Shown here: positions 1 to 64,000 of the stretch, one piece after another
Position numbering within the stretch: position 1 is the stretch's first letter
Layout of the letters: every line of letters begins with the position of its first letter
Origin: Oscillospiraceae bacterium
Lineage (GTDB): Bacteria > Bacillota > Clostridia > UMGS1810
Direction of reading: 5' to 3'
Assembly (NCBI GenBank): GCA_015068825.1
Contig: SVJU01000004.1
Span: forward strand, 1 to 64,000
DNA: 64,000 bases
Notes under the pieces: model-generated
What the model saw: only the letters and a program-made list of their open reading frames with translations
Databases searched by the model: none
What the model was told of the DNA's origin: nothing
Translations under genes and position numbers: made by a program

Positions 1-208
1 CCCCTGCATATTTAACATCCAAAAGATTATCAACATCTTTCAGTGCAGTTTTAATGCCTGTCCATGCTTCATTTACGTCATATGTCCAAATTCCGTTTTT
101 GAACTCCGACGCCCAGACATAGTCACCCGAAGATACAGGAGAGTATTCACCGTTAATTTTAACAGCTTTAATTCGTGTTGAACCAAGCTCAATTCCAAGA
201 TAACTCAT
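1..208 (-). CDS. FGGY-family carbohydrate kinase, N-terminal fragment
   Basis: Only the first 69 codons lie in the window; the rest runs off the left edge. The protein starts MSYLGIELGSTRIKAVKI, the phosphate-1 ATP-binding loop of the hexokinase/actin-fold FGGY kinases, and a later GIWTYDVNEAWTGI segment fits the same domain. FGGY enzymes phosphorylate pentoses, hexuloses or glycerol in the cytoplasm. The substrate cannot be told from this fragment; the opening resembles clostridial ribulokinase/xylulokinase-like proteins. An AGAGAGAA stretch just upstream of the ATG is the likely ribosome binding site. Confidence 0.8.
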   Translation of the reverse strand, partial: MSYLGIELGSTRIKAVKINGEYSPVSSGDYVWASEFKNGIWTYDVNEAWTGIKTALKDVDNLLDVKYAG

Positions 209-269
209 AATTATTCTCTCTTTCTATTTATATTTTAATGTAGAACAGATGGTTTAGATGCAACCGTTC

Positions 270-400
270 AAAGGCTTCTCCTTGAGGAGAGGCTCCGCTG
301 TAGGCGGTGGTGAGGTGTAGATTGCGAAGGCAATCGTTATTTCACTCCACCTCATCCGAGTTTGCTTCGCAACCCACCTTCCCCTCAAGGGGAAGGCTTT
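270..400. repeat. Palindromic intergenic repeat element (about 130 bp)
   Basis: The ends are inverted copies of each other: AAAGGCTTCTCCTTGAGG on the left and CCTCAAGGGGAAGGCTTT on the right. Internal inverted parts are GGTGAGGTG and CACCTCATCC. Each arm also forms its own small hairpin. The element fills the gap between the sugar kinase and a broken membrane-protein gene. It has the same plan as the element at 45772-45900 but a different sequence, so the two look like variants of one class of non-autonomous, MITE/REP-like repeat common between genes of gut Clostridia (the last point is from memory). No coding potential is believed. Confidence 0.7.
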
Positions 401-458
401 CTTTTTTTCGCCAAAATTCGACATATCCATATTGTTCATATCAGGTTAGGATTAAAAA

Positions 459-838
459 TTATTTTAATTTTCTTTTTCTCGTTATAATAAAACTAACCAC
501 ACAAGCAATTGCAGTTATCACAAGTGCACCTATCATAATATCAAACAAAATTGCATTTACAGCATAATGTTCATCTGACATATGATAACAGTGTTTTAAA
601 TATATTTGTCCGCTTATGAAACAACCTATCATAAAAGAGATACTATTAAATTTCTTATCAAAAAGTTGAGAACACTCTTTGAAAAAAGATTATATATAGT
701 AAAAGCGACAATTATTATTAAAGAAATGCTTTCGTCAAAAGGCATTATAAATAACTCTTTATTTGAAATTGTAATTAGGTAATAACATATCCATAAGGGT
801 AACGGCAAAATATTTATTATAATATGCCTTGCTTTCAT
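459..838 (-). pseudogene. Small multi-pass membrane protein, frameshifted
   Basis: Reading from the ATG at 838 gives a hydrophobic N-terminal half (MKARHIIINILPLPLW, then a helix around FDESISLIIIVAFTIYNLF) that drifts into a stop at 629. Moving to the next frame at the run of six T (coding strand) at 682-687 continues through FFKECSQLFDKKFNS and two more hydrophobic segments to a basic end, RKRKLK, and a stop at 459. One extra T would restore a protein of about 126 residues with three or more membrane helices. I do not recognise the family. It may be a decayed gene, a phase-variable homopolymer or an assembly error. No good ribosome binding site is visible. Confidence 0.55.
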
Positions 839-954
839 TTAAGCACTTGACAAATTCTGACATCTATTAATTCCTACTACCAAGTTAGGTACAAACTCAT
901 TGGTATTGTGAAATATTTTTCTTACAAAACTAACAAATTGATAGCATAATCACT

Positions 955-1791
955 TTACTCATAAAAAGACATACCGCCCATATCAGCATAATGCGGTCTG
1001 TTATTATGTGCCCACGAAGAAGGTGCAACTTTGGAATTTATAAAATAAAGTGAATTTCTGGCAACATTGACACCGCAAAGTACACATTTTGCTGCAATAA
1101 TACTGTCTTTTGATGGAGTTATATTAAATTTATCGGTATGTGCCGGTGGAAACTGAACTCCGTATTTAGTATCAAAAATAACTTCTTTTACACTATTTGG
1201 AAACTTAGGTGATTTAACACGGTTTATTACTGTATTACCTACGCCAATCTTAACATTAAAAGGCTGATATCCACTTTCTATATGAATAATTTTACCAAGA
1301 TACATAATATCCTCATATGTATATGATACATCTTTACAATTTTCTAAAACTTCAACATTTGGAGCGGTTATTTTAACTGTCAAATAAAAATCATCCCAAT
1401 TAACATCATATTTCAACACTTCTGATATTGCTCTGACGGGGACAAATGTCAAATTATTATAAATAACCGAAGTATAATTTTTCTCAACACCATCTACAAG
1501 GCAATAATCTTTTTCTGGATAAAACACAAATGAATGTCCATCTTTTGTTATTTTTGCCCACAACTCTTTATCATTCCATTCAACCGATGCTCCTATTGCA
1601 TCAGAAAACGCACGAAGCGGAATATACGCACTGCCATCAATCAAAACAGGTTTTTGAGCACACTTTATAAAACTACCATTTATTTCTATATCAACAGGAA
1701 CATCATATCCACCGTAAGTATCTATAGCAAAACCTTTGATTGAAATTAGCATCATTATAAGAGCAATAACAAAAGTTATTTTTTTAAACAT
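955..1791 (-). CDS. Secreted stalk-domain protein with SleB/CwlJ-type cell-wall hydrolase domain
   Basis: A 278-residue protein with an N-terminal signal peptide (KKITFVIALIMMLISIKGFA). Residues about 30-145 form a copper-amine-oxidase-N-terminal-like 'stalk' domain with two IPLRAFSDAIGA/VPVRAISEVLKY repeats, a surface module common in Clostridia and unrelated to oxidase activity. The C-terminal 120 residues match Hydrolase_2: LGKIIHIESGYQPFNVKIGVGNTVINR carries the expected glutamate, followed by the GVQFPP region. SleB/CwlJ proteins cleave peptidoglycan, often spore cortex. Start: the ATG at 1791 lies 6 nt after GGAGG; the ATG at 1797 touches the GGAGG. The sigma-A promoter upstream argues for vegetative expression rather than a purely germination role. 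Confidence 0.8.
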   Translation of the reverse strand: MFKKITFVIALIMMLISIKGFAIDTYGGYDVPVDIEINGSFIKCAQKPVLIDGSAYIPLRAFSDAIGASVEWNDKELWAKITKDGHSFVFYPEKDYCLVDGVEKNYTSVIYNNLTFVPVRAISEVLKYDVNWDDFYLTVKITAPNVEVLENCKDVSYTYEDIMYLGKIIHIESGYQPFNVKIGVGNTVINRVKSPKFPNSVKEVIFDTKYGVQFPPAHTDKFNITPSKDSIIAAKCVLCGVNVARNSLYFINSKVAPSSWAHNNRPHYADMGGMSFYE

Positions 1792-1833
1792 ACACATCCT
1801 CCGTATATCATATTTTACAATATTTGCTCCTTT

Positions 1834-1862
1834 ATTATATCATTGCCTTAATTAATCGTCAA
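1834..1862 (-). promoter_or_regulatory. Sigma-A promoter for the SleB/CwlJ-domain gene
   Basis: On the minus strand: TTGACG, a 17-nt spacer ending in TGA, then TATAAT. The transcript would start about 35 nt before the ATG at 1791. Confidence 0.8.
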
Positions 1863-1874
1863 CTGCAATAAAAA

Positions 1875-1910
1875 ATAACGACAGATAAGAACTAACTTAT
1901 CTGTCGTTAT
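1875..1910 (-). terminator. Terminator of the S10-spc-alpha operon
   Basis: A perfect 15-bp stem (ATAACGACAGATAAG and its complement) with a 6-nt loop lies directly after the rplQ stop and is followed on the minus strand by a T-rich tract (TTATTTTTTATT). Confidence 0.9.
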
Positions 1911-1921
1911 ATTAAGCTTAA

Positions 1922-2263
1922 TTATACCAATTCAATAATTGCCATTTCAGCAGCATCGCCGCGTCTTGGTCCTATTTTAATAATTCTGGTATATCCGCCG
2001 TTTCTCTCGGCATACTTAGGAGCTATTTCGTTAAATAGCTTTGTAACAACATCCTCTTTTGTGATAAAAGAAAGCGCCTGCCTTCTTGTATGAAGAGTAT
2101 TTTGTTTACCCAAGGTTATCATTTTTTCAGCCAAGCTTCTAACCTCTTTTGCCTTGAAAACAGTTGTTTCAATTTTACCGTTTTCCAAAAGCTGAGTGGT
2201 TAAGTTTTTAAGCATTGCGATTCTGTGATCGGTAGCTTTACCTAATTTTCTTGTACCCGGCAT
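1922..2263 (-). CDS. rplQ: 50S ribosomal protein L17
   Basis: 113 residues opening [21 protein letters not shown], the invariant L17 start, and ending in [15 protein letters not shown]; full family length. L17 lies near the exit tunnel of the large subunit. It is the last gene of the S10-spc-alpha unit, 28 nt after rpoA and followed by a strong terminator. Confidence 0.97.
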
Positions 2264-2291
2264 AACACATATACCTCCTTTATACTAAATT

Positions 2292-3248
2292 TTAGTCATC
2301 ATATGTTTCTTTTGAAAACATTAATCCCAAAGCAGCAAGCTTTGCAATAACCTCTTCTAAAGATTTTCTACCAAGGTTTCTTACTTTCATCATTTCGCTT
2401 TCAGATTTGTTAACCAAATCTTCAACAGTATTGATGCCTGCTCTCTTTAAGCAGTTGAAAGAACGAACAGAAAGGTCTAATTCTTCAATAGTAAGTTCTA
2501 ACACCTTGTCTTTTTTGTTATCTTCTTTTTCAACCATAATATCTTTATGTTTAATCTCATCTGTTAAATCGATAAACAAACTCATATGGTCGTTTAAGAT
2601 TTTTGCACTTAAGCTTAATGCCTCTTCAGGTGTAATAGTACCGTCTGACCAAAGCTCTAATGAAAGCTTGTCATAATCGGTTACCTGACCAACACGAGTG
2701 TTGGTTACATTATAGTTTACCTTGCAGATGGGAGAATAGATAGAATCGACCGGAATTACACCGATTATGCTCTGCATATTCTCTTTGTTCTTTTCAGCAG
2801 AAACATAGCCTCTGCCGTTTGCAAGAGTAATTTCCATATAAAGCTTTGCGTTGTCGTCAAGTGTTGCGATATGAAGGTCTTTGTTGATAATTTCAACTTC
2901 AGAATCACATTTAATATCGCCTGCTTTAACTTCGCCAGCGCCGGTTGCATCTATATAGACAGTTTTTGGAACATCGCTGTATACAACGGTTATAAGCTTT
3001 TTAATATTTAAAATAATTTCTGTTACATCTTCTTTTACTCCTGGAATTGTACAAAATTCGTGAAGTACTCCGTCGATTTTTACAGAAATTGCAGCCGAAC
3101 CGGGAAGTGACGATAAAAGTACTCTTCTTAAAGAGTTACCTAATGTAATGCCATATCCTCTTTCTAAAGGTTCAACCTCAAATCTGGCATAAGTACCGTC
3201 GTCGCTTCGTTCCACACATTCAACTTTGGGTTTCTCCATTTCTATCAT
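2292..3248 (-). CDS. rpoA: RNA polymerase subunit alpha
   Basis: 318 residues. The N-terminal dimerisation domain shows the hallmark [20 protein letters not shown]; a charged linker ([16 protein letters not shown]) leads to the C-terminal domain, with [23 protein letters not shown] and [11 protein letters not shown], which contacts promoter UP elements and activators. The dimer nucleates core polymerase assembly. It lies between rpsD and rplQ as in most Firmicutes, with GGAGG 12 nt upstream of the ATG. Confidence 0.98.
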
Positions 3249-3286
3249 AACTTATACAACCCTCCATTCTAACGTTATTTCAATTA

Positions 3287-3880
3287 TTACTTAGAATACA
3301 ACTCAATGATTAAGTGTTCTTCAACTTCATAATCAATATCGTCTCTCTGTGCTAAAGCAATAACTTTACCAGTCAAAGTGTTTTTATCCATATCAAGCCA
3401 CTTTGGAACTAATCTTGTAGAATTAGCTTCAACGATATCTTTCATTCTGTCTGAATTCTGAGTTTTTTCTTTAAGAGAAATAACATCTCCAACTTTAACA
3501 CTGTATGAAGGTATATCAAGTCTTTTACCATTTACAAGAATGTGACCATGGTTTACCAACTGTCTTGATTCTCTTCTTGTATTAGCAAGACCTAATCTGA
3601 ACACTACATTATCCAATCTTGACTCCAAAATCTGAAGCAAGTTTTCACCGGTGATTCCCGGCATTTTCATTGCTAATTCATAATATTTATGGAACTGCTT
3701 TTCAAGCATGCCGTATATAAACTTAACTTTCTGTTTTTCAGTAAGCTGGCGGCCATATTCGCTCTGTTTTCTTCTCATAGGCTTCGGATTTCTGTTTGAG
3801 CTTTTATCAATACCCATAACAGAAGGCTCAATGCCTAATGTCCTGCATCTTTTTAATACAGGTTGCATATTTCTTGCCAT
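3287..3880 (-). CDS. rpsD: 30S ribosomal protein S4
   Basis: 197 residues with an S4 RNA-binding domain in the centre (RLDNVVFRLGLANTRRESRQLVNHGHILVNGKRLDIPS). S4 nucleates 30S assembly on the 5' domain of 16S rRNA. The N-terminal part has only one cysteine, so this is the zinc-free form. In Bacillus rpsD stands alone and is self-regulated, whereas here it sits in the alpha operon between rpsK and rpoA, as in many Clostridia. Confidence 0.97.
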   Translation of the reverse strand: MARNMQPVLKRCRTLGIEPSVMGIDKSSNRNPKPMRRKQSEYGRQLTEKQKVKFIYGMLEKQFHKYYELAMKMPGITGENLLQILESRLDNVVFRLGLANTRRESRQLVNHGHILVNGKRLDIPSYSVKVGDVISLKEKTQNSDRMKDIVEANSTRLVPKWLDMDKNTLTGKVIALAQRDDIDYEVEEHLIIELYSK

Positions 3881-3912
3881 TTATTTATCCTCCTTACTTT
3901 GAAAATTTCAAA

Positions 3913-4302
3913 TCAAACTCTTCTTCTCTTAGGCGGTCTGCAACCGTTGTGAGGAATAGGAGTTACATCTTTAATCATGCTAACTTCCAAACCAGCAGTC
4001 TGAAGTGCTCTGATAGCAGCTTCTCTACCTGCGCCCGGACCTTTAACATAAACTTCAACTGATTTTAAACCATGCTCCATTGCAGCTTTAGCAGCAGTTT
4101 CTGCAGCCATCTGTGAAGCAAACGGTGTGCTTTTTCTTGAGCCTCTGAAGCCCAAACCGCCTGCACTTGCCCATGAAAGAGCATTACCAGCGGTGTCTGT
4201 GATTGTAACGATTGTATTATTGAAAGAGGAACGGATATGTGCAGCTCCTTTTTCAATATTTTTCTTTTCGCGTCTTTTACGCACTTTTTTAACCTGAGCC
4301 AT
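3913..4302 (-). CDS. rpsK: 30S ribosomal protein S11
   Basis: 129 residues including [15 protein letters not shown], the [14 protein letters not shown] loop and the basic C-terminus [11 protein letters not shown], all typical of S11, which lines the mRNA exit on the platform of the small subunit. It lies 16 nt after rpsM. Confidence 0.97.
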
Positions 4303-4318
4303 TTAATACCCTCCCTTT

Positions 4319-4687
4319 CTATTTTTTCTTATTAGCCATTGTCTTTCTAGGACCTTTTCTTGTTCTTGCGTTTGTTTTAGATCTCTGACCTCTTACAGGA
4401 AGACCTTTTCTGTGACGCAATCCACGATAGCATCCTATTTCAATAAGTCTTTTAATATCAAGTGCAGTCTGTCTTCTTAAGTCACCCTCCACCTGATAAT
4501 CTTTATCTATTGCAGCTCTTAGTTTAGAAACCTCGTCCTCTGTTAAGTCTTTAACACGAGTATCGGGATTTATACCTGTTTCGCTTAAAATTTTGTTTGA
4601 AGATTTTCTGCCGATACCATAAATATATGTTAGGCCAATCTCAACTCTTTTTTCGTTAGGTAAATCAACACCAGCTATTCTAGCCAT
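4319..4687 (-). CDS. rpsM: 30S ribosomal protein S13
   Basis: 122 residues starting [26 protein letters not shown], with a helix-two-turn-helix region and the basic tail [18 protein letters not shown] that reaches toward the P-site tRNA. AAGGAGG precedes the start at good spacing. The 138-nt gap upstream of it, after rpmJ, holds a candidate structured RNA. Confidence 0.97.
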
Positions 4688-4739
4688 TATTACACCTCCT
4701 TAAAAATTATAAACAAACATTACTAAATTTTATATATAA

Positions 4740-4802
4740 AACCTTTAGGGGTTACAGATAAGCTTAAACAAACTTTCCGTACAGCCGCCCCCTTTTAAGG
4801 TT
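4740..4802 (-). promoter_or_regulatory. Candidate structured RNA element upstream of rpsM
   Basis: In the otherwise tightly packed operon, the rpmJ-rpsM gap is 138 nt. On the minus strand AACCTT-AAA-AGGGG pairs with CCCCT-A-AAGGTT across a 36-nt interior that includes GCGGCTGTACGGAAAG. This closed helix about 50 nt upstream of the rpsM ribosome binding site suggests a cis-acting ribosomal-protein control element. The structure is seen; the function is inference. Confidence 0.4.
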
Positions 4803-4825
4803 AAAGGCATGTTATAGAGTATTTA

Positions 4826-4939
4826 TCAACCCTGTTTCTGTTTGTGTTTAGGGTTTTCGCAAATAACCATTATATTGCCTTTTCTTTTAATGATTTTGCA
4901 TTTTTCGCAAATAGGTTTAACTGAAGGTCTTACTTTCAT
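4826..4939 (-). CDS. rpmJ: 50S ribosomal protein L36
   Basis: 37 residues, [20 protein letters not shown] through NPKHKQKQG, with the zinc ribbon C-x2-C-x12-C-x4-H of the zinc-binding form of L36. AGGAGG lies upstream. The order infA-rpmJ-rpsM is the usual one. The gene is short but unmistakable. Confidence 0.95.
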
Positions 4940-5011
4940 TTTTATTCCTCCTAAATCATTTTAAAATCTCGAAATAATATTACTAAAGGTTTTCATTTGT
5001 TTTAAAAATGT

Positions 5012-5230
5012 TTATTTTGCTCTCCAGGTGATTCTTCCACGAGTTAAATCATAAGGTGACATTTCAACTGTAACCTTATCACCCGGAAGGATTCTTATAA
5101 AATTCATTCTAAGCTTTCCTGAGATATGAGCAAGTATTCTGTGCCCATTTTCAAACTCAACCTGAAACATTGCATTGGGGAGTGCCTCAATAACAGTACC
5201 CTCAAGCTCTAATACATCTTCCTTTGCCAA
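5012..5230 (-). CDS. infA: Translation initiation factor IF-1
   Basis: 72 residues, [20 protein letters not shown], followed by the OB-fold core [42 protein letters not shown] (quoted here as parts of the S1-like domain). IF-1 occupies the A site during initiation. It has the family length, with AAAGGAGG upstream, and sits between the KOW-domain gene and rpmJ. Confidence 0.97.
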
Positions 5231-5244
5231 GACAAAAACCTCCT

Positions 5245-5535
5245 TTATAATACATTTTCTTCATTAATTCTGTTTCCTAAAAAATTTGAAATTGCATATC
5301 TTACTTCTTTGTTTGTAACCTTATTTAAAGAACTTAATCTGTTTTCAATAAAGTTATCAACTTTGCCTGTAAGCTTTAAATGCTTTATTTTCTTCTTTTT
5401 AGGAGTGCTTACTTTTCTGCCTTTGCCGTCTGCAATGAAAAGATATTCATTTTCAACAGCTAAAACAATAAAGCATTTTCCCGCATCTCTGCCGGCAGTT
5501 GCGTACACAAACTCACCCGGATGAGCGTCCAACAC
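5245..5535 (-). CDS. KOW-domain RNA-binding protein (L14e-like)
   Basis: 96 residues. The N-terminal 45 residues form a KOW/SH3-like fold ([20 protein letters not shown]) and the middle is basic ([10 protein letters not shown]). Firmicutes carry this small protein between map and infA; it resembles archaeal/eukaryotic L14e and its exact role is not established. The GTG at 5535 has GAGG 8 nt upstream and is preferred over the following TTG codon. Confidence 0.85.
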
Positions 5536-5565
5536 ATATCACCTCTACTTAATATAACAACACGA

Positions 5566-6312
5566 TTACACCATAGTAAGAATTAAAGGTTCACCATCTG
5601 TTACAACAATGGTATTTTCATAATGAGCGGCTAACTTTCCGTCAGCTGTAACAACTGTCCAGCCATCGTCAAGAACATTTGTTTCTGCCCTTCCCATATT
5701 AACCATTGGCTCAATTGCCAAAGTCATATTTCTCATTAGTCTGTTACCATGCCCGAACTTTCCGTAATTTGGAATTTCGGGATCTTCGTGAAGATTTTTT
5801 CCGATTCCGTGACCGCAATAATTTCTTACGATACTAAAACCGTTGCCTTCAACATAATCCTGAATGGTTGATGATATGCTAAACAGTCTTTCGCCCTGTT
5901 TTGCGTATCGGATTCCTTCAAAAAAACTCTTTTGTGTAACATCGATTAGCTTTTTGGCATCATCACTTATGTTTCCTACTGCAAAAGTTCTTGCAGCATC
6001 ACTGTGATAACCGTCTTTTATGCATCCGACATCAATACTTATTATATCGCCATCACAAAGCTTATAATTCGACGGAATGCCGTGAATAACCACATTATTT
6101 ACCGAGGAACATATACTGGCGGGAAAACCGTTATAATTAAGAAACGACGGCTTTGCCTCTGAGCTTAGTATATATTCTTTCGCGATTTTATCAAGTTCGG
6201 CAGTTGTTACGCCGGGTTTGATGTAAGGCTTTAATGTTTCGAAAACATTTGCCGTAATCCTACCCGAGCGCATCATTTTTTCTACCTCGCCTTTAGATTT
6301 TATATAAATCAT
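5566..6312 (-). CDS. map: Methionine aminopeptidase, type I
   Basis: 248 residues. It removes the initiator methionine from nascent proteins. The metal ligands of the pita-bread fold are visible: ISIDVGCIKDGYHSDAARTF (two Asp), GHGIGKNLHE (His), LAIEPMV (Glu) and a final Glu in AHYENTIVV. It starts 1 nt after the adk stop, which indicates translational coupling, as in many Firmicute spc operons. Confidence 0.96.
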   Translation of the reverse strand: MIYIKSKGEVEKMMRSGRITANVFETLKPYIKPGVTTAELDKIAKEYILSSEAKPSFLNYNGFPASICSSVNNVVIHGIPSNYKLCDGDIISIDVGCIKDGYHSDAARTFAVGNISDDAKKLIDVTQKSFFEGIRYAKQGERLFSISSTIQDYVEGNGFSIVRNYCGHGIGKNLHEDPEIPNYGKFGHGNRLMRNMTLAIEPMVNMGRAETNVLDDGWTVVTADGKLAAHYENTIVVTDGEPLILTMV

Positions 6313-6313
6313 A

Positions 6314-6946
6314 TTACTTCTCCAATATTGCTACAATACTCTTGGTTGTTGCTTCAATTCCTTCTGTTCCGCAAACCTTGTGAAGAATATTTTTGCCTTC
6401 ATAATAATCTTTTAAAGCTTCTGTCTGGTCATGGTAAACCTCAAGTCTTGCTTTAATAGTTTCAGGCTCATCATCGGGCCTTGTTACTAACGGAGCACCA
6501 CATTTATCACAAACATCACCTTTTTTAGAAGGATTATTTGTAATATGGAAGGTTGCTCTGCACTTAGAACATTCTCTTCTTCCCGAAAGTCTTTTTATAA
6601 TATCTTCATCATCAACTTCGATAGAAATAACATAATCTATCAAAATTCCCAAGTCATATAGCGCATCGGCTTGTTTAACCGTTCTTGGAAAACCGTCAAG
6701 AATGAAACCATTCTCGCAATCTTTTTCAGCCAAACGATTTTTGATTATTTCAATAACTATGTCGTCAGATACAAGCTGACCGCTCTCAATGATTGATTTA
6801 ACTTTATTTCCAAGTTCACTGCCGCTTTTAATCGATTCACGAATAATTGCGCCTGTTGAAATTGTTGGAATGTTATATTTTTCATTAAGAATTTCAGCCT
6901 GTGTACCTTTGCCCGCACCAGGGGCACCAAGCATAATAATTTTCAT
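6314..6946 (-). CDS. adk: Adenylate kinase
   Basis: 210 residues; interconverts ATP + AMP and 2 ADP. The P-loop is GAPGAGKGTQ near residue 7, the AMP-binding segment holds FILDGFPRT, and the LID domain carries a structural zinc site (CSKC ... CDKC), as in other Gram-positive long-form adenylate kinases. Adjacent to secY and map. Confidence 0.97.
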   Translation of the reverse strand: MKIIMLGAPGAGKGTQAEILNEKYNIPTISTGAIIRESIKSGSELGNKVKSIIESGQLVSDDIVIEIIKNRLAEKDCENGFILDGFPRTVKQADALYDLGILIDYVISIEVDDEDIIKRLSGRRECSKCRATFHITNNPSKKGDVCDKCGAPLVTRPDDEPETIKARLEVYHDQTEALKDYYEGKNILHKVCGTEGIEATTKSIVAILEK

Positions 6947-6969
6947 ATAATAATCTCCTACGAAATTTA

Positions 6970-8217
6970 TTAATCTAAAAATCCTTTGTAATGACGCATT
7001 AGCATCTGAGATTCAATCTGTTTAACAGTTTCAAGCGCAACACCTACTAAAATTAGTAGTGATGAACCAGCAAGTGAAATCTGGAACATTGTGTATTTTG
7101 CAACAATCTGTGGAGCAACAGCTATTAAACCTAAGAATACTGCACCTGCCAAGGTAATTTTAACTAATACTCGGTTAATAAAATCGCTTGTAGGCTTGCC
7201 CGGTCTGATACCAGGAACAAATCCACCGTTTTTCTTCATATTATTTGCAACTTCAATTGGATTGAACTGAATTGCTGTATAGAAATATGTGAAGAAAATA
7301 ATTAATACAAAATATAAGATAATATAAATCCATGATGTTGGATTAAATATCTGTTTTGTGCTTCCCATAAACTGTGCAATAGTCTGTGGGAAAGAAAGAA
7401 TTGACATTGCAAAGATAATTGGAATAACGCCTGCCATAGCAACTTTAATCGGAATGTGAGTGCTTTGACCACCGTACATTTTTCTTCCAACCATTCTTTT
7501 TGCATACTGAACAGGAATTCTTCTTTCAGCATCATTGATGAATACAACAAGAATTATAGAAATTGCAGAAACAAGAATTACAGCTATTAAAGAAATAACT
7601 GAACCTATACCTTCAGCAGCTCTGAAGTTTGCAACTAAAGCTACAATATCACTTGGTAATCTTGAAACGATACCAGCAAAAATGATGATTGAAATACCAT
7701 TGCCAACACCATTTTCTGTTATCTGTTCGCCAAGCCACATCAAAAATGCAGTACCTGCTGTGAATGAGAAGGTGATAAGGATAAATGATAAAACACCAGG
7801 ATTTGTAATACCGTTTCTTAGCGCAATATAAAGACCTGTAGCCTGAATAAATGCTAAAATAACAGTGCCGTATCTTGTCCAGGCAGCAATTTTCTTTCTG
7901 CCTTCTTCGCCTTCTTTAGCCATTCTTTCCAACGCGGGGATAGCAACTGTTAAAAGCTGCATAATAATTGACGAGTTGATGTATGGGGTAATACTCATAG
8001 CAAAAATTGTTGCATTACCAAACGCACCACCCGAGAATAAATCCAACATTCCAAAAAGGTTGTTACCCTCGCCTATCATACTCTGAAGTGCTCCTCTGTC
8101 AAGACCTGGAACTGGAATATAAGAACCAAGTCTGAAGATAGCAATCATAAATAAAGTAAATAAAATCTTTTTTCGAAGATCTGGGATTTTCCAAGCATTT
8201 CTAATTGTCTGAAACAC
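6970..8217 (-). CDS. secY: Protein translocase subunit SecY
   Basis: 415 residues with ten hydrophobic helices. The plug and first helices (FRLGSYIPVPGLD), the YINSSIIMQLL segment, the cytoplasmic loop VQYAKRMVGRKMYGGQSTHIP and the C-terminal MLMRHYKGF are diagnostic. It forms the membrane channel with SecE (49125-49340). It is slightly shorter than the usual 425-440 residues but complete in its core. One base separates it from rplO. Confidence 0.97.
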   Translation of the reverse strand: MFQTIRNAWKIPDLRKKILFTLFMIAIFRLGSYIPVPGLDRGALQSMIGEGNNLFGMLDLFSGGAFGNATIFAMSITPYINSSIIMQLLTVAIPALERMAKEGEEGRKKIAAWTRYGTVILAFIQATGLYIALRNGITNPGVLSFILITFSFTAGTAFLMWLGEQITENGVGNGISIIIFAGIVSRLPSDIVALVANFRAAEGIGSVISLIAVILVSAISIILVVFINDAERRIPVQYAKRMVGRKMYGGQSTHIPIKVAMAGVIPIIFAMSILSFPQTIAQFMGSTKQIFNPTSWIYIILYFVLIIFFTYFYTAIQFNPIEVANNMKKNGGFVPGIRPGKPTSDFINRVLVKITLAGAVFLGLIAVAPQIVAKYTMFQISLAGSSLLILVGVALETVKQIESQMLMRHYKGFLD

Positions 8218-8218
8218 C

Positions 8219-8659
8219 TTACATCACCTCAGCCTTTCCTCCGGCTGCTTCAATCTTTTCCTTTGCAGTACCGGTAAATTTAGCAGCTTTAACTGTTAGT
8301 TTAACGTTTAGTTCTCCGTTTCCTAACACCTTAACGCCATCGCATACTTTCTTAATAATTCCGGCTTCTTTTAAAGCTTTAGCATCTACGACTGCACCGG
8401 ATTCAAATTTATTCAAATCTGAAACTTTTATTTCAACATATTCTTTAGCAAAGATATTTGTAAATCCACGTTTCGGCAATCTTCTGTAAATAGGCATCTG
8501 ACCACCTTCAAAGCCTATTCTTACACCGCCGCCTGAACGAGCATTCTGACCTTTATGTCCACGACCTGAAGTTTTTCCAAGTCCTGAACCGTGTCCTCTA
8601 CCCACTCTTTTTCTGCTTTTTACAGAACCTTCGCTTGGAGCAAGTTCAAATAATTTCAT
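8219..8659 (-). CDS. rplO: 50S ribosomal protein L15
   Basis: 146 residues starting [20 protein letters not shown], then the glycine/arginine-rich [19 protein letters not shown] that threads into 23S rRNA. The ATG at 8659 is chosen because GGAGG lies 8 nt upstream; a GTG nine bases earlier overlaps that ribosome binding site. Located between rpmD and secY as usual. Confidence 0.96.
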
Positions 8660-8679
8660 GCAAGACACCTCCTTTTAGT

Positions 8680-8859
8680 TTATATTTCCTCAACCTTAAC
8701 CAAGTGCTTGATTTTTGTAACCATACCTCTGATTTGAGGACAATCTTCATGTGTTTTTTCGTCTCTTATTTTTTTAAGGCCTAAAGCTGCAACTGTTGCA
8801 ATCTGATCTTTTTTGCAACCATAAAAGCTTTTAACCAAAGTTACTTTAATCTTCGCCAT
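8680..8859 (-). CDS. rpmD: 50S ribosomal protein L30
   Basis: 59 residues starting [20 protein letters not shown] and ending [10 protein letters not shown], the bacterial short form. The ATG at 8859 lies 8 nt after AGGAGG; a longer reading would begin inside the ribosome binding site. Between rpsE and rplO. Confidence 0.95.
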
Positions 8860-8908
8860 TTTAAATTCCTCCTGCAATAAATTTTAAAGCATTTTTCATA
8901 TGCTTAAA

Positions 8909-9409
8909 TTAACCCAACAATTCTTCTACTGATTTGCCTCTTGATTTAGCTACTTCTTCAGCAACCATCATACCTCTAAGGCCTTCAATTGTCGCATTAA
9001 CCATATTGCGTGGATTATTAGAACGAAGCGATTTTGCTCTGACATTCTTAATGCCTGCAAGGTCCAATACCGCTCTTACTCCGCCTCCGGCAATAACTCC
9101 GGTACCTAGTCCAGCAGGTTTTAATAATACTCTGCCTGCACCGAAAACGCCAATGTTTGCGTGAGGAATAGTTGTGTTTACAATTGGTACTGTAATCATA
9201 TTTTTCTTAGCATCATCAATCGCTTTTCTAACTGCATCGGGGATTTCAGCTGCTTTACCTGTTCCAACACCAACATGACCGTTTTCGTCGCCAACAACAA
9301 CTAAAACACTGAATCTAAAGGTTCTACCACCTTTTACAACCTTAGCAACACGATTAATGCTAACTATCTTTTCTTTTAACTCCAAAGCGTTTGCATCTAT
9401 GTTCATCAT
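8909..9409 (-). CDS. rpsE: 30S ribosomal protein S5
   Basis: 166 residues. The double-stranded-RNA-binding-like domain ([18 protein letters not shown]) is followed by [20 protein letters not shown] and the C-terminal [20 protein letters not shown]5 helps decoding fidelity and lies at the mRNA entry. Two consecutive ATG codons could serve as start; the first is 12 nt after AGGAGG. Confidence 0.96.
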
Positions 9410-9453
9410 AAAAGCTTTTAACCTCCTTTTAAAAAGTAATTATCCTTTAAAAA

Positions 9454-9816
9454 TTAGAACTCTAAGCCGCCTTCTCTTGCACCTTCTGCAAGTGATGCAA
9501 CTCTTCCGTGGTAAATATATCCGCCTCTGTCGAATACAACCTCTTTTATGCCTTTTTCAAGTGCTTTTTTAGCAATAAGTTCTCCGACTTTTTTAGCTGC
9601 TTCTTTATTTCCGCCTGATTCTAAGCCGATTTCTTTATCTAAAGAAGAAGCTGCAACCAAGGTTGTTCCGTTTGAGTCATCAATAACCTGAGCATAGATA
9701 TTTTTAAGGCTTCTATATACATTTAGTCTTGGACGCTGTGTTGTTCCAACGACTGTTTTACGAACTCTTGCGTGTCTGCGCAATCTTGATACATTACTGC
9801 TTTCTTTGCTTATCAT
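9454..9816 (-). CDS. rplR: 50S ribosomal protein L18
   Basis: 120 residues with [21 protein letters not shown] near the start, the segment [18 protein letters not shown] and the end [21 protein letters not shown]18 binds 5S rRNA together with L5 (11081-11626). Family length. Confidence 0.96.
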
Positions 9817-9858
9817 ATTGCTTATGCTCCTTTCTTAAGCTTTTCTAAGACCCTAAGA

Positions 9859-10404
9859 TTACTTCTTAGCACCGGTCTTACCTTCTTTTCTTCTGATGAC
9901 TTCATCAGCATACTTGATACCTTTGCCCTTGTAGGGTTCGGGAAGTCTTTTTTCTCTGATTTTAGCAGCGATTTCGCCAACAATCTGTTTGTCGATTCCG
10001 TTTACGATAATTGTGTTCGGATCCGGAACCTCCAATGTGTAATCAGCACTGTCTTCAACTTCAACCGGATGTGAGTAACCAAGGTTTAATACAACCTTTT
10101 TACCCTGTTTCTGTGCTCTGTAACCAACACCGTTAACCTGTAATACTTTTTTATATCCTTCAGTTACGCCAGTTACCATATTAGCAAGAAGTGTTCTTGT
10201 TAATCCGTGTAAAGCTTTGTGTGCTTTTACTTCAGAAGGTCTTTCAACAACTAATGTTGTACCTTCTGTTTTTATAATCATATCTCTGTGAAGTTTTTTA
10301 GTTAATGTACCTTTAGGTCCTTTAACAATTACTTCGTTTTCAGGATTAATTTTAACTTCAACACCGTTTGGAATGTCAATCGGCATTCTACCTATTCTTG
10401 ACAA
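9859..10404 (-). CDS. rplF: 50S ribosomal protein L6
   Basis: 181 residues, [20 protein letters not shown] onwards, with two similar alpha/beta domains and the C-terminal [22 protein letters not shown]. The start is a TTG at 10404, 8 nt after GGAGG; it gives the family-typical N-terminus, while an earlier TTG at 10419 overlaps the ribosome binding site. L6 sits near the factor-binding region. Confidence 0.95.
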
Positions 10405-10434
10405 TGTGTTCACCTCCAATTAGTAAAAAATATA

Positions 10435-10833
10435 CTACCAAATAAATGCTAAAACTTCGCCGCCGATATTTAATTTTCTTGCCTCTTTGTCTGTCATAAT
10501 ACCTTTAGAAGTTGATACTATTGCAACACCAAGACCTCTTAATACCCTCGGCATATCTTCTTTACCGGCATAAACTCTCAAACCGGGCTTACTAACTCTT
10601 TTGATTCCTGTAATAACCTTAGACTTATTAGCACCGTATTTTAAAGTAATTTTAATTACGCCCTGTTTATTATCATCTATAACTTCATATCCAGCTATAT
10701 AACCTTCATCATTAAGGATTTTAGCAATAGCTATTTTCATTTTTGAAGAAGGAACTAAAACTGATTCGTGTTTTGATGAATTTGCATTTCTGATACGAGT
10801 AAGCATATCAGCGATAGGATCGGTTATCTGCAT
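10435..10833 (-). CDS. rpsH: 30S ribosomal protein S8
   Basis: 132 residues, [20 protein letters not shown] at the start and [21 protein letters not shown] at the C-terminal rRNA-binding end. S8 is a primary 16S rRNA binder and regulates the spc operon in enterobacteria; no such site was recognised here. Family length. Confidence 0.97.
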
Positions 10834-10878
10834 ATTGTGCTACCTCCTTTTTATAATCTAATCCATATAGTTTCAAGC

Positions 10879-11064
10879 TTACCAGCTTGCTTTTTTAACA
10901 CCGGGAATCTGTCCCTTATATGCTAATTCTCTGAAGCATATACGGCAAATACCATATTTTCTCAAGTAAGCATGAGGTCTTCCGCATATTTTACATCTGT
11001 TGTATTCTCTTGTTGAATATTTCTGTGTTTTCTGTTGTTTTAATACCATCGCTTTTTTAGCCAT
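10879..11064 (-). CDS. rpsN: 30S ribosomal protein S14, zinc type
   Basis: 61 residues with a zinc ribbon [20 protein letters not shown] (CxxC twice), the short zinc-binding form also called type Z. It ends [11 protein letters not shown] as the family does. Between rplE and rpsH. Confidence 0.97.
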
Positions 11065-11080
11065 GCGTTATTTCCTCCTC

Positions 11081-11626
11081 TCACGCTTTAATGAATGGAG
11101 CACCCATAAGTGATAATAGTTCACGTGCTTCTTCATCTGTATTTGCAGTAGTTACCATGATTATATCCATACCTCTGATTTTGTCTATTTTATCATAGTC
11201 AATTTCAGGGAAGATAAGCTGTTCTTTAATACCTAAAGAGTAGTTTCCTCTGCCATCGAAAGAGTTAGGGTTAATACCTCTGAAGTCTCTTACACGAGGA
11301 AGAGCGATATTGAATAGTCTGTCAAGGAATTCATACATTTTATCGCTACGAAGTGTAACCTTGCAACCAAGATTCATACCCTCTCTGATTTTAAAGTTAG
11401 CAACTGATTTTCTTGCTTTTGTTACAACAGGTGCCTGACCTGTGATTAGAGCAAGATCATTTACTGCTGCATCTAATGCTTTTGCGTTGTCTTTTGCTTC
11501 ACCAACGCCGATATTTATAACAATTTTATCTAATTTAGGAATTTGCATCGGGCTTTTATAACCGAATTTTTCCATAAGCGCTTTTCTTACTTCGTTATCG
11601 TAATGCGCTTTTAATCTGCTAGCCAT
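11081..11626 (-). CDS. rplE: 50S ribosomal protein L5
   Basis: 181 residues. [19 protein letters not shown], the [21 protein letters not shown] end and the [19 protein letters not shown] segment are diagnostic. L5 binds 5S rRNA and touches the P-site tRNA. A weak AAGGAGG lies upstream. Confidence 0.97.
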
Positions 11627-11655
11627 AAGCGAAAATCCTCCTTCCTTACTTTTAA

Positions 11656-11982
11656 TTAGTCTTCAAATACTTCCAAGCAGTTTTTGCAAACTCTTGATTT
11701 ATTACCGTCAGCCAAAACTTTGTGGCCTAAACGTGTCGGTTTTCCGCACTTATTGCAAATATGCATTACTTTGCAAGCATAAATCGGAGCTTCCTGATGA
11801 ACAATTCCGCCCGGATCAGTCTGGCTTCTTGGTTTTTTATGCTTTGTAACCATATTCACGCCTTCAACGATTACTTTTCTTTCATCGGGAATAACTGTTA
11901 ATACTTTACCCTTTTTGCCTTTGTCAACACCGGATAAAACAACAACGTTGTCCCCTTTTTTAATATGAACTTTAGTTCTCAT
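11656..11982 (-). CDS. rplX: 50S ribosomal protein L24, zinc-binding form
   Basis: 108 residues: a KOW domain ([20 protein letters not shown]) and a C-terminal zinc ribbon, [14 protein letters not shown] then CKNC, which marks the cysteine-containing form of L24. L24 starts 50S assembly on 23S domain I. The ATG at 11982 is 11 nt after GGAGG; a TTG nine bases earlier is too close. Confidence 0.95.
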
Positions 11983-12003
11983 TAACTTCAACGCCTCCTT
12001 GTC

Positions 12004-12372
12004 TTATAAAACTTCGGGTGCCAAAGACAATATTTTCATATATTCTTTCTCTCTCAATTCACGAGCGATAGGTCCAAATATACGAGTTCCTTTCGGAGTC
12101 TTATCATCTCTGATTATAACAGCCGCATTTTCATCAAATTTAATATATGTGCCGTCAGGTCTTCTTAAGCCTTTAACGCTTCTAACTATAACACATTTAA
12201 CAACTTCGCCTTTTTTAACAACTCCGCCTGGTGTTGCTTTTTTAACCGAAGCAATAATTGTATCACCAATATTGGCAAATCTTCTTCTGCTGCCGCCTAA
12301 AACTCTGATGCACATAAGTTCTTTTGCACCTGTGTTATCGGCAACTTTTAACAAAGTTTGTTGCTGTATCAC
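12004..12372 (-). CDS. rplN: 50S ribosomal protein L14
   Basis: 122 residues, [20 protein letters not shown], with [20 protein letters not shown] and the end [14 protein letters not shown]14 forms an intersubunit bridge and is the silencing-factor RsfS contact. Family length and usual place between rpsQ and rplX. Confidence 0.97.
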
Positions 12373-12395
12373 TACAAACGTCTCCTTTCCGAGTA

Positions 12396-12650
12396 TTATT
12401 GAGCTTTCTCTAAAATCTCAACCAGTCTCCAGCGTTTGTCTTTAGAAATAGGTTTTGTTTCCATAACTTTAACCTTATCGCCAATTCTTGCAACGCCTTC
12501 TTCGTCGTGAGCTTTTAATTTATAAGTTCTTTTAACGATTTTGCCGTATAAGCCGTGTTTTACATTGTACTCAATGGCAACAACAATTGTTTTATCCATT
12601 TTGTCACTTACTACTTTACCTATACGAACTTTTCTGTAATTACGTTCCAC
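12396..12650 (-). CDS. rpsQ: 30S ribosomal protein S17
   Basis: 84 residues with the OB-fold sequence [20 protein letters not shown] and [19 protein letters not shown]. The start is a GTG at 12650, 9 nt after AAAGGAGG. A primary binder of 16S rRNA helix 11. Confidence 0.96.
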
Positions 12651-12719
12651 TTGCGAAATCCTCCTTTTTACAAAATAAAAATCTTTTCGTTGGAATTATC
12701 TTATCTGCAATTAGACAAA

Positions 12720-12920
12720 TTAAACAGATTGTTTTAATTCTCTTTCACGAAGGACTGTCTTTATTTTTGCGATTGTACGCTTAACTTCTGTTACTCTCTT
12801 CGGATTGTCAAGCTGATTTGTAGCCAGTTGAAATCTCAAATTGAATAATTCTGCTTTAAGCTCAGCAAGCTTTTGCTCTAATTCCATATCTGCAAAATCT
12901 CTGATTTCATTAACTTTCAC
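12720..12920 (-). CDS. rpmC: 50S ribosomal protein L29
   Basis: 66 residues: a helical hairpin, [20 protein letters not shown] ... [20 protein letters not shown]. It overlaps the end of rplP by 11 nt. The start is uncertain: a GTG at 12920 gives the family-typical M-K-V-N-E-I, while an ATG at 12932 has the better spaced GAGG. Either way translation is coupled to rplP. L29 lies at the exit tunnel and helps dock trigger factor. Confidence 0.92.
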
Positions 12921-13350
12921 TAGAATCACCATCACTTTCCTCAGCCTGGCGGGTAACAATTTTACATTTAACGGGAAGTTTGTGCATAGCAAGACGTAGA
13001 GCCTCTCTAGCGATTTCCTCATTAACACCGCCGATTTCAAACATTACTCTGCCTGGTTTAACAACTGCAACCCAGTATTCAGGTGAACCTTTACCGCTAC
13101 CCATACGAGTTTCAGCAGGTTTTTCTGTTACCGGTTTGTCAGGGAATATTTTAATCCAAACCTGACCACCTCTTTTTATATAACGAGTCATTGCAATTCT
13201 GGCAGCTTCTATCTGATTGCTTGTAATCCAAGCTGGTTCTAAAGCCTGAATACCATATTCACCGTTGCTTACTTTGTTTCCGCGTAAAGCTTTACCGGTC
13301 ATACGGCCTCTCATAACTCTTCTGTATTTTACTCTTTTAGGTAACAACAT
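12910..13350 (-). CDS. rplP: 50S ribosomal protein L16
   Basis: 146 residues, [20 protein letters not shown], with [20 protein letters not shown] and [17 protein letters not shown]16 is needed for peptidyl-transferase centre maturation. The C-terminus carries an acidic/serine tail ([10 protein letters not shown]) somewhat longer than usual; this tail DNA doubles as the rpmC start region. Confidence 0.97.
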
Positions 13351-13352
13351 AA

Positions 13353-14018
13353 TTATTTACCTCCTTTGCCTTCAGCAACCGGTTTGTTAGATCTTAAAAC
13401 TTCACCTTTGTAGATCCAAACTTTAACACCGATTTTTCCGTAAGTTGTATCAGCTTCATAGAAACCGTAATCAATGTCAGCTCTTAGTGTCTGAAGAGGA
13501 ATTGTACCTTCATGATACTGTTCGCAACGAGCAATTTCTGCACCGCCAAGACGACCAGAACAAGATGTTTTAATACCTTTAACGCCCATTTTCATAGCTC
13601 TCTGCATACACTGTTTCATAGCTCTTCTGAAAGAAATACGTCTTTCAAGCTGAGCAGCAATGTTTTCAGCAACAAGCTGTGCGTTAGCTTCAGCACCTTT
13701 AACTTCTACGATATTAACAATAACGCTTTTGCCGATAAGGTTTTCTACACTTGCTTTGATTTTATCTTTTTCTGCACCGCCACGGCCAATGATGATACCG
13801 GGTTTAGCAGAGAAAATGTTAATTCTTACTTTGTTATCGTTTCTTTCGATTTCAATTTTTGCAATACCGGCTGCAAAAAGTGATTTCTTTAAGAATTTTC
13901 TAATTTTGTAATCTTCAACGAGATTATCACCAAAATCTTTTTTGTTAGCGTACCATTTGGAATCCCAATCTTTGATAACGCCTACTCTTAATCCATGAGG
14001 ATGTACTTTTTGGCCCAA
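13353..14018 (-). CDS. rpsC: 30S ribosomal protein S3
   Basis: 221 residues. [20 protein letters not shown] opens it; the KH domain has [15 protein letters not shown]; the C-terminal domain contains [21 protein letters not shown]3 is part of the mRNA-entry helicase site. Two bases separate it from rplP. Confidence 0.97.
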
Positions 14019-14034
14019 AACTCTTACCTCCTTC

Positions 14035-14385
14035 TTATTCTTTCTCTTTTAATACCACTGTAACGTGGCTTGTTCTTTTGTTAATTCTGAACGCTCTACC
14101 CTGAGCTCTTGGCTGAACTCTCTTTAATATTGGTCCCTGATTTGCGAAAATCTCTGCAACATAAAGTTTTTCAACGTCCATATTATGATTATTTTCTGCA
14201 TTTGCAATAGCAGATTTTAAAAGTTTTTCAACTAATTCAGCGGCAGCTTTAGGTGTGAATTTTAAAATTGCAAGTGCATCGCCAACTGATTTGTTTCTTA
14301 TTAAATCAATTACAATTTTCACTTTTCTTGGTGAAATACGAGCATAACTTAGTTTTGCTCTTGCTTCGTTTGCAACTAATTCCAT
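14035..14385 (-). CDS. rplV: 50S ribosomal protein L22
   Basis: 116 residues: [20 protein letters not shown] at the start and the tunnel-lining beta hairpin [20 protein letters not shown]. The hairpin tip contributes to macrolide sensitivity; nothing unusual is seen there. Confidence 0.96.
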
Positions 14386-14427
14386 TGAATAAATCCTCCT
14401 CTCAAGTAATAGGATATTTTATTTAAA

Positions 14428-14706
14428 TTACTTAACACCGGATGTTTTTGATCCTGCATGACCTTTAAAAGTTCTTGTAGGAGCAAATTCACCAAGTTTA
14501 TGACCAACCATGTCCTCACTAACATATACCGGAACATGTTTTCTGCCATCATAAACAGCGATTGTATGTCCAACCATTTCGGGGAATAATGTAGATGCTC
14601 TTGACCAGGTTTTAATAACTCTCTTTTCACCAGCGTCATTCATCTCGTTAATTCTTTTTAAAAGGCGTTCTTCAACGTAAGGGCCTTTTTTAACTGATCT
14701 TCCCAT
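14428..14706 (-). CDS. rpsS: 30S ribosomal protein S19
   Basis: 92 residues, [20 protein letters not shown], with [20 protein letters not shown] and [19 protein letters not shown]19 contacts the A-site finger and S13 in the small-subunit head. Family length. Confidence 0.97.
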
Positions 14707-14744
14707 AATAAACCTCCTTCCAAATACATAAAATAGGTTTTATA

Positions 14745-15578
14745 TTATTTTGCATTTCTTCTCTTAATGATAAACTTGTTGCTCTGTTTCTTTTTATTTC
14801 TTGTTTTGTAACCAAGTGCTGGTTTACCCCATGGTGTAACAGGGCTTGGCATACCAACAGGAGATTTACCTTCACCACCACCGTGTGGATGGTCGCATGG
14901 GTTCATAACAACACCACGTACTGTAGGTCTCCATCCCATGTGTCTTTTTCTGCCGGCTTTACCGATAGAAACGTTTTCATGGTCTAAGTTACCAACCTGA
15001 CCGATTGTAGCTCGGCAATCAAGTCTGATCATTCTAACTTCGCCAGATGGAAGTCTAACCTGAGCATATTTGTCTTCTTTAGCCATAAGCTGTGCACAGT
15101 TACCTGCACTTCTTACAAGCTGACCACCCTTATTTGGGAATAGCTCAATGTTGTGAATAAGTGTACCAACCGGAATATCAGCTATGCAAAGTGCATTACC
15201 TGGTTTGATATCAGCATCAGAACCTGAACGAACAACATCGCCTACTTTAAGTGTGTGAGGAGCAATAATGTAGCTCTTTACACCATCTTCGTACTGAATT
15301 AAAGCAATATTAGCAGATCTGTTAGGATCGTATTCAATTGCAATAACATTTGCATTCATTCCGTCTTTATTTCTTTTGAAATCTATAACTCTGTATTTTT
15401 TCTTGTTCCCGCCGCCTCTGTGACGAACAGTAATTCTGCCGTAAGAGTTTCTGCCTGAATTCTTTTTAAGAGGTTCAAGCAAAGATTTTTCCGGTTCAGC
15501 CTTTGTGATTTCTTCAAAGGTTGACACAGTCATAAATCTACGAGCAGGAGAAGTAGGATTAAATTTTTTAATCGCCAT
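14745..15578 (-). CDS. rplB: 50S ribosomal protein L2
   Basis: 277 residues. [20 protein letters not shown] near the start, [20 protein letters not shown], and [20 protein letters not shown] containing the conserved histidine near the peptidyl-transferase centre. Between rplW and rpsS. Confidence 0.98.
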
Positions 15579-15602
15579 TTTCGTTACACTCCTTTTTTAA
15601 TT

Positions 15603-15893
15603 TTAAGCCATGCCTTCAAAGAATTCTATTGTTTTAGAATCAGCAGATAGTTTCACGGTAGCTTTTTTCCAATCAGCTCTTTTACCGGAAGTAGCGCCCA
15701 TTCTTTTGATTTTTCCAAGAACTCTTGATGTTGTGACAGACACAACCTTTACATTGAAGATTTCTTCAACGGCTTTCTTTATTTCGATTTTGTTGGCATC
15801 TTTTTTAACCTCGAAGGTGTATTTTTTGTCAGCCAACTGACTCATACTCTTTTCAGAGATAATTGGTCTAATGATGATGTCGTGTGCAAACAT
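15603..15893 (-). CDS. rplW: 50S ribosomal protein L23
   Basis: 96 residues, [20 protein letters not shown], then [20 protein letters not shown]. It forms the docking site for trigger factor and SRP at the tunnel exit. Its ATG overlaps the rplD stop by one base (TAATG), so the two are coupled. Confidence 0.97.
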
Positions 15894-16516
15894 TATGCGA
15901 ACACCTCCTCAATCTTTGTTACCGCTTCTTTAGCGATAATAAGCTGGTCGTGACTTAAAATATCATAAACGTTAAGAACATTTACGAATGTAGGTGTAAC
16001 ACCTTTTATGTTTCTTGCTGATTTTACGATTAAATCGTCTTTATCACAAGTTACGATAAGTGCTTTTTCATTTACGTTCAAGCTCTTAAGCATATTGGCA
16101 ATTACACTTGTTTTATAGCCTTCAACCTTCATATCTTCAATAACTTTGATTTCGTTTTCGATTGCTTTTGCACTAAGTGCAGATTTTAGAGCAACTCTTT
16201 TTAATTTTTTGTTTAATGAGTAGCTGTAATCTCTCGGTTTTGGACCTAATGCGATACCGCCTTTAATCCACTGTGTAGCTCTTATGCTACCCTGTCTTGC
16301 ACGGCCTGTACCTTTTTGTCTCCAAGGCTTAATTCCGCCGCCGCTAACTTCTGAACGAGTTTTAGTACTCTGTGTACCATGTCTCTGGTTTGCAAGGTAG
16401 TTTACAACAACCTGATGAAGCGCACTTTTGTTCACTTCCTGACCAAATATAGCTTCGCTAAGTTCGATGTCGCCTACCTGGCTTCCGTCCATTTTATATA
16501 AACCTACTTTAGGCAT
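15893..16516 (-). CDS. rplD: 50S ribosomal protein L4
   Basis: 207 residues. The extended tunnel loop region [20 protein letters not shown] and [20 protein letters not shown] is diagnostic. In gamma-proteobacteria L4 represses its own operon; whether it binds the leader at 17590-17840 here is unknown. Confidence 0.97.
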
Positions 16517-16543
16517 ACTTTAGTCCTCCTTTCCAAAAATCTA

Positions 16544-17179
16544 TTATTTAGATTTAACTGTATTTACTATTGTTAACAATCCGCCTTTAGGGCCAGGAAC
16601 AGCACCTTTAACAAGAATAAGGTTCTTTTCAGCATCTACTCTTACAACATCAAGATTCTGAACTGTTACTTTTTCAACACCCATGTGACCTGGAAGTTTT
16701 GTGTTCTTCATAACTCTTGAAGGAGTTGAACAAGCACCCATTGAACCAGGATGTCTGTGTACAGGACCTGTACCATGAGTTTCTTTTAATCTTGAGAAGT
16801 TGTGACGTTTGATAACGCCTGCGTATCCTTTACCTTTGCTGATACCGGTAACATCAATTTTGTCGCCAGCAGCAAAAATGTCTGCTTTGATTTCGTCGCC
16901 GATGTTATATTCAACACCGTCATCGAATCTGAACTCTCTTAGTACCTTTTTGTAAGCAACGCCTGCTTTGTCAAGGTGACCTTTTTCTGGTTTGTTAAGT
17001 TTCTTTTCAGCAACATCAACATAACCAACCTGAACAGCTTTGTAACCGTCATTTTCAACAGTTTTAAGCTGTGTTACGGTTACAGGGCCCGCCATAATAA
17101 CAGTTACGGGAATCACTGTGCCGTCTTCAGCAAAAACCTGAGTCATGCCAAGTTTTTTTCCTAAAATTGCTTTTTGCAT
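16544..17179 (-). CDS. rplC: 50S ribosomal protein L3
   Basis: 211 residues, [20 protein letters not shown], with [20 protein letters not shown] and [20 protein letters not shown], whose central extension approaches the peptidyl-transferase centre. Preceded by a 98-nt gap rich in hairpins. Confidence 0.97.
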
Positions 17180-17197
17180 AATTTTTTCCTCCTAATC

Positions 17198-17276
17198 GGT
17201 TATTGGTTGAAGCATTTCACTCCAACATTGACCGGCTGCATCTTAAATTTGCAGCCACAAGACTTAATCAAGTCTT
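17198..17276 (-). promoter_or_regulatory. Three consecutive hairpins in the rpsJ-rplC gap
   Basis: Reading the minus strand: AAGACTT-GATT-AAGTCTT (perfect 7-bp stem), GGCTGCA ... TGCAGCC (perfect 7-bp stem), then GTTGGAG pairing with CTTCAAC (one G-U), closed by GGT and ACC. The last lies just before the AGGAGG of rplC. There is no U-run after any hairpin, so these are not terminators. They are a candidate cis-acting control or processing element; function is inferred from position only. Confidence 0.5.
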
Positions 17277-17277
17277 A

Positions 17278-17589
17278 TCAGACCTGCTTAATTTCAATAT
17301 CAACACCTGCTGGTAAAGAAATTTTTAGCAAGGTATCAATTGTTTTTGATGTCGGCTCAAGGATGTCGATAAGTCTTTTGTGAGTTCTCATTTCGAACTG
17401 TTCGCGAGAATCTTTATACTTGTGAACTGCACGAAGAATTGTTACGATCTCCTTTTTTGTGGGTAGCGGAATAGGTCCTGAAACTTTAGCACCTGTTCTT
17501 ACTGCTGTTTCCACAATTTTCTGTGCCGATTGATCAACCAACTGATGATCATAAGCTTTTAGCTTAATTCTGATTTTCTGATTAGCCAT
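17278..17589 (-). CDS. rpsJ: 30S ribosomal protein S10
   Basis: 103 residues: [40 protein letters not shown] and [20 protein letters not shown] are diagnostic. S10 also acts with NusB in antitermination. It is the first gene of the operon, with AAGGAGG 7 nt upstream and a long leader. The elongation-factor genes that usually precede it are absent. Confidence 0.98.
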
Positions 17590-17840
17590 TGTAGTACCTC
17601 CTTATCGTAATTTAGTTTGAGCATTACGACTTCATAAACAGTACACATAGCCGCGTGTTCCTCGTTTTTTGCATTATAAATCCCGGTTTCAGACGCAAAC
17701 CGGGCATAATACAACACATAGTAACACACAAATATATATTGTACTGTGACTTTGCCGCCCGAGTTCTATGATTCGGACATTCTCCACGGAAATTAGCCTT
17801 GCGGCTGCAACCTCCCGCTTCATCGTATGTCATGCCACAC
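17590..17840 (-). promoter_or_regulatory. S10 operon 5' leader with structured RNA
   Basis: About 250 nt separate the predicted transcript start (near 17840) from rpsJ. The leader is GC-richer than its surroundings, with segments GCGGGAGGTTGCAGCCGC and TTTCCGTGGAGAATGTCCG and a perfect stem CCCGGTTT/AAACCGGG with the 7-nt loop GCGTCTG at 17681-17703. Further down, ACAC and GTGT flank a GCGGCTA-type loop. No U-run follows the stem. This looks like the autogenous control leader of a clostridial ribosomal operon; the ligand is not known to me. A weak open reading frame through it is not believed. Confidence 0.6.
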
Positions 17841-17846
17841 TCGATT

Positions 17847-17875
17847 ATTTTACACTATTTTAATGGATTTTGCAA
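17847..17875 (-). promoter_or_regulatory. Sigma-A promoter of the S10-spc-alpha operon
   Basis: Minus strand: TTGCAA at 17870-17875, 17-nt spacer, TAAAAT at 17847-17852. It is the only good promoter between xerD and rpsJ and sits right where the structured leader begins. Confidence 0.75.
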
Positions 17876-17926
17876 GTTTTTTTTGTTATTTAGTACTGTT
17901 TTTTTCAAAAAAAATAAAATTTCGTA

Positions 17927-17964
17927 AAAAATGCACAAAAGCAGTTCGCGCTTATGTGCATTTT
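17927..17964 (-). terminator. Terminator after xerD
   Basis: Minus strand AAAATGCACA and TGTGCATTTT form the outer stem, with AAGC/GCTT inside, followed by six T. It closes the spoIIM-xerD unit. The rest of the interval 17880-18004 is AT-rich and shows nothing else. Confidence 0.85.
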
Positions 17965-18004
17965 ATGTATATATTTTCGTTATTTTTAATATAAATTATA
18001 GTTT

Positions 18005-18886
18005 TTATGCCCTTGGATGTGCCTTTGTATACACTTCTTTAATCCTCGTTTTAACCAATCGTGCATAAACCTGTGTAGAAGCAATATCACTGTGCCCAAG
18101 CATTTCTGATATTGCTGTAATATCAGCCCCGTTTTCAAGAAGATGTGCCGCAAATGAATGTCTTAAAGTGTGGGGAGTTATCTCCTTTTTTATGCCAGCT
18201 TTTTCTTTGTACTCTTTTATAATCTTCCAGAAACCCTGCCTTGTTATTTTTGTTCCGCTGCAATTTACAAATAAGATTTCTTCGTTTTCATCACCTATCA
18301 TAAATGAACGTGCATACATAAGATAGTCATTAAGCGCTGCAACGCAGGGTGCTCCCAAAGGAATAATTCTTGCTCTTGGTGCTGCAACACACTTAACAAA
18401 CTCCAAAGCAGTATCAACATCGCTCACCTTAAGATTAACAAGTTCAGAAACCTTTATACCAGATGCATATATAAGCTCAAGCATAGCTTTATCACGTTTT
18501 CCTTTGAATGTGGTTGAATCAGGCTGATTTAAAAGAAGGTCAACTTCTTCAACGGTTAAAATTTCAGGAAGCTTTTTATCTTTTTTGGGAAGTTCAAGCT
18601 TATATGCAGGATTATCGCGTGTTACTCCCTTTTGCAAAAGATACTTATAAAACATTCTAATTCCGGCAACCGCCCTTGTAATACTCGAAGGTGCTTTTTT
18701 ACATTTTTGAAGATACATTATATAAGAAAGAACATTTGTTCTGTTTGCTTTTGTAATATCAACAAGATTTGAATCCATATAACCTATGTATTGTCTTATA
18801 TCTCTTAAATACGACTGGATAGTATTTTCAGAAGAATTTCTTTCTTTCTCCATGTAATCTATAAACTCTGTTAGTAAATCTGACAT
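18005..18886 (-). CDS. xerD: XerD-like tyrosine recombinase with altered active site
   Basis: 293 residues: an N-terminal SAM-like core-binding domain (about 1-100) and a C-terminal catalytic domain. The second-half residues are present: H239 and R242 in PHTLRHSFAAHLL, H265 in LGHSD and the nucleophile Y274 in TQVYARL. However, the first catalytic arginine (XerD GLRVSEL) is lysine here, K145 in GIKVSEL, and the beta-hairpin lysine aligns with alanine 168 in VAAPRARIIPL. XerD resolves chromosome dimers with XerC. The spoIIM neighbour, 20 nt upstream, matches the linkage in Bacillus, where ripX/xerD is near spoIIM. It may be an impaired or specialised paralogue. AAAGGAG lies 7 nt before the ATG. 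Confidence 0.85.
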   Translation of the reverse strand: MSDLLTEFIDYMEKERNSSENTIQSYLRDIRQYIGYMDSNLVDITKANRTNVLSYIMYLQKCKKAPSSITRAVAGIRMFYKYLLQKGVTRDNPAYKLELPKKDKKLPEILTVEEVDLLLNQPDSTTFKGKRDKAMLELIYASGIKVSELVNLKVSDVDTALEFVKCVAAPRARIIPLGAPCVAALNDYLMYARSFMIGDENEEILFVNCSGTKITRQGFWKIIKEYKEKAGIKKEITPHTLRHSFAAHLLENGADITAISEMLGHSDIASTQVYARLVKTRIKEVYTKAHPRA

Positions 18887-18906
18887 TTTCTTTCTCCTTT
18901 AGTATA

Positions 18907-19497
18907 TTAAAAAATTCCTTTTACCGCAAACGACGAAATAAAACTTTGTATTACATCAACAATATTAAACCCAAACCAAAAAAATAACATTATAATAAGG
19001 AAGGAAACAATCTCTTTTTGTCGTTTGGTCCTGTTTTTATAACTTAAAAATGCAAACCTTAAACAAACAGCACACATCAAAATCATTAAAGGAAGCAAAA
19101 TAAGCACCGACGGCAAAACTGACGAAAAAAGAAACAGCGCACCTTTAAAACTAAAACTTTTTAAAATAAATCCCGATGTGAATCCTAATGTAAATCCTTT
19201 AAATCCCAATGTCAAAAAACAAAATGGCATTGTATAAATAAACATTGATGTCAAGGCACATAAAAATACAAGTTTAAAGTTTTCGCACACACACTTTTTT
19301 ATAATATTAAAATGTGAAACATCTCCGCCACTTAAAAAAAACGCATTTACAAAATCAGTCAGTTCCTTTTTTTGATTTTCATCAACTCCTGCCGATGCAA
19401 GTGAACCAATGAATATTCCAACCGCAAAAATTATAAATGCTATTATATATATGTAGGAATTTCTTTTTAAATATTCTTTTGCTTTAAACAATACCAT
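18907..19497 (-). CDS. spoIIM: Stage II sporulation protein M
   Basis: 196 residues with about five membrane helices, among them YIYIIAFIIFAVGIFIGSLA and the family segment FCFLTLGFKGFTLGFTSGFI. SpoIIM works with SpoIID and SpoIIP in the mother cell to thin septal peptidoglycan and drive engulfment. It implies that the organism can form endospores. GAGGAGAT precedes the ATG. The sigma-E-type promoter directly upstream matches the known mother-cell control of this gene. Confidence 0.92.
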   Translation of the reverse strand: MVLFKAKEYLKRNSYIYIIAFIIFAVGIFIGSLASAGVDENQKKELTDFVNAFFLSGGDVSHFNIIKKCVCENFKLVFLCALTSMFIYTMPFCFLTLGFKGFTLGFTSGFILKSFSFKGALFLFSSVLPSVLILLPLMILMCAVCLRFAFLSYKNRTKRQKEIVSFLIIMLFFWFGFNIVDVIQSFISSFAVKGIF

Positions 19498-19523
19498 TCC
19501 ATCTCCTCATATGTTGATATAAC

Positions 19524-19551
19524 ATTATATGAAAAAACGGACAAAGTATTC
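19524..19551 (-). promoter_or_regulatory. Sigma-E-type promoter for spoIIM-xerD
   Basis: Minus strand: GAATACT, 13-nt spacer, CATATAAT. Each box has one mismatch to the sigma-E consensus (KMATATT and CATACAnT) and the spacing is within range. It lies between the proC stop and the spoIIM ribosome binding site, about 20 nt from a start codon. Confidence 0.65.
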
Positions 19552-19553
19552 AT

Positions 19554-20339
19554 TTATTTTTTACTCATATCATTTGCTTTTTGAGTACATTTTTCAATTG
19601 CATCCATAACCGAATAACGAAAACCTCTTTTTTCAAGTTCAATAACAGCTTCAATTGTTGTACCTGCAGGCGAACACACCATATCTTTAAGTATTCCCGG
19701 ATGAAGATTTGTTTCAAGAAGCATTTTAGCACTACCCAAAACAGTCTGAGCCGCTATTTTATATGACTCATCTCTTGCCACACCATTTTTAACCAATGAA
19801 TCTGCCATAGCTTCAATAAACATAAACACATATGCAGGACCGCTTCCGTTAACTGCAAGGGCCTTGTTTATATAATCCTCATTCATTAACGAAATTTTTC
19901 CCGAAAAAGCAAAAATCATTTTAACCGCTTCAAGATTTTCTTCATTAATATTATCGTCTGCACAAACAACACTCATACCCTCTCCAACACAAAGCGGAAG
20001 ATTTGGCATAACCCTTACAAGCATAACATCACCAAGAATTTGTTTTATAAACTCTTTTGTAATGCCCGCTGCAATTGAAACAAATATCTTTTCTTTATAA
20101 TCACATTGTTTAATTTCTGTAAGAATTTGTTTAAACATATTTGGTTTTACACACAAAAGAATAATATCGCTTTTTTGTACAAGTTCATTTATACTGTTCA
20201 AATAGTTTACATCAAGCTCATCATTTCTTTTTATATCATAAGCATTAACACTTAAAAAAGTTTTGCTGTTTAAAACACCTTTTATAATTGCACTGCCCAT
20301 ATTTCCGCATCCTATAAATCCAAGAGTTTTGTTTATCAT
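19554..20339 (-). CDS. proC: Pyrroline-5-carboxylate reductase
   Basis: 261 residues. Catalyses the last step of proline synthesis, reducing pyrroline-5-carboxylate with NAD(P)H. The Rossmann dinucleotide motif is GFIGCGNMGSAI near residue 6; VRVMPNLPLCVGEG and AVNGSGPAYVFMFIEA are the substrate-binding signatures; the C-terminal dimerisation region holds MVCSPAGTTIEAV. The ATG at 20339 is 8 nt after GAGG; a GTG nine bases earlier overlaps it. It is transcribed toward spoIIM, but spoIIM has its own promoter. Confidence 0.95.
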   Translation of the reverse strand: MINKTLGFIGCGNMGSAIIKGVLNSKTFLSVNAYDIKRNDELDVNYLNSINELVQKSDIILLCVKPNMFKQILTEIKQCDYKEKIFVSIAAGITKEFIKQILGDVMLVRVMPNLPLCVGEGMSVVCADDNINEENLEAVKMIFAFSGKISLMNEDYINKALAVNGSGPAYVFMFIEAMADSLVKNGVARDESYKIAAQTVLGSAKMLLETNLHPGILKDMVCSPAGTTIEAVIELEKRGFRYSVMDAIEKCTQKANDMSKK

Positions 20340-20379
20340 ACATATCACCTCAAGTTTACATAATTTAAGTCGGAAATTT

Positions 20380-20385
20380 AGTATA
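20380..20385 (-). promoter_or_regulatory. Probable extended -10 promoter for proC
   Basis: Minus strand TGT-TATACT is an extended -10 box about 40 nt upstream of the proC start. No good -35 box is seen 17 nt further up. Confidence 0.4.
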
Positions 20386-20512
20386 ACACAATATTTTACA
20401 AATGTATATATTTTTTTAAAAATTTTTTAAAATTTATGGAACTTTTTTAAAAAAGCATCGTCTAATATGTGTAAGACAAATAAAACAAAAAAAGAAAAAG
20501 GAGTACATAATT

Positions 20513-21538
20513 ATGAAAAAAAGAATTTTAGCAGCATCACTTGCTGCAGTAATGTCACTATCTACCTTAGCATTTGCAGAAGGTGAAAACACACAGGTTG
20601 ACTTGATTTCAGAAGAGAATACAATTGTTGAAGAAATAACTGCACCAGTTGAGATGCCTCTTTTTGTAACTGACGATCTTGTTTGCATCGAAATTAACGA
20701 AGATAACTCAATCTTTGCAAGAGATGCTTTAGGTCCTGACTTTCTGATAACAGTAAACGACAGCACACTTATTTTCAACTCAAAAGGCGAAGTTAAAACA
20801 TTAAGCGATATAAAAAAAGATACATCTTTCACAGCTTATGATTACGCATCAAATCCAAGAGTTTTAATGTATCCTGAAACATACACACCTAAAATCATTA
20901 TTATAAATGAAGAAAACTCAATGGCTTTTGCAGATACATTTAAAAAATCTGAAACACTTGGTCAGTTTGTAAACACACAAAATACACTTGCATTAAACAT
21001 TGCAGATGAAACAGTCGTTGTAGATGAAAAAGGCGAAAAAATTGAAAATAAAGATTTTGATGATACCGATCTTTTAGTTTTCTACTCAATGTCAACATTC
21101 TCAATTCCTGCACAGACAACTCCTGAAAAGATTGTTGTTCTTTCAAGACCTGTAAATGAAGAAATTAAAGAAGAAATCAAAGCAGAAAAACTTGCAGTGA
21201 ATTCCAAAGAAATTGAAGGCGAAATTATTTACAAAGATGATCTTATGCTTCTTCCATTCAGAGCAATTATAGAAGCTTACGAATTTAATGTAACATGGAA
21301 TGAAGAAGACAAATCTGTTATATATGGACCTGGATACACAATTAAAATCGGCGAAAATTCTTACATATTAGGAAGAATGATGCCAATCGAGCTTGAAGTA
21401 GCTCCCCAGATTATCAACGACAAAACTTATGTACCTGCATCATACTTTGAAAAAGTTCTTGGTAAAAAACTTACAAATATAGATGGTACACTTAATATTG
21501 AAGAAGCTGTTATCGAAGAAGTAACAGTTGAAGAATAA
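20513..21538 (+). CDS. Secreted protein with C-terminal stalk (copper-amine-oxidase-N-like) domain
   Basis: 341 residues with a clear signal peptide (KKRILAASLAAVMSLSTLAFA). The middle is acidic without recognised motifs. The last 110 residues form a stalk domain with LLPFRAIIEAYEFNVTWNEE and KTYVPASYFEKVLGKKL, the same module as in the protein at 955-1791. It is probably a cell-envelope or secreted protein of unknown role. AAAGGAG precedes the ATG. The upstream AT-rich stretch has a weak TAATAT box only. It stands alone, ending in a strong terminator. Confidence 0.75.
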   Translation: MKKRILAASLAAVMSLSTLAFAEGENTQVDLISEENTIVEEITAPVEMPLFVTDDLVCIEINEDNSIFARDALGPDFLITVNDSTLIFNSKGEVKTLSDIKKDTSFTAYDYASNPRVLMYPETYTPKIIIINEENSMAFADTFKKSETLGQFVNTQNTLALNIADETVVVDEKGEKIENKDFDDTDLLVFYSMSTFSIPAQTTPEKIVVLSRPVNEEIKEEIKAEKLAVNSKEIEGEIIYKDDLMLLPFRAIIEAYEFNVTWNEEDKSVIYGPGYTIKIGENSYILGRMMPIELEVAPQIINDKTYVPASYFEKVLGKKLTNIDGTLNIEEAVIEEVTVEE

Positions 21539-21550
21539 GAAATAGTTAAA

Positions 21551-21580
21551 AAATACGACCTTTAAAAAGGTCGTATTTTT
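21551..21580 (+). terminator. Terminator of the secreted stalk-domain gene
   Basis: AAATACGACCTTT and AAGGTCGTATTTTT form a hairpin with a U-run 12 nt after the stop codon at 21538. Confidence 0.9.
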
Positions 21581-21588
21581 ATATACAC

Positions 21589-21620
21589 AAAAAGTGCAGT
21601 TCTATGAACTGCACTTTTTT
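21589..21620 (-). terminator. Terminator of the hydrogenase operon
   Basis: AAAAAGTGCAGTTC and its perfect complement with a 3-nt loop; five T follow on the minus strand. It lies just downstream of the hydA stop. Confidence 0.9.
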
Positions 21621-21634
21621 TATTTAAGCTTATA

Positions 21635-23356
21635 TTATGCTTTAATATTGCTTCTATCTGTGTAATGAGTATGAAGAAGTTCATGAGCCTTATGGCTACC
21701 TGGTTTTTCAAAATACTCTTTGTAAAGAAGCTGAATATTTGGGTTGTCATGAGATTTTCTGAGTGTTGATCTTTCGTCTTCAGAATATAGAGCAGCAGCT
21801 CTTTTTTCTTTAACATTAACACCAGCCTGTGTACGAGCATCAACAATAGGCTGACCGCCACCATTAATACATCCGCCAGGACAAGCCATAACTTCAATGA
21901 AGTCATATTTCTCGCCGTTTTTAATTCTTTCAAGAATTTCTCTTGCATTCTTTGTTCCATGAACAACTGCAACTTTAACATCTTTGCCGGCAATTTTAAG
22001 TGTTGCTTCTTTAACACCTTCAAGGCCTCTTACAGCTGTAATATTAAGGTCTTCAAGAGGTTTATTTTCAAGAATTTCGTAAACTGTACGGATAGCAGCT
22101 TCCATAACACCGCCTGTTGTACCAAAGATTACACCAGCACCGGTAGCTTCGCCAAATGGCTGGTCAAATTCTTCGTCAGGAAGATTTACAAAATCTATAC
22201 CTGCCTGTTTAATCATTCTTGCAAGTTCTCTTGTTGTAAGTGAAGCATCAATATCTCTGTTAAACTCTTCTCTGCTTGCTTCAAATTTCTTTGAGGTACA
22301 AGGCATAATAGCAACAGAATAGATGTTTTCTTTTGCAATATTTGCTTTTTCAGCATAATAAGATTTAATAACTGCGCCAAACATTTCCATAGGAGATTTA
22401 CAAGATGAAAGATTTGGAATAAATTCAGGATAGTTGTGTTCACAGAATTTAACCCAACCAGGAGAACAAGATGTGATAATTGGAAGATTCTCCTGTTTTG
22501 TAAATCTTTCTATAAATTCTGTGCCTTCTTCCATAATTGTAAGGTCGGCACTTGTATCTGTATCAAATACTTTATCGAAGCCAAGTCTTTTTAAAGCAGC
22601 AACCATTTTGCCTGTTACAGGTGTGCCGATTGGAAGACCGAATTCTTCGCCAAGAGCTGCTCTTACAGCAGGAGCTGTCTGAACAACAACATGTTTTTCT
22701 GTATCGTCAATTGCTTTTAGAACTTTTGGAATATCACTATTCTCGTAAAGAGCACCAACAGGACAAGATACTATACACTGACCACAGAATATACAAGCAA
22801 CTTCTGACATTGGTTTTTCAAAGTGTGCAGCAACATGTGTATTAAATCCTCTTTCAACGCAGTCGATAACAGAGATTGCCTGATTTTTACAAGCAGCTAC
22901 GCAACGACGGCAAAGGATACATTTGTTGTTATCTCTAACAAGAGAAGGTGTAGTATTATCAAGTTCATATTTGATATTTTCGCCTTCGTATTTAATTTCA
23001 TCCATTCCAAGTTCATCTGCAAGATTCTGTAATTCACAGTTTCTGTTTCTTACACAAGTTAAACATTTCTTTTCATGGTTAGAAAGAATAAGGTCTAAAG
23101 TACCTTTTCTTGCTTCTCTTACCTTTTCAGAGTTTGTATAAATTTCCAAGCCTTCGCTTACAGGATATACACAAGCTGCCTGCAATGCTCTCGCGCCTTT
23201 GATTTCAACAAGACACATTCTACAAGCACCAATTTCATTTATTCCTTTAAGGTAACAAAGGGTTGGGATATGAATGTTGTTTTCTCTTGCAGCTTCAAGT
23301 ATAGTTGTGCCTTCTTTAACACTGACAGGCTTATCGTTGATTTTAATATTTATCAT
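21635..23356 (-). CDS. hydA: [FeFe] hydrogenase catalytic subunit HydA (multisubunit, NAD-linked)
   Basis: 573 residues. Order of clusters: N-terminal [2Fe-2S] (C34, then CRMC around 45-48, and ACVYP), a His-ligated [4Fe-4S] (HEKKCLTC ... CELQ), two ferredoxin-type [4Fe-4S] sites (CILCRRCVAACKN and CIFCGQCIVSCPV), then the H-cluster domain with TSCSPGW, MPCTSKK and CPGGCINGGGQP. It produces or oxidises H2. The usual TSCCP has serine in place of the second cysteine, the proton-relay position. With HydB and HydC it should form an electron-bifurcating enzyme using ferredoxin and NADH. Confidence 0.95.
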   Translation of the reverse strand: MINIKINDKPVSVKEGTTILEAARENNIHIPTLCYLKGINEIGACRMCLVEIKGARALQAACVYPVSEGLEIYTNSEKVREARKGTLDLILSNHEKKCLTCVRNRNCELQNLADELGMDEIKYEGENIKYELDNTTPSLVRDNNKCILCRRCVAACKNQAISVIDCVERGFNTHVAAHFEKPMSEVACIFCGQCIVSCPVGALYENSDIPKVLKAIDDTEKHVVVQTAPAVRAALGEEFGLPIGTPVTGKMVAALKRLGFDKVFDTDTSADLTIMEEGTEFIERFTKQENLPIITSCSPGWVKFCEHNYPEFIPNLSSCKSPMEMFGAVIKSYYAEKANIAKENIYSVAIMPCTSKKFEASREEFNRDIDASLTTRELARMIKQAGIDFVNLPDEEFDQPFGEATGAGVIFGTTGGVMEAAIRTVYEILENKPLEDLNITAVRGLEGVKEATLKIAGKDVKVAVVHGTKNAREILERIKNGEKYDFIEVMACPGGCINGGGQPIVDARTQAGVNVKEKRAAALYSEDERSTLRKSHDNPNIQLLYKEYFEKPGSHKAHELLHTHYTDRSNIKA

Positions 23357-23375
23357 TTAAAACACTCTCCCTTCC

Positions 23376-25166
23376 TTATTTCGATATTGCGCCAAATTTA
23401 CAGGTTTCCATACAAACACCACATTTGATACATTTATTAGGATCAATAACAAATGGTTTTTTGATTTCGCCTGAAATAGCACCAACAGGACATTTTTTAG
23501 CACATAGGCTACAACCTTTACACTTATCAGGATCGATAGAGTATGAAACAAGAGCCTTACATACGCCTGCAGGACATTTTTTGTCAACAACGTGAGCAAT
23601 ATACTCATCTTCAAAATATCTTAATGTGCTTAAAATCGGGTTAGGAGCAGTCTGTCCAAGTCCGCAAAGTGCTGAGTTTTTAATGTTGTAGCACAATTCT
23701 TTAAGTTTAGCAATATCTTCAAGTGTGCCGGTACCGTTTGTGATTTTTTCCAAAATCTCATACATTCTTCTTGTACCGATACGACAAGGAGCACATTTAC
23801 CACAAGATTCATCAACAGTAAATTCAAGGAAGAATTTAGCAATGTCAACCATACATGTGTCTTCGTCCATTACGATAAGTCCGCCTGAACCCATCATAGA
23901 ACCAATGCTGATTAGTGAATCGTAATCAATCGGAACATCAAGACAATCTGCAGGAATACATCCGCCAGAAGGTCCACCTGTCTGAGCAGCTTTGAATTTT
24001 TTGCCATTAGGAATACCGCCACCGATTTCGTAAACGATTTCTCTAAGTGTTGTACCCATTGGGATTTCAACAAGACCTGTGTTGTTGATTTTACCACCAA
24101 CAGCAAATACTTTTGTACCTGTGCTTTTTTCTGTACCGATTTTTTTGAATTCTTCTGCACCACCGTTAATAATAACAGGGATATTTGCATAAGTTTCAAC
24201 ATTATTTAAAACAGTTGGTTTGCCAAAAAGACCTTTAACAGCAGGGAACGGAGGACGAGGTCTTGGTTCACCTCTGTGACCTTCAATAGAAGTCATAAGA
24301 GCTGTTTCCTCACCACAAACGAACGCACCTGCGCCAAGACGGATGTGCAAATCAAAGTTAAAACCTGAATCGAAAATATTTTCACCAAGCATACCGTATT
24401 CTTTAGCCTGATCAATTGCAATCTGCAAACGAGATACAGCTATAGGATACTCAGCTCTGATATATACATAACCTTCAGTAGCACCGATAGCATAACCTGC
24501 GATAGTCATAGCTTCGATAATACTGTGTGGGTCACCTTCAAGAATAGATCTGTCCATGAATGCACCAGGGTCACCTTCGTCGGCATTACATGCAACATAT
24601 TTCTGGTCGTCAACTGATTTTGAAGCAAAGCTCCATTTTAAACCTGTTGGGAATCCGCCGCCGCCTCTTCCTCTTAGGCCTGAAGCTAAAACTTCGTCAA
24701 TAACTTCCTGAGGTTTCATTGAAGTCAAAACTTTACCTAAAGCTTTGTAACCATCCATAGCGATGTATTCTTCAATACTTTCAGGATTGATAACACCACA
24801 GTTTCTTAGTGCTACCCTTTTTTGTTTTTTGTAGAAATCTACTTCATTTAAAGATTTAATGTTATCTTCTTCAACTGTTTCCTGATAAAGAAGTCTTTTA
24901 ACAATTCTACCTTTTAAGAAATGTTCTGATACGATTTCTTCGATATCTTCAGGTGTTACTCTGCTGTAGAAACAGCCTTCTGGATATACAATCATAACAG
25001 GACCTAATGCACAAAGACCAAAACAACCTGTTCTTACAACACTGATTTCATCAGTAAGATTGTATTTTTCAAGATTGGTATTTAGCGCTTCTATAATTTT
25101 TTCACTTCCTGATGAAGTACAGCCTGTACCGCCGCACACCAAGACGTGAGCTCTTGCTAATTTCAT
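23376..25166 (-). CDS. hydB: Hydrogenase subunit HydB, NuoF-like flavoprotein
   Basis: 596 residues. A thioredoxin-like [2Fe-2S] domain at the N-terminus (CGGTGC ... CFGLCALGP) is followed by the NuoF core with the FMN/NADH region GRGGGGFPTGLKWSF, the [4Fe-4S] site ESCGKCAPCRIGTRRM, and two C-terminal ferredoxin clusters (CKGCSLCAKKCPV and CIKCGVCMETCKF). This domain order is that of HydB of bifurcating hydrogenases, which hold the flavin where NADH and ferredoxin electrons meet. It lies 19 nt from hydA in the same operon. Confidence 0.95.
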   Translation of the reverse strand: MKLARAHVLVCGGTGCTSSGSEKIIEALNTNLEKYNLTDEISVVRTGCFGLCALGPVMIVYPEGCFYSRVTPEDIEEIVSEHFLKGRIVKRLLYQETVEEDNIKSLNEVDFYKKQKRVALRNCGVINPESIEEYIAMDGYKALGKVLTSMKPQEVIDEVLASGLRGRGGGGFPTGLKWSFASKSVDDQKYVACNADEGDPGAFMDRSILEGDPHSIIEAMTIAGYAIGATEGYVYIRAEYPIAVSRLQIAIDQAKEYGMLGENIFDSGFNFDLHIRLGAGAFVCGEETALMTSIEGHRGEPRPRPPFPAVKGLFGKPTVLNNVETYANIPVIINGGAEEFKKIGTEKSTGTKVFAVGGKINNTGLVEIPMGTTLREIVYEIGGGIPNGKKFKAAQTGGPSGGCIPADCLDVPIDYDSLISIGSMMGSGGLIVMDEDTCMVDIAKFFLEFTVDESCGKCAPCRIGTRRMYEILEKITNGTGTLEDIAKLKELCYNIKNSALCGLGQTAPNPILSTLRYFEDEYIAHVVDKKCPAGVCKALVSYSIDPDKCKGCSLCAKKCPVGAISGEIKKPFVIDPNKCIKCGVCMETCKFGAISK

Positions 25167-25184
25167 TGGAAATTCCTCCTTAAA

Positions 25185-25556
25185 TTATTTCTCGTATGCG
25201 CCAACGGTATATTCGTCAATAACTTTGCCGTTAACAATAGTTTCGTTAATAATTCTTACTGCTTTTTCTTCATCAACCTTAACATAGGTGATTTTTTCGC
25301 CTTCAGGCATATAAACTTCAACAATAGGTTCTAATCTGCAAAGACCTATACAGCCTGTCTGTGTAACATAAGCATTTGAAAGTTTTCTTTTATCGATTTC
25401 TTCCATCATAGCTTTCATAACGGGACGAGCGCCGGCAGCAATACCGCAGGTAGCCATACCAACAACGATTCTTATTTTGTCACTGCCTTCATTTCTGATA
25501 GTTACATCATTTAAAATTCTGTTTCTGATTGCAGCTAATTCTTCTAAAGATTTCAT
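25185..25556 (-). CDS. Small thioredoxin-like [2Fe-2S] protein of the hydrogenase operon
   Basis: 123 residues, similar to the N-terminal domain of HydB: MATCGIAAGARPVMKAMMEE then TQTGCIGLCRLEPIVEVYMP. Only three of the four cysteines expected for a [2Fe-2S] site are seen, because the first motif is C-x-I-A-A-G rather than CxxxxC. The position between the ATPase gene and hydB matches the gene called hydD in the Acetobacterium woodii hydCEDBA operon (from memory). Its role is unclear; it may be an accessory electron-transfer subunit. Confidence 0.8.
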   Translation of the reverse strand: MKSLEELAAIRNRILNDVTIRNEGSDKIRIVVGMATCGIAAGARPVMKAMMEEIDKRKLSNAYVTQTGCIGLCRLEPIVEVYMPEGEKITYVKVDEEKAVRIINETIVNGKVIDEYTVGAYEK

Positions 25557-25582
25557 TTTCTTCCTTCCCTTCTACTTTATAA

Positions 25583-26125
25583 TTATCTTCTAATTTCGTT
25601 TAACCCTTCAACAATACACTCATTAATCCAGTTAAGAACATTTTGTTCTCCTATAAAAACATCACCAAGAGTTTCTTTTACAACCTTTGTTGAAAACTCA
25701 AATGTTTTACCATCAATAATGTGTTTATACACAAAATCAATATCAGGATTACAAGATATAAGAGTTACCATTGTAAACGCCATATCACCAAGCGGTTGAC
25801 GGTCGATACTGTCATAGCCAAATGTAGCACAAACAAAAGTGCCTTCATTAAGTTTTGAAGTAATTTCCATGCTTCCGCCTGTTATTTCTGCATTCGCTTT
25901 TAACAGCGATAATCCAAGACCTACCTTTCGGGTGGTTCGTTTTGTAACAAACGGGTCGGTGACTTTTTTCAAAAATTCTTCATCCATACCACAGCCGTTA
26001 TCTTTTACACTAACCTTAAGATAGTTTTCTTTTATGTTCTCTTCGACATAGATTTCTATATCTCTTGCCTCAGCCTTAATTGAATTTTGTACTACATCTA
26101 AAATATGCAGAGAAATTTCAACCAT
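25583..26125 (-). CDS. GHKL/HATPase-domain protein of the hydrogenase operon
   Basis: 180 residues. The N-terminal 115 residues are a histidine-kinase-like ATPase fold: N box LDVVQNSIKAEA, G1 box DNGCGMDEE, G2 box VGLGLSLLKANAEITGG. There is no phosphoacceptor histidine domain, so it resembles anti-sigma or MutL/HSP90-type ATPases rather than a full kinase. The family recurs beside hydC in Clostridia and corresponds to hydE of A. woodii by position. A role in assembly or regulation is inferred only. Confidence 0.8.
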   Translation of the reverse strand: MVEISLHILDVVQNSIKAEARDIEIYVEENIKENYLKVSVKDNGCGMDEEFLKKVTDPFVTKRTTRKVGLGLSLLKANAEITGGSMEITSKLNEGTFVCATFGYDSIDRQPLGDMAFTMVTLISCNPDIDFVYKHIIDGKTFEFSTKVVKETLGDVFIGEQNVLNWINECIVEGLNEIRR

Positions 26126-26140
26126 TAAAAAAGCCCCTTA

Positions 26141-26635
26141 TTAGTCAACATATTTTGCTAAAATTCCATCAATATCTTCAGGAACCAATCTTCCGTAAAC
26201 ATCGTCATTAACAGTTAAAACAGGAGCAAGACCGCAAGCACCTATACAACGGGTAGCATCCAAAGAATACTTTCCGTCTGCAGAACACTCGCCTACTTCG
26301 ATATTAAGTTTTTCTTTGATTTTTTCTACAAGTTCGCCTGAACCTTTAACATAGCAAGCTGTACCAAGACAAACTGCAATTTTGTATTTACCTTTCGGAT
26401 TAGTTGTAAACTGAGTATAGAATGTAACAACACCATAGATTTCTGCCATTGATACACCTAAACCTTCAGAAATAATTTCCTGAACTTCGATTGGCAAATA
26501 ACCGTAAATTTCCTGAGCTTCATGAAGTACAGGAATAAGAGCACCTTCTGTGCCTTTGTATTTTTCGATTACCTTCAAAAGCTCCTTCTCCTGCTCTTTT
26601 GTGCCATTAAAAGCCGGAGTCTTTTTTTCACTCAT
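26141..26635 (-). CDS. hydC: Hydrogenase subunit HydC, NuoE-like
   Basis: 164 residues: a helical N-terminal part and a thioredoxin-like domain with the [2Fe-2S] ligands in CLGTACYVKGSGEL and CIGACGLAPVL, the NuoE pattern. It passes electrons within the HydABC complex. It is the first gene of the operon, with AAGGAGG upstream and a Rex operator about 65 nt before the ATG. Confidence 0.94.
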   Translation of the reverse strand: MSEKKTPAFNGTKEQEKELLKVIEKYKGTEGALIPVLHEAQEIYGYLPIEVQEIISEGLGVSMAEIYGVVTFYTQFTTNPKGKYKIAVCLGTACYVKGSGELVEKIKEKLNIEVGECSADGKYSLDATRCIGACGLAPVLTVNDDVYGRLVPEDIDGILAKYVD

Positions 26636-26697
26636 TTGATTTACCTCCTTAAATTTGTATATAAAAATTTATAAAACATTATTTATACATTTTCAGA

Positions 26698-26715
26698 TTG
26701 TTAAATTATTAACAA
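26698..26715. promoter_or_regulatory. Rex operator of the hydrogenase operon
   Basis: TTGTTAAATTATTAACAA is an exact fit to the Rex consensus TTGTTAA-N4-TTAACAA. It lies 23-40 nt downstream of the predicted hyd start site, a roadblock position. Rex is the NADH/NAD+-sensing repressor of fermentative genes in Firmicutes; release by NADH would let the cell make hydrogenase when reductant builds up. Confidence 0.88.
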
Positions 26716-26744
26716 TTTAAAAATGCACCTACACATCATTACAC

Positions 26745-26773
26745 AGTATAACACAAACCTACATTTTTTTCAA
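26745..26773 (-). promoter_or_regulatory. Sigma-A promoter of the hyd operon
   Basis: Minus strand TTGAAA at 26768-26773, 17-nt spacer ending TGTGT, TATACT at 26745-26750. The transcript would have a leader of about 100 nt containing the Rex site. Confidence 0.8.
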
Positions 26774-26794
26774 CCCCTAATTTATTAATATATT

Positions 26795-26823
26795 CACAAA
26801 AAAACCATATTTTTCATAGAATA
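26795..26823 (+). promoter_or_regulatory. Sigma-K promoter for dpaAB
   Basis: CACA, 16-nt spacer, CATAGAATA: exact to the sigma-K consensus (mACm, 16-17 nt, CATAnnnTA). It lies about 30 nt before the dpaA start. Dipicolinate synthase genes are sigma-K controlled in Bacillus, so function and motif agree. Confidence 0.85.
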
Positions 26824-26853
26824 AACTATCAAAAACACGAAAGGTTGATTTTT

Positions 26854-27723
26854 ATGAATAAAAACCTTCTTTTAGTGGGTGGAGACGAAAGATTTATCAC
26901 AGTCGCCAACACGCTTTCTGATTACGGTTTTAATACCTTTGTAACCGCATTTAGAAAAAACAAAAATTTCAAGAATAACATAAGATTTTTAAACTCAATA
27001 TTTGAAATGGAGAATGCAGACTATGTAATTTTACCTCTCCCTGCAACAAAAGATAAATTAACTGTTTTTGCACCTTTCTCGGATACAGAAATATATCTTG
27101 ATGATATATATTCAAATATAAAAGATTGCACACTTCTTTGCGGAAAAGTTGACGAAAGTATTGAAAACAGCGTCAAAAAATATTCAATTGATGTAATCGA
27201 TTATTTTGCCGATGAAACTCTTACAATTTTAAATTGTATACCTACCGCTGAAGGTGCAATAAACATAGCAATAGAAAATACCGCATCTACTATTTTTGGT
27301 TCAAATTGCCTTGTTTTGGGTTTTGGAAGAGTTGGAAAAATACTTGCGAAAACGCTTTCTTCCCTTGGTGCAAACACCTTTGTTGAAGCCAGAAAAAATT
27401 CTGATTTAGCCTGGATAAAAGCATTTGGCTATGAAGGAATAAAGCTTGATGAACTTAAAAATTCAATAAATAAATTCGACATAATTTTCAACACCATTCC
27501 ACACAAAATTTTAAACGAGGATATTCTTTCAAACTTAAAAAAGGATTGTCTTATTGTCGACCTTGCTTCATATCCGTATGGTGCAGATATAAACTTTTGT
27601 CGTGACAATAAAATCAAATACATTATAGCAAGCTCACTCCCCGGGAAAGTTGCTCCGCACTTTGCAGGAAAATTAATAGCAAATACTATCAATGATATAA
27701 TTTATGAAAGGCAGGTGTACTAA
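26854..27723 (+). CDS. dpaA: Dipicolinate synthase subunit A
   Basis: 289 residues. An N-terminal domain (NLLLVGGDERFITVANTLSD) precedes a Rossmann domain with VLGFGRVGKILAKTLSSLGA and a C-terminal SSLPGKVAPHFAGKLIANTI. With DpaB it oxidises dihydrodipicolinate to dipicolinic acid in the mother cell; the acid is loaded into the spore core with calcium for heat resistance. The ATG at 26854 has AAAGG 9 nt upstream; a TTG nine bases earlier overlaps it. It runs straight into dpaB with no gap. Confidence 0.93.
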   Translation: MNKNLLLVGGDERFITVANTLSDYGFNTFVTAFRKNKNFKNNIRFLNSIFEMENADYVILPLPATKDKLTVFAPFSDTEIYLDDIYSNIKDCTLLCGKVDESIENSVKKYSIDVIDYFADETLTILNCIPTAEGAINIAIENTASTIFGSNCLVLGFGRVGKILAKTLSSLGANTFVEARKNSDLAWIKAFGYEGIKLDELKNSINKFDIIFNTIPHKILNEDILSNLKKDCLIVDLASYPYGADINFCRDNKIKYIIASSLPGKVAPHFAGKLIANTINDIIYERQVY

Positions 27724-28302
27724 ATGACACTTGAAAATTTAAACATAGGATTTGCTCTGACCGGATCTTTTTGCACATTAAAAAGAACTATGGAAGCATT
27801 AAAAGAACTTTCAAAAACAAAAGCAAATATAATTCCAATCATGAGCGAAATTACTTACTCAACCGATACACGTTTTGGGAAAGCAGAAGATTTTATAAAT
27901 GAAATTAAAAACATATGTGGAAACGAAATTATAAATACTATAAAAAAAGCCGAACCGATTGGTCCTAAAAATATACTTGATGCACTTATAATTGCCCCTT
28001 GCACAGGGAACACTCTTTCTAAAATTGCACTCGGCATGACAGATACTTGTGTAGCAATGGCAGCAAAAGCATCATTAAGAAATAAAAATCCTCTTATTAT
28101 AGCAGTTTCTACAAATGACGGACTGGGCTTAAGTGCACAAAACATTGCAACACTCCTTAACACAAAAAATGTGTTTTTTGTTCCGTTTGGGCAGGATGAT
28201 GCAAAAAATAAACCAAATTCGCTCGTTGCCGATATGACAAAAATTTCAGACACTCTTTATCTTGCTCTTGAGGGCGAGCAAATTCAGCCATTAATAAAAT
28301 AA
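27724..28302 (+). CDS. dpaB: Dipicolinate synthase subunit B
   Basis: 192 residues, a flavoprotein-like fold: IGFALTGSFCTLKRTMEALK, then DALIIAPCTGNTLSKIALGM and a C-terminal VFFVPFGQDDAKNKPNSLVA. Partner of DpaA. The ATG follows the dpaA TAA directly, with a weak AAAGGCAGG inside the end of dpaA as ribosome binding site. Confidence 0.93.
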   Translation: MTLENLNIGFALTGSFCTLKRTMEALKELSKTKANIIPIMSEITYSTDTRFGKAEDFINEIKNICGNEIINTIKKAEPIGPKNILDALIIAPCTGNTLSKIALGMTDTCVAMAAKASLRNKNPLIIAVSTNDGLGLSAQNIATLLNTKNVFFVPFGQDDAKNKPNSLVADMTKISDTLYLALEGEQIQPLIK

Positions 28303-28327
28303 AGGAACGGTATATACCGTTCCTTTT
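28301..28327. terminator. Bidirectional terminator between dpaB and guaB
   Basis: AAAGGAACGGTA and TACCGTTCCTTT form a hairpin that starts inside the dpaB stop codon. T-rich DNA follows on the plus strand and the minus side also reads into a T-rich end, so it can serve both converging genes. Confidence 0.85.
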
Positions 28328-28339
28328 ATAATAAAATTA

Positions 28340-29803
<1,464 letters not shown>

Positions 29804-29849
29804 TTATTCCTCCTGAAAGTTTATTTTTGTGTTTTAGAATATATAGTTT

Positions 29850-29879
29850 AAGTGGGAGGTTTTACAAATTCTCCCACTT
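29850..29879. other. Hairpin between ileS and guaB
   Basis: AAGTGGGAG and CTCCCACTT form a perfect 9-bp stem around a 12-nt loop just after the ileS stop. On the minus strand it is followed by AAACTATA rather than a U-run, so termination would be weak. It may be an inefficient terminator, an RNA-stability hairpin or part of the guaB promoter region. Confidence 0.5.
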
Positions 29880-29885
29880 TTAATT

Positions 29886-32672
29886 TTATAAACTTCTTAC
29901 AACAGCTGCACAGCGTTTGCAAAGTGTTGGATGTTCACTGTCCTCACCAACAGTTTTAGAAATCATCCAGCAACGGTCGCATTTTTCGCCTTCAGCATTT
30001 GAAACCTTGATGCAAACACCGGTTTCTTCGCCTTTTACACCGTCACATTCACCTTCGTTAATACAAACATCAGACACAATAAACACTGTTACAAGGTCGT
30101 TTTCGTTATTCTTTAAAAATTCATACATTTCACCTTTTGCACAAAGTGAAACCTTAGCACCAAGAGAATGACCGATAATTTTTTCATTTCTTGCCATTTC
30201 AAGTGCCTTACTTACATCATTTTTAAGCGCAATAAGTTTATCGTATTTTTCTTCTATTTCTTTATTTTTGTAAGCATCGCAAACAGAAGGCATACCTGCA
30301 AACATAACACTTTCTTTGCCATCTTCTTTTGCATGTGGCATTGCGTTCCAGATTTCTTCTGTTGTAAAGCAAAGTACAGGAGCAAGAAGTTTTACAAGAG
30401 AGTCTAAAATTTTATACATTGCTGTCTGTGCACTTCTTCTTTCGGTGCTGTCTGCTTTCTGAGTATATAATCTGTCTTTTATAATATCAAGATAGAAGTT
30501 ACTCATATCAACAACACAGAAATGATGAATTGCATGCTGAAGAGTATGGAATTCATAGCTTCTGTATGCTTCAAGTGCTTTTTCACAAAGAGCATTCATT
30601 TTAAGTAGTGCCCATTTGTCTATTTCAAGCATATTTTCATAAGATACCATATCAGTATCAGGATTAAAGTCTGAAATATTACCCAATATATAACGGGCTG
30701 TATTTCTTATTTTTCTGTAACTTTCTGAAAGCTGTTTTAAAATATCTTCACTTAATCTTACATCAGTTTTGTAATCAGAAGAAACAACCCAGAGTCTTAA
30801 AATATCTACACCGTATTTTTTAGCAACTTCAAGAGGATCCATACCGTTGCCAAGAGATTTAGACATTTTCTTACCATTACCATCAACAACCATACCATGT
30901 GTTATAACCTTTTTATAAGGTGCACCAAGTCCCAAAGCCACACTTGTTAAAAGTGAAGACTGGAACCAACCTCTGTACTGGTCGTTTCCTTCAAGGTAAA
31001 GGTCAGCAGGCCATGATAAGCCTTCTCTTCCTGCTAAAACTGCGTAATGGCTTGAACCTGAGTCAAACCAAACATCCATAATGTCTGTTTCTTTTGTAAA
31101 ATGCTCGCAACCGCATTTAGCACATTTTGTACCTTTTGGAAGAATTTCGGACGCATCCATTTCATACCATACGCCACAACCTTTTTCTTCAAAAAGTTTT
31201 GAAATAATTTTAATGGTTTCTTCATTTATAAGCTCATGGCCACATTCTTCGCAATAGAAAATTGGGATTGGAACACCCCATTTTCTCTGACGCGAAATAC
31301 ACCAGTCGCTCCTGTCTTCAACCATTTTTGTAATTCTTTCTTCGCCCCATTTTGGTAGCCAGTCAACTGTTTTAATTGCTTCAACAGCTGCTTTTTTAAA
31401 TTTATCAACAGACGCAAACCACTGCTCGGTTGCTCTGAAAACAATCGGGCTTGAACATCTCCAGCAATGAGGATACTGGTGAATAATAGGTTCTATTGCT
31501 ACCAAAGAATTTGTGCTCTTTAGTTCTTCAATGATTGCATCATTTGATTTTTCGTAATACATTCCGGCAAATTTACCTGCTTCATCATTTAAAACACCTT
31601 TAGAATCAACAGGAACAATAATTGGAAGGTCATAATTCTGGCAAGCAACAAAGTCTTCTGCACCATGACCGGGAGCAGTATGAACACAACCTGTACCTGC
31701 ATCAAGTGTAACATGGTCGCCCAAAATAACGAGCGAATCTCTGTCAATAAACGGATGCTTACAAGTTACATATTCCATTTTGCTGCCTTCAATTTCGCCA
31801 AGAATTTTATATTCAGCAATATTTGCAGCTTTTGCAAAAGTATCAACCAAATCACGCGCAATTACATAAATATCGCCGCCAACATCTACAAGAGCATAGA
31901 TAAAGTCAGGATTTAAGCAGATTGCAACGTTACCAGGAAGTGTCCAGGTTGTTGTTGTCCAGATAACAAAGTAGATTTTGTCTTTGTCGTAACCTTCAAA
32001 AACGCCTTTGTCATCATTTACTTTAAATCTTACATATATAGAATTTGTTTTATCTTCTGCATATTCAATTTCTGCTTCTGCAAGCGCAGTTTCACAGTCA
32101 GGACACCAGTAAACAGGTTTCATACCCTTGTAAATTACACCACTGTTTGCCATTTTTCCAAAAACTTCAATCTGTCTGCCTTCAAACTGTGGTTCAAGAG
32201 TATAATAAGGATGCTCATAATCACCTATAATTCCAAGGCGTTTAAACTGTTCTGCCTGATTATTAATATACTTAATCGCAAATTCCTCACAAATTTTTCT
32301 AAATTCCGATGTAGATACTTCGTCTTTTTTGATTTTAAGCTTTTTGATAGCCTGCACTTCAATTGGAAGACCGTGTGTATCCCAACCCGGAATAAACTGT
32401 GCACGATAGCCGTCCATATTTTTAAAACGAACGATAATATCTTTTAAAATCTTATTTAAACTGTGACCTAAATGAATGTCACCGTTTGCAAACGGAGGAC
32501 CGTCATGAAGAGTAAACTCCTGTTTACCTTTGTTTTCCTCCATTAATTTTTCATAAATTTTTTCTTCTTCCCACTTTTTCACCATTTCAGGTTCCTTCTG
32601 AGGAAGGTTTGCCCTCATTGAAAAATCAGTTTTAGGAAGATTAAGGGTTTTGCCGTAATCTAATTCTTCCAC
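29886..32672 (-). CDS. ileS: Isoleucyl-tRNA synthetase
   Basis: 928 residues. Class I signatures: GDIHLGHSLNK (HIGH region) and KKMSKSLGNG (KMSKS). The CP1 editing domain has WTTTTWTLPGNVA and HTAPGHGAEDF. A cysteine-rich C-terminus, CDRCWMISKTVG then CKRC, binds zinc. It has two further CxxC pairs (CEEC, CAKC) in the middle. The start is taken as GTG at 32672, 12 nt after AGGAG, because the TTG at 32684 touches the ribosome binding site. No T-box leader lies in the 58-nt gap upstream. Confidence 0.96.
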   Translation of the reverse strand: MEELDYGKTLNLPKTDFSMRANLPQKEPEMVKKWEEEKIYEKLMEENKGKQEFTLHDGPPFANGDIHLGHSLNKILKDIIVRFKNMDGYRAQFIPGWDTHGLPIEVQAIKKLKIKKDEVSTSEFRKICEEFAIKYINNQAEQFKRLGIIGDYEHPYYTLEPQFEGRQIEVFGKMANSGVIYKGMKPVYWCPDCETALAEAEIEYAEDKTNSIYVRFKVNDDKGVFEGYDKDKIYFVIWTTTTWTLPGNVAICLNPDFIYALVDVGGDIYVIARDLVDTFAKAANIAEYKILGEIEGSKMEYVTCKHPFIDRDSLVILGDHVTLDAGTGCVHTAPGHGAEDFVACQNYDLPIIVPVDSKGVLNDEAGKFAGMYYEKSNDAIIEELKSTNSLVAIEPIIHQYPHCWRCSSPIVFRATEQWFASVDKFKKAAVEAIKTVDWLPKWGEERITKMVEDRSDWCISRQRKWGVPIPIFYCEECGHELINEETIKIISKLFEEKGCGVWYEMDASEILPKGTKCAKCGCEHFTKETDIMDVWFDSGSSHYAVLAGREGLSWPADLYLEGNDQYRGWFQSSLLTSVALGLGAPYKKVITHGMVVDGNGKKMSKSLGNGMDPLEVAKKYGVDILRLWVVSSDYKTDVRLSEDILKQLSESYRKIRNTARYILGNISDFNPDTDMVSYENMLEIDKWALLKMNALCEKALEAYRSYEFHTLQHAIHHFCVVDMSNFYLDIIKDRLYTQKADSTERRSAQTAMYKILDSLVKLLAPVLCFTTEEIWNAMPHAKEDGKESVMFAGMPSVCDAYKNKEIEEKYDKLIALKNDVSKALEMARNEKIIGHSLGAKVSLCAKGEMYEFLKNNENDLVTVFIVSDVCINEGECDGVKGEETGVCIKVSNAEGEKCDRCWMISKTVGEDSEHPTLCKRCAAVVRSL

Positions 32673-32730
32673 TCTAATAAACAACTCCTTTTATGAAAAA
32701 CCATTTGTTTATGGTTTAGATTTCTTAAAT

Positions 32731-33171
32731 TTATTCTTCTGACAGAAGCTTAACCTGCGCTTCATATTCAGCTTTCATCTTTGATTTAAAAAGTATGTAC
32801 TCTCTTTTAATTTGTTCGAACTTTTCATTTGTTTTTTCAAGTTCTCTGTTGGCTGCTCTTATTATTTCTTCTGCTTTGGCATTAGCTTCTTCAACAATAA
32901 TTTTTGCCTTTTCATTAGCTGTTTCTCTTACCTCATCACTTGCAGCCTGTGCAACTAAAAGTGTACTTTGCATGGTATCTTCCATTGCTTTATAATGGTC
33001 AAGTGCGTTTGTCAAGGCATTAATTTTATCCTTAAACGAAATATTTTCACGATAAAGCTTTTCATAATCTGCTAAAATAAGTTCTTTAAATTTATCAACA
33101 TCAAGCTTTTTATAGCCACCCACTGTGGAATTAACAAATTTTTTGTTTTCAATATCAAGCGGAGAAAGCAT
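32731..33171 (-). CDS. divIVA: DivIVA-domain cell-division protein
   Basis: 146 residues. The N-terminal membrane-binding motif LSPLDIENKKFVNSTVGGYK and DVDKFKELILADYEKLY are typical; the rest is a long coiled coil rich in A/E/K (ETANEKAKIIVEEANAKAEE). DivIVA proteins sense curved membrane at poles and septa. The ATG at 33171 lies 6 nt after GAGGTG. The sepF-ylmH-divIVA order is conserved in Firmicutes. Confidence 0.9.
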   Translation of the reverse strand: MLSPLDIENKKFVNSTVGGYKKLDVDKFKELILADYEKLYRENISFKDKINALTNALDHYKAMEDTMQSTLLVAQAASDEVRETANEKAKIIVEEANAKAEEIIRAANRELEKTNEKFEQIKREYILFKSKMKAEYEAQVKLLSEE

Positions 33172-33181
33172 TGGAATCACC

Positions 33182-33961
33182 TCATATATAATATTTTATT
33201 AAAATACGGTTTTTGCCTTTTTTCGAAAGAGGAAAATCGGTTTGAATCTGAGCTTTTCCAAATCCTCTTACCGACAAAATATCACCGTTTGAAATTTTCA
33301 AAGAATTATTCTTTGTAACCTCATAATTTAAAGATACCAATCCTTCGTTTATAAAAGAATCGGATACCGACCTTGATTTGTCGCAGAATGCACTTACCAC
33401 ACAATCAAGACGAAGCGACGAAACGGTTTTAAAAACTTCTTTAAATCGTTTTTCGTCGTCAATTTCAACTTCTTCATAATAAATTTCACAATCCACAAAA
33501 GAATTAGAAATTTTATTTAAGTTATAAAGTAAAAACTCGGTAATATCGTTCACACAAAAGATAATTGCAAACTCGTCCATAATAACAATATCACCAATTT
33601 TTTCTCTTTTTATGCCAAGAGATAAAACCGAACCAAGATATGCTCTATGGTCAAAAACCTTTTTATCTTTTGTGGAAATTTTAATTTTATCAACCGGAAA
33701 TACATTAAAATCTATATTTTCATCGGTTGAAAAAGCATACATTTTCCTTTCGGCATTTTTGTATCCGCCAAAAGAAATAAAATTAACCTTTTCGGCAATT
33801 CTTTTTCGCTCATCCAGTCTTTTTTGTTCGGATGGCGTTAAAAACGAAGTAAACAAGGGGTAAGATGAATAAGCCGATTTTTTGATTTTATCAAATATAT
33901 TTGAAAAAAGAATTTTTTCATCGCCATCAGAAAGCTGCGACAAAAACTTAAGCTTGTCCAT
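33182..33961 (-). CDS. ylmH: YlmH-family S4-domain RNA-binding protein
   Basis: 259 residues; YlmH domain in the first two-thirds (YPLFTSFLTPSEQKRLDERK, HRAYLGSVLSLGIKREKIGD) and a C-terminal S4 RNA-binding domain (SLRLDCVVSAFCDKSRSVSD, ISNGDILSVRGFGKAQI). In Bacillus it acts in ribosome quality control and sits in the division cluster. Its ATG overlaps the sepF stop by one base. Confidence 0.9.
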   Translation of the reverse strand: MDKLKFLSQLSDGDEKILFSNIFDKIKKSAYSSYPLFTSFLTPSEQKRLDERKRIAEKVNFISFGGYKNAERKMYAFSTDENIDFNVFPVDKIKISTKDKKVFDHRAYLGSVLSLGIKREKIGDIVIMDEFAIIFCVNDITEFLLYNLNKISNSFVDCEIYYEEVEIDDEKRFKEVFKTVSSLRLDCVVSAFCDKSRSVSDSFINEGLVSLNYEVTKNNSLKISNGDILSVRGFGKAQIQTDFPLSKKGKNRILIKYYI

Positions 33962-34389
33962 TATTCGTTGTCAAACAAACCGTGCATTTTAAGTTCTTCG
34001 CCAAAATCACCCATTATGCCCACATTGTAAGGAGCAAGAAGAATAATTCCGTTAGAAACCTTCTGCATACTTCCGTCAAGTGCATAAACTGCACCTGATA
34101 AAAAGTTTACAATTTTAATTGCAATTTCTTTATCAAGTTTTTCAAGATTAACAACAACAGGCTTTTTAGATTTTAAATGGTCTGCAATTTCCTGTGAATC
34201 TGCATAAGATGTAGGCTGAATAATAACAACTTTAAGCTGTGTAGTTGTATGAATATTAACAACCTTGTTCTTTTTAGAACTCATTCTTGCTTCTTCCCTT
34301 TCAGCAGGCATTACAGGAACTTCTTCTTCAATTCCCTCTTCGCCACCAAGACCTAAAAAGTTTGTAACCTTGTCCATAAAGTTTGACAT
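33961..34389 (-). CDS. sepF: Cell-division protein SepF
   Basis: 142 residues. A short N-terminal amphipathic membrane anchor (MSNFMDKVTNFLGLGGEEG), a charged linker, and the SepF domain (KVVIIQPTSYADSQEIADHL, PVVVNLEKLDKEIAIKIVNF, GSMQKVSNGIILLAP). SepF tethers and bundles FtsZ. Overlaps ylmH by one base. Confidence 0.93.
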   Translation of the reverse strand: MSNFMDKVTNFLGLGGEEGIEEEVPVMPAEREEARMSSKKNKVVNIHTTTQLKVVIIQPTSYADSQEIADHLKSKKPVVVNLEKLDKEIAIKIVNFLSGAVYALDGSMQKVSNGIILLAPYNVGIMGDFGEELKMHGLFDNE

Positions 34390-34432
34390 AATAAAAAATC
34401 CCCTTTACTTTTATCTTAATTTTTATTATTAA

Positions 34433-35128
34433 CTATTGTTTAAACATAGCAGAACCAACTCTTACTATATTTGCCCCTTCCAAAATGGCAAGCTCATAAT
34501 CAGAACTCATTCCCATAGACAAATATTCCATACTAATATTATTATATTTTTTTTGCGATATGTCAACATAAATTTTGTATAATTTTCTAAAAATTTGCCG
34601 AATTTCGTTATCAGCGGCATCTTTTGGTGCCATTGTCATAAATCCTTTAACCTTAACAGCATTAAATTTATCTATTTCATCAAGGAAAGAATCTATATCT
34701 TCGCACCTTATTCCATACTTTGATTCCTCGCCCGAAACATTTACCTCAATAAGCACATCAGTTGTAATTCCTTTTTGCGATGATAATCTGTCAATCTCTT
34801 TTGCAAGTTTTATACTTTCAACCGAATGAATAAGAAATGTTTTGCCGATAATGTATTTCACCTTATTAGTCTGAAGATGACCTATAATGTGCCATTTAAC
34901 ATTATCGATTTTGTCTTCTTTTTCCAAAAACTCCTGAACTCTGTTTTCGCCAAGATGATAAATTCCTTCATCAACTGCTTTTTTTATATCTTCAGCATCG
35001 ATTGTTTTTGTAACACCCAAAATTATTATGTCATCAGCTTTTCGTCCCGATTCTTTGCAGGCAAGATTAATATTCTGTCTTATTTTTTCAATGTTTTTTG
35101 AAATATGGTTTTCATTCATATTAATCAT
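34433..35128 (-). CDS. yggS: YggS-family pyridoxal-phosphate homeostasis protein
   Basis: 231 residues, single-domain alanine-racemase-like barrel. The PLP lysine lies in IILGVTKTIDAEDI; HLGENRVQEF, WHIIGHLQTNKVKYI and SMGMSSDYELAI are family signatures. It buffers PLP and affects amino-acid pools; no enzyme activity is known. Its ATG overlaps the stop of the HlyD-like gene (ATGA). Its place next to sepF is conserved. Confidence 0.93.
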   Translation of the reverse strand: MINMNENHISKNIEKIRQNINLACKESGRKADDIIILGVTKTIDAEDIKKAVDEGIYHLGENRVQEFLEKEDKIDNVKWHIIGHLQTNKVKYIIGKTFLIHSVESIKLAKEIDRLSSQKGITTDVLIEVNVSGEESKYGIRCEDIDSFLDEIDKFNAVKVKGFMTMAPKDAADNEIRQIFRKLYKIYVDISQKKYNNISMEYLSMGMSSDYELAILEGANIVRVGSAMFKQ

Positions 35129-36339
35129 CTTACAACCTTTCCCTCATAAACTTTTGATGTATTAGTCAAAACCTCATCATAAAGAAGCAGTGAGTTTGAA
35201 TCCAAGTTGTTTTCTTTGACAATTGCATAATTATCATCCTTGTAAACAACTTCGCATTTTTTAAACTTTGCAAGTCCGTCGGATGAAACATAAACACCGT
35301 CCTGACCATCTTTTTTTATAAGTGCACTGCTTGGAACCTTAAGGCCAGTATAAATATTTTTTATAAGCTCAACATCTACACTTCTTTGAATATATGAATT
35401 GGCATCATAGCTTGTTGTGCTTACAATCATAACCTTATTATTCCCTTTGTCCTGTGAAACACTTTCAACCTTTGCATTTATGTTCTTTTTTTCATTATTA
35501 AGACGCAAAAACACCTGTTCACCTATTTCAAAATCCAAAGCTCTGTCTTTATCAAGCAAAATTGCTACACACCACTCATAGTTGTCTATAAGCTTAATTT
35601 TATCGTTTACCATTTCTTCACTTGTTTTTTCTTTGAGTTTATCCGATATATTCTTAAAATCAGAATATTTCATTTCCTTAGCATTTTCTGTGGTAAGTAT
35701 TTTTTCATATCCGTCAGTATTTAAAGAAAACACTCCGGGAAATGGCGAAAAAACATTCTGCTCATATTCTTTAAGCTGGTTTTCAAGCTTAACTTTCTGG
35801 GCGTTAAGTTCATCAAGATTTGTGTCTACCATTGCACCATCATTACTCACCTTATTTTTTTTGTCATATAATGCAACAGTTTCTTTTTGCAGTTCATTCC
35901 ATTTTTTCAAATCGCCCTGATTAATATAATAAATCATTTCAACAATGTTTTGTGAAATTAAATTATCGAGTTTAAAAACATCATCTGTAAAATTATCGCC
36001 TATTGTTTTTGAACTTTCTATCTCGCTTATTCTTTCGTTTATTTTATCAAGATTATCCTGAACACCTTTGTCGGCATTTTCATTTATAACAGTTGCAATA
36101 AGCTTACCTGCAGGAACTAATGTCCCCTCTTCAACCTTTGCACGAAGAGAACCAGAAAGATTGGTTTCTAAAACATACTCATTTCGTATAACAATCCCAT
36201 GATGCATACTGCTGTTTTCCAGACTTCCAGAAAACACCATTTCTATTTTTCCTTTAGGACTTACTCTTAAATAAATAAAAACAAGAAAAAACACAATAAA
36301 AAAAGCAAACAAAACCTTTGTAAAAGTGCTTTTTTTCAA
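35125..36339 (-). CDS. HlyD-like membrane-anchored adaptor of the division cluster
   Basis: 404 residues. One N-terminal membrane helix (VLFAFFIVFFLVFIYLRV), a biotinyl-lipoyl-like half (SLRAKVEEGTLVPAGKLIAT), a long coiled coil (about 90-195), the returning lipoyl half (SPFPGVFSLNTDGYE) and a C-terminal barrel. HlyD/RND adaptor proteins link membrane pumps across the envelope, but no transporter gene is near. In Clostridia this gene regularly precedes yggS-sepF, which suggests a role in division or envelope growth; that is inference. Confidence 0.75.
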   Translation of the reverse strand: MKKSTFTKVLFAFFIVFFLVFIYLRVSPKGKIEMVFSGSLENSSMHHGIVIRNEYVLETNLSGSLRAKVEEGTLVPAGKLIATVINENADKGVQDNLDKINERISEIESSKTIGDNFTDDVFKLDNLISQNIVEMIYYINQGDLKKWNELQKETVALYDKKNKVSNDGAMVDTNLDELNAQKVKLENQLKEYEQNVFSPFPGVFSLNTDGYEKILTTENAKEMKYSDFKNISDKLKEKTSEEMVNDKIKLIDNYEWCVAILLDKDRALDFEIGEQVFLRLNNEKKNINAKVESVSQDKGNNKVMIVSTTSYDANSYIQRSVDVELIKNIYTGLKVPSSALIKKDGQDGVYVSSDGLAKFKKCEVVYKDDNYAIVKENNLDSNSLLLYDEVLTNTSKVYEGKVVR

Positions 36340-36351
36340 AACTTACACCAC

Positions 36352-36585
36352 CTAATTATTTCCGTCGTATTTCGAAAAATCAATCTGACGGCGTGGAATT
36401 ATTGTAGAAATTGCGTGTTTGAAAACAAGCTGGTCTTTGCCGTCAACCTCAAGCAAAATTGTAAAGCTGTCAAAGCTTTTAACCTGTCCTTTAAACTGAA
36501 AACCATTGGTGAGAAAAACTGTGATTTCAACCTTTTCTTTTCTTACTGCATTTAAAAACACATCCTGAAAATTAATTTGTTTCAT
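36352..36585 (-). CDS. hfq: RNA chaperone Hfq
   Basis: 77 residues; Sm1 motif ([20 protein letters not shown]) and Sm2 motif ([12 protein letters not shown]) are clear. Hfq hexamers match small RNAs to mRNAs. The ATG at 36585 has AAAGGAG 6 nt upstream. It follows miaA, the order also found in Gram-negative bacteria. Confidence 0.95.
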
Positions 36586-36611
36586 ATTTTTCTCCTTTCT
36601 TTTTTCTAAAA

Positions 36612-37553
36612 TCATTTTGATTTTTCAATAATTTTTATGCATTCATTTAAAATATCATCATCGGATAAATTAAGTGTATTTATCCATTTAATGTTTTCAT
36701 CTTTTGTAAACCATGTAAACTGACGCTTTGCATATCTTCTTGAATTTCTTTTTAATAAAAATATCGCTTCATCCAAAGATGTTTCGCCTTTAAGATATGC
36801 TATAATTTCTCTGTATCCTATTGCCATAGATGCTGTTTTACTAAAACCTTTTTCGCTTTCAAGTATACCTTTAACCTCGTCTATTAAACCTTCTTTTATC
36901 ATTTTATCAACACGAAGGTCAATTCTTTCATACAAAACTTCTCTTGGCTGTAAAAGGCCTATTTTTATACTCTCATAACCTTGCCCGTTTTTTCTTGCCT
37001 CTTTATCAAGCTCGGTTTTTGTTTTACCTGTTGTATGATAAATTTCAAGAGCTCTTATAACTCTTTTTATGTTATTGGGGTGAATTGCCAATGCACTTTG
37101 ATAATCTTTTTCCTCAAGCATTTTATGAACAAATTCATTTCCCTTTTCATCAGCAAGATTTTTTAAATAATTTCTGTATTCTTCATCGTTATTTTCAACC
37201 GAAAAATCAATGCCGTTTATAAGCGAATCCACATAAAGTCCTGTTCCTCCAACAACAAGAGGAACGAAACCGTCATTTAAAATATTATCAACTTTTATTT
37301 TTGCATCGGCAACATAATCTGCAACATTATATTCCTCGTAAGGATTTACAATATCAATCATATAATGCTCAATATTCTGCATTTCTTCTTTTGTAACCTT
37401 TGCAGTGCCGATATCCATTTTTTTGTATATCTGCATAGAATCTGCCGATACAATTTTTGCATTTATTTTTTTTGCAAGATTAACCGAAGTTTTTGTTTTT
37501 CCTACTCCGGTAGGCCCAACTATTACAACAACGGTATTTTTTTTAATTTCCAT
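36612..37553 (-). CDS. miaA: tRNA dimethylallyltransferase
   Basis: 313 residues. P-loop [29 protein letters not shown] and [17 protein letters not shown] are diagnostic. It adds the isopentenyl group to A37 of tRNAs reading UNN codons; MiaB (42636-44045), in the same operon, then adds the methylthio group. Confidence 0.96.
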
Positions 37554-37569
37554 AATAAGATAAAAATCC

Positions 37570-39552
37570 TTAAACTATTCTTTTAAATTCTTTTTCCAGA
37601 TCTTTTTTTGTCATTTTAATTTCAATAGGTCTGCCGTGAGGACAGGTATTTATATTTTTAAGTGCATACGCTCTTTCAACAATGCTTTCCATTTCTTTAA
37701 GCGAAAGATTTCTGTTTCCCTTAACAGCACGCTTGCACGCCATTGTGTAGAGTGCGTGAAGCTGTGAGTCTAAAACATCGGCACTTCCTTTTTTATCCAA
37801 ATCTTCAAGTATTTCTGTTACAAGATCTGTAAGATTACATTCAGCGCATGCTGCAGCAACCTTTCTTAAAGCAATAACATTATTGCCGTAGGAATCAATT
37901 TCAAAACCAAGCTCTTCAAAAAAGCTTATATTATCCATAGCAATGTCATAAAGCTTTTGCGGAAGACTTACCATTGCAGGAATTAAAAGAATTTGCGAAT
38001 CAATACTTCGGTTTTTAAAATCCAAATAAAACTCTTCAAAATAAATTCTTTCGTGTGCTGCATGCTGATCTATAATACACATTTCGCCATCTTTTTCAAC
38101 AATTATGTATGTAGAAAAAATCTGACCTACAATCTTAAAATCAATTCCGGTTTTTAAGTTAATTTCAGATGTTTTTTCTTCCTCATAAACTTCTTTTTCT
38201 TTCTCGATTAATTTAGCTGGCTCTTCTTTTTTAATCTCTGCTATTATAACTTCTTCTTTTGCTTCTTCAATAATGTTTTTTTCAACAAGCTTTTCTTCTG
38301 CTGCTTTTTCTTCTGTAATTTTTTCTTCTGTAATTTTTTCTTCTTTAAAGCTTTTTAAATTATCACTTAGCATATCAAAGCTGTTTTCTTTTGGCTTTAA
38401 ATCGTTTATTGTTATTTTAGATTTGTAAGAAGGTACTTCTTTTTTATATTCTTCTTTTTCTTTAACAAATGAATCTTTAAGTAAATTTATATCAACCTGC
38501 TTTGATTTTTTTATTTCTTCAGGTACGGTAAAGGTTTTTGTTTCCATTTTTATTTCAGGAACAACTCTCTTTTTTTCAAGGGCATTTTTGGTTGCCCAGT
38601 AAACCGCTTCAAAAATCTTTTTGTCATCAGAAAATCTTACTTCCATTTTTGTTGGATGCACATTTACATCAACAAAAGCAGGGTTAATTTCTACATTAAT
38701 TACCGCAAAGGGAAATTTGCCAACCATAATAGAATTTTTGTACCCTTCAGATAATGCGGCAGATATTACTTTGCTCACAATATTTCTGCCGTTTATAAAT
38801 ATTGTCTGATACGCTCTTGTATTTCTTGAAATCTGTGAATTTCCAATAAAACCTGTAACTTTTATATTTTCATCATCAAAATCAACAGGAATAACATTTT
38901 TAACAAAATCTTTTCCATAAACGGTAAAAATTGAATTTAAAAGCTTTCCGTCGCCCTGCGATGTCATATTTTTTGACTGGCTTATATACTTTATTGAAAC
39001 ATTGGGATTTCCAAGAATAATTTTATTTAATACATCGGTAACACTTCCTGCCTCAGCAGAATCTTTTTTCAAAAACTTCATTCTTGCAGGGGTGTTGTAA
39101 AACAAATCTCTCACAATAATGGTTGTGCCATTACTGCAGCCTGTTTCGCCTTCTTCCAAAACTTTTCCGCCTTTTACGGTAATCATTCTTCCGTAAGAAT
39201 CATTTTTGGTTTTTGTAAAAACTTCAACTTTAGAAACCGCAGCAATACTTGCAAGAGCCTCGCCTCTGAAGCCCAAAGTAAAGATTTTAGCCAAATCCTC
39301 ACTTGTTTTGATTTTGCTCGTTGCATGTGGTAAAAAGGCTGTTTTTAAATCGTCTTTTTCAATACCTGAGCCGTTATCGGTAACCCTTATGTATGTCATA
39401 CCGCCATTTTTTATTTCAACGCAGATGGAGGTGGCACCTGCATCTATGGAGTTTTCAACAAGCTCTTTTACAACAGATGCCGGTCTTTCTACAACCTCAC
39501 CTGCCGAAATCATATTAGCAATTTCTTCTGAAAGTACATTAATTTTTCCCAT
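37570..39552 (-). CDS. mutL: DNA mismatch repair protein MutL
   Basis: 660 residues. GHKL ATPase domain at the N-terminus (MISAGEVVERPASVVKELVE, RVTDNGSGI, TLGFRGEAL); a linker of about 110 residues rich in E and K with tandem KITEEKITEEKAAEEKLVEK; and a C-terminal endonuclease domain with DQHAAHERIYFEE, ACKRAVKGN and CPHGRP. Such MutL nicks the new strand, as expected where MutH is absent. ATG at 39552 is 8 nt after GGTGG. Lies between mutS and miaA. Confidence 0.96.
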   Translation of the reverse strand: MGKINVLSEEIANMISAGEVVERPASVVKELVENSIDAGATSICVEIKNGGMTYIRVTDNGSGIEKDDLKTAFLPHATSKIKTSEDLAKIFTLGFRGEALASIAAVSKVEVFTKTKNDSYGRMITVKGGKVLEEGETGCSNGTTIIVRDLFYNTPARMKFLKKDSAEAGSVTDVLNKIILGNPNVSIKYISQSKNMTSQGDGKLLNSIFTVYGKDFVKNVIPVDFDDENIKVTGFIGNSQISRNTRAYQTIFINGRNIVSKVISAALSEGYKNSIMVGKFPFAVINVEINPAFVDVNVHPTKMEVRFSDDKKIFEAVYWATKNALEKKRVVPEIKMETKTFTVPEEIKKSKQVDINLLKDSFVKEKEEYKKEVPSYKSKITINDLKPKENSFDMLSDNLKSFKEEKITEEKITEEKAAEEKLVEKNIIEEAKEEVIIAEIKKEEPAKLIEKEKEVYEEEKTSEINLKTGIDFKIVGQIFSTYIIVEKDGEMCIIDQHAAHERIYFEEFYLDFKNRSIDSQILLIPAMVSLPQKLYDIAMDNISFFEELGFEIDSYGNNVIALRKVAAACAECNLTDLVTEILEDLDKKGSADVLDSQLHALYTMACKRAVKGNRNLSLKEMESIVERAYALKNINTCPHGRPIEIKMTKKDLEKEFKRIV

Positions 39553-39575
39553 TCCAAATGCCACCACCTTATTTT

Positions 39576-42173
39576 TTAATTTTCTTTGCTTAAAACAATT
39601 TTCTGCATTTTATAAATTTCGTTAAGTGCTTCAATAGGAGTAAGTGTTGAAATATCATACGATTTTAACATATTAGTAATTTCATCATCGCATTTTTTTG
39701 TTTCATCAAAACTTATTGCCTTATGCTCTTTATTAAAATCGCCTTTTTCAATGTTTTTAAGAATTTCTTTTGCTCTTTTTACAACTTCTTGGGGAACTCC
39801 CGCAAGATGTGCAACCTCAATACCAAAGCTGTCGTCAGTACCGCCTTTTACAATTTTTCTAAGGAAGGTTATATCATCACCATGCTTTTTAACCGCAATA
39901 GAATAGTTGTTTACACCATCAATTTCGTCTTCAAGTGCAATAAGCTCATGATAGTGTGTTGCAAAAAGTGATTTTGCACCGATAATGTTTTTATCGCTTA
40001 AATATTCAACAACTGCCCACGCAATAGAAAGCCCGTCAAAAGTGCTTGTACCTCTTCCGATTTCATCAAGAATAAGAAGACTTTTATTGGTTGCATTTTT
40101 AAGAATATTTGCAACCTCATTCATTTCAACCATAAAGGTACTCTGTCCTGCAGATAAATCATCTGATGCACCTACACGGGTAAAGATTTTATCAACCACA
40201 CCTATGTGGCAATATGTAGCAGGAACAAAGCTTCCTATCTGTGCCATTATGGTAATTATAGCAGTTTGCCTCATATAAGTTGATTTACCCGCCATATTAG
40301 GCCCTGTTATAATTGAAAAACGGTTTTTATCGGTATCAAGATATGTGTCATTTGGCACAAAAAGTGAATCGGTTAAAAATCTTTCAACAATAGGATGTCT
40401 TCCGTCTTTTATATCAATAATATCACTATCATCCACAACCGGTTTAACATATCCATTTTCTTCTGCACAAGATGAGAATGAACACAAAACATCAATTACC
40501 GCAACAAGCTTTGCCTGTAAAAGTATTCTGTCAATATTATTTGCAATCTCATCTCTTACTGCACAAAAATCGTTATATTCAAGACCATTGATTTTTTCTG
40601 TTGCACCAAGTATTGTGCCTTCAATTTCTTTAAGCTCCTGAGTTATATACCTTTCGCAGTTTGTAAGAGTCTGCTTTCTTATATAATGGTCAGGTGCTCT
40701 GTCAATATTTGATTTTGTAATTTCTATATAATATCCAAAAACCTTATTATAAGACACTTTAAGGTTTTTGATATCTGTTGCTTCTCTTTCTCTTGCTTCA
40801 ATGTTAGCTATAACATTAGATGCATTTTTAACAATGTCTTTTGCCCTGTCAAGTTCGTCATCAAAACCTTCTTTAATCATTCCGCCTTCCCTTATTGTTA
40901 AAGGAGGCTCGTCCACAAATGCCGAGTCTATTAAAGAAGAAAGGTCAGATAAAGAATCAAGATTTTTTAAAATATCGTTTAAATAACCTTTTGTAAAACC
41001 ACGGGCTATATCTGTAAGATTTTTAAGATTTAAAAAGCTTACTTTAAGAGCAACCAGCTCTCTTGCATTAACCGTGCCATAAACAACCTTTGACATAATT
41101 CTTTCAATGTCACCAATACCTTTTAAAGCGTCAGTCAAATCATTTTTCAAAATTTTGTTTTCACAAAGAAATTCAACCGCATCGAGCCTTAAATTTATTT
41201 CAGATGAATTTATAAGAGGCTGTTCAATCCACTTTCTTAAAAGTCTGGCACCCATACTGGTTTTTGTTTTGTCCAGAATACCCAAAAGCGAGCCTTTTTT
41301 ACTTTTATCACGCATTGTTTCGGTAAGCTCTAAATTTCGTCTTGAAGATAAATCAATATCTACATAAGATGATGACGAAAATACGCTTGCCTTTGAAATG
41401 TTTGATAAATCGACTTTTTGTGTGTCTTTTAAATATTTAAGAGCCGCTCCTGCAGATTTTAGTGCAAATTCGTTATCCGAAAGACTCATTGCCGAATCTG
41501 ACGCAAACCCGAATTTTTTGTTGACATACATTGTGCATCTGTCAATTTCAAAATCTTCTTCAGGAAGATAACTTAAATAAAATTCGTATCTTTTCTTTAA
41601 ATTATCAAAAAGCTTCTGATATTTTAAGCTTCCCTGATTTATAACAATTTCAGCAGGCTTATAGCAAGCAATAACATTTGCAAGCTTTCCTTCTGCAATG
41701 TTATTATCACCATAGGTTACAAAAAACTCACCTGTTGAAACATCGGCAAAGCTTATACCAAAGTTTTTGTCGGTTAAATAAATACACGCCAAAAAGTTGT
41801 TTGAACCTTCAGAAAGTGCCATATCAAGATTTGCAGTACCAGGTGTTATAACTCTTATAACATCTCTTTTTACAATATCCTTTGCCAGAGATGGATCTTC
41901 CATCTGCTCACAAATTGCAACCTTATACCCTTTGTTTACAAGCTTTGCAAGATACGACTGCACGCTATGGAAAGGAACACCGCACATTGGTGCTCTCTCC
42001 TCCTGACCGCAGTTTCTTCCTGTTAGTGTTAGTTCAAGTTCACGGGATGCAATTTTTGCATCTTCAAAGAACATTTCATAAAAATCGCCAAGTCTGAAAA
42101 ACAAAATACAGTCTTTATACTGTTCTTTTATTTTAAGATACTGTTGCATCATAGGTGTTACAGGATTTTGCAT
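39576..42173 (-). CDS. mutS: DNA mismatch repair protein MutS
   Basis: 865 residues. Mismatch-reading motif LFFRLGDFYEMFFEDA near residue 25, connector, lever and clamp domains, and the ABC-type ATPase: Walker A ITGPNMAGKSTYMRQ, signature DDLSAGQSTFMVEM, Walker B LLILDEIGRGTSTFDG. Binds mispairs and recruits MutL, encoded 23 nt downstream. Confidence 0.98.
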   Translation of the reverse strand: MQNPVTPMMQQYLKIKEQYKDCILFFRLGDFYEMFFEDAKIASRELELTLTGRNCGQEERAPMCGVPFHSVQSYLAKLVNKGYKVAICEQMEDPSLAKDIVKRDVIRVITPGTANLDMALSEGSNNFLACIYLTDKNFGISFADVSTGEFFVTYGDNNIAEGKLANVIACYKPAEIVINQGSLKYQKLFDNLKKRYEFYLSYLPEEDFEIDRCTMYVNKKFGFASDSAMSLSDNEFALKSAGAALKYLKDTQKVDLSNISKASVFSSSSYVDIDLSSRRNLELTETMRDKSKKGSLLGILDKTKTSMGARLLRKWIEQPLINSSEINLRLDAVEFLCENKILKNDLTDALKGIGDIERIMSKVVYGTVNARELVALKVSFLNLKNLTDIARGFTKGYLNDILKNLDSLSDLSSLIDSAFVDEPPLTIREGGMIKEGFDDELDRAKDIVKNASNVIANIEAREREATDIKNLKVSYNKVFGYYIEITKSNIDRAPDHYIRKQTLTNCERYITQELKEIEGTILGATEKINGLEYNDFCAVRDEIANNIDRILLQAKLVAVIDVLCSFSSCAEENGYVKPVVDDSDIIDIKDGRHPIVERFLTDSLFVPNDTYLDTDKNRFSIITGPNMAGKSTYMRQTAIITIMAQIGSFVPATYCHIGVVDKIFTRVGASDDLSAGQSTFMVEMNEVANILKNATNKSLLILDEIGRGTSTFDGLSIAWAVVEYLSDKNIIGAKSLFATHYHELIALEDEIDGVNNYSIAVKKHGDDITFLRKIVKGGTDDSFGIEVAHLAGVPQEVVKRAKEILKNIEKGDFNKEHKAISFDETKKCDDEITNMLKSYDISTLTPIEALNEIYKMQKIVLSKEN

Positions 42174-42206
42174 TTTTCATTTTCCCCCATAACTAAAAGT
42201 TAAAAA

Positions 42207-42599
42207 TTAGTGACAGCCTGAACAAGAAGAACAGCTACCAGTGCATCCGCCGTCAGATTCTTTTCCAGAAACATAATAAGATAAAATACTGTTAATCTGA
42301 TTCATAAGATTTGTAAAGCCCTGCTGTGCATCAACATAAGCTGCAATGTTTTTGTTAGACATAATTTTTTCAAATGCAGCTTTTGCTTCTTCCTGAATTT
42401 TTTCAAAATCTTCTTTTGTTATATTTTCGTCAGAAGCTTTTTTTGTAAGTTCTTCTCTTTTGTTGTGATATTCCATCATAAGCTCAACTGCTTCTTTATC
42501 GTCAAGCTGTGCTGCCTCTGTCTGTTTTAAAGCTTTAAATTCATCGCTTTCTACAATCATAATTCCAAGTTCTTTTGCTTTTTCCATAATGTCTGCCAT
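42207..42599 (-). CDS. ymcA: YlbF/YmcA (Ric)-family protein with C-terminal cysteine cluster
   Basis: 130 residues. Helical Com_YlbF domain (AKELGIMIVESDEFKALKQT), then a tail with C119, C123, C126, C129 and H130 (GGCTGSCSSCSGCH). In Bacillus, YmcA, YlbF and YaaT form a complex that carries [4Fe-4S] clusters and is needed for mRNA maturation by RNase Y and for sporulation and biofilm decisions. The order miaB-ymcA-mutS-mutL is also that of Bacillus (with cotE between). The name ymcA rests on that context; ylbF is possible. Confidence 0.8.
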   Translation of the reverse strand: MADIMEKAKELGIMIVESDEFKALKQTEAAQLDDKEAVELMMEYHNKREELTKKASDENITKEDFEKIQEEAKAAFEKIMSNKNIAAYVDAQQGFTNLMNQINSILSYYVSGKESDGGCTGSCSSCSGCH

Positions 42600-42635
42600 T
42601 TTAATAATCCTCCGTTTATTTAATTTAAAATTTAT

Positions 42636-44045
42636 TTATACCAATTCACCCGAAAGTGACCAAGTATGTGCTTTTATTATTTTAACCTTAACAATTTTTC
42701 CTATTAGCTCTTTTTCGCCTTTAAAGTTTACAATTTTTCCACCGTCAGTTCTGCCGGTTAAAAATTCTTTATTTGTTTTGCTCTCGCCCTCAACCAAAAT
42801 CTCGTATTCTTTGCCGTCATAAGTCTGATTAATCTCGGCAGAAATAACATTCTGAACTTCAAGCATCCTGTCAAAGTTTGCCTTTTTTTCTTCAGGCGAT
42901 AACACATCATCCATAACAGCCGCAGGTGTGCCCGGCCTTTTTGAATATATAAACGAAAATACGCTGTCGTACCTTACCTTTTTTAAAACATCAAGTGTAT
43001 GTTCAAAATCCTCATTATCTTCACCCGGGAAACCAACAATTATATCGGTTGTAAGAGTAATACCAGGAATTTTTTCTTTCACCTTCATAATTTTTTCAAG
43101 ATACTCTTCTTTTGTATATTTTCTGTTCATTATCTTTAAAATTTTGTTACTTCCGCATTGAATGGGAAGGTGAAGCTGTTTGCAAACCTTTTTATTGTTG
43201 GCAATCGTATCTATAAGCTTATCACTTAAATCTTTAGGATGACTTGTCATAAAGCGGATTCTTTCAATTCCATCAATCTTCGAAACCGCATCTATAAGGT
43301 CGGCAAAATCATAATAATTTTCTAAATCCTTACCGTATGAATTTACATTCTGACCTAAAAGTGTTACTTCTTTTATACCGCTTTTTGCAAGATGCGTAGC
43401 TTCTTTAATAACTTCTTCAATTTCTCTGCTTCGCTCTCTTCCTCTTACATATGGAACAATACAGTAGGTACAAAAATTGTTGCATCCGTACATAACAGAA
43501 ATGCCTGCCGAAATATCGCTGTTTCGTTTAATTGGCAAATCCTCGGCAATAAAACCATCGCAGTTTTTAAACTCTATAATTCTTTTGTTTTCGTTTAAAA
43601 CATTGTATAAAATTTCAGGAAAACGATAAAGCGAATGTGTGCCAAAAACAATATCAACATGCTTATATCTTTTTTTAATTTTTTCAGCAATATATTCCTG
43701 CTGCATCATACATCCGCAAACACCAATAACAACATGAGGCTTTGCTCTTTTTATAGCTTTCAGTGCACCTATATTTCCAAAAACTTTAAGCTCAGCATTT
43801 TCTCTTACTGCACAGGTGTTATAAAGAATAACATCTGCCTTTTCCTTGTCCAATGTTTTTTTGTATCCCATTGTATCAAGCATACCCAAAAGGCGTTCAG
43901 AATCATTTACATTCTGCGCACAGCCATAGGTTTCAACAAAGGCATATTTTTCATAACCTGAATTTATATTTTTAACCAGTTGCATAATTTGTTTCTGGTT
44001 TTCAATTTCTTCTTTTTTTATTATAACTTCTTCTCTTGAGGCCAT
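42636..44045 (-). CDS. miaB: tRNA 2-methylthio-N6-isopentenyladenosine synthase
   Basis: 469 residues. UPF0004 domain with the auxiliary [4Fe-4S] cysteines (VETYGCAQNVNDSERL, YNTCAVRENAELK, GVCGCMMQQEYI), radical-SAM CxxxCxxC in YGCNNFCTYCIVPYVRG, and a C-terminal TRAM domain. It inserts sulfur and a methyl group at A37 of tRNA. The ATG at 44045 has GGAGG 6 nt upstream. First gene of a probable operon running to ileS. Confidence 0.97.
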   Translation of the reverse strand: MASREEVIIKKEEIENQKQIMQLVKNINSGYEKYAFVETYGCAQNVNDSERLLGMLDTMGYKKTLDKEKADVILYNTCAVRENAELKVFGNIGALKAIKRAKPHVVIGVCGCMMQQEYIAEKIKKRYKHVDIVFGTHSLYRFPEILYNVLNENKRIIEFKNCDGFIAEDLPIKRNSDISAGISVMYGCNNFCTYCIVPYVRGRERSREIEEVIKEATHLAKSGIKEVTLLGQNVNSYGKDLENYYDFADLIDAVSKIDGIERIRFMTSHPKDLSDKLIDTIANNKKVCKQLHLPIQCGSNKILKIMNRKYTKEEYLEKIMKVKEKIPGITLTTDIIVGFPGEDNEDFEHTLDVLKKVRYDSVFSFIYSKRPGTPAAVMDDVLSPEEKKANFDRMLEVQNVISAEINQTYDGKEYEILVEGESKTNKEFLTGRTDGGKIVNFKGEKELIGKIVKVKIIKAHTWSLSGELV

Positions 44046-44095
44046 TTTTATCCTCCAAAAAACCAACATTAAAAATATTATTTATAATCCATACA

Positions 44096-44124
44096 ATTAT
44101 ATCACAAATTAAACAATATGTAAA
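44096..44124 (-). promoter_or_regulatory. Sigma-A promoter of the miaB operon
   Basis: Minus strand TTTACA at 44119-44124, 17-nt spacer ending TGTGA, TATAAT at 44096-44101. No other comparable promoter or terminator was seen between here and the hairpin behind ileS. Confidence 0.78.
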
Positions 44125-44171
44125 CCAAAAAAACAACTTTTTTTAAAGTTTTTTTGTTGTTTAAACACATA

Positions 44172-44202
44172 AAAAAGACGGATTATTAAAATCCGTCTTT
44201 TT
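44172..44202 (-). terminator. Terminator after the cysteine-rich membrane protein gene
   Basis: AAAAGACGGAT and ATCCGTCTTTT form a stem with a 7-nt loop, with a U-run on the minus side. A further A/T-rich weak palindrome lies at 44134-44165. Confidence 0.85.
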
Positions 44203-44220
44203 AAATTAATATCCTGATCT

Positions 44221-44610
44221 TTACCTGCACTGATTTGCATCTGATGCAATACTTATAAGGCTAAGAAGAACTAAAGCAGCAAAAAATCCTACAAGGCCTG
44301 CAATAACAGCGCTTAAAACTGTGCCTATCCCAGCTATTGAAATAGAAAGAAGCGAAGCTGCAACTGCTCCTATTGAGCCAATTACAATACATATTATTTC
44401 ATCAGAGCAACGCCTCACACAACACCCGGTGCAATTTGATAAAATCGCAATACCCGTTGCAATAGCTAATCCAAAAATACCTAATACAAAAGTGCCCCAT
44501 AAAGCAACAACCCCTGTTAAAAAACCAAAACCGAAAAGCACACCTGTAACGGCTCCGATAATAAGGGCTATAACAACATTAAGCACACAACGAGATACAT
44601 TCTGACACAT
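44221..44610 (-). CDS. Cysteine-rich multi-pass membrane protein, candidate spore gene
   Basis: 129 residues, not recognised. About four hydrophobic helices rich in Gly/Ala/Ile (VVIALIIGAVTGVLFGFGF, FVLGIFGLAIATGIAIL and two near the end) and eight cysteines: C2, C8, C60, C63, C64, C68, C74 and C128, with the core NCTGCCVRRC in a loop between helices. The pattern suggests metal binding or disulfide bonding. The ATG at 44610 is 8 nt after AAGGAGG. The only promoter seen upstream is an exact sigma-K match, so expression in the mother cell late in sporulation is likely. Confidence 0.7.
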   Translation of the reverse strand: MCQNVSRCVLNVVIALIIGAVTGVLFGFGFLTGVVALWGTFVLGIFGLAIATGIAILSNCTGCCVRRCSDEIICIVIGSIGAVAASLLSISIAGIGTVLSAVIAGLVGFFAALVLLSLISIASDANQCR

Positions 44611-44651
44611 AAATTTTACCTCCTTTTTCATAGTGTTTTTTTGTTACACTT

Positions 44652-44680
44652 TATACTATGCCAAAGATAAAAATTATGTG
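44652..44680 (-). promoter_or_regulatory. Sigma-K promoter for the cysteine-rich membrane protein
   Basis: Minus strand CACA, 16-nt spacer, CATAGTATA, exact to the sigma-K consensus and of identical geometry to the dpaAB promoter at 26795-26823. It lies about 40 nt before the ATG. A sigma-A reading of the same bases lacks a -35 box. Confidence 0.72.
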
Positions 44681-44691
44681 ACAAGCTCACA

Positions 44692-45009
44692 TCACCTTTT
44701 GATAAGCTTTAATATTTCTTTAAGACTAAAACACTCGTCACCATTTATAAAAGCTATCTCCCACTCTGTGTCAGAATATTTTAATATTTCCTCATATTCC
44801 TCGTAAGTAACATCTATGGCTTTTTTCTTATAGTATCTCTTCTCTTTACTATCCCACTCTGTATAAGGGTATGTATCATATATTCCTTCGGGTGCATATA
44901 CCTTTTCGAATAATCCAAGTCTTATAAGTGTTTCATCTTTTTCTTTGTAAAACGCCGCAATTCTTTCTTCTTTTTTTGCCTTAATATACGCTAAAGCCTT
45001 ATCATGCAT
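44692..45009 (-). CDS. Hypothetical protein, 105 residues, behind a structured leader
   Basis: Not recognised. MHDKALAYIKAKKEERIAAF begins a charged, largely helical protein, with YPYTEWDSKEKRYYKKKAID and DVTYEEYEEILKYSDTEWEI; no signal peptide or membrane helix with this start. The ATG at 45009 lies 7 nt after GGGGGA. Reading could also begin at 45063, adding MCFLCIALAMHFFIGGIY, but there the AAGGAG is only 2 nt from the ATG and the extra codons run through a terminator hairpin. A strong sigma-A promoter and a long folded leader precede it. Confidence 0.65.
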   Translation of the reverse strand: MHDKALAYIKAKKEERIAAFYKEKDETLIRLGLFEKVYAPEGIYDTYPYTEWDSKEKRYYKKKAIDVTYEEYEEILKYSDTEWEIAFINGDECFSLKEILKLIKR

Positions 45010-45017
45010 ATAAATTC

Positions 45018-45193
45018 CCCCAATAAAAAAGTGCATAGCCAAAGCTATGCACAAAAAACACATAGCTCCTTTTTGTCGCCAAACAAATCACACATAACCC
45101 ACAAAAGTATATGCAAAACAGAGCATATGTATTTTTATCATATACAAAAATACACATACTTATGTGAGTTTAAATTATTAAGATTTGTTTGGC
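45018..45193 (-). promoter_or_regulatory. Candidate riboswitch-like or attenuator leader
   Basis: Transcript start is expected at about 45193. The first 12 nt, GCCAAACAAATC, pair perfectly with GATTTGTTTGGC ending at 45078. Inside are CACATAA/TTATGTG, AGTATGTG with CATATACT, and a hairpin GTATTTTT/AAAAATAC, plus a 15-nt and a 7-nt bulge. After the closed domain come AGCTATG (45067-45061), which can pair with CATAGCT (45049-45043), and the terminator, which needs the same CATAGCT strand. No known riboswitch class was recognised. A palindromic mobile element is the main alternative. The upstream remainder of the gap shows only the promoter. Confidence 0.55.
45025..45052 (-). terminator. Intrinsic terminator in the leader
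   Basis: GTGCATAGC-TTTG-GCTATGCAC, a perfect 9-bp stem with a 4-nt loop, followed by six T on the minus strand, then directly the ribosome binding site of the 105-residue gene. The plus strand has no U-run, so it works only in this direction. Confidence 0.85.
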
Positions 45194-45199
45194 ATTAGT

Positions 45200-45229
45200 A
45201 GTATATCATACACAATTTAGTCGTGTCAA
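45200..45229 (-). promoter_or_regulatory. Sigma-A promoter for the structured leader
   Basis: Minus strand TTGACA at 45224-45229, 18-nt spacer ending ATGA, TATACT at 45200-45205. The expected start, six or seven bases on, coincides with the first base of the closing stem. Confidence 0.75.
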
Positions 45230-45236
45230 GCTAATG

Positions 45237-45470
45237 TTAACACTCCAAATCAACACCGTTTTGCATCAAAACTTCTTTAATTCTTTCTATTTTTTCATCA
45301 CTCGTCAAGCTTTTATCAATTATAATCTTTTTAACATTTTCAACTATAATTTCCATATATTCTTCCGCCATCTGTTCAAATTTTTTGTTGTTGATAAATA
45401 TACACTCCAATAAATAATCAAGCACACTGTCATCTATAAGATTAATTTTTATATGTGATTTAATTCCCAT
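45237..45470 (-). CDS. Hypothetical protein, 77 residues, divergent from an RHH regulator
   Basis: Not recognised. MGIKSHIKINLIDDSVLDYL opens a small acidic, all-helical-looking protein ending EKIERIKEVLMQNGVDLEC; no signal peptide or membrane segment. GAAGGTG lies 6 nt before the ATG and a strong sigma-A promoter is upstream, so it is probably expressed. It shares its control region with the ribbon-helix-helix gene at 45600. Confidence 0.65.
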   Translation of the reverse strand: MGIKSHIKINLIDDSVLDYLLECIFINNKKFEQMAEEYMEIIVENVKKIIIDKSLTSDEKIERIKEVLMQNGVDLEC

Positions 45471-45499
45471 AAGTTCACCTTCTACAATTGTTTAATAAA

Positions 45500-45528
45500 A
45501 TTATAACACATGCTTATTTAATTTGCAA
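45500..45528 (-). promoter_or_regulatory. Sigma-A promoter for the 77-residue orphan
   Basis: Minus strand TTGCAA at 45523-45528, 17-nt spacer ending TGTGT, TATAAT at 45500-45505. The -35 box lies inside the first copy of a repeated motif. Confidence 0.82.
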
Positions 45529-45568
45529 TACATTTGTTATGCATACAAAACATTAATTATGCAATACA
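45522..45568. promoter_or_regulatory. Three imperfect direct repeats, candidate operator
   Basis: TTTGCAATACA (45522-45532), TTATGCATACA (45537-45547) and TTATGCAATACA (45557-45568), spaced 15 and 20 nt apart, lie between the two divergent genes. The first covers the -35 box of the 77-residue gene. Arrays of short direct repeats are usual targets of ribbon-helix-helix proteins, so the product of 45600-45773 is a natural candidate to bind here. Confidence 0.5.
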
Positions 45569-45599
45569 ATAGTATTACAAAATAAGATGGAGGAAAAGT

Positions 45600-45773
45600 A
45601 TGAAAAAATTTAAAATTCCAAGTGTTCCACCAACAACAAATAAATGCATCAGATTCCCTAACGACATTATCGACGAAGTCGAAAACAAAATAAAGGGAAA
45701 GCCTTGTACCTTCTCTGCGTTTGTAATTGAAGCTGTAAAGGTTGCATTAGATAATTTAAACGAAGAAAAATAA
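45600..45773 (+). CDS. Ribbon-helix-helix small protein
   Basis: 57 residues: MKKFKIPSVPPTTNKCIRFP starts it; the beta strand NKCIRFP and the two helices NDIIDEVENKIKG and TFSAFVIEAVKVALDNL fit the Arc/CopG/MetJ fold, which binds DNA as a dimer through the strand. GGAGG lies 6 nt before the ATG. The stop codon is fused to the start of a palindromic repeat. Likely an autoregulated repressor acting on the repeats upstream; small proteins of this type are common in Clostridia (from memory). Confidence 0.8.
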   Translation: MKKFKIPSVPPTTNKCIRFPNDIIDEVENKIKGKPCTFSAFVIEAVKVALDNLNEEK

Positions 45774-45900
45774 AGGCTCCCTTGTGTAAAGGGAGCTGTC
45801 GAACGCAAGTGAGACTGAGGGATTGCTTTAAAATGCTATCTACATTACAATCCTCCCGTCAGCCTACGGCTGCCACCCTCCTTTACACAAGGAGGGCTTT
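45772..45900. repeat. Palindromic intergenic repeat element (about 129 bp)
   Basis: Left end AAAGGCTCCCTTGTGTAAAG, right end CTTTACACAAGGAGGGCTTT: inverted copies, with inner arms CTGAGGGATTG and CAATCCTCCCGTCAG. Each end also folds alone (CTCCCTTGTGTAAAGGGAG). The element begins within the RHH stop codon and ends 33 nt before the rplL terminator. Same design as 270-400. Confidence 0.75.
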
Positions 45901-45933
45901 TTAATTTCTTATTAACTCTACTTAAACGCAAAA

Positions 45934-45960
45934 AAGAGCATACCCAAAAGGTATGCTCTT
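45934..45960 (-). terminator. Terminator after rplL
   Basis: AAGAGCATACC-CAAAA-GGTATGCTCTT, 11-bp stem, then on the minus strand a T-run. It ends the rplJ-rplL unit, so rpoBC are not read from here. Confidence 0.9.
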
Positions 45961-45981
45961 AATTTTAAGGTGAAAGTTAAA

Positions 45982-46353
45982 TTATTTCAATTCAACTTTA
46001 GCGCCAGCTTCTTCAAGTTCAGCTTTCATTTTTTCAGCTTCTTCTTTAGCTACGCCTTCTTTGATTGTTTTTGGAGCGCCATCAACCATATCTTTAGCTT
46101 CTTTTAAGCCAAGACCTGTGATTTCTCTTACAACTTTAACAACTTTAAGTTTAGCAGCACCTGCATCAGCTAAAACAACATCGAAATCTGTTTTTTCAGC
46201 AGCAGCTGCACCACCTTCAGCACCTGCAACAGCAACAGCAACAGGAGCAGCAGCGCTAACGCCAAATTCTTCTTCCATCATTTTAACTAATTCTGCAACT
46301 TCAAGTAATTTTAATTCTTTAATATCAGCAATGATCTGTTCTACTTTACTCAT
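45982..46353 (-). CDS. rplL: 50S ribosomal protein L7/L12
   Basis: 123 residues: N-terminal dimerisation helices ([20 protein letters not shown]), an Ala/Gly-rich hinge, and the C-terminal factor-binding domain ([20 protein letters not shown]). It recruits elongation factors. Follows rplJ as usual; rpoB does not follow. Confidence 0.97.
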
Positions 46354-46411
46354 AGTAATGTACCTCCTTGAAAAAATTCAATTTTATTTTTTTATTTTTT
46401 GTTTTTAATAA

Positions 46412-47065
46412 TTATTCAGCAGCAGGAGCTTCTTCTGCAACAGTTTCTTCTACAACTGGCGCTTCTTCAGCAACTGGTGCTTCTTCAGCTGGAGCTGCAA
46501 CTTCTTCAGCTTTTACTTCTTCAGCTGGAGCTGCTTCTTCCTCTTTTTTAGGAGCTTCAATTTCACTTAATTCAACACCGTTATCAACGATTGCCTGCAA
46601 TGTTCTAACCAATGCAGAAATTGGCGAATTTAGGCTACCCATAATTTTAGCGATAAGAACATCTTTGCTAGGTGTGCTTGCAAGCTGTTTAATTTCGTCC
46701 AAAGAAATTACTTTACCATCTAAAAATCCTGATTTGATTTCAAGCTTTTCGTTTTCTTTTGCAAAATCTGCAATAACTTTTGCAGGAGCAACCGGATCAT
46801 CATAGCTAACTGCTAAAGATGTAGGTCCGTTTAAAACTGGATCAAGCTCATCAAATCCAACTTCTTTAGCTGCAAATCTTGTTAAAGTGTTTTTAATAAC
46901 TTTATATTCAACACCTGCTGCACGAAGTTTATTTCTAAGATCTGTATCTTCTTCAACTGTTAAACCGCAATAGTCAACCAAAACACCTGCCTGAGCATTT
47001 TTAAGTGTTTCAATCATCTGTGCTACGATTTGTTTTTTTGATTCTAAAGCTTTTGTACTTGGCAT
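46412..47065 (-). CDS. rplJ: 50S ribosomal protein L10 with long acidic tail
   Basis: 217 residues. The L10 core (TKALESKKQIVAQMIETLKN, AGVLVDYCGLTVEEDTDLRN, NTLTRFAAKEVGF) covers the first 170 or so, as in the family. The last 45 residues are an unusual Ala/Glu/Pro/Val repeat (PAEEVKAEEVAAPAEEAPVA and similar). The tail follows the L12-binding helix, so it could touch the stalk. The ATG at 47065 has AGGAGG 6-8 nt upstream; a longer reading runs back into the leader. Confidence 0.95.
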   Translation of the reverse strand: MPSTKALESKKQIVAQMIETLKNAQAGVLVDYCGLTVEEDTDLRNKLRAAGVEYKVIKNTLTRFAAKEVGFDELDPVLNGPTSLAVSYDDPVAPAKVIADFAKENEKLEIKSGFLDGKVISLDEIKQLASTPSKDVLIAKIMGSLNSPISALVRTLQAIVDNGVELSEIEAPKKEEEAAPAEEVKAEEVAAPAEEAPVAEEAPVVEETVAEEAPAAE

Positions 47066-47084
47066 AACTTTCACCTCCTGAAAA

Positions 47085-47211
47085 TTTGTGACAAACAATA
47101 AAGGTTTCTCACAAAGACATAATGCGAGAAACCTTATTAATAAACATTATTAATGTAAGTCCTCGGCAGGATATTTAAGCAAAAAGCACCTGCTGTCTTT
47201 GGATACCTTAT
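47085..47211 (-). promoter_or_regulatory. Ribosomal protein L10 leader
   Basis: The minus strand reads AAAGACAGCAGGTGC ... ATATCCTGCCGAGGACTT, the conserved core of the L10 leader upstream of rplJL. It is followed by AAGGTTTCTC/GAGAAACCTT at 47101-47135 and a U-rich stretch, a possible attenuator. Excess L10(L12)4 binds such leaders and reduces rplJL expression. Confidence 0.88.
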
Positions 47212-47213
47212 AT

Positions 47214-47242
47214 TTTATACCATAGTTTGAAACTTTTGTCAA
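47214..47242 (-). promoter_or_regulatory. Sigma-A promoter of rplJL
   Basis: Minus strand TTGACA at 47237-47242, 17-nt spacer, TATAAA at 47214-47219, placing the transcript start at the head of the L10 leader. Confidence 0.85.
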
Positions 47243-47266
47243 GCCTTTTTTTACACTAAACTAAAA

Positions 47267-47959
47267 TTAACCTAATTTAGCTGGGTTGATTTTAACACCA
47301 GGGCCCATTGTAGATGCAACTGCTACTGATTTAATATACTGACCTTTAGCTGCTGCAGGTTTTGCTTTAATAATAGCACCCATAAGTGTATCAAAGTTCT
47401 CTGTAAGTTTCTGTGCGCCAAAAGAAGCTTTTCCGATTGGGCAGTGAATGATGTTGGTTTTATCAAGACGGTATTCAATTTTACCAGCTTTGATTTCTTT
47501 AACAGCTTTTGCAACATCAGGTGTAACAGTACCAGCTTTTGGGTTAGGCATTAAACCCTTAGGACCTAAAACTCTACCGATACGACCAACAAGACCCATC
47601 ATATCAGGTGTTGCAACAACAACGTCAAAGTCAAACCAGTTTTCAGACTGAATTTTCTGAACCAATTCTTCGCCGCCTGCAAAATCTGCGCCAGCTTCCT
47701 GAGCAATTTTAACATTTTCTTCTTTACAGAACACCAATACTCTGATTTTTTTACCTGTTCCGTGTGGAAGAACAACAGCACCTCTAACCTGCTGATCTGC
47801 GTGACGAGAGTCAACGCCAAGTCTTACATGTACTTCAACAGTTTCATCAAATTTTGCTTTTGCTGTTTTAACAACAACATCTAAAGCTTCTTCTGTATCG
47901 TACAATTTTAATTTTTCAATTAGTTTTGAACTTTCTACATATTTTTTGCCTTTATGCAC
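47267..47959 (-). CDS. rplA: 50S ribosomal protein L1
   Basis: 230 residues, [20 protein letters not shown] near the start, the hinged domain II with [13 protein letters not shown] and [20 protein letters not shown], and the end [16 protein letters not shown]1 forms the mobile stalk that releases E-site tRNA and, in other bacteria, represses its own operon; matching binding sites lie before rplA and rplK. Confidence 0.97.
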
Positions 47960-47975
47960 TTTACTTCCTCCTTCT

Positions 47976-48005
47976 GTGGTTAATCGGAAACTTAATTCCT
48001 CCCAC
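47976..48005 (-). promoter_or_regulatory. L1-binding-site mimic before rplA
   Basis: Minus strand GTGGGAGGAATTAAG-TTTCC, then GATTAACCAC: the same arrangement as the L1 site of 23S rRNA (GGUGGGAGGCUU ... AGCCGACC ... UACCACC). A helix GGAA/TTTCC sits between the conserved GTGGGA and ACCAC strands. It overlaps the approach to the AAGGAGG of rplA, so bound L1 could block initiation. Confidence 0.75.
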
Positions 48006-48027
48006 TAAATTAAAACATCAGTTCGCC

Positions 48028-48453
48028 TTATTCTTCAACAGTGATACCCATACTTCTTGCAGTACCGGCAATCATGCTCATAGCAGCTTCAACAGAAGCA
48101 GCATTTAAATCAGGCATTTTCTTCTCTGCAATTTCTTTTAGAGCGTCTTTGCTGATTTTAGCAACTTTTGTTTTGTTAGGAACTCCACTACCGCTTTCAA
48201 TCTTACAAGCTTTTTTAAGAAGAACTGCTGCGGGGGGAGTTTTTGTGATAAACGAGAAAGATCTGTCTTGATATACTGTTATAACAACAGGAATAATAAG
48301 ACCTGCATCTTTAGCTGTTTTCTCATTAAACTCTTTACAGAATTGCATAATGTTAACACCATGCTGACCTAATGCAGGACCAACCGGGGGAGCCGGTGTA
48401 GCCTTACCTGCACCAATTTGTAATTTAATATAACCTGTAACTTTCTGTGCCAT
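48028..48453 (-). CDS. rplK: 50S ribosomal protein L11
   Basis: 141 residues, [40 protein letters not shown] and [20 protein letters not shown]: complete L11, part of the GTPase-associated centre, with the (p)ppGpp sensor site. Followed after 68 nt by rplA. Confidence 0.97.
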
Positions 48454-48477
48454 TTAAGAACACCTCCTTACAAAAAT

Positions 48478-48511
48478 GTGGTATATGGCGGAAACTAAAA
48501 TTTCCTCCCAC
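48478..48511 (-). promoter_or_regulatory. L1-binding-site mimic before rplK
   Basis: Minus strand GTGGGAGGAAATTTTAG, TTTCC, GCCATATACCAC. It matches the 23S L1 site even better than the copy before rplA, ending AUACCAC like the rRNA. A separate AATATTCGG/CCGATTATT hairpin lies at 48525-48550. Confidence 0.8.
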
Positions 48512-48560
48512 TCTATAATAATCGGAAAAACCGAATATTATCTATAAAACAAAGAGAATA

Positions 48561-49079
48561 TTAAAGCTCTGCAACCTGGTCTGCGTCAAGTTCCAAAGAA
48601 GTTTTTCTTCCGAACATAACTACGCTTACTTTAATCTTTCCGGTAGATCTGTCGATTTCTTCAACAACGCCAATCTGATTTTCAAACGGACCTTTTACAA
48701 TTTTAACACTGTCATCAACATTAAAGTTAATAATAATTTCTTTAACATCAACGCCAAGTGCCTCAACCTCTTCTTCAGAAAGAGGAACAGGTTTTGACCC
48801 GGGACCTACAAAGCCTGTTACACCAGTAGTATTTCTTATAACATACCATGTGTCATCGGTCATAACCATTTTAATTAAAACATAGCCCGGAAAAACCTTT
48901 CTTGTAACGGTTTTTTCAACGTCGTCTTTTTTTTCGACAACCTCCTCCAAAGGCACTACAACCTCTGAAATAAGCTCCTCAAGACCTCTGTTTTCTATTA
49001 TTTTTTCCAAATTTGTTTTTACCTTATTCTCATAACCGGAATAGGTATGAACAACATACCATTTTGCATTATTAATCAT
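48561..49079 (-). CDS. nusG: Transcription termination/antitermination protein NusG
   Basis: 172 residues. NGN domain (NNAKWYVVHTYSGYENKVKT, KVFPGYVLIKMVMTDDTWYV, GVTGFVGPGSKPVPL) and a KOW domain (DSVKIVKGPFENQIGVVEEI). Binds RNA polymerase and links it to ribosomes or Rho. The ATG at 49079 is preferred; AAGGAGG lies 27 nt up, with a small hairpin between (49091-49106), and a weak AAGG lies closer. Confidence 0.95.
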   Translation of the reverse strand: MINNAKWYVVHTYSGYENKVKTNLEKIIENRGLEELISEVVVPLEEVVEKKDDVEKTVTRKVFPGYVLIKMVMTDDTWYVIRNTTGVTGFVGPGSKPVPLSEEEVEALGVDVKEIIINFNVDDSVKIVKGPFENQIGVVEEIDRSTGKIKVSVVMFGRKTSLELDADQVAEL

Positions 49080-49124
49080 ATCATACAAAAGCCTTAAAAA
49101 TAAGGCCCTCCTTTTTGCAATTGT

Positions 49125-49340
49125 TTATTTTACAAATTTAAGTAATCCCCAGTTGAACAAAGTATCCAAACCAAAAATAAACAAACCAATTAAAATTACC
49201 AATGCAAGAACTATAAGTGTGTTATTAACAACCTGTTTTCTTGAAGGCCATACTACTTTTTTAAGCTCGGATTTAACTTCTTTAAAGAATTTGCCCGGTC
49301 TTATTTTAGAAACCTTCTTTTCTTTAGCTGCTTCAGACAT
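49125..49340 (-). CDS. secE: Protein translocase subunit SecE
   Basis: 71 residues with one membrane helix (LIVLALVILIGLFIFGLDTL) preceded by the amphipathic segment FFKEVKSELKKVVWPSRKQV, the conserved SecE hallmark. Clamps SecY. Between rpmG and nusG as usual. Confidence 0.95.
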   Translation of the reverse strand: MSEAAKEKKVSKIRPGKFFKEVKSELKKVVWPSRKQVVNNTLIVLALVILIGLFIFGLDTLFNWGLLKFVK

Positions 49341-49383
49341 TAATATTCACCTCAAATCTAATATTTTGCTTTAAGTAAAACTA

Positions 49384-49533
49384 CTATTTTGTTTCTTTAT
49401 GAACAGTGTGTTTTCTGCAGAAACGGCAATACTTTCTCATTTCCAATCTGTCAGGATCATTTTTCTTATTTTTCATTGTATTGTAGTTTCTCTGTTTGCA
49501 TTCACTGCACGCTAATGTAATTCTTGTTCTCAT
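49384..49533 (-). CDS. rpmG: 50S ribosomal protein L33
   Basis: 49 residues, [20 protein letters not shown], then [17 protein letters not shown]: zinc ribbon with CxxC at 9-12 and 36-39. AAGGAGG upstream at good spacing. First gene of rpmG-secE-nusG. Confidence 0.95.
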
Positions 49534-49626
49534 TACGAAAACACCTCCTTATACTAATGAGGCTTAATTTAAGTGACTTCTTAATTTTAAGCATAAAAAA
49601 AAGACATCTTAATTGCCATCATAAAA

Positions 49627-49655
49627 AATATATCACAGTAATCAAAGCTTGTCAA
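49627..49655 (-). promoter_or_regulatory. Sigma-A promoter of rpmG-secE-nusG
   Basis: Minus strand TTGACA at 49650-49655, 17-nt spacer ending TGTGA, TATATT at 49627-49632, about 90 nt before the L33 start. rplK and rplA may be read from the same promoter, as no terminator is visible before them. Confidence 0.85.
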
Positions 49656-49683
49656 GTATTTTTATAAATTTTTGAACATAAAA

Positions 49684-49710
49684 TTGACTTTTCTTCCATT
49701 ATGTTATAAT
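49684..49710 (+). promoter_or_regulatory. Promoter of the trmR-trhP-like pair
   Basis: TTGACT, a 15-nt spacer, and the extended -10 TGT-TATAAT. The spacer is short but the extended -10 is perfect. Confidence 0.65.
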
Positions 49711-49765
49711 ATATTAAGAAGATTATACAATATTTTTTGAAAAAATGCAAGGATTTGATTTAATT

Positions 49766-50407
49766 ATGAACATAAGTTATGATTTTATAACAAATTATAT
49801 AAATGAAACCCTTCCTGAAAGTGAAGGACTTTTAAAAGAAATGGAAGATTATGCTCACAAACACTATGTTCCTATTATACAAAAAGAAACAATGTGGTTT
49901 TTAAGAACACTGCTTTCAATTAAAAAACCGGAAAAAATTCTTGAAATAGGAACTGCAATCGGATATTCTTCCCTTGTTTTTTCGCAGTATTTAAAAGAAG
50001 GCGGAAAAATTATAACCGTTGAGCTTGATGAAGATACAGCAAAAATTGCAAAAGAAAATTTTAAAAAGGCAGGCAACACTTCCATTAAGCTTATAATTGG
50101 TGACGGTGAAGATGTTCTTTCAAACACAAACGAAAAATTTGATGTTATTTTTCTTGATGCAAATAAGTCTCTTTATTTAAGAAGCCTTCCTGATATTATG
50201 CGAATACTCAACAAAGGCGGAATACTTATAGCAGATAATGTATTATATAAAGGTATGGTTGCATCAGATGAACTTGAAACCTACCGAAAAAGAACGCTTG
50301 TTAAAAATTTAAGGGACTTTTTATATGAAATTGCTCACAACGATGAATTTACAACATCAATTCTTCCTATTGGAGATGGAATATCAATTTCATACAGAAA
50401 AGAATAA
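49766..50407 (+). CDS. trmR: SAM-dependent O-methyltransferase, TrmR-like
   Basis: 213 residues. SAM-binding motif ILEIGTAIGYSSLVFSQYLK, then ITVELDEDTAKIAKENFKKA and the metal-site region DVIFLDANKSLY with GGILIADNVLYKG, the pattern of divalent-metal O-methyltransferases. The U32 peptidase-like gene 28 nt downstream matches Bacillus yrrM-yrrN-yrrO, where YrrM (TrmR) methylates 5-hydroxyuridine at tRNA position 34 to 5-methoxyuridine. The ATG at 49766 has AAGGA 12 nt before it; an ATG at 49745 has none. The symbol rests on this context. Confidence 0.78.
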   Translation: MNISYDFITNYINETLPESEGLLKEMEDYAHKHYVPIIQKETMWFLRTLLSIKKPEKILEIGTAIGYSSLVFSQYLKEGGKIITVELDEDTAKIAKENFKKAGNTSIKLIIGDGEDVLSNTNEKFDVIFLDANKSLYLRSLPDIMRILNKGGILIADNVLYKGMVASDELETYRKRTLVKNLRDFLYEIAHNDEFTTSILPIGDGISISYRKE

Positions 50408-50435
50408 CTACTATTATATATAAAGGAGAAAAACA

Positions 50436-51668
50436 ATGCAGAAAGTAGAACTTCTTGCACCTGCAGGCTCACTTGCAAAATTAAAATATGCCCTTATTTA
50501 CGGTGCAGATGCAGTTTATATAGGCGGCGAAGAATTTTCATTAAGAGTTGCTGCAAAAAACTTTACAACCGAAGAAATAAAAGAAGGAATTAAATTTGCT
50601 CACGATATGGGCAAAAAAGTATACATTACAGCAAACATTATACCTCACAACAAAGACATAAAAGAATTTCCTGATTTTGTTAAAGAGGTTTACGAAATGG
50701 GTGCTGATGCAATAATCATATCCGACCCCGGCATGTTTAAAATTGCACGTGAAGTAGCACCAGAACTTGATGTTCACATAAGCACACAGGCAAACAATAC
50801 AAACTACCAGAGCGCAGCTTTCTGGCATTCGCTCGGTGCTAAAAGAGTAATTCTTGCAAGAGAGCTTTCATTTGACGAAATAAAAGAAATAAGAGATAAC
50901 ATTCCATCCGACCTTGAAATTGAATGTTTTGTTCACGGTGCAATGTGTATTTCATATTCGGGAAGATGTCTTTTGTCAAACTACATGGCTCAGCGTGATG
51001 CAAATATGGGCGCTTGTGCACATCCTTGCCGTTGGAAATACTCTCTTATGGAAGAAAAACGTCCAGGCGAATATATGCCGGTTTTTGAAAATGAAAGAGG
51101 CACATATATTTATAACTCAAAAGATTTATGTATGATAGAATATATTCCGCAAATTATTGAAAGCGGAATTACAAGTCTTAAAGTTGAAGGCAGAGTTAAA
51201 AATGAGCTTTATGTAGCAACTGTTATAAAAGCATACAGAAAAGAAATTGATGCTTACTATAATAATAAAGAAAACTACAAAATCAATCCCGAAAATTTAG
51301 CCGAACTTGAAAAAATAAGCTATCGCGGATACACAACAGGATTTTTTAACGATAAGCCAAAAGGGACCGAACAGGTTTATGACCGAAGCACATATATTCA
51401 GGACTATCAGACAACCGCAGTTGTAAAAGAATATAATAGAGAAGAAAAATATGTTATTTTAGAACAGAGAAACAGATTTTTTACAGGTGACGAAATAGAA
51501 TTTTTAATGCCAAAGAGCGAAAATCGAAAATTCGTTATTGATAAGATGTATGATATTGACGGAAACGAAATTTTAGTTGCTCCACATCCCCAGATGCTTG
51601 TAAAAATATATGTTGATTTTGATGTGGAAGATTATTCAATTATAAGAACAAAAGTAAATCATGACTGA
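50436..51668 (+). CDS. trhP: U32-family tRNA hydroxylation protein, TrhP-like
   Basis: 410 residues. VELLAPAGSLAKLKYALIYG, ADAVYIGGEEFSLRV, FVHGAMCISYSGRCLLSNYM and GACAHPCRWKY carry the U32 signature and the cysteines for a [4Fe-4S] cluster. Although named peptidases, TrhP/YegQ proteins use prephenate to make 5-hydroxyuridine at the tRNA wobble base. With the upstream methyltransferase it makes a complete mo5U branch. A single trhP is present where Bacillus has two. Confidence 0.85.
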   Translation: MQKVELLAPAGSLAKLKYALIYGADAVYIGGEEFSLRVAAKNFTTEEIKEGIKFAHDMGKKVYITANIIPHNKDIKEFPDFVKEVYEMGADAIIISDPGMFKIAREVAPELDVHISTQANNTNYQSAAFWHSLGAKRVILARELSFDEIKEIRDNIPSDLEIECFVHGAMCISYSGRCLLSNYMAQRDANMGACAHPCRWKYSLMEEKRPGEYMPVFENERGTYIYNSKDLCMIEYIPQIIESGITSLKVEGRVKNELYVATVIKAYRKEIDAYYNNKENYKINPENLAELEKISYRGYTTGFFNDKPKGTEQVYDRSTYIQDYQTTAVVKEYNREEKYVILEQRNRFFTGDEIEFLMPKSENRKFVIDKMYDIDGNEILVAPHPQMLVKIYVDFDVEDYSIIRTKVNHD

Positions 51669-51672
51669 AAAT

Positions 51673-51698
51673 AAAAACGGTGCATAGCACCGTTTTTT
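51673..51698. terminator. Bidirectional terminator between trhP and the DUF6062 gene
   Basis: AAAAACGGTGC-ATA-GCACCGTTTTT: perfect 11-bp stem, T-run on the plus side and A-run on the other, and overlapping the stop codon of the DUF6062 gene. Confidence 0.9.
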
Positions 51699-52428
51699 AT
51701 TCTTTAAAATAAGCTGCCGCTTTTTGTGTACATCTTATAAGAGCATCTTTTGAATTTTCAAATTCAACATTAATAAATCTGTGGTCAAATTTCTTTATAA
51801 AGTTTTTCAAATCGCCAAGATTTCGGTTTAAATGCTCTATTTCAATTTCATAAACAGTTTTTACAAAATCAAAAAGCTTATCTCCCTTTAAATTTTTGCG
51901 TGCAATATCAAGAAGCTTTTCGAAATGCACTATGCAAAATCCCTTTGAGTTTAAAAACTTTTCTTTAAATTCAGGCTCAGTTTCATAAAGATATATAAGG
52001 TTTTTCAAAAACTTTTCCAGTATATCATCAAGTCTTTCGCATATTGTGCAAGATGAATTAACTTTTTTTATCAGTTCCTTCTGCGTATCCAATGCATTTA
52101 AAAAAACATCATCTTTTTTAAGAAACTTTTTTTCTTTTTTTACAAATGTATTTTTTCCTTCTTCAAGTTTTTTAATTATTTCTCCAAGATGAGTTTCGGT
52201 AATAAGAGCACAGCTTAATTTTTTGTCAGTATTGTAAATTGCATTATAGTGCTCATTACAAAAACCTTTTTCATTTGTAATTTCTCTTATGTCAGGCTCC
52301 ATCATACTTGCACCCACAGTATATTCAATGAGCTTTTTTTCTTCTTCTTTTAAAAATTCGCATATACTGCATTCGCATTTTTTATCAAACGCATCGTTAA
52401 TTGGTATTGTATAAATTTTTTCTTTCAA
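51697..52428 (-). CDS. DUF6062-family protein with duplicated CxxC/CxxH modules
   Basis: 243 residues; recognised as the uncharacterised DUF6062 family. Two similar halves each carry a possible metal site: C20/C23 (CSIC) with C57/H60 (GFCNEH), and C127/C130 (CTIC) with C165/H168 (GFCIVH). The rest is helical and charged. No signal peptide. It is the last gene behind recD2 and comF, but no function is known. Confidence 0.8.
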   Translation of the reverse strand: MKEKIYTIPINDAFDKKCECSICEFLKEEEKKLIEYTVGASMMEPDIREITNEKGFCNEHYNAIYNTDKKLSCALITETHLGEIIKKLEEGKNTFVKKEKKFLKKDDVFLNALDTQKELIKKVNSSCTICERLDDILEKFLKNLIYLYETEPEFKEKFLNSKGFCIVHFEKLLDIARKNLKGDKLFDFVKTVYEIEIEHLNRNLGDLKNFIKKFDHRFINVEFENSKDALIRCTQKAAAYFKE

Positions 52429-52445
52429 TTAAAATCATCCTTTTA

Positions 52446-53168
52446 TTATAAATCTTTTATATAAAAATCTTCTTTTGATTTTTCCTCAATTATATCAGTT
52501 TTTTGTCTTGTTTCACACGCAGTTAAAACAAATACGCTCTGAGCGCCGTTTTTCTTAAGTATCCTTGCACACTCATTCGCAGTTGAACCAGTTGTAAAAA
52601 TATCATCAATCAAAATAATCTTTTTACCTCTTATATCAAAATTATTATCAAATTTATAAACGCCACGCACAATTTTTCGTCTTTGCGAAAGGGTAAGCTT
52701 ACTTATACGCGGGATATCCTTAACCTTTACAAGAAGCTTTTCATTATACGGCATATCAAGTTTTGGTGCAAGATTTTTTGCGAGAAGATGCGACTGATTG
52801 TATCCGCGCTCCTTTAGCCTTTTATCGCTAAGAGGAACACTTGTTATAATATCCGAAGTAAGAAAACGCCAATCTTCTTTCACTTTTATAAGCATCATAT
52901 GCGAAAATGTATCCGCAAGAGAAGTTATGCTTTTGAATTTAAATTTTATCATAGCATATCGTATATGCTTTTCGTAATATGTAGCGCAAAGCACTGCGTC
53001 AAAATATTTTTCTATAAAATCCCGTCTTGGTTTTTCTTTGGCGAGTGCAGGTATAACGCATTTTTTGCATATCGAAAGAAGTGCATTATAATCAAGAATT
53101 TTACCGCAATAAATACATCTTTTAGGAAGAAAAATATTTATGATAAATTCTTTTATCTTTTTAAGCAT
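52446..53168 (-). CDS. comF: ComF-family phosphoribosyltransferase-like protein
   Basis: 240 residues: an N-terminal double zinc motif (CIYCGKI ... CKKC), ITSVPLSDKRLKERGYNQSH, and the PRPP-binding loop IILIDDIFTTGSTANECARI. ComF proteins support DNA uptake in competent bacteria, though homologues occur widely where competence is unproven. Its ATG is 1 nt after the recD2 stop, so it is coupled. Confidence 0.88.
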   Translation of the reverse strand: MLKKIKEFIINIFLPKRCIYCGKILDYNALLSICKKCVIPALAKEKPRRDFIEKYFDAVLCATYYEKHIRYAMIKFKFKSITSLADTFSHMMLIKVKEDWRFLTSDIITSVPLSDKRLKERGYNQSHLLAKNLAPKLDMPYNEKLLVKVKDIPRISKLTLSQRRKIVRGVYKFDNNFDIRGKKIILIDDIFTTGSTANECARILKKNGAQSVFVLTACETRQKTDIIEEKSKEDFYIKDL

Positions 53169-53169
53169 T

Positions 53170-55383
53170 TCAACTTTTACCAATCAGTTTTTCGTATAGG
53201 CCCGAAAATCTTTGCATTTTTTTGTTATTATCAACCATCTTCTTTATGATGTTTTCACTTCCTACAAGCACAACAACATCCTTTGCTCTTGTTACAGCCG
53301 TATAAAAAAGATTTCGGTTTACAAGCATATACGGACCATCATAAACAGGAATAATAACTATTTTAAATTCACTTCCCTGACTTTTATGAACAGTTATTGC
53401 ATACGCAAGGTCAAGCTCCTCAAGGTCTTTAAAATCATATTTTACACATCTGTCATCCATCATAACGCTAACTGTTTTAAAAGTATGATTTATAGACAGA
53501 ATATACCCCACATCCCCGTTAAAAACTCCGGTTCCTTCTTCGGATGTATTTATATCAACCCATTTTATATCGTAATTGTTTTTATTCTGCATAACTTTGT
53601 CGCCTTCGCGAAAAATTATGTCACCATATTCTTTCTGGGCTTTTTTCTCATCAAACGGATTTATTGCCTCCTGCAAAATATTATTAAGATTAAATATTCC
53701 TGCAATTCCCTTTTTGCAAGGCGAGAGCACCTGAATATCAAACTTGTCCACACCGTATTTTTCGGGAAGCTTTTGCGCACAAAGCGAAATTATATAATCC
53801 GCACCTTTTTTTGCATCTGGCAGATTTGCAAAAAAGAAGTCAGTATCCTTTCCGTTTGAAACAGGCATTACACCACTATTGATTTTATGGGCATTTACAA
53901 CAATCATACTCTTTTTTGCCTGACGGAAAATCTCGGTAAGATATGTTACATTTATCCTTTCGCTTTTAATTATATCGGATAAAACATTGCCTGCACCAAC
54001 AGACGGAAGCTGATTAACATCGCCTACAAGTATCAGCCTTTTTCCCGAATCAACCGCTTTTAAAAGATTTTGCATAAGCATAATGTCAACCATTGACATT
54101 TCATCTACAATAATAACATCCTCCGAAAGCGGATTTTCTTCATCAACGCAAAAAGTTAAAACCTCTTCGCCGCCCTCATAACCTGCTCCTAAAAGCCTGT
54201 GAATAGTTTTTGCTTCCATATTGCAAATTTGTGACATTCTTTTGGCAGCGCGCCCTGTAGGAGCAGTTAATACAACCTTTAACCCACGCATTTTAAAAAT
54301 TTCTATAATGGTGTTTATAATAGTGGTTTTTCCTGTTCCGGGACCACCTGTTATAACACTGACACCGTTTTTTATTGCATTAATAACAGCATTTTTCTGG
54401 TTTTCGGCAAGACTTATATTTTCTGATTTTTCTACCCTTTCAATCTGTTTATTAAGTTCAGATATATTTTCTTCAAAAGTTATATGAGAGATAAGTTTTA
54501 GCTTTTTTGCTACATATCTTTCTGCATTATAATATAAAAAGTAATAAATTCTTTCTTCATTATCAATCGTTTCACTTATAAAAGCTCCCTGATATATAAG
54601 TGATTCTACTGCAAACACAATATCTATCATATCTACGCCCAAAAGCTCTGATGCCATTTTGCAAAGCATATCTTTTGGAATATAGGTATGTCCAAAAAGT
54701 GTGTTTTCTCTTAAAACATAAAGCGTGCCTGATTTTATTCTGTTTTTATTTTTAAAATCAAATCCCATGGTAAGAGCAATTTTATCGGCAGTTTTAAACC
54801 CTATTCCGTCGATTTCGTCGCATAAAACATACGGATTTTGTTTTATAAAATCAACTGCATCCGATCCAAGCTTTTTATATATTTTAACTGCAAGATTAAC
54901 CGATACCGAATATTTTTGCAAAAACATTATGAGCATTGATGCACCCATTTGCTCAACATAGCTTTGATTTATTGTTACCGCTTTTGATGCACTGATACCC
55001 TTTATCTCAGCAAGCTTTAACGGGTGGTTTTCTATAATTTCGAGTGATTTTTCACCAAATTTTTCTACTATTTTTTTAGCAGTTGCTTCTCTTATTCCCT
55101 TAATTATACCGCTTGATAAATATTTTAAAATAGAATCTTTGCTTTGAGGAATACATTTTTCATACATTTCAATTTTAAACTGCTCACCGTAAACAGAATG
55201 ATTTACCCATTTGCCTGATATTTTTATTTTTTCACCTTTTGAAACAGACGGAATGTATCCAACAGCAGTAAACATAATATCTTCGGTTTCAAATTCCAAA
55301 ACCTTGTAGCTATTGTCTTCGTTATTATAAATTATTTCTACAACTTCACCAACATACTCTTCCAGATTAGGTCCGCTTGTCAT
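53170..55383 (-). CDS. recD2: RecD2-type ATP-dependent DNA helicase
   Basis: 737 residues. An N-terminal OB-like part, tandem helix-hairpin-helix regions (KYLSSGIIKGIREATAKKIV, LAEIKGISASKAVTI), then a superfamily 1B helicase: Walker A ITGGPGTGKTTIINTI, Walker B IIVDEMSMVDIML, GDVNQLPSVGAGNVL, and the C-terminal AITVHKSQGSEFKIVIIPV. Not linked to recB or recC, as for all RecD2. Involved in replication-fork and mismatch processing. Reads into comF. Confidence 0.94.
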   Translation of the reverse strand: MTSGPNLEEYVGEVVEIIYNNEDNSYKVLEFETEDIMFTAVGYIPSVSKGEKIKISGKWVNHSVYGEQFKIEMYEKCIPQSKDSILKYLSSGIIKGIREATAKKIVEKFGEKSLEIIENHPLKLAEIKGISASKAVTINQSYVEQMGASMLIMFLQKYSVSVNLAVKIYKKLGSDAVDFIKQNPYVLCDEIDGIGFKTADKIALTMGFDFKNKNRIKSGTLYVLRENTLFGHTYIPKDMLCKMASELLGVDMIDIVFAVESLIYQGAFISETIDNEERIYYFLYYNAERYVAKKLKLISHITFEENISELNKQIERVEKSENISLAENQKNAVINAIKNGVSVITGGPGTGKTTIINTIIEIFKMRGLKVVLTAPTGRAAKRMSQICNMEAKTIHRLLGAGYEGGEEVLTFCVDEENPLSEDVIIVDEMSMVDIMLMQNLLKAVDSGKRLILVGDVNQLPSVGAGNVLSDIIKSERINVTYLTEIFRQAKKSMIVVNAHKINSGVMPVSNGKDTDFFFANLPDAKKGADYIISLCAQKLPEKYGVDKFDIQVLSPCKKGIAGIFNLNNILQEAINPFDEKKAQKEYGDIIFREGDKVMQNKNNYDIKWVDINTSEEGTGVFNGDVGYILSINHTFKTVSVMMDDRCVKYDFKDLEELDLAYAITVHKSQGSEFKIVIIPVYDGPYMLVNRNLFYTAVTRAKDVVVLVGSENIIKKMVDNNKKMQRFSGLYEKLIGKS

Positions 55384-55415
55384 TTTATCAAATCCTTAAA
55401 ACAATCTTATTTAAA

Positions 55416-55444
55416 ATTATAACTTTTTTATGGTACAAAGTCAA
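55416..55444 (-). promoter_or_regulatory. Sigma-A promoter of recD2-comF
   Basis: Minus strand TTGACT at 55439-55444, 17-nt spacer, TATAAT at 55416-55421. Its -35 box is 5 bp from that of the divergent trmB promoter. Confidence 0.85.
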
Positions 55445-55449
55445 CAATA

Positions 55450-55478
55450 TTGACTTTTTTTAAGACTGATGATATACT
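55450..55478 (+). promoter_or_regulatory. Sigma-A promoter of trmB
   Basis: TTGACT at 55450-55455, 17-nt spacer ending TGA, TATACT at 55473-55478. Back-to-back with the recD2 promoter in an AAAGTCAA-n-TTGACTTT palindrome. Confidence 0.85.
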
Positions 55479-55510
55479 TTTTTTAAGCTTCAAAGAAAGG
55501 ACTTTTAACA

Positions 55511-56146
55511 ATGAGAATGAGAAAAAAGAAGCACAGAGAAGAAAGACTTTCAGAGTGCAGTGCTTATTTTATAGACGATTTTTCGCTTATTAAAGATGAT
55601 ATTAAAAATGTATTTGACAACAATAATCCTATATATCTTGAAATAGGATGCGGAAAAGGAAGATTTATAACCGAAACAGCATCCCTTAACCCTGATATTA
55701 ATTTTATTGCAGCAGAAAAAAACCTTGATGTTCTTGTTCTTGCTGCCGAAAAAGTAAAAAATGCAAATCTTAAAAATGTTAAGTTTATAGCCATTGATGC
55801 AACCATTTTTGAAGAATTTAACACAAAAACCAAATTTGACAGAATTTATATTAATTTTTGCGATCCATGGAAGAAAAAGCGTCAGGCAAAAAGAAGACTT
55901 ACACATGAAAGGTTTTTAAGCATTTACAAAAATATATTAAGCGAAAATGGTGAAATTCATTTTAAAACCGACAATGTAGATTTATTTGAATTTTCGCTTA
56001 ACTCTTTTTCAGATTATGGTTTGCGGCTTAAAAACATTACACTTAATCTTCATCAAAGTGATTTTGAGGGCAATGTTATGACTGAATACGAAGAGCTTTT
56101 TTCAAAAAAAGGTCAGCCAATTTACAGGTGCGAAGCAAAATTTTAA
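55511..56146 (+). CDS. trmB: tRNA (guanine-46-N7)-methyltransferase
   Basis: 211 residues, MRMRKKKHREERLSE, SAM-binding region YLEIGCGKGRFITETASLNP, and the family signature YINFCDPWKKKRQAKRRLTH. It makes m7G46 in the variable loop of tRNAs. AAAGGA lies upstream. Confidence 0.95.
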   Translation: MRMRKKKHREERLSECSAYFIDDFSLIKDDIKNVFDNNNPIYLEIGCGKGRFITETASLNPDINFIAAEKNLDVLVLAAEKVKNANLKNVKFIAIDATIFEEFNTKTKFDRIYINFCDPWKKKRQAKRRLTHERFLSIYKNILSENGEIHFKTDNVDLFEFSLNSFSDYGLRLKNITLNLHQSDFEGNVMTEYEELFSKKGQPIYRCEAKF

Positions 56147-56170
56147 TTATATATAATGGAGTTGATTTAA

Positions 56171-56575
56171 ATGTCAGATTTTTTAGACAAAGTATTAACA
56201 GGAATAAACAAAGGTGTGTCGTCAGTTAAAGGCACTTCTGAAACACTTATGAAAAAAGCAAGAATTAATGCTGATATTAAAGAAAGCGAAGACGAAAAGC
56301 TAAAGCTTTATCAAAGCCTCGGAATTAAAATTTATAATATGTATATGTCAAAAGAAACCGATTTTGCCGACGAAATTAATGAATACTGCGAGGCTGTTAC
56401 AAAAAAAATTGCTCAGATAAAAGCACTTCACAAAAAACTTGATGAAATAAATGGCGATAATCAAAGTAAGTTTATTACACCCGATGAAACTTACACCGAA
56501 TGTGAATGTGGATATAAAAACTCCCCTGATGCAAAATTCTGCGCAAAATGCGGCATAAAATTAAAAGAAGAATAA
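56171..56575 (+). CDS. Zinc-ribbon protein with helical N-terminus
   Basis: 134 residues, not recognised by name. The first 95 residues are helical and coiled-coil-like (KKARINADIKESEDEKLKLY, VTKKIAQIKALHKKLDEING); the end is a double-CxxC-type zinc ribbon, TECECGYKNSPDAKFCAKCG. Proteins of this plan are common and often membrane- or complex-associated in Firmicutes. It follows trmB by 24 nt in the same unit. Confidence 0.75.
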   Translation: MSDFLDKVLTGINKGVSSVKGTSETLMKKARINADIKESEDEKLKLYQSLGIKIYNMYMSKETDFADEINEYCEAVTKKIAQIKALHKKLDEINGDNQSKFITPDETYTECECGYKNSPDAKFCAKCGIKLKEE

Positions 56576-56580
56576 TTACA

Positions 56581-56609
56581 AAAAAGACGGTCAATATGAC
56601 CGTCTTTTT
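56581..56609. terminator. Bidirectional terminator between the zinc-ribbon gene and recG
   Basis: AAAAAGACGGTCA-ATA-TGACCGTCTTTTT: perfect 13-bp stem with T-runs in both directions, overlapping the recG stop codon. Confidence 0.92.
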
Positions 56610-58680
56610 AATTGAATATATCATTTCCGTCAAACTTTTCAAACAAAGCTTTTATCCTCATATAAATAAGCCTGTTTTTTTCTTTTTTTAAGTTTGGATC
56701 ATCTTTTAATATTTCCATACATAAGCCTTGCGCATCTTTTAAAATTTCTATATCTGTAAACAGGTTTGCAATTTTAAGTTCAGGAAGTCCGTGTTGCTTT
56801 GTACCAAAAAATTCTCCAAATCCTCTTAATTCCAAATCTTTTTTTGCAATTTCAAAGCCATCGGATGATTTTGTCATAATATCCATTCTTTGCCTTGTTT
56901 CGTCACCTTTGACATTACAAAACAAAATGCAATATGATTTATAATCTCCTCTTCCTACTCTTCCTCTAAGCTGATGAAGCTGAGAAAGGCCAAAACGCTC
57001 GGCATTTTCTATAACCATAACGGTTGCATTCGGCACATCAACTCCAACCTCAATAACGGTTGTAGAAACTAAAATATCAACATCGCCATTTTTGAAGCTT
57101 TGCATAATTTCATCTTTTTGATTTGCCTTCATCTTACCGTGCAAAAGAGCAACCTTTCTGTTTGGAAAAACCCTATTCTTAAGGTTTTCAAACATTTTTT
57201 CGCTTGACATTACATCAAGGCTTTCGCTGTCTTCAACAAGAGGGCAAACAATATATGCCTGCCTTCCGCTTGCTATTTCTTTTTCCACAAAAGAATATGC
57301 CCGTTGTCTGTAAGAATCGTTTACACAAAAAGTATCTATTTTTTGCCTGCCCTTTGGCATTGCATTTACTATTGAAATATCAAGGTCGCCATAAAGAATA
57401 AGCGCAAGTGTTCTTGGAATTGGTGTTGCACTCATAACAAGCACATTACACGCATCCGCCTTTGATGAAAGCTTTGCTCTTTGATTTACACCAAAACGAT
57501 GTTGTTCATCTGTAACCGCTAAAATTAAATTTTTAAACTTAACATTATCACGAATTATTGCGTGCGTACCTATAACAACATCAAATTCACCGTTTTCTAT
57601 TTTTTCATAAAGCTTGTTTTTGCCTTTTGTTGCACTTGTTAAAAGACAAATTTTAACTTCATCGCCAAACATATGTTTTAAATTCTCATAATGCTGATTT
57701 GCAAGTATTTCGGTTGGTGCCATAAATGCCGACTGATAGTTGTTTTTTGCACACACATAAATTGCTGATGCGGCAATTACCGTTTTTCCGCTTCCAACAT
57801 CGCCCTGAACAAGCCTGTTTCCCGGCTTTTTCTTTTTTAGATCAAACATTACCTCGTCTATTGTTCTTTTTTGTGCATCTGTTAATGCAAAAGGAAGCTT
57901 ACTTTCAAACTCATCTTTATATGAAATATCGTCTATTACCGGACAAACCTTTTCTTCTCTGTTTCTTCGCAAATACAAAAGCGACATTTGAAGTATAAAA
58001 AGCTCTTCGAAAATAAGACGATTTTTAGCTTTTTTAAGTTCCTGCATATCGGTTGGAGAGTGCATTTGCCTTATTGAATAATCAAGCGAAGGCAAAAAAT
58101 ATCGCTCTCTTGTTTCGTCATCAAAAATATCGCGGAAAACATCAATCTTTGCAAGTGCATTCTCAATAGTATCCGACAAAAACTTTTGTGTGATGCCTTT
58201 TGTAAGATGATACACAGGTGCAATTTTTAGCGTTGATTTAGTATTATCCGCCTTTTCCATTAATATAAGCTCAAATTCCAGCCTGCCAAAATTTCTTTCT
58301 GCCTTTCCGTAAAAAACATATTCCTCGCCATAATCAATTTTAACAGGATACTTTGGATTTGCAAACCATTTAACAAAAATTACGCCTGTGCCATCATTAA
58401 CTAAAAGAGAGCACAGGGCAATATTAGACTTTATTCGTTTTTGCATAAGCTTATTAAGGGGAGAAGCCTTAAAACAACACTTTTCCCCTTCTTTAATATC
58501 ACAGATTTTAAAAATAAGGCGTCTGTCCTCATAATCCTTTGGGAAGTTGTAAGCAAGGTCCCAGATATTATAAAGCGACAGCTTATTAAGCATAATTTTT
58601 CTCTTTTCGCCAACGCCTTTTACATAGGCAACTTCGGTGTTTAAGGTGTTTATGTAGTTTTTAAAATCCAAAACATACAC
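56608..58680 (-). CDS. recG: ATP-dependent DNA helicase RecG
   Basis: 690 residues. N-terminal wedge domain, then Walker A VQGDVGSGKTVIAASA, DEQHRFGVNQRA (Walker B), TATPIPRTLALILYGDLD after VMSA, and the C-terminal motifs VGVDVPNATVMVIENAERFG, LHQLRGRVGRG and GFGEFFGTKQHG. It remodels stalled replication forks and branched DNA. Last gene of the operon. Confidence 0.97.
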   Translation of the reverse strand: MYVLDFKNYINTLNTEVAYVKGVGEKRKIMLNKLSLYNIWDLAYNFPKDYEDRRLIFKICDIKEGEKCCFKASPLNKLMQKRIKSNIALCSLLVNDGTGVIFVKWFANPKYPVKIDYGEEYVFYGKAERNFGRLEFELILMEKADNTKSTLKIAPVYHLTKGITQKFLSDTIENALAKIDVFRDIFDDETRERYFLPSLDYSIRQMHSPTDMQELKKAKNRLIFEELFILQMSLLYLRRNREEKVCPVIDDISYKDEFESKLPFALTDAQKRTIDEVMFDLKKKKPGNRLVQGDVGSGKTVIAASAIYVCAKNNYQSAFMAPTEILANQHYENLKHMFGDEVKICLLTSATKGKNKLYEKIENGEFDVVIGTHAIIRDNVKFKNLILAVTDEQHRFGVNQRAKLSSKADACNVLVMSATPIPRTLALILYGDLDISIVNAMPKGRQKIDTFCVNDSYRQRAYSFVEKEIASGRQAYIVCPLVEDSESLDVMSSEKMFENLKNRVFPNRKVALLHGKMKANQKDEIMQSFKNGDVDILVSTTVIEVGVDVPNATVMVIENAERFGLSQLHQLRGRVGRGDYKSYCILFCNVKGDETRQRMDIMTKSSDGFEIAKKDLELRGFGEFFGTKQHGLPELKIANLFTDIEILKDAQGLCMEILKDDPNLKKEKNRLIYMRIKALFEKFDGNDIFN

Positions 58681-58684
58681 TCCC

Positions 58685-60301
58685 TTATTCTGCCGAAGCT
58701 ATATACTGATAAACAGGCTGACCGCCATGTGTTACAGTAATGTCGCAGTCCTCATATTCTTCCAAAAGAGCATTTTTAAGCTTACTTTCTTCTTCTTTTG
58801 TTACTTCTTCTCCGCAAAAAACTGTAATAACGGCTGTATCGTCATCAGCAATTTTTTCAATTGAAGATAAAAGCACATCATAAGGTTTTTGACCTGTAAA
58901 AGAAATTTTACCGTCTATAATAGATAAAATATCGCCTGTTTTAATTTCAAGACCATCAAGATTTGTATCGCGCACAGCGGTTGTAACCTGAACACATTTT
59001 ACACCGCTTATAACATCGCACATTTCTTCTTTGTTTTCTTCAACAGATGCATCTTCATCGTAAACCAGAATTGCACTTATTGCCTGTGGAATACTCTTTG
59101 TAGGAATTACCACAACATTTCTGTCTGATAATTTTTGCGCCTGCTCTGCAGCAAGAATAATGTTTTTATTATTCGGAAAAACATAAACATTTCTTGCATT
59201 TACGCTTTCAATTGCCGCTAAAATATCATCGGTACTCGGGTTCATTGTCTGACCGCCTTCGATGATATGGTCAACCCCCAAATCCAGAAATGTCTTTTTA
59301 ATTCCTTCACCCACAGACACGCAAATCATTGCATTTTCTTTTTCTGCCTGTTTTTTATCAGCCTGTGAAATAACTTTTTCATCGTGCTGATATTTCATAT
59401 TATCTATTTTGATGTTTATAAGCTCACCAAGTCTTAATGCCTCGCCAAGAACAAGGTTAGGTGTGTTTGTGTGAATATGAACTTTAACAACATCGTCATC
59501 ATCTATAACAAGCATACAGTCGCCATAGTATTCAATAGTTGATTTAAATTTGAATACATCCACATTTTTTGCTTTTTTATTAATTAAAAACTCTGTGCAG
59601 TATTTAAACTTAATATCAGCTTCAACTTCTGTGGTCTGAACAGCGGTTGTAAGCGGAACTTCATCATCTGAAAGCTCAATTATGCTATCTTCTTTAAGTG
59701 CATATAAAGCACCTTCTAAAATGCACACCAAACCTTTTCCGCCTGCATCTACAACACCAGCCTGCTTAAGCTGTGGTAATATAAACTGTGTTTTTGCAAG
59801 AGAATTATTTGCTTCTTCAACAATTTTTTCAAAAAACTCTATAATATCAATATCGGCAGACGCATTTTTTAGTGCAAATTCCGCTGTTTCTCTTGCAACA
59901 GTTAAAATAGTACCTTCGGTTGGCTTCATAACTGCACCGTAAGCAGTATCCGAAGCTGATTTTAAAGCATTTGCCAAATCAAAAGCATCAATTTCCTGTT
60001 TGTTTTTTATACCTTTATTGACACCTCTTATAAGTTGTGACAAAATAACACCCGAGTTACCTCTTGCACCCCTTAAAGTTGCATTTGCCAGAATTTTTGA
60101 AAGTTCATAAATATTCTTATCGCTATTAGCCGATATCTCTTTTTTAGCCGCAGATATAGTAAGCGACATATTTGTGCCTGTATCACCATCGGGAACAGGG
60201 AAAACATTAAGGTTATCAACAATGCTTTTCTGATTGCAAAGATTGTTGGCACCTGATATAATCATATCGGCAAACTTTTTGCCGTTAATTTGTTTTATCA
60301 T
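58685..60301 (-). CDS. fakA: DAK2-domain fatty-acid-kinase-like protein
   Basis: 538 residues. DAK2 domain with NVFPVPDGDTGTNMSLT and LRGARGNSGVILSQLIRG, then a middle domain and a C-terminal region with FPNNKNIILAAEQAQKL and VIPTKSIPQAISAILVYDED. FakA (YloV) phosphorylates fatty acids presented by a FakB (DegV) protein. The neighbour asp23/yloU is the same as in Bacillus and Staphylococcus. The ATG at 60301 is 7 nt after AAGGAG. Confidence 0.88.
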   Translation of the reverse strand: MIKQINGKKFADMIISGANNLCNQKSIVDNLNVFPVPDGDTGTNMSLTISAAKKEISANSDKNIYELSKILANATLRGARGNSGVILSQLIRGVNKGIKNKQEIDAFDLANALKSASDTAYGAVMKPTEGTILTVARETAEFALKNASADIDIIEFFEKIVEEANNSLAKTQFILPQLKQAGVVDAGGKGLVCILEGALYALKEDSIIELSDDEVPLTTAVQTTEVEADIKFKYCTEFLINKKAKNVDVFKFKSTIEYYGDCMLVIDDDDVVKVHIHTNTPNLVLGEALRLGELINIKIDNMKYQHDEKVISQADKKQAEKENAMICVSVGEGIKKTFLDLGVDHIIEGGQTMNPSTDDILAAIESVNARNVYVFPNNKNIILAAEQAQKLSDRNVVVIPTKSIPQAISAILVYDEDASVEENKEEMCDVISGVKCVQVTTAVRDTNLDGLEIKTGDILSIIDGKISFTGQKPYDVLLSSIEKIADDDTAVITVFCGEEVTKEEESKLKNALLEEYEDCDITVTHGGQPVYQYIASAE

Positions 60302-60305
60302 TTTA

Positions 60306-60671
60306 TTACTCCTTATTTTGCAATCTGAAGCCTTCAACAAACACATCAACTTTAGATACTTCCATACCTGTTATGTTTGTTATGTGATATTTTACATTAC
60401 TCATAACATTTGTGCTTACAGCATTAATATTCACACCGTAATCCACAATAATGTGCATATCAATTGCCAATTTATCTTCTTCACAATAAACTTTAATTCC
60501 CTTTGTTAAACTGTCTTTTTTAAGTAAGTTTGCAATTTCGTCTTTTTTAGAGCGGTATGCCATACCAACAACACCATAGCAGCCACTGGCAACAATTCCT
60601 GCAGCCTTTGCTATAACATCAAGACTTATAAGTACATCACCTTTTGCAAGCTTTGTGCAAATTATTTCCAC
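60306..60671 (-). CDS. yloU: Asp23/Gls24-family envelope stress protein
   Basis: 121 residues: GDVLISLDVIAKAAGIVASG, YGVVGMAYRSKKDE and VYCEEDKLAIDMHIIVDYGV fit the Asp23 family. These small proteins sit at the membrane in some Firmicutes; function is poorly known. Adjacent to fakA (4 nt between) as elsewhere. Confidence 0.88.
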   Translation of the reverse strand: MEIICTKLAKGDVLISLDVIAKAAGIVASGCYGVVGMAYRSKKDEIANLLKKDSLTKGIKVYCEEDKLAIDMHIIVDYGVNINAVSTNVMSNVKYHITNITGMEVSKVDVFVEGFRLQNKE

Positions 60672-60682
60672 AAAAGCACCTC

Positions 60683-62713
60683 CTAAATATTAATAATGTT
60701 TGCTTTTTTATTTAAAACCTCTTTTTCTCTTACCTGACAGGTAGATATAATAACCTGATTTTTATGTGAATAATCATCAAGGAACGAAAGAACCTTTAAA
60801 AGGCGCTTTTCGTCATAGCGAATAAACGCATCATCCAAGAATACAGGAAGATTTTTTTCGCCTACAAGTTCTATTATACCAAATCTTACAGAAAAATACA
60901 ACTGGTCAAGTGTACCTTCCGATAAAATTTCCTGATTAGTGTAACCAGCATCTTTTTTAATGTGCGCAAAAAAGTCTTCATCGAGAAGCAAATCTTCATA
61001 CTTTCCGCCCGTTAAAGACGAAAAAATCTTTCCTACTTTTTTTGTAAGAAGCGGAGCAAAATTATTTCTTTGCTCATTTAACGCAAGATCAAATATATTT
61101 TTTGCTTCATTTAAAACTTCAAGTTCTTCTTTTCTTTCTTTCAACAAAATGCGGGCATTTTCAAGTTCATCCGATATTTTTACTATATCCGATGCCGCAT
61201 CTTTTTTCATTTTAAGCTCAAGCTCTAAATTTGAAAATGCCATTTTAAGTTCAGAAAGCTCTTTTGAAGCATTTAAAAGATTTTTTTCAATTTCATAAAG
61301 CGGCAAATTGCTTATTGAATTTTTTATATCTTCAATAATTTCATCTCCACTTTTTTTCTCTTCCTTAAATTCATCAACTATTTCTTTTGTTACTTTTTCC
61401 AGTTCTTTTTTGCATGTGCAAACTTCACTGTTTATCACATCCACCTTTGAATTTAAGGCACTGATATTTGCAAGATACTGTGTATATTCATTTTTTAGTG
61501 AAATATATTCTTCTTTACCCGAAAGCTTAACTTCAGATAAAAATTTCGATATTAACGAACTGTTTTCCTCTTTTTGCCTGATAATGTCATCTTTTTCAGT
61601 TTTTGTTAATGCTATTTTTTTATTCACAAAATAAAAAAACAAAAACGAAAATATAACACCTGAAATACCAATCAAAGATAAATACGGACTAACAAAAAGC
61701 AAAACAGCAGTAGCTAATGCAAAAGCCATTAAAAGTGCAACCGACATTTTTTTCTTTGAGAAAAGATTTTTTTCTCTTTCTTCAATAACAATAAGCTTTG
61801 TATCAAATTTAGAAAAATCCTCACCCGCCAGAAAATCTTTTTCTTCATCAATGGTTACATTTTTAATGTTTTCAAATTTTTCGCCATCAAGAGCCAAAAT
61901 TTGATTCTGGCAATTCAAAAGATTGTTTTGCGCTCTTTCAAGCCTTTGTTCACAATCCAAAAGCTTTATTCTATGCTCATTTTTCTTTGCAAGTATTTTT
62001 TTATTTAAAAGAGAATTGTATTCATCTTGTTTTATGGTTATTTGTTTTTTAATCTCATCTTTTCTATTTTCGATAAGCAATAATTTTTCGCTGTTTTCTC
62101 TGGCAAAAAATAATTTGTTGTTCAAATCTGAAATTTTTTCTTCAAGATTTGGGATAAATGCATTTTTTCTTCTTGCTGAAGTATAATTTGCAATATCATC
62201 CTCTATTTTTTTCAAAATATCTTTTTGCGATACATTTTCATCACCGCTAAGTGTCATGTTTGAAAGCTTTGTGGTTATCTCTCCGTCATCACCCGAAACC
62301 TTAACATGAGCATCATATAAAAACAATGTATTTAAAAAGGTTGTTTCACTCATCAGAAAAAGATTCTGACCTATATTCTGTTCAAATTCAGGACTCATTC
62401 TCTCGCCTGTTGTTTTATTGAAAACCTGAACCTGTTTTGCCTTTGTAAGCTTTGAATTTCTTGAAATTTCGTACTGGACATCTCCGTCTGTAACTGTAAT
62501 ACTTCCATTCATAGGCTCACCTGACAAAGGGATATATTTTTTAAAATCATTTTTTCTGTTTGCAATTCCGTAAAATATAAATTTTATAAATGCCAGAATT
62601 GTAGATTTCCCCGACTCATTTTCACCGTATAAAACATTAAGTCCGTTTTCGAAGGTGATTTCTTTATCACAAAAAGCACCAAAGCTTATTATATTAAGTT
62701 TGTTTATATACAA
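60683..62713 (-). CDS. YhaN/SbcC-like ATPase with a membrane hairpin
   Basis: 676 residues. Walker A YGENESGKSTILAFIKF near residue 32; a long coiled-coil middle broken by two hydrophobic segments at about 325-370 (MSVALLMAFALATAVLLFV and LIGISGVIFSFLFFYFV); C-terminal ABC signature ILSEGTLDQLYFSVRF and Walker B LPVFLDDAFIRYDEKRL. Rad50/SbcC family ATPases work with an SbcD/Mre11 nuclease, encoded next to it. The central membrane pair, in place of a zinc hook, is the YhaN arrangement of Bacillus. Role in DNA repair is inferred. Confidence 0.85.
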   Translation of the reverse strand: MYINKLNIISFGAFCDKEITFENGLNVLYGENESGKSTILAFIKFIFYGIANRKNDFKKYIPLSGEPMNGSITVTDGDVQYEISRNSKLTKAKQVQVFNKTTGERMSPEFEQNIGQNLFLMSETTFLNTLFLYDAHVKVSGDDGEITTKLSNMTLSGDENVSQKDILKKIEDDIANYTSARRKNAFIPNLEEKISDLNNKLFFARENSEKLLLIENRKDEIKKQITIKQDEYNSLLNKKILAKKNEHRIKLLDCEQRLERAQNNLLNCQNQILALDGEKFENIKNVTIDEEKDFLAGEDFSKFDTKLIVIEEREKNLFSKKKMSVALLMAFALATAVLLFVSPYLSLIGISGVIFSFLFFYFVNKKIALTKTEKDDIIRQKEENSSLISKFLSEVKLSGKEEYISLKNEYTQYLANISALNSKVDVINSEVCTCKKELEKVTKEIVDEFKEEKKSGDEIIEDIKNSISNLPLYEIEKNLLNASKELSELKMAFSNLELELKMKKDAASDIVKISDELENARILLKERKEELEVLNEAKNIFDLALNEQRNNFAPLLTKKVGKIFSSLTGGKYEDLLLDEDFFAHIKKDAGYTNQEILSEGTLDQLYFSVRFGIIELVGEKNLPVFLDDAFIRYDEKRLLKVLSFLDDYSHKNQVIISTCQVREKEVLNKKANIINI

Positions 62714-62732
62714 TTAATCACCGCCCAAACAC

Positions 62733-63806
62733 CTAAAAAAGCTCTAAAAGGTATTTAAACACCTTCTGATAAAATTCTTTGTTTTCTTCATTTGTGTTTT
62801 CTATGATTTTTTTTGCACAAATTCCCTTTAAGGTAAATTCCTTTGCAATCTCATTTATATCCACCTTTGAAACTGTATCATCTTTAAACTTTACAAAGAA
62901 TACATCGTTTTCAAAAAGCTCGGTTATCATTTTTAAATTTAAAGACAAGTTTTCGCTTTTTTCTCCGACAAAAGTAATTTTATATAAATTTTCTTGCGCA
63001 GTTAAAGCTTGTTTTATTTTATTTGAAACATCTTCAAATATTTCGCAGTCGGATATATCAATATCTATTACATTATACTGTCTTTTGGAAACAGGCAAAA
63101 ATTCCAGTAGGCATTCATTTTTACCAATATTTCCTATAATCACACCTTTTGAGCCCGTTTCGTCAAATCCATGAGGCTCCATTGTACCGGGATATGCATA
63201 ATAAGTGTTGCCCGATTTTAAAACCCCTGAAAAAGTATGTGTATGGCCTAATGCAATATAATTAAGATTGCTGTTTAAAATATCCTGATTTGTTAAAGGA
63301 TTGTAATCACTTTCTTTTGATAAATCTGCATGGATTACACAAAGATTTATCATATCATCGCAAGGTGCTTTAAACGACGACAGCACCGACTCTTTAACAT
63401 AAATATCTTCAAAACCATATCCAAAAACTCTGGTGTTTAATTCTTTTATTTCAATACCTTCCAGACGGTTTTCAAAGATTTTCACATTACCACTTAAATT
63501 TTCTTTTAAAGCAGAATATGCTTTCATGGTATATGGGTCGTGATTACCCGGTGAAATGAAAACATAAATATCTTTTATTCTTTCAAATTCACGCTTTAAA
63601 AACTCTATCGTGTCAGTTCCAATATAATCGCTGTCAAAAACATCGCCTGCAATAAGAATGATTTTTACATCTTCTTTTATTGCAATATCTATCGATTTTG
63701 AAAAAGTTTCTTTAATTTCTCTGCGTCTTATTTCACTTTTATCAGGCGAAAGCTCACCCGATTTTGTTTCAAAGTGAATATCGGCAATATGCATAATTTT
63801 AATCAT
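62733..63806 (-). CDS. YhaO/SbcD-like metallophosphoesterase
   Basis: 357 residues. Calcineurin-like nuclease motifs: IMHIADIHFETKSG (D-x-H), ILIAGDVFDSDYIGTDT (GD), VFISPGNHDPYT (GNHD), and YIALGHTHTFSGV (GHTH). Partner of the ATPase gene 19 nt downstream, as Mre11/SbcD with Rad50/SbcC; the closest relatives appear to be YhaO-type. AAGGTG lies 6 nt before the ATG. Confidence 0.88.
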   Translation of the reverse strand: MIKIMHIADIHFETKSGELSPDKSEIRRREIKETFSKSIDIAIKEDVKIILIAGDVFDSDYIGTDTIEFLKREFERIKDIYVFISPGNHDPYTMKAYSALKENLSGNVKIFENRLEGIEIKELNTRVFGYGFEDIYVKESVLSSFKAPCDDMINLCVIHADLSKESDYNPLTNQDILNSNLNYIALGHTHTFSGVLKSGNTYYAYPGTMEPHGFDETGSKGVIIGNIGKNECLLEFLPVSKRQYNVIDIDISDCEIFEDVSNKIKQALTAQENLYKITFVGEKSENLSLNLKMITELFENDVFFVKFKDDTVSKVDINEIAKEFTLKGICAKKIIENTNEENKEFYQKVFKYLLELF

Positions 63807-63810
63807 ATCT

Positions 63811-64000
63811 TCACCTTAAAGTAGCAAAAACTGCCCTGTCATTGCCTGATAAATCGGTTTTTGCATATATATTATCAAAGCTATTTTTTAATAAATTTAT
63901 TACATCAGTCTTTTGGTCATAACCAATTTCAAATGCCAAAAGACCGTCTTTTTTAAGAATAAAATCTACATCTTCTGTTATTTTTCTATAAAATGTAAGA
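63811..64000 (-). CDS. prmC: Release-factor glutamine methyltransferase, C-terminal fragment
   Basis: The last 62 codons are in the window: FYRKITEDVDFILKKDGLLA, FEIGYDQKTDVINLL and DLSGNDRAVFATLR, the typical PrmC/HemK end. It methylates the GGQ glutamine of peptide-release factors. It is the upstream gene of the yhaO-yhaN-yloU-fakA-recG row; its stop is 4 nt from the yhaO-like start. The start lies beyond the right edge. Confidence 0.85.
   Translation of the reverse strand, partial: LTFYRKITEDVDFILKKDGLLAFEIGYDQKTDVINLLKNSFDNIYAKTDLSGNDRAVFATLR

Follow-up and report, generated by a model that had tools for sequence, protein, structure and literature searches.

In the window, the 64,000-nt stretch of Oscillospiraceae contig SVJU01000004.1 (assembly GCA_015068825.1) analyzed here, a structured leader occupies positions 45229-45010 of the minus strand and precedes a gene for a 105-aa orphan protein (44692..45009, same strand). 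The leader had been predicted from the sequence to be an unrecognized transcriptional riboswitch or attenuator, and all elements of that description were located. A -35 box TTGACA (45224..45229) is separated by 18 nt from a -10 box TATACT (45200..45205), which lies 6 nt upstream of stem P1, whose first base is the predicted transcript start. P1 is the perfect 12-bp stem of the original prediction; its 5' strand GCCAAACAAATC (45182..45193) is matched, closing 104 nt on, by GATTTGTTTGGC (45089-45078), and both strands are supported by covariation in the family described below. Nested within P1 are a conserved AAUA at the asymmetric P1/P2 junction (45176..45179, assigned from motif counts in the family), stem P2 with a 5' strand in two stacked parts (45153..45170) and a 3' strand at 45096..45113 (from the fold and family covariation), and stem P3. 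The 5' strand of P3, UAUUUUU (strand A, 45146..45152), pairs with the P3 portion of strand B (45120..45136), which consists of the P3 3' strand and a GCUCU toehold and has A and C as alternative partners. A conserved linker GACAA (45073..45077; RRCAA in the family, from the conservation line and motif counts) leads to strand C, GGAGCTATGTGTTTTTT (45053..45069), which is complementary to both B and the following strand D. Strands D, GTGCATAGC (45044..45052), and E, GCTATGCAC (45031..45039), are the arms of a terminator followed by six T (45025..45030), and a ribosome site GGGGGA lies 3' of the T-run, before the ATG at 45009. The AGCTATG noticed earlier (45067-45061) lies within C and can pair with CATAGCT of the terminator 5' arm. 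The window leader folds far better than its shuffles (z = -6.9; 0 of 200 shuffles equally good), and a scan of it with the Rfam 15 covariance models matched no family, in agreement with its description as unrecognized. The sole Rfam match in the window is a ribosomal protein L10 leader (RF00557) at 47088-47220 on the minus strand.

The window leader is one member of a large RNA family that is missing from Rfam 15. A DNA search of the host genome revealed four further places with 70-85% identity, and a covariance model derived from five copies recovered eight good copies there, seven of them besides that of the window. The search for homologous leaders by covariance, proposed together with the original prediction as a check, thus found them. 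In a first survey with this type of model, the element was present in 24 genomes among 60 relatives. Using a second model built from 34 members, we found at least one match at E <= 1e-6 in 78 of the 291 genomes sampled from the class, many of them with at least 9 copies each, and a search of 13 genomes with a looser filter gave up to 13 copies per genome; the sampled genomes were partly incomplete. The hosts named in one exact-pattern scan were Oscillospiraceae and other Clostridia MAGs. Among 398 genomes from across the phylum, including a few of the host's own class, the host genome alone gave a match, and the element was absent from all of the approximately 380 genomes sampled in the other classes. 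The phylum-wide scan is a good control against chance matches in AT-rich DNA, and the family therefore appears, as sampled, to be limited to the class of the host. Within the class, no copy was found in G001, the one further genome sampled from the genus of the host, so that gain and loss of the element must occur.

Comparison of the Rfam 15 families with the window leader and roughly 45 further member loci gave no match at or near the curated cut-offs. We did not find a description of the element in the literature; subscription papers and the survey of 224 motifs (Weinberg 2017) lay outside this search, and an earlier description outside Rfam cannot be excluded. The main text of a 50-genome survey mentions none of the regulon terms searched for. 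Pipelines that take GC-rich intergenic regions as their starting point would be prone to overlook such an AU-rich element. Matches of approximately 200-220 nt (L171-L210) were considered as possible T-box-like artefacts, and this was rejected on reading them: they constitute a genuine longer subtype (about 205-220 nt), in which the inner domain differs while the promoter, P1, and the terminator are kept. Tandem elements, approximately 210-315 bp apart and each with its own promoter, were observed at L148 (three copies), L026, L017, L040, L050, L069, L077, L080, L085, L102, and L114.

The helices P1, P2, P3, and the terminator are conserved by compensatory change. In a first set of 66 aligned members, 96.2% of the pair cells hold standard pairs, 34 of 40 pairs have changed on both sides, and the covariation score reaches 0.58, compared with 0.21 for shuffles. 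A second set, of 66 distinct members collected after model building and sharing a few with the first, gave 96.5%, 30 of 40, and 0.57 against 0.21, respectively. Both alignments were fitted to the structure of the model, and the counts lean toward it; slid registers of the same alignments, with just 31-57% of cells paired, show the margin that remains. The relatedness of members within a genome also inflates the shuffle statistics. P1 is paired in 95.5-96.6% of cells, with 11-12 of 13 pairs changed on both sides, and the terminator helix D:E in 99.3-99.8%. A single case is a distant homologue of the 105-aa protein in G092, from another family, that has the same leader with GCTACGTATCT/AGATGCGTAGC in place of GCCAAACAAATC/GATTTGTTTGGC in P1, rewritten and compensated. 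Several unpaired positions are conserved as well: AAUA behind the P1 5' strand in 116 of 151 members (40 expected), the RRCAA linker behind P1 in 140 of 151 when a loose pattern is used, and the GCUCU that separates P3 from P2.

A feature that the original prediction did not include is the locking of the promoter to P1. The -10 box is close to P1 in 121 of 128 members, with a gap of 6 or 7 nt in 116, and a -35 box with at most two mismatches stands 15-19 nt from it in 111 of 128 (10.7 in shuffles), the spacer being 17 nt in 103 of the 128 members examined. The family promoter is of the sigma-A type. The fixed gap means that transcription should start at or beside the first base of P1, and thus that the 5' end of the RNA lies inside the stem, which supports the start site proposed for the window leader.

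Dispersed copies with 70-85% identity in one genome, the tandem arrangements, and the patchy distribution exemplified by G001 would also be expected of a mobile, MITE-like palindrome that carries a hairpin in front of genes by chance. The original prediction had named the palindrome at unrelated loci with target-site duplications, or a loss of stem pairing in homologous leaders, as the observations that would refute it. Copies at unrelated loci do exist; however, target-site duplications were found in none of 128 members and the pairing is conserved, so this refutation is not met. Rewriting of the stems with compensation, the constant promoter distance, and the presence of a gene with a ribosome site behind the terminator also do not fit such a palindrome, and phage and plasmid records gave no match, though only DNA similarity or one exact pattern was used for them. 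We thus reject the transposable palindrome as highly improbable, principally because duplications are lacking and the stems are compensated.

Two further helices, B:C and C:D, are not part of the structure of the covariance models. B:C, also beyond the original prediction, is a 15-bp pairing of the P3 3' strand and GCUCU with the segment behind P1. It is paired in 94.3% of cells in the first set and 93.1% in the second, compared with no more than 68% in any slid register. When partners were swapped between members, the own C was better than the mean of the others' C in 109 of 123 members (p = 9e-20), and the A:B helix favored its own partner in 108 of 123. Most members of the longer subtype have a contiguous B:C complement of 15-16 bp (mean z -4.3, 40 loci). 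In the five-T/five-A section of B:C the pairs hardly vary, and covariation therefore backs only part of this helix in the short subtype. C:D, in which the segment behind P1 pairs with the terminator 5' arm, is the competing antiterminator proposed originally, and it is conserved across the family, with 87% and 86% of cells paired in the two sets and the own pair better in 97 of 123 members (p = 1e-12). Covariation of C:D in the second set is modest, as four pairs have changed on both sides, no more than in shuffles. In the first set, one base of C (column 205), left as a bulge when C pairs with B, covaries with the terminator arm, and this provides independent support for C:D.

Folding energies fit a balanced switch, within the limits of a model that cannot score the pseudoknot B:C. 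Over the family, C:D is predicted in 95% of RNAs ending at D, and the full-length RNAs are almost evenly divided, with D:E at 58% and C:D at 41%. For the window leader, the predicted probability of D:E is 0.99 at full length, and that of C:D is 0.85 in the version cut at D.

Taken together, the leader is likely to be a cis-acting, multi-strand transcription attenuator of a new Clostridia family in which B and D compete for C, a reading drawn from sequence without transcript, termination, or binding data. Comparison of members establishes, at that level, that the promoter is locked to P1 and that the four helices exist, are conserved, and exclude one another. What is inferred is that the helices exchange cotranscriptionally, which way the response runs, and that its signal is a diffusible ligand bound by the RNA. 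The RNA is predicted to begin at the first base of P1 and to comprise a sensor domain (P1, the asymmetric AAUA junction, P2, and P3, formed by A:B), a linker, the switch strand C, and the arms D and E. C would be the deciding strand. When free, it would pair with D as an antiterminator, the terminator would be blocked, and the gene would be on. Alternatively, B may capture C, either via the GCUCU toehold with displacement of A or as a pseudoknot with P1/P2; D would then pair with E, transcription would stop, and the gene would be off. A signal acting on the sensor domain would set the availability of B. The structural and positional features of an attenuator, namely a promoter, mutually exclusive antiterminator and terminator, and a gene behind them, are all present, and the original prediction of a transcriptional riboswitch or attenuator passed every computational test named with it, the covariance search and the compensatory changes included. 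That the RNA is a riboswitch in the strict sense, binding a ligand directly, is still unproven.

The chain of mutually exclusive helices ending in an antiterminator or a terminator resembles the trp-type scheme, and ribosome-mediated attenuation through a leader peptide was considered. A candidate leader ORF, with a ribosome site and start codon 5' of C, is found in only 17 of 151 members, and P1 at position +1 leaves scant room for one; with so few candidates this mechanism is rejected as very unlikely. Unlike trp-type attenuators, the element has no leader peptide, has a large conserved sensor domain, and precedes many unrelated genes. T-box leaders of Firmicutes likewise combine a leader of approximately 170-220 nt with a choice between antiterminator and terminator; however, the genes regulated here are not related to aminoacylation, and no Rfam T-box match was obtained in the window or the scanned member loci, by which T-box identity is rejected.

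Most members of the family have a ribosome site and an ORF behind the terminator, and the gene families recur. Among 82 downstream proteins, 22 match BspA-type LRR_5, eight have a Cu-amine-oxidase N-terminal domain, and six are AbrB/MazE-type regulators; others contain RCC1, SLH, CHAP, GDSL, LytTR, or TerB domains. A hydrophobic N-terminal segment is present in about half of the downstream proteins, and 32 proteins are no longer than 110 aa. The element is thus predicted, in the absence of expression data, to control BspA-type surface proteins, Cu-amine-oxidase-N proteins, AbrB regulators, and many orphan small proteins; in gut Clostridia, a genome often has ten or more copies, placed behind a promoter and in front of genes that encode surface proteins or very small proteins of unknown function, where they would stop or permit transcription. 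For a link of the downstream genes to anti-phage defence, only marginal matches were obtained. The 105-aa protein of the window is a short, distant relative of proteins of 167-209 aa whose C-terminal part is hydrophobic and membrane-like. No such leader precedes the other homologues examined, among them the host-genome paralogue G000:C16, in contrast to that of G092, and the leader is therefore not an obligate partner of this gene. A Cys-rich orphan family with the pattern IDVTGIxLTPGNxGKDCxGNG...CCCDEC was observed behind the element in several genera (L008, L011, L013, L042, L054, L064, L105, L117, and L172-L177); those of its members that were tested singly had no Pfam or NCBIfam match.

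For the sensor step of the attenuator, our first choice is a ligand bound by the RNA, at about even chances, and the second is a protein. A small molecule is the most likely input signal but is unproven. In a strict riboswitch, given the same even chance, P1-P2-P3, the AAUA junction, the RRCAA linker, and the GCUCU pseudoknot would bind a metabolite or signalling nucleotide and free B or C. The conserved unpaired AAUA, RRCAA, and GCUCU support this, as do a possible pseudoknot geometry, the tandem copies known from signalling riboswitches, and a set of controlled genes that, as for second messengers, encodes unrelated surface proteins and regulators. However, the core of conserved unpaired nucleotides is limited in size and rich in A and U, and the genes suggest no ligand, since no enzyme or transporter of a single pathway recurs. 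The many copies per genome with unrelated genes would suit one trans-acting protein, an antiterminator or RNA chaperone, which might recognize AU-rich unpaired stretches such as GCUCUAUUUU. We regard this protein sensor as unlikely: no partner gene was identified, and P1 to P3 are bigger, and show more covariation, than the antiterminator hairpins known to be bound by proteins.

Signalling riboswitches with transcription terminators, such as c-di-GMP-I and -II in Clostridia, often occur many times per genome. The present family resembles them in its many copies, its unrelated genes including those for surface proteins, its tandem copies, and a sensor domain followed by a conditional terminator. 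It differs in matching no Rfam riboswitch, in its AU-richness, in the fixed +1 on P1, and in the existence of element-rich genomes without GGDEF. A GGDEF search at E <= 1e-8 found none in the element-bearing G004, G005, G006, and G007, and G004, G005, and G007 carry many elements. With no Rfam c-di-GMP-I/II match either, c-di-GMP is disfavored as the ligand. The orphan riboswitch candidates of intergenic-region surveys are, as here, structured leaders with covarying helices and an unknown ligand (PMC8632094, PMC11109978, PMC2864571).

The RNA family library thus lacks a switch that is present in about a quarter of the genomes sampled from a dominant gut class, frequently in many copies each. 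The family offers a handle on the control of BspA-type surface proteins and dozens of orphan small genes in largely uncultured bacteria, and it defines a regulon whose signal can be sought. The strict coupling of promoter and P1, together with the exact B:C and C:D pairings, yields mutants that can be tested immediately.

About a third of the copies have no gene directly behind them, and some of these may act otherwise. Motif F, a 12-nt reverse complement of the family's P1'-RRCAA located 15-57 nt behind the terminator, occurs in 20 of 43 gene-less copies and in one of 76 gene-bearing copies, with an additional low-quality match at L055 left uncounted; the loci include L006, L016, L018, L027-L029, L039, L040, L087, L104, L110, L112, and L121. 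It is usually followed by a second terminator, between convergent genes. This enrichment would suit a terminated RNA of approximately 170 nt that acts in trans as a small RNA, the gene-less copies with motif F being dedicated producers or antisense regulators of their siblings, and so would the perfect pairing of the L028 motif over 18 nt with its sibling L144 and of the L006 motif over 17 nt with the window element. Across all copies with motif F, however, complementarity averages 9.6 nt to siblings against 9.0 nt to elements of other genomes, and the combined test was not significant. An antisense action on siblings thus rests on striking single cases with a failed overall test, and we find the small-RNA reading decidedly improbable. 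A broader version of the attenuator preferred here is speculative and, in our estimate, unlikely to hold in full: a new class of signalling riboswitch whose ligand may be a second messenger not yet described in gut Clostridia, with a position at +1 of its own promoter, a five-strand exchange, a regulon of surface proteins and orphan peptides at 10 or more loci per genome, and gene-less copies that would feed back in trans through antisense read-through RNAs.

An inverted repeat, AAAGGCTCCCTTGTGTAAAGGGAGCTGTCGAACGCAAGTGAGACTGAGGGATTG, was also observed at window positions 45770-45900 and upstream of the elements L002 and L003; it is a separate dispersed repeat of the host genome.
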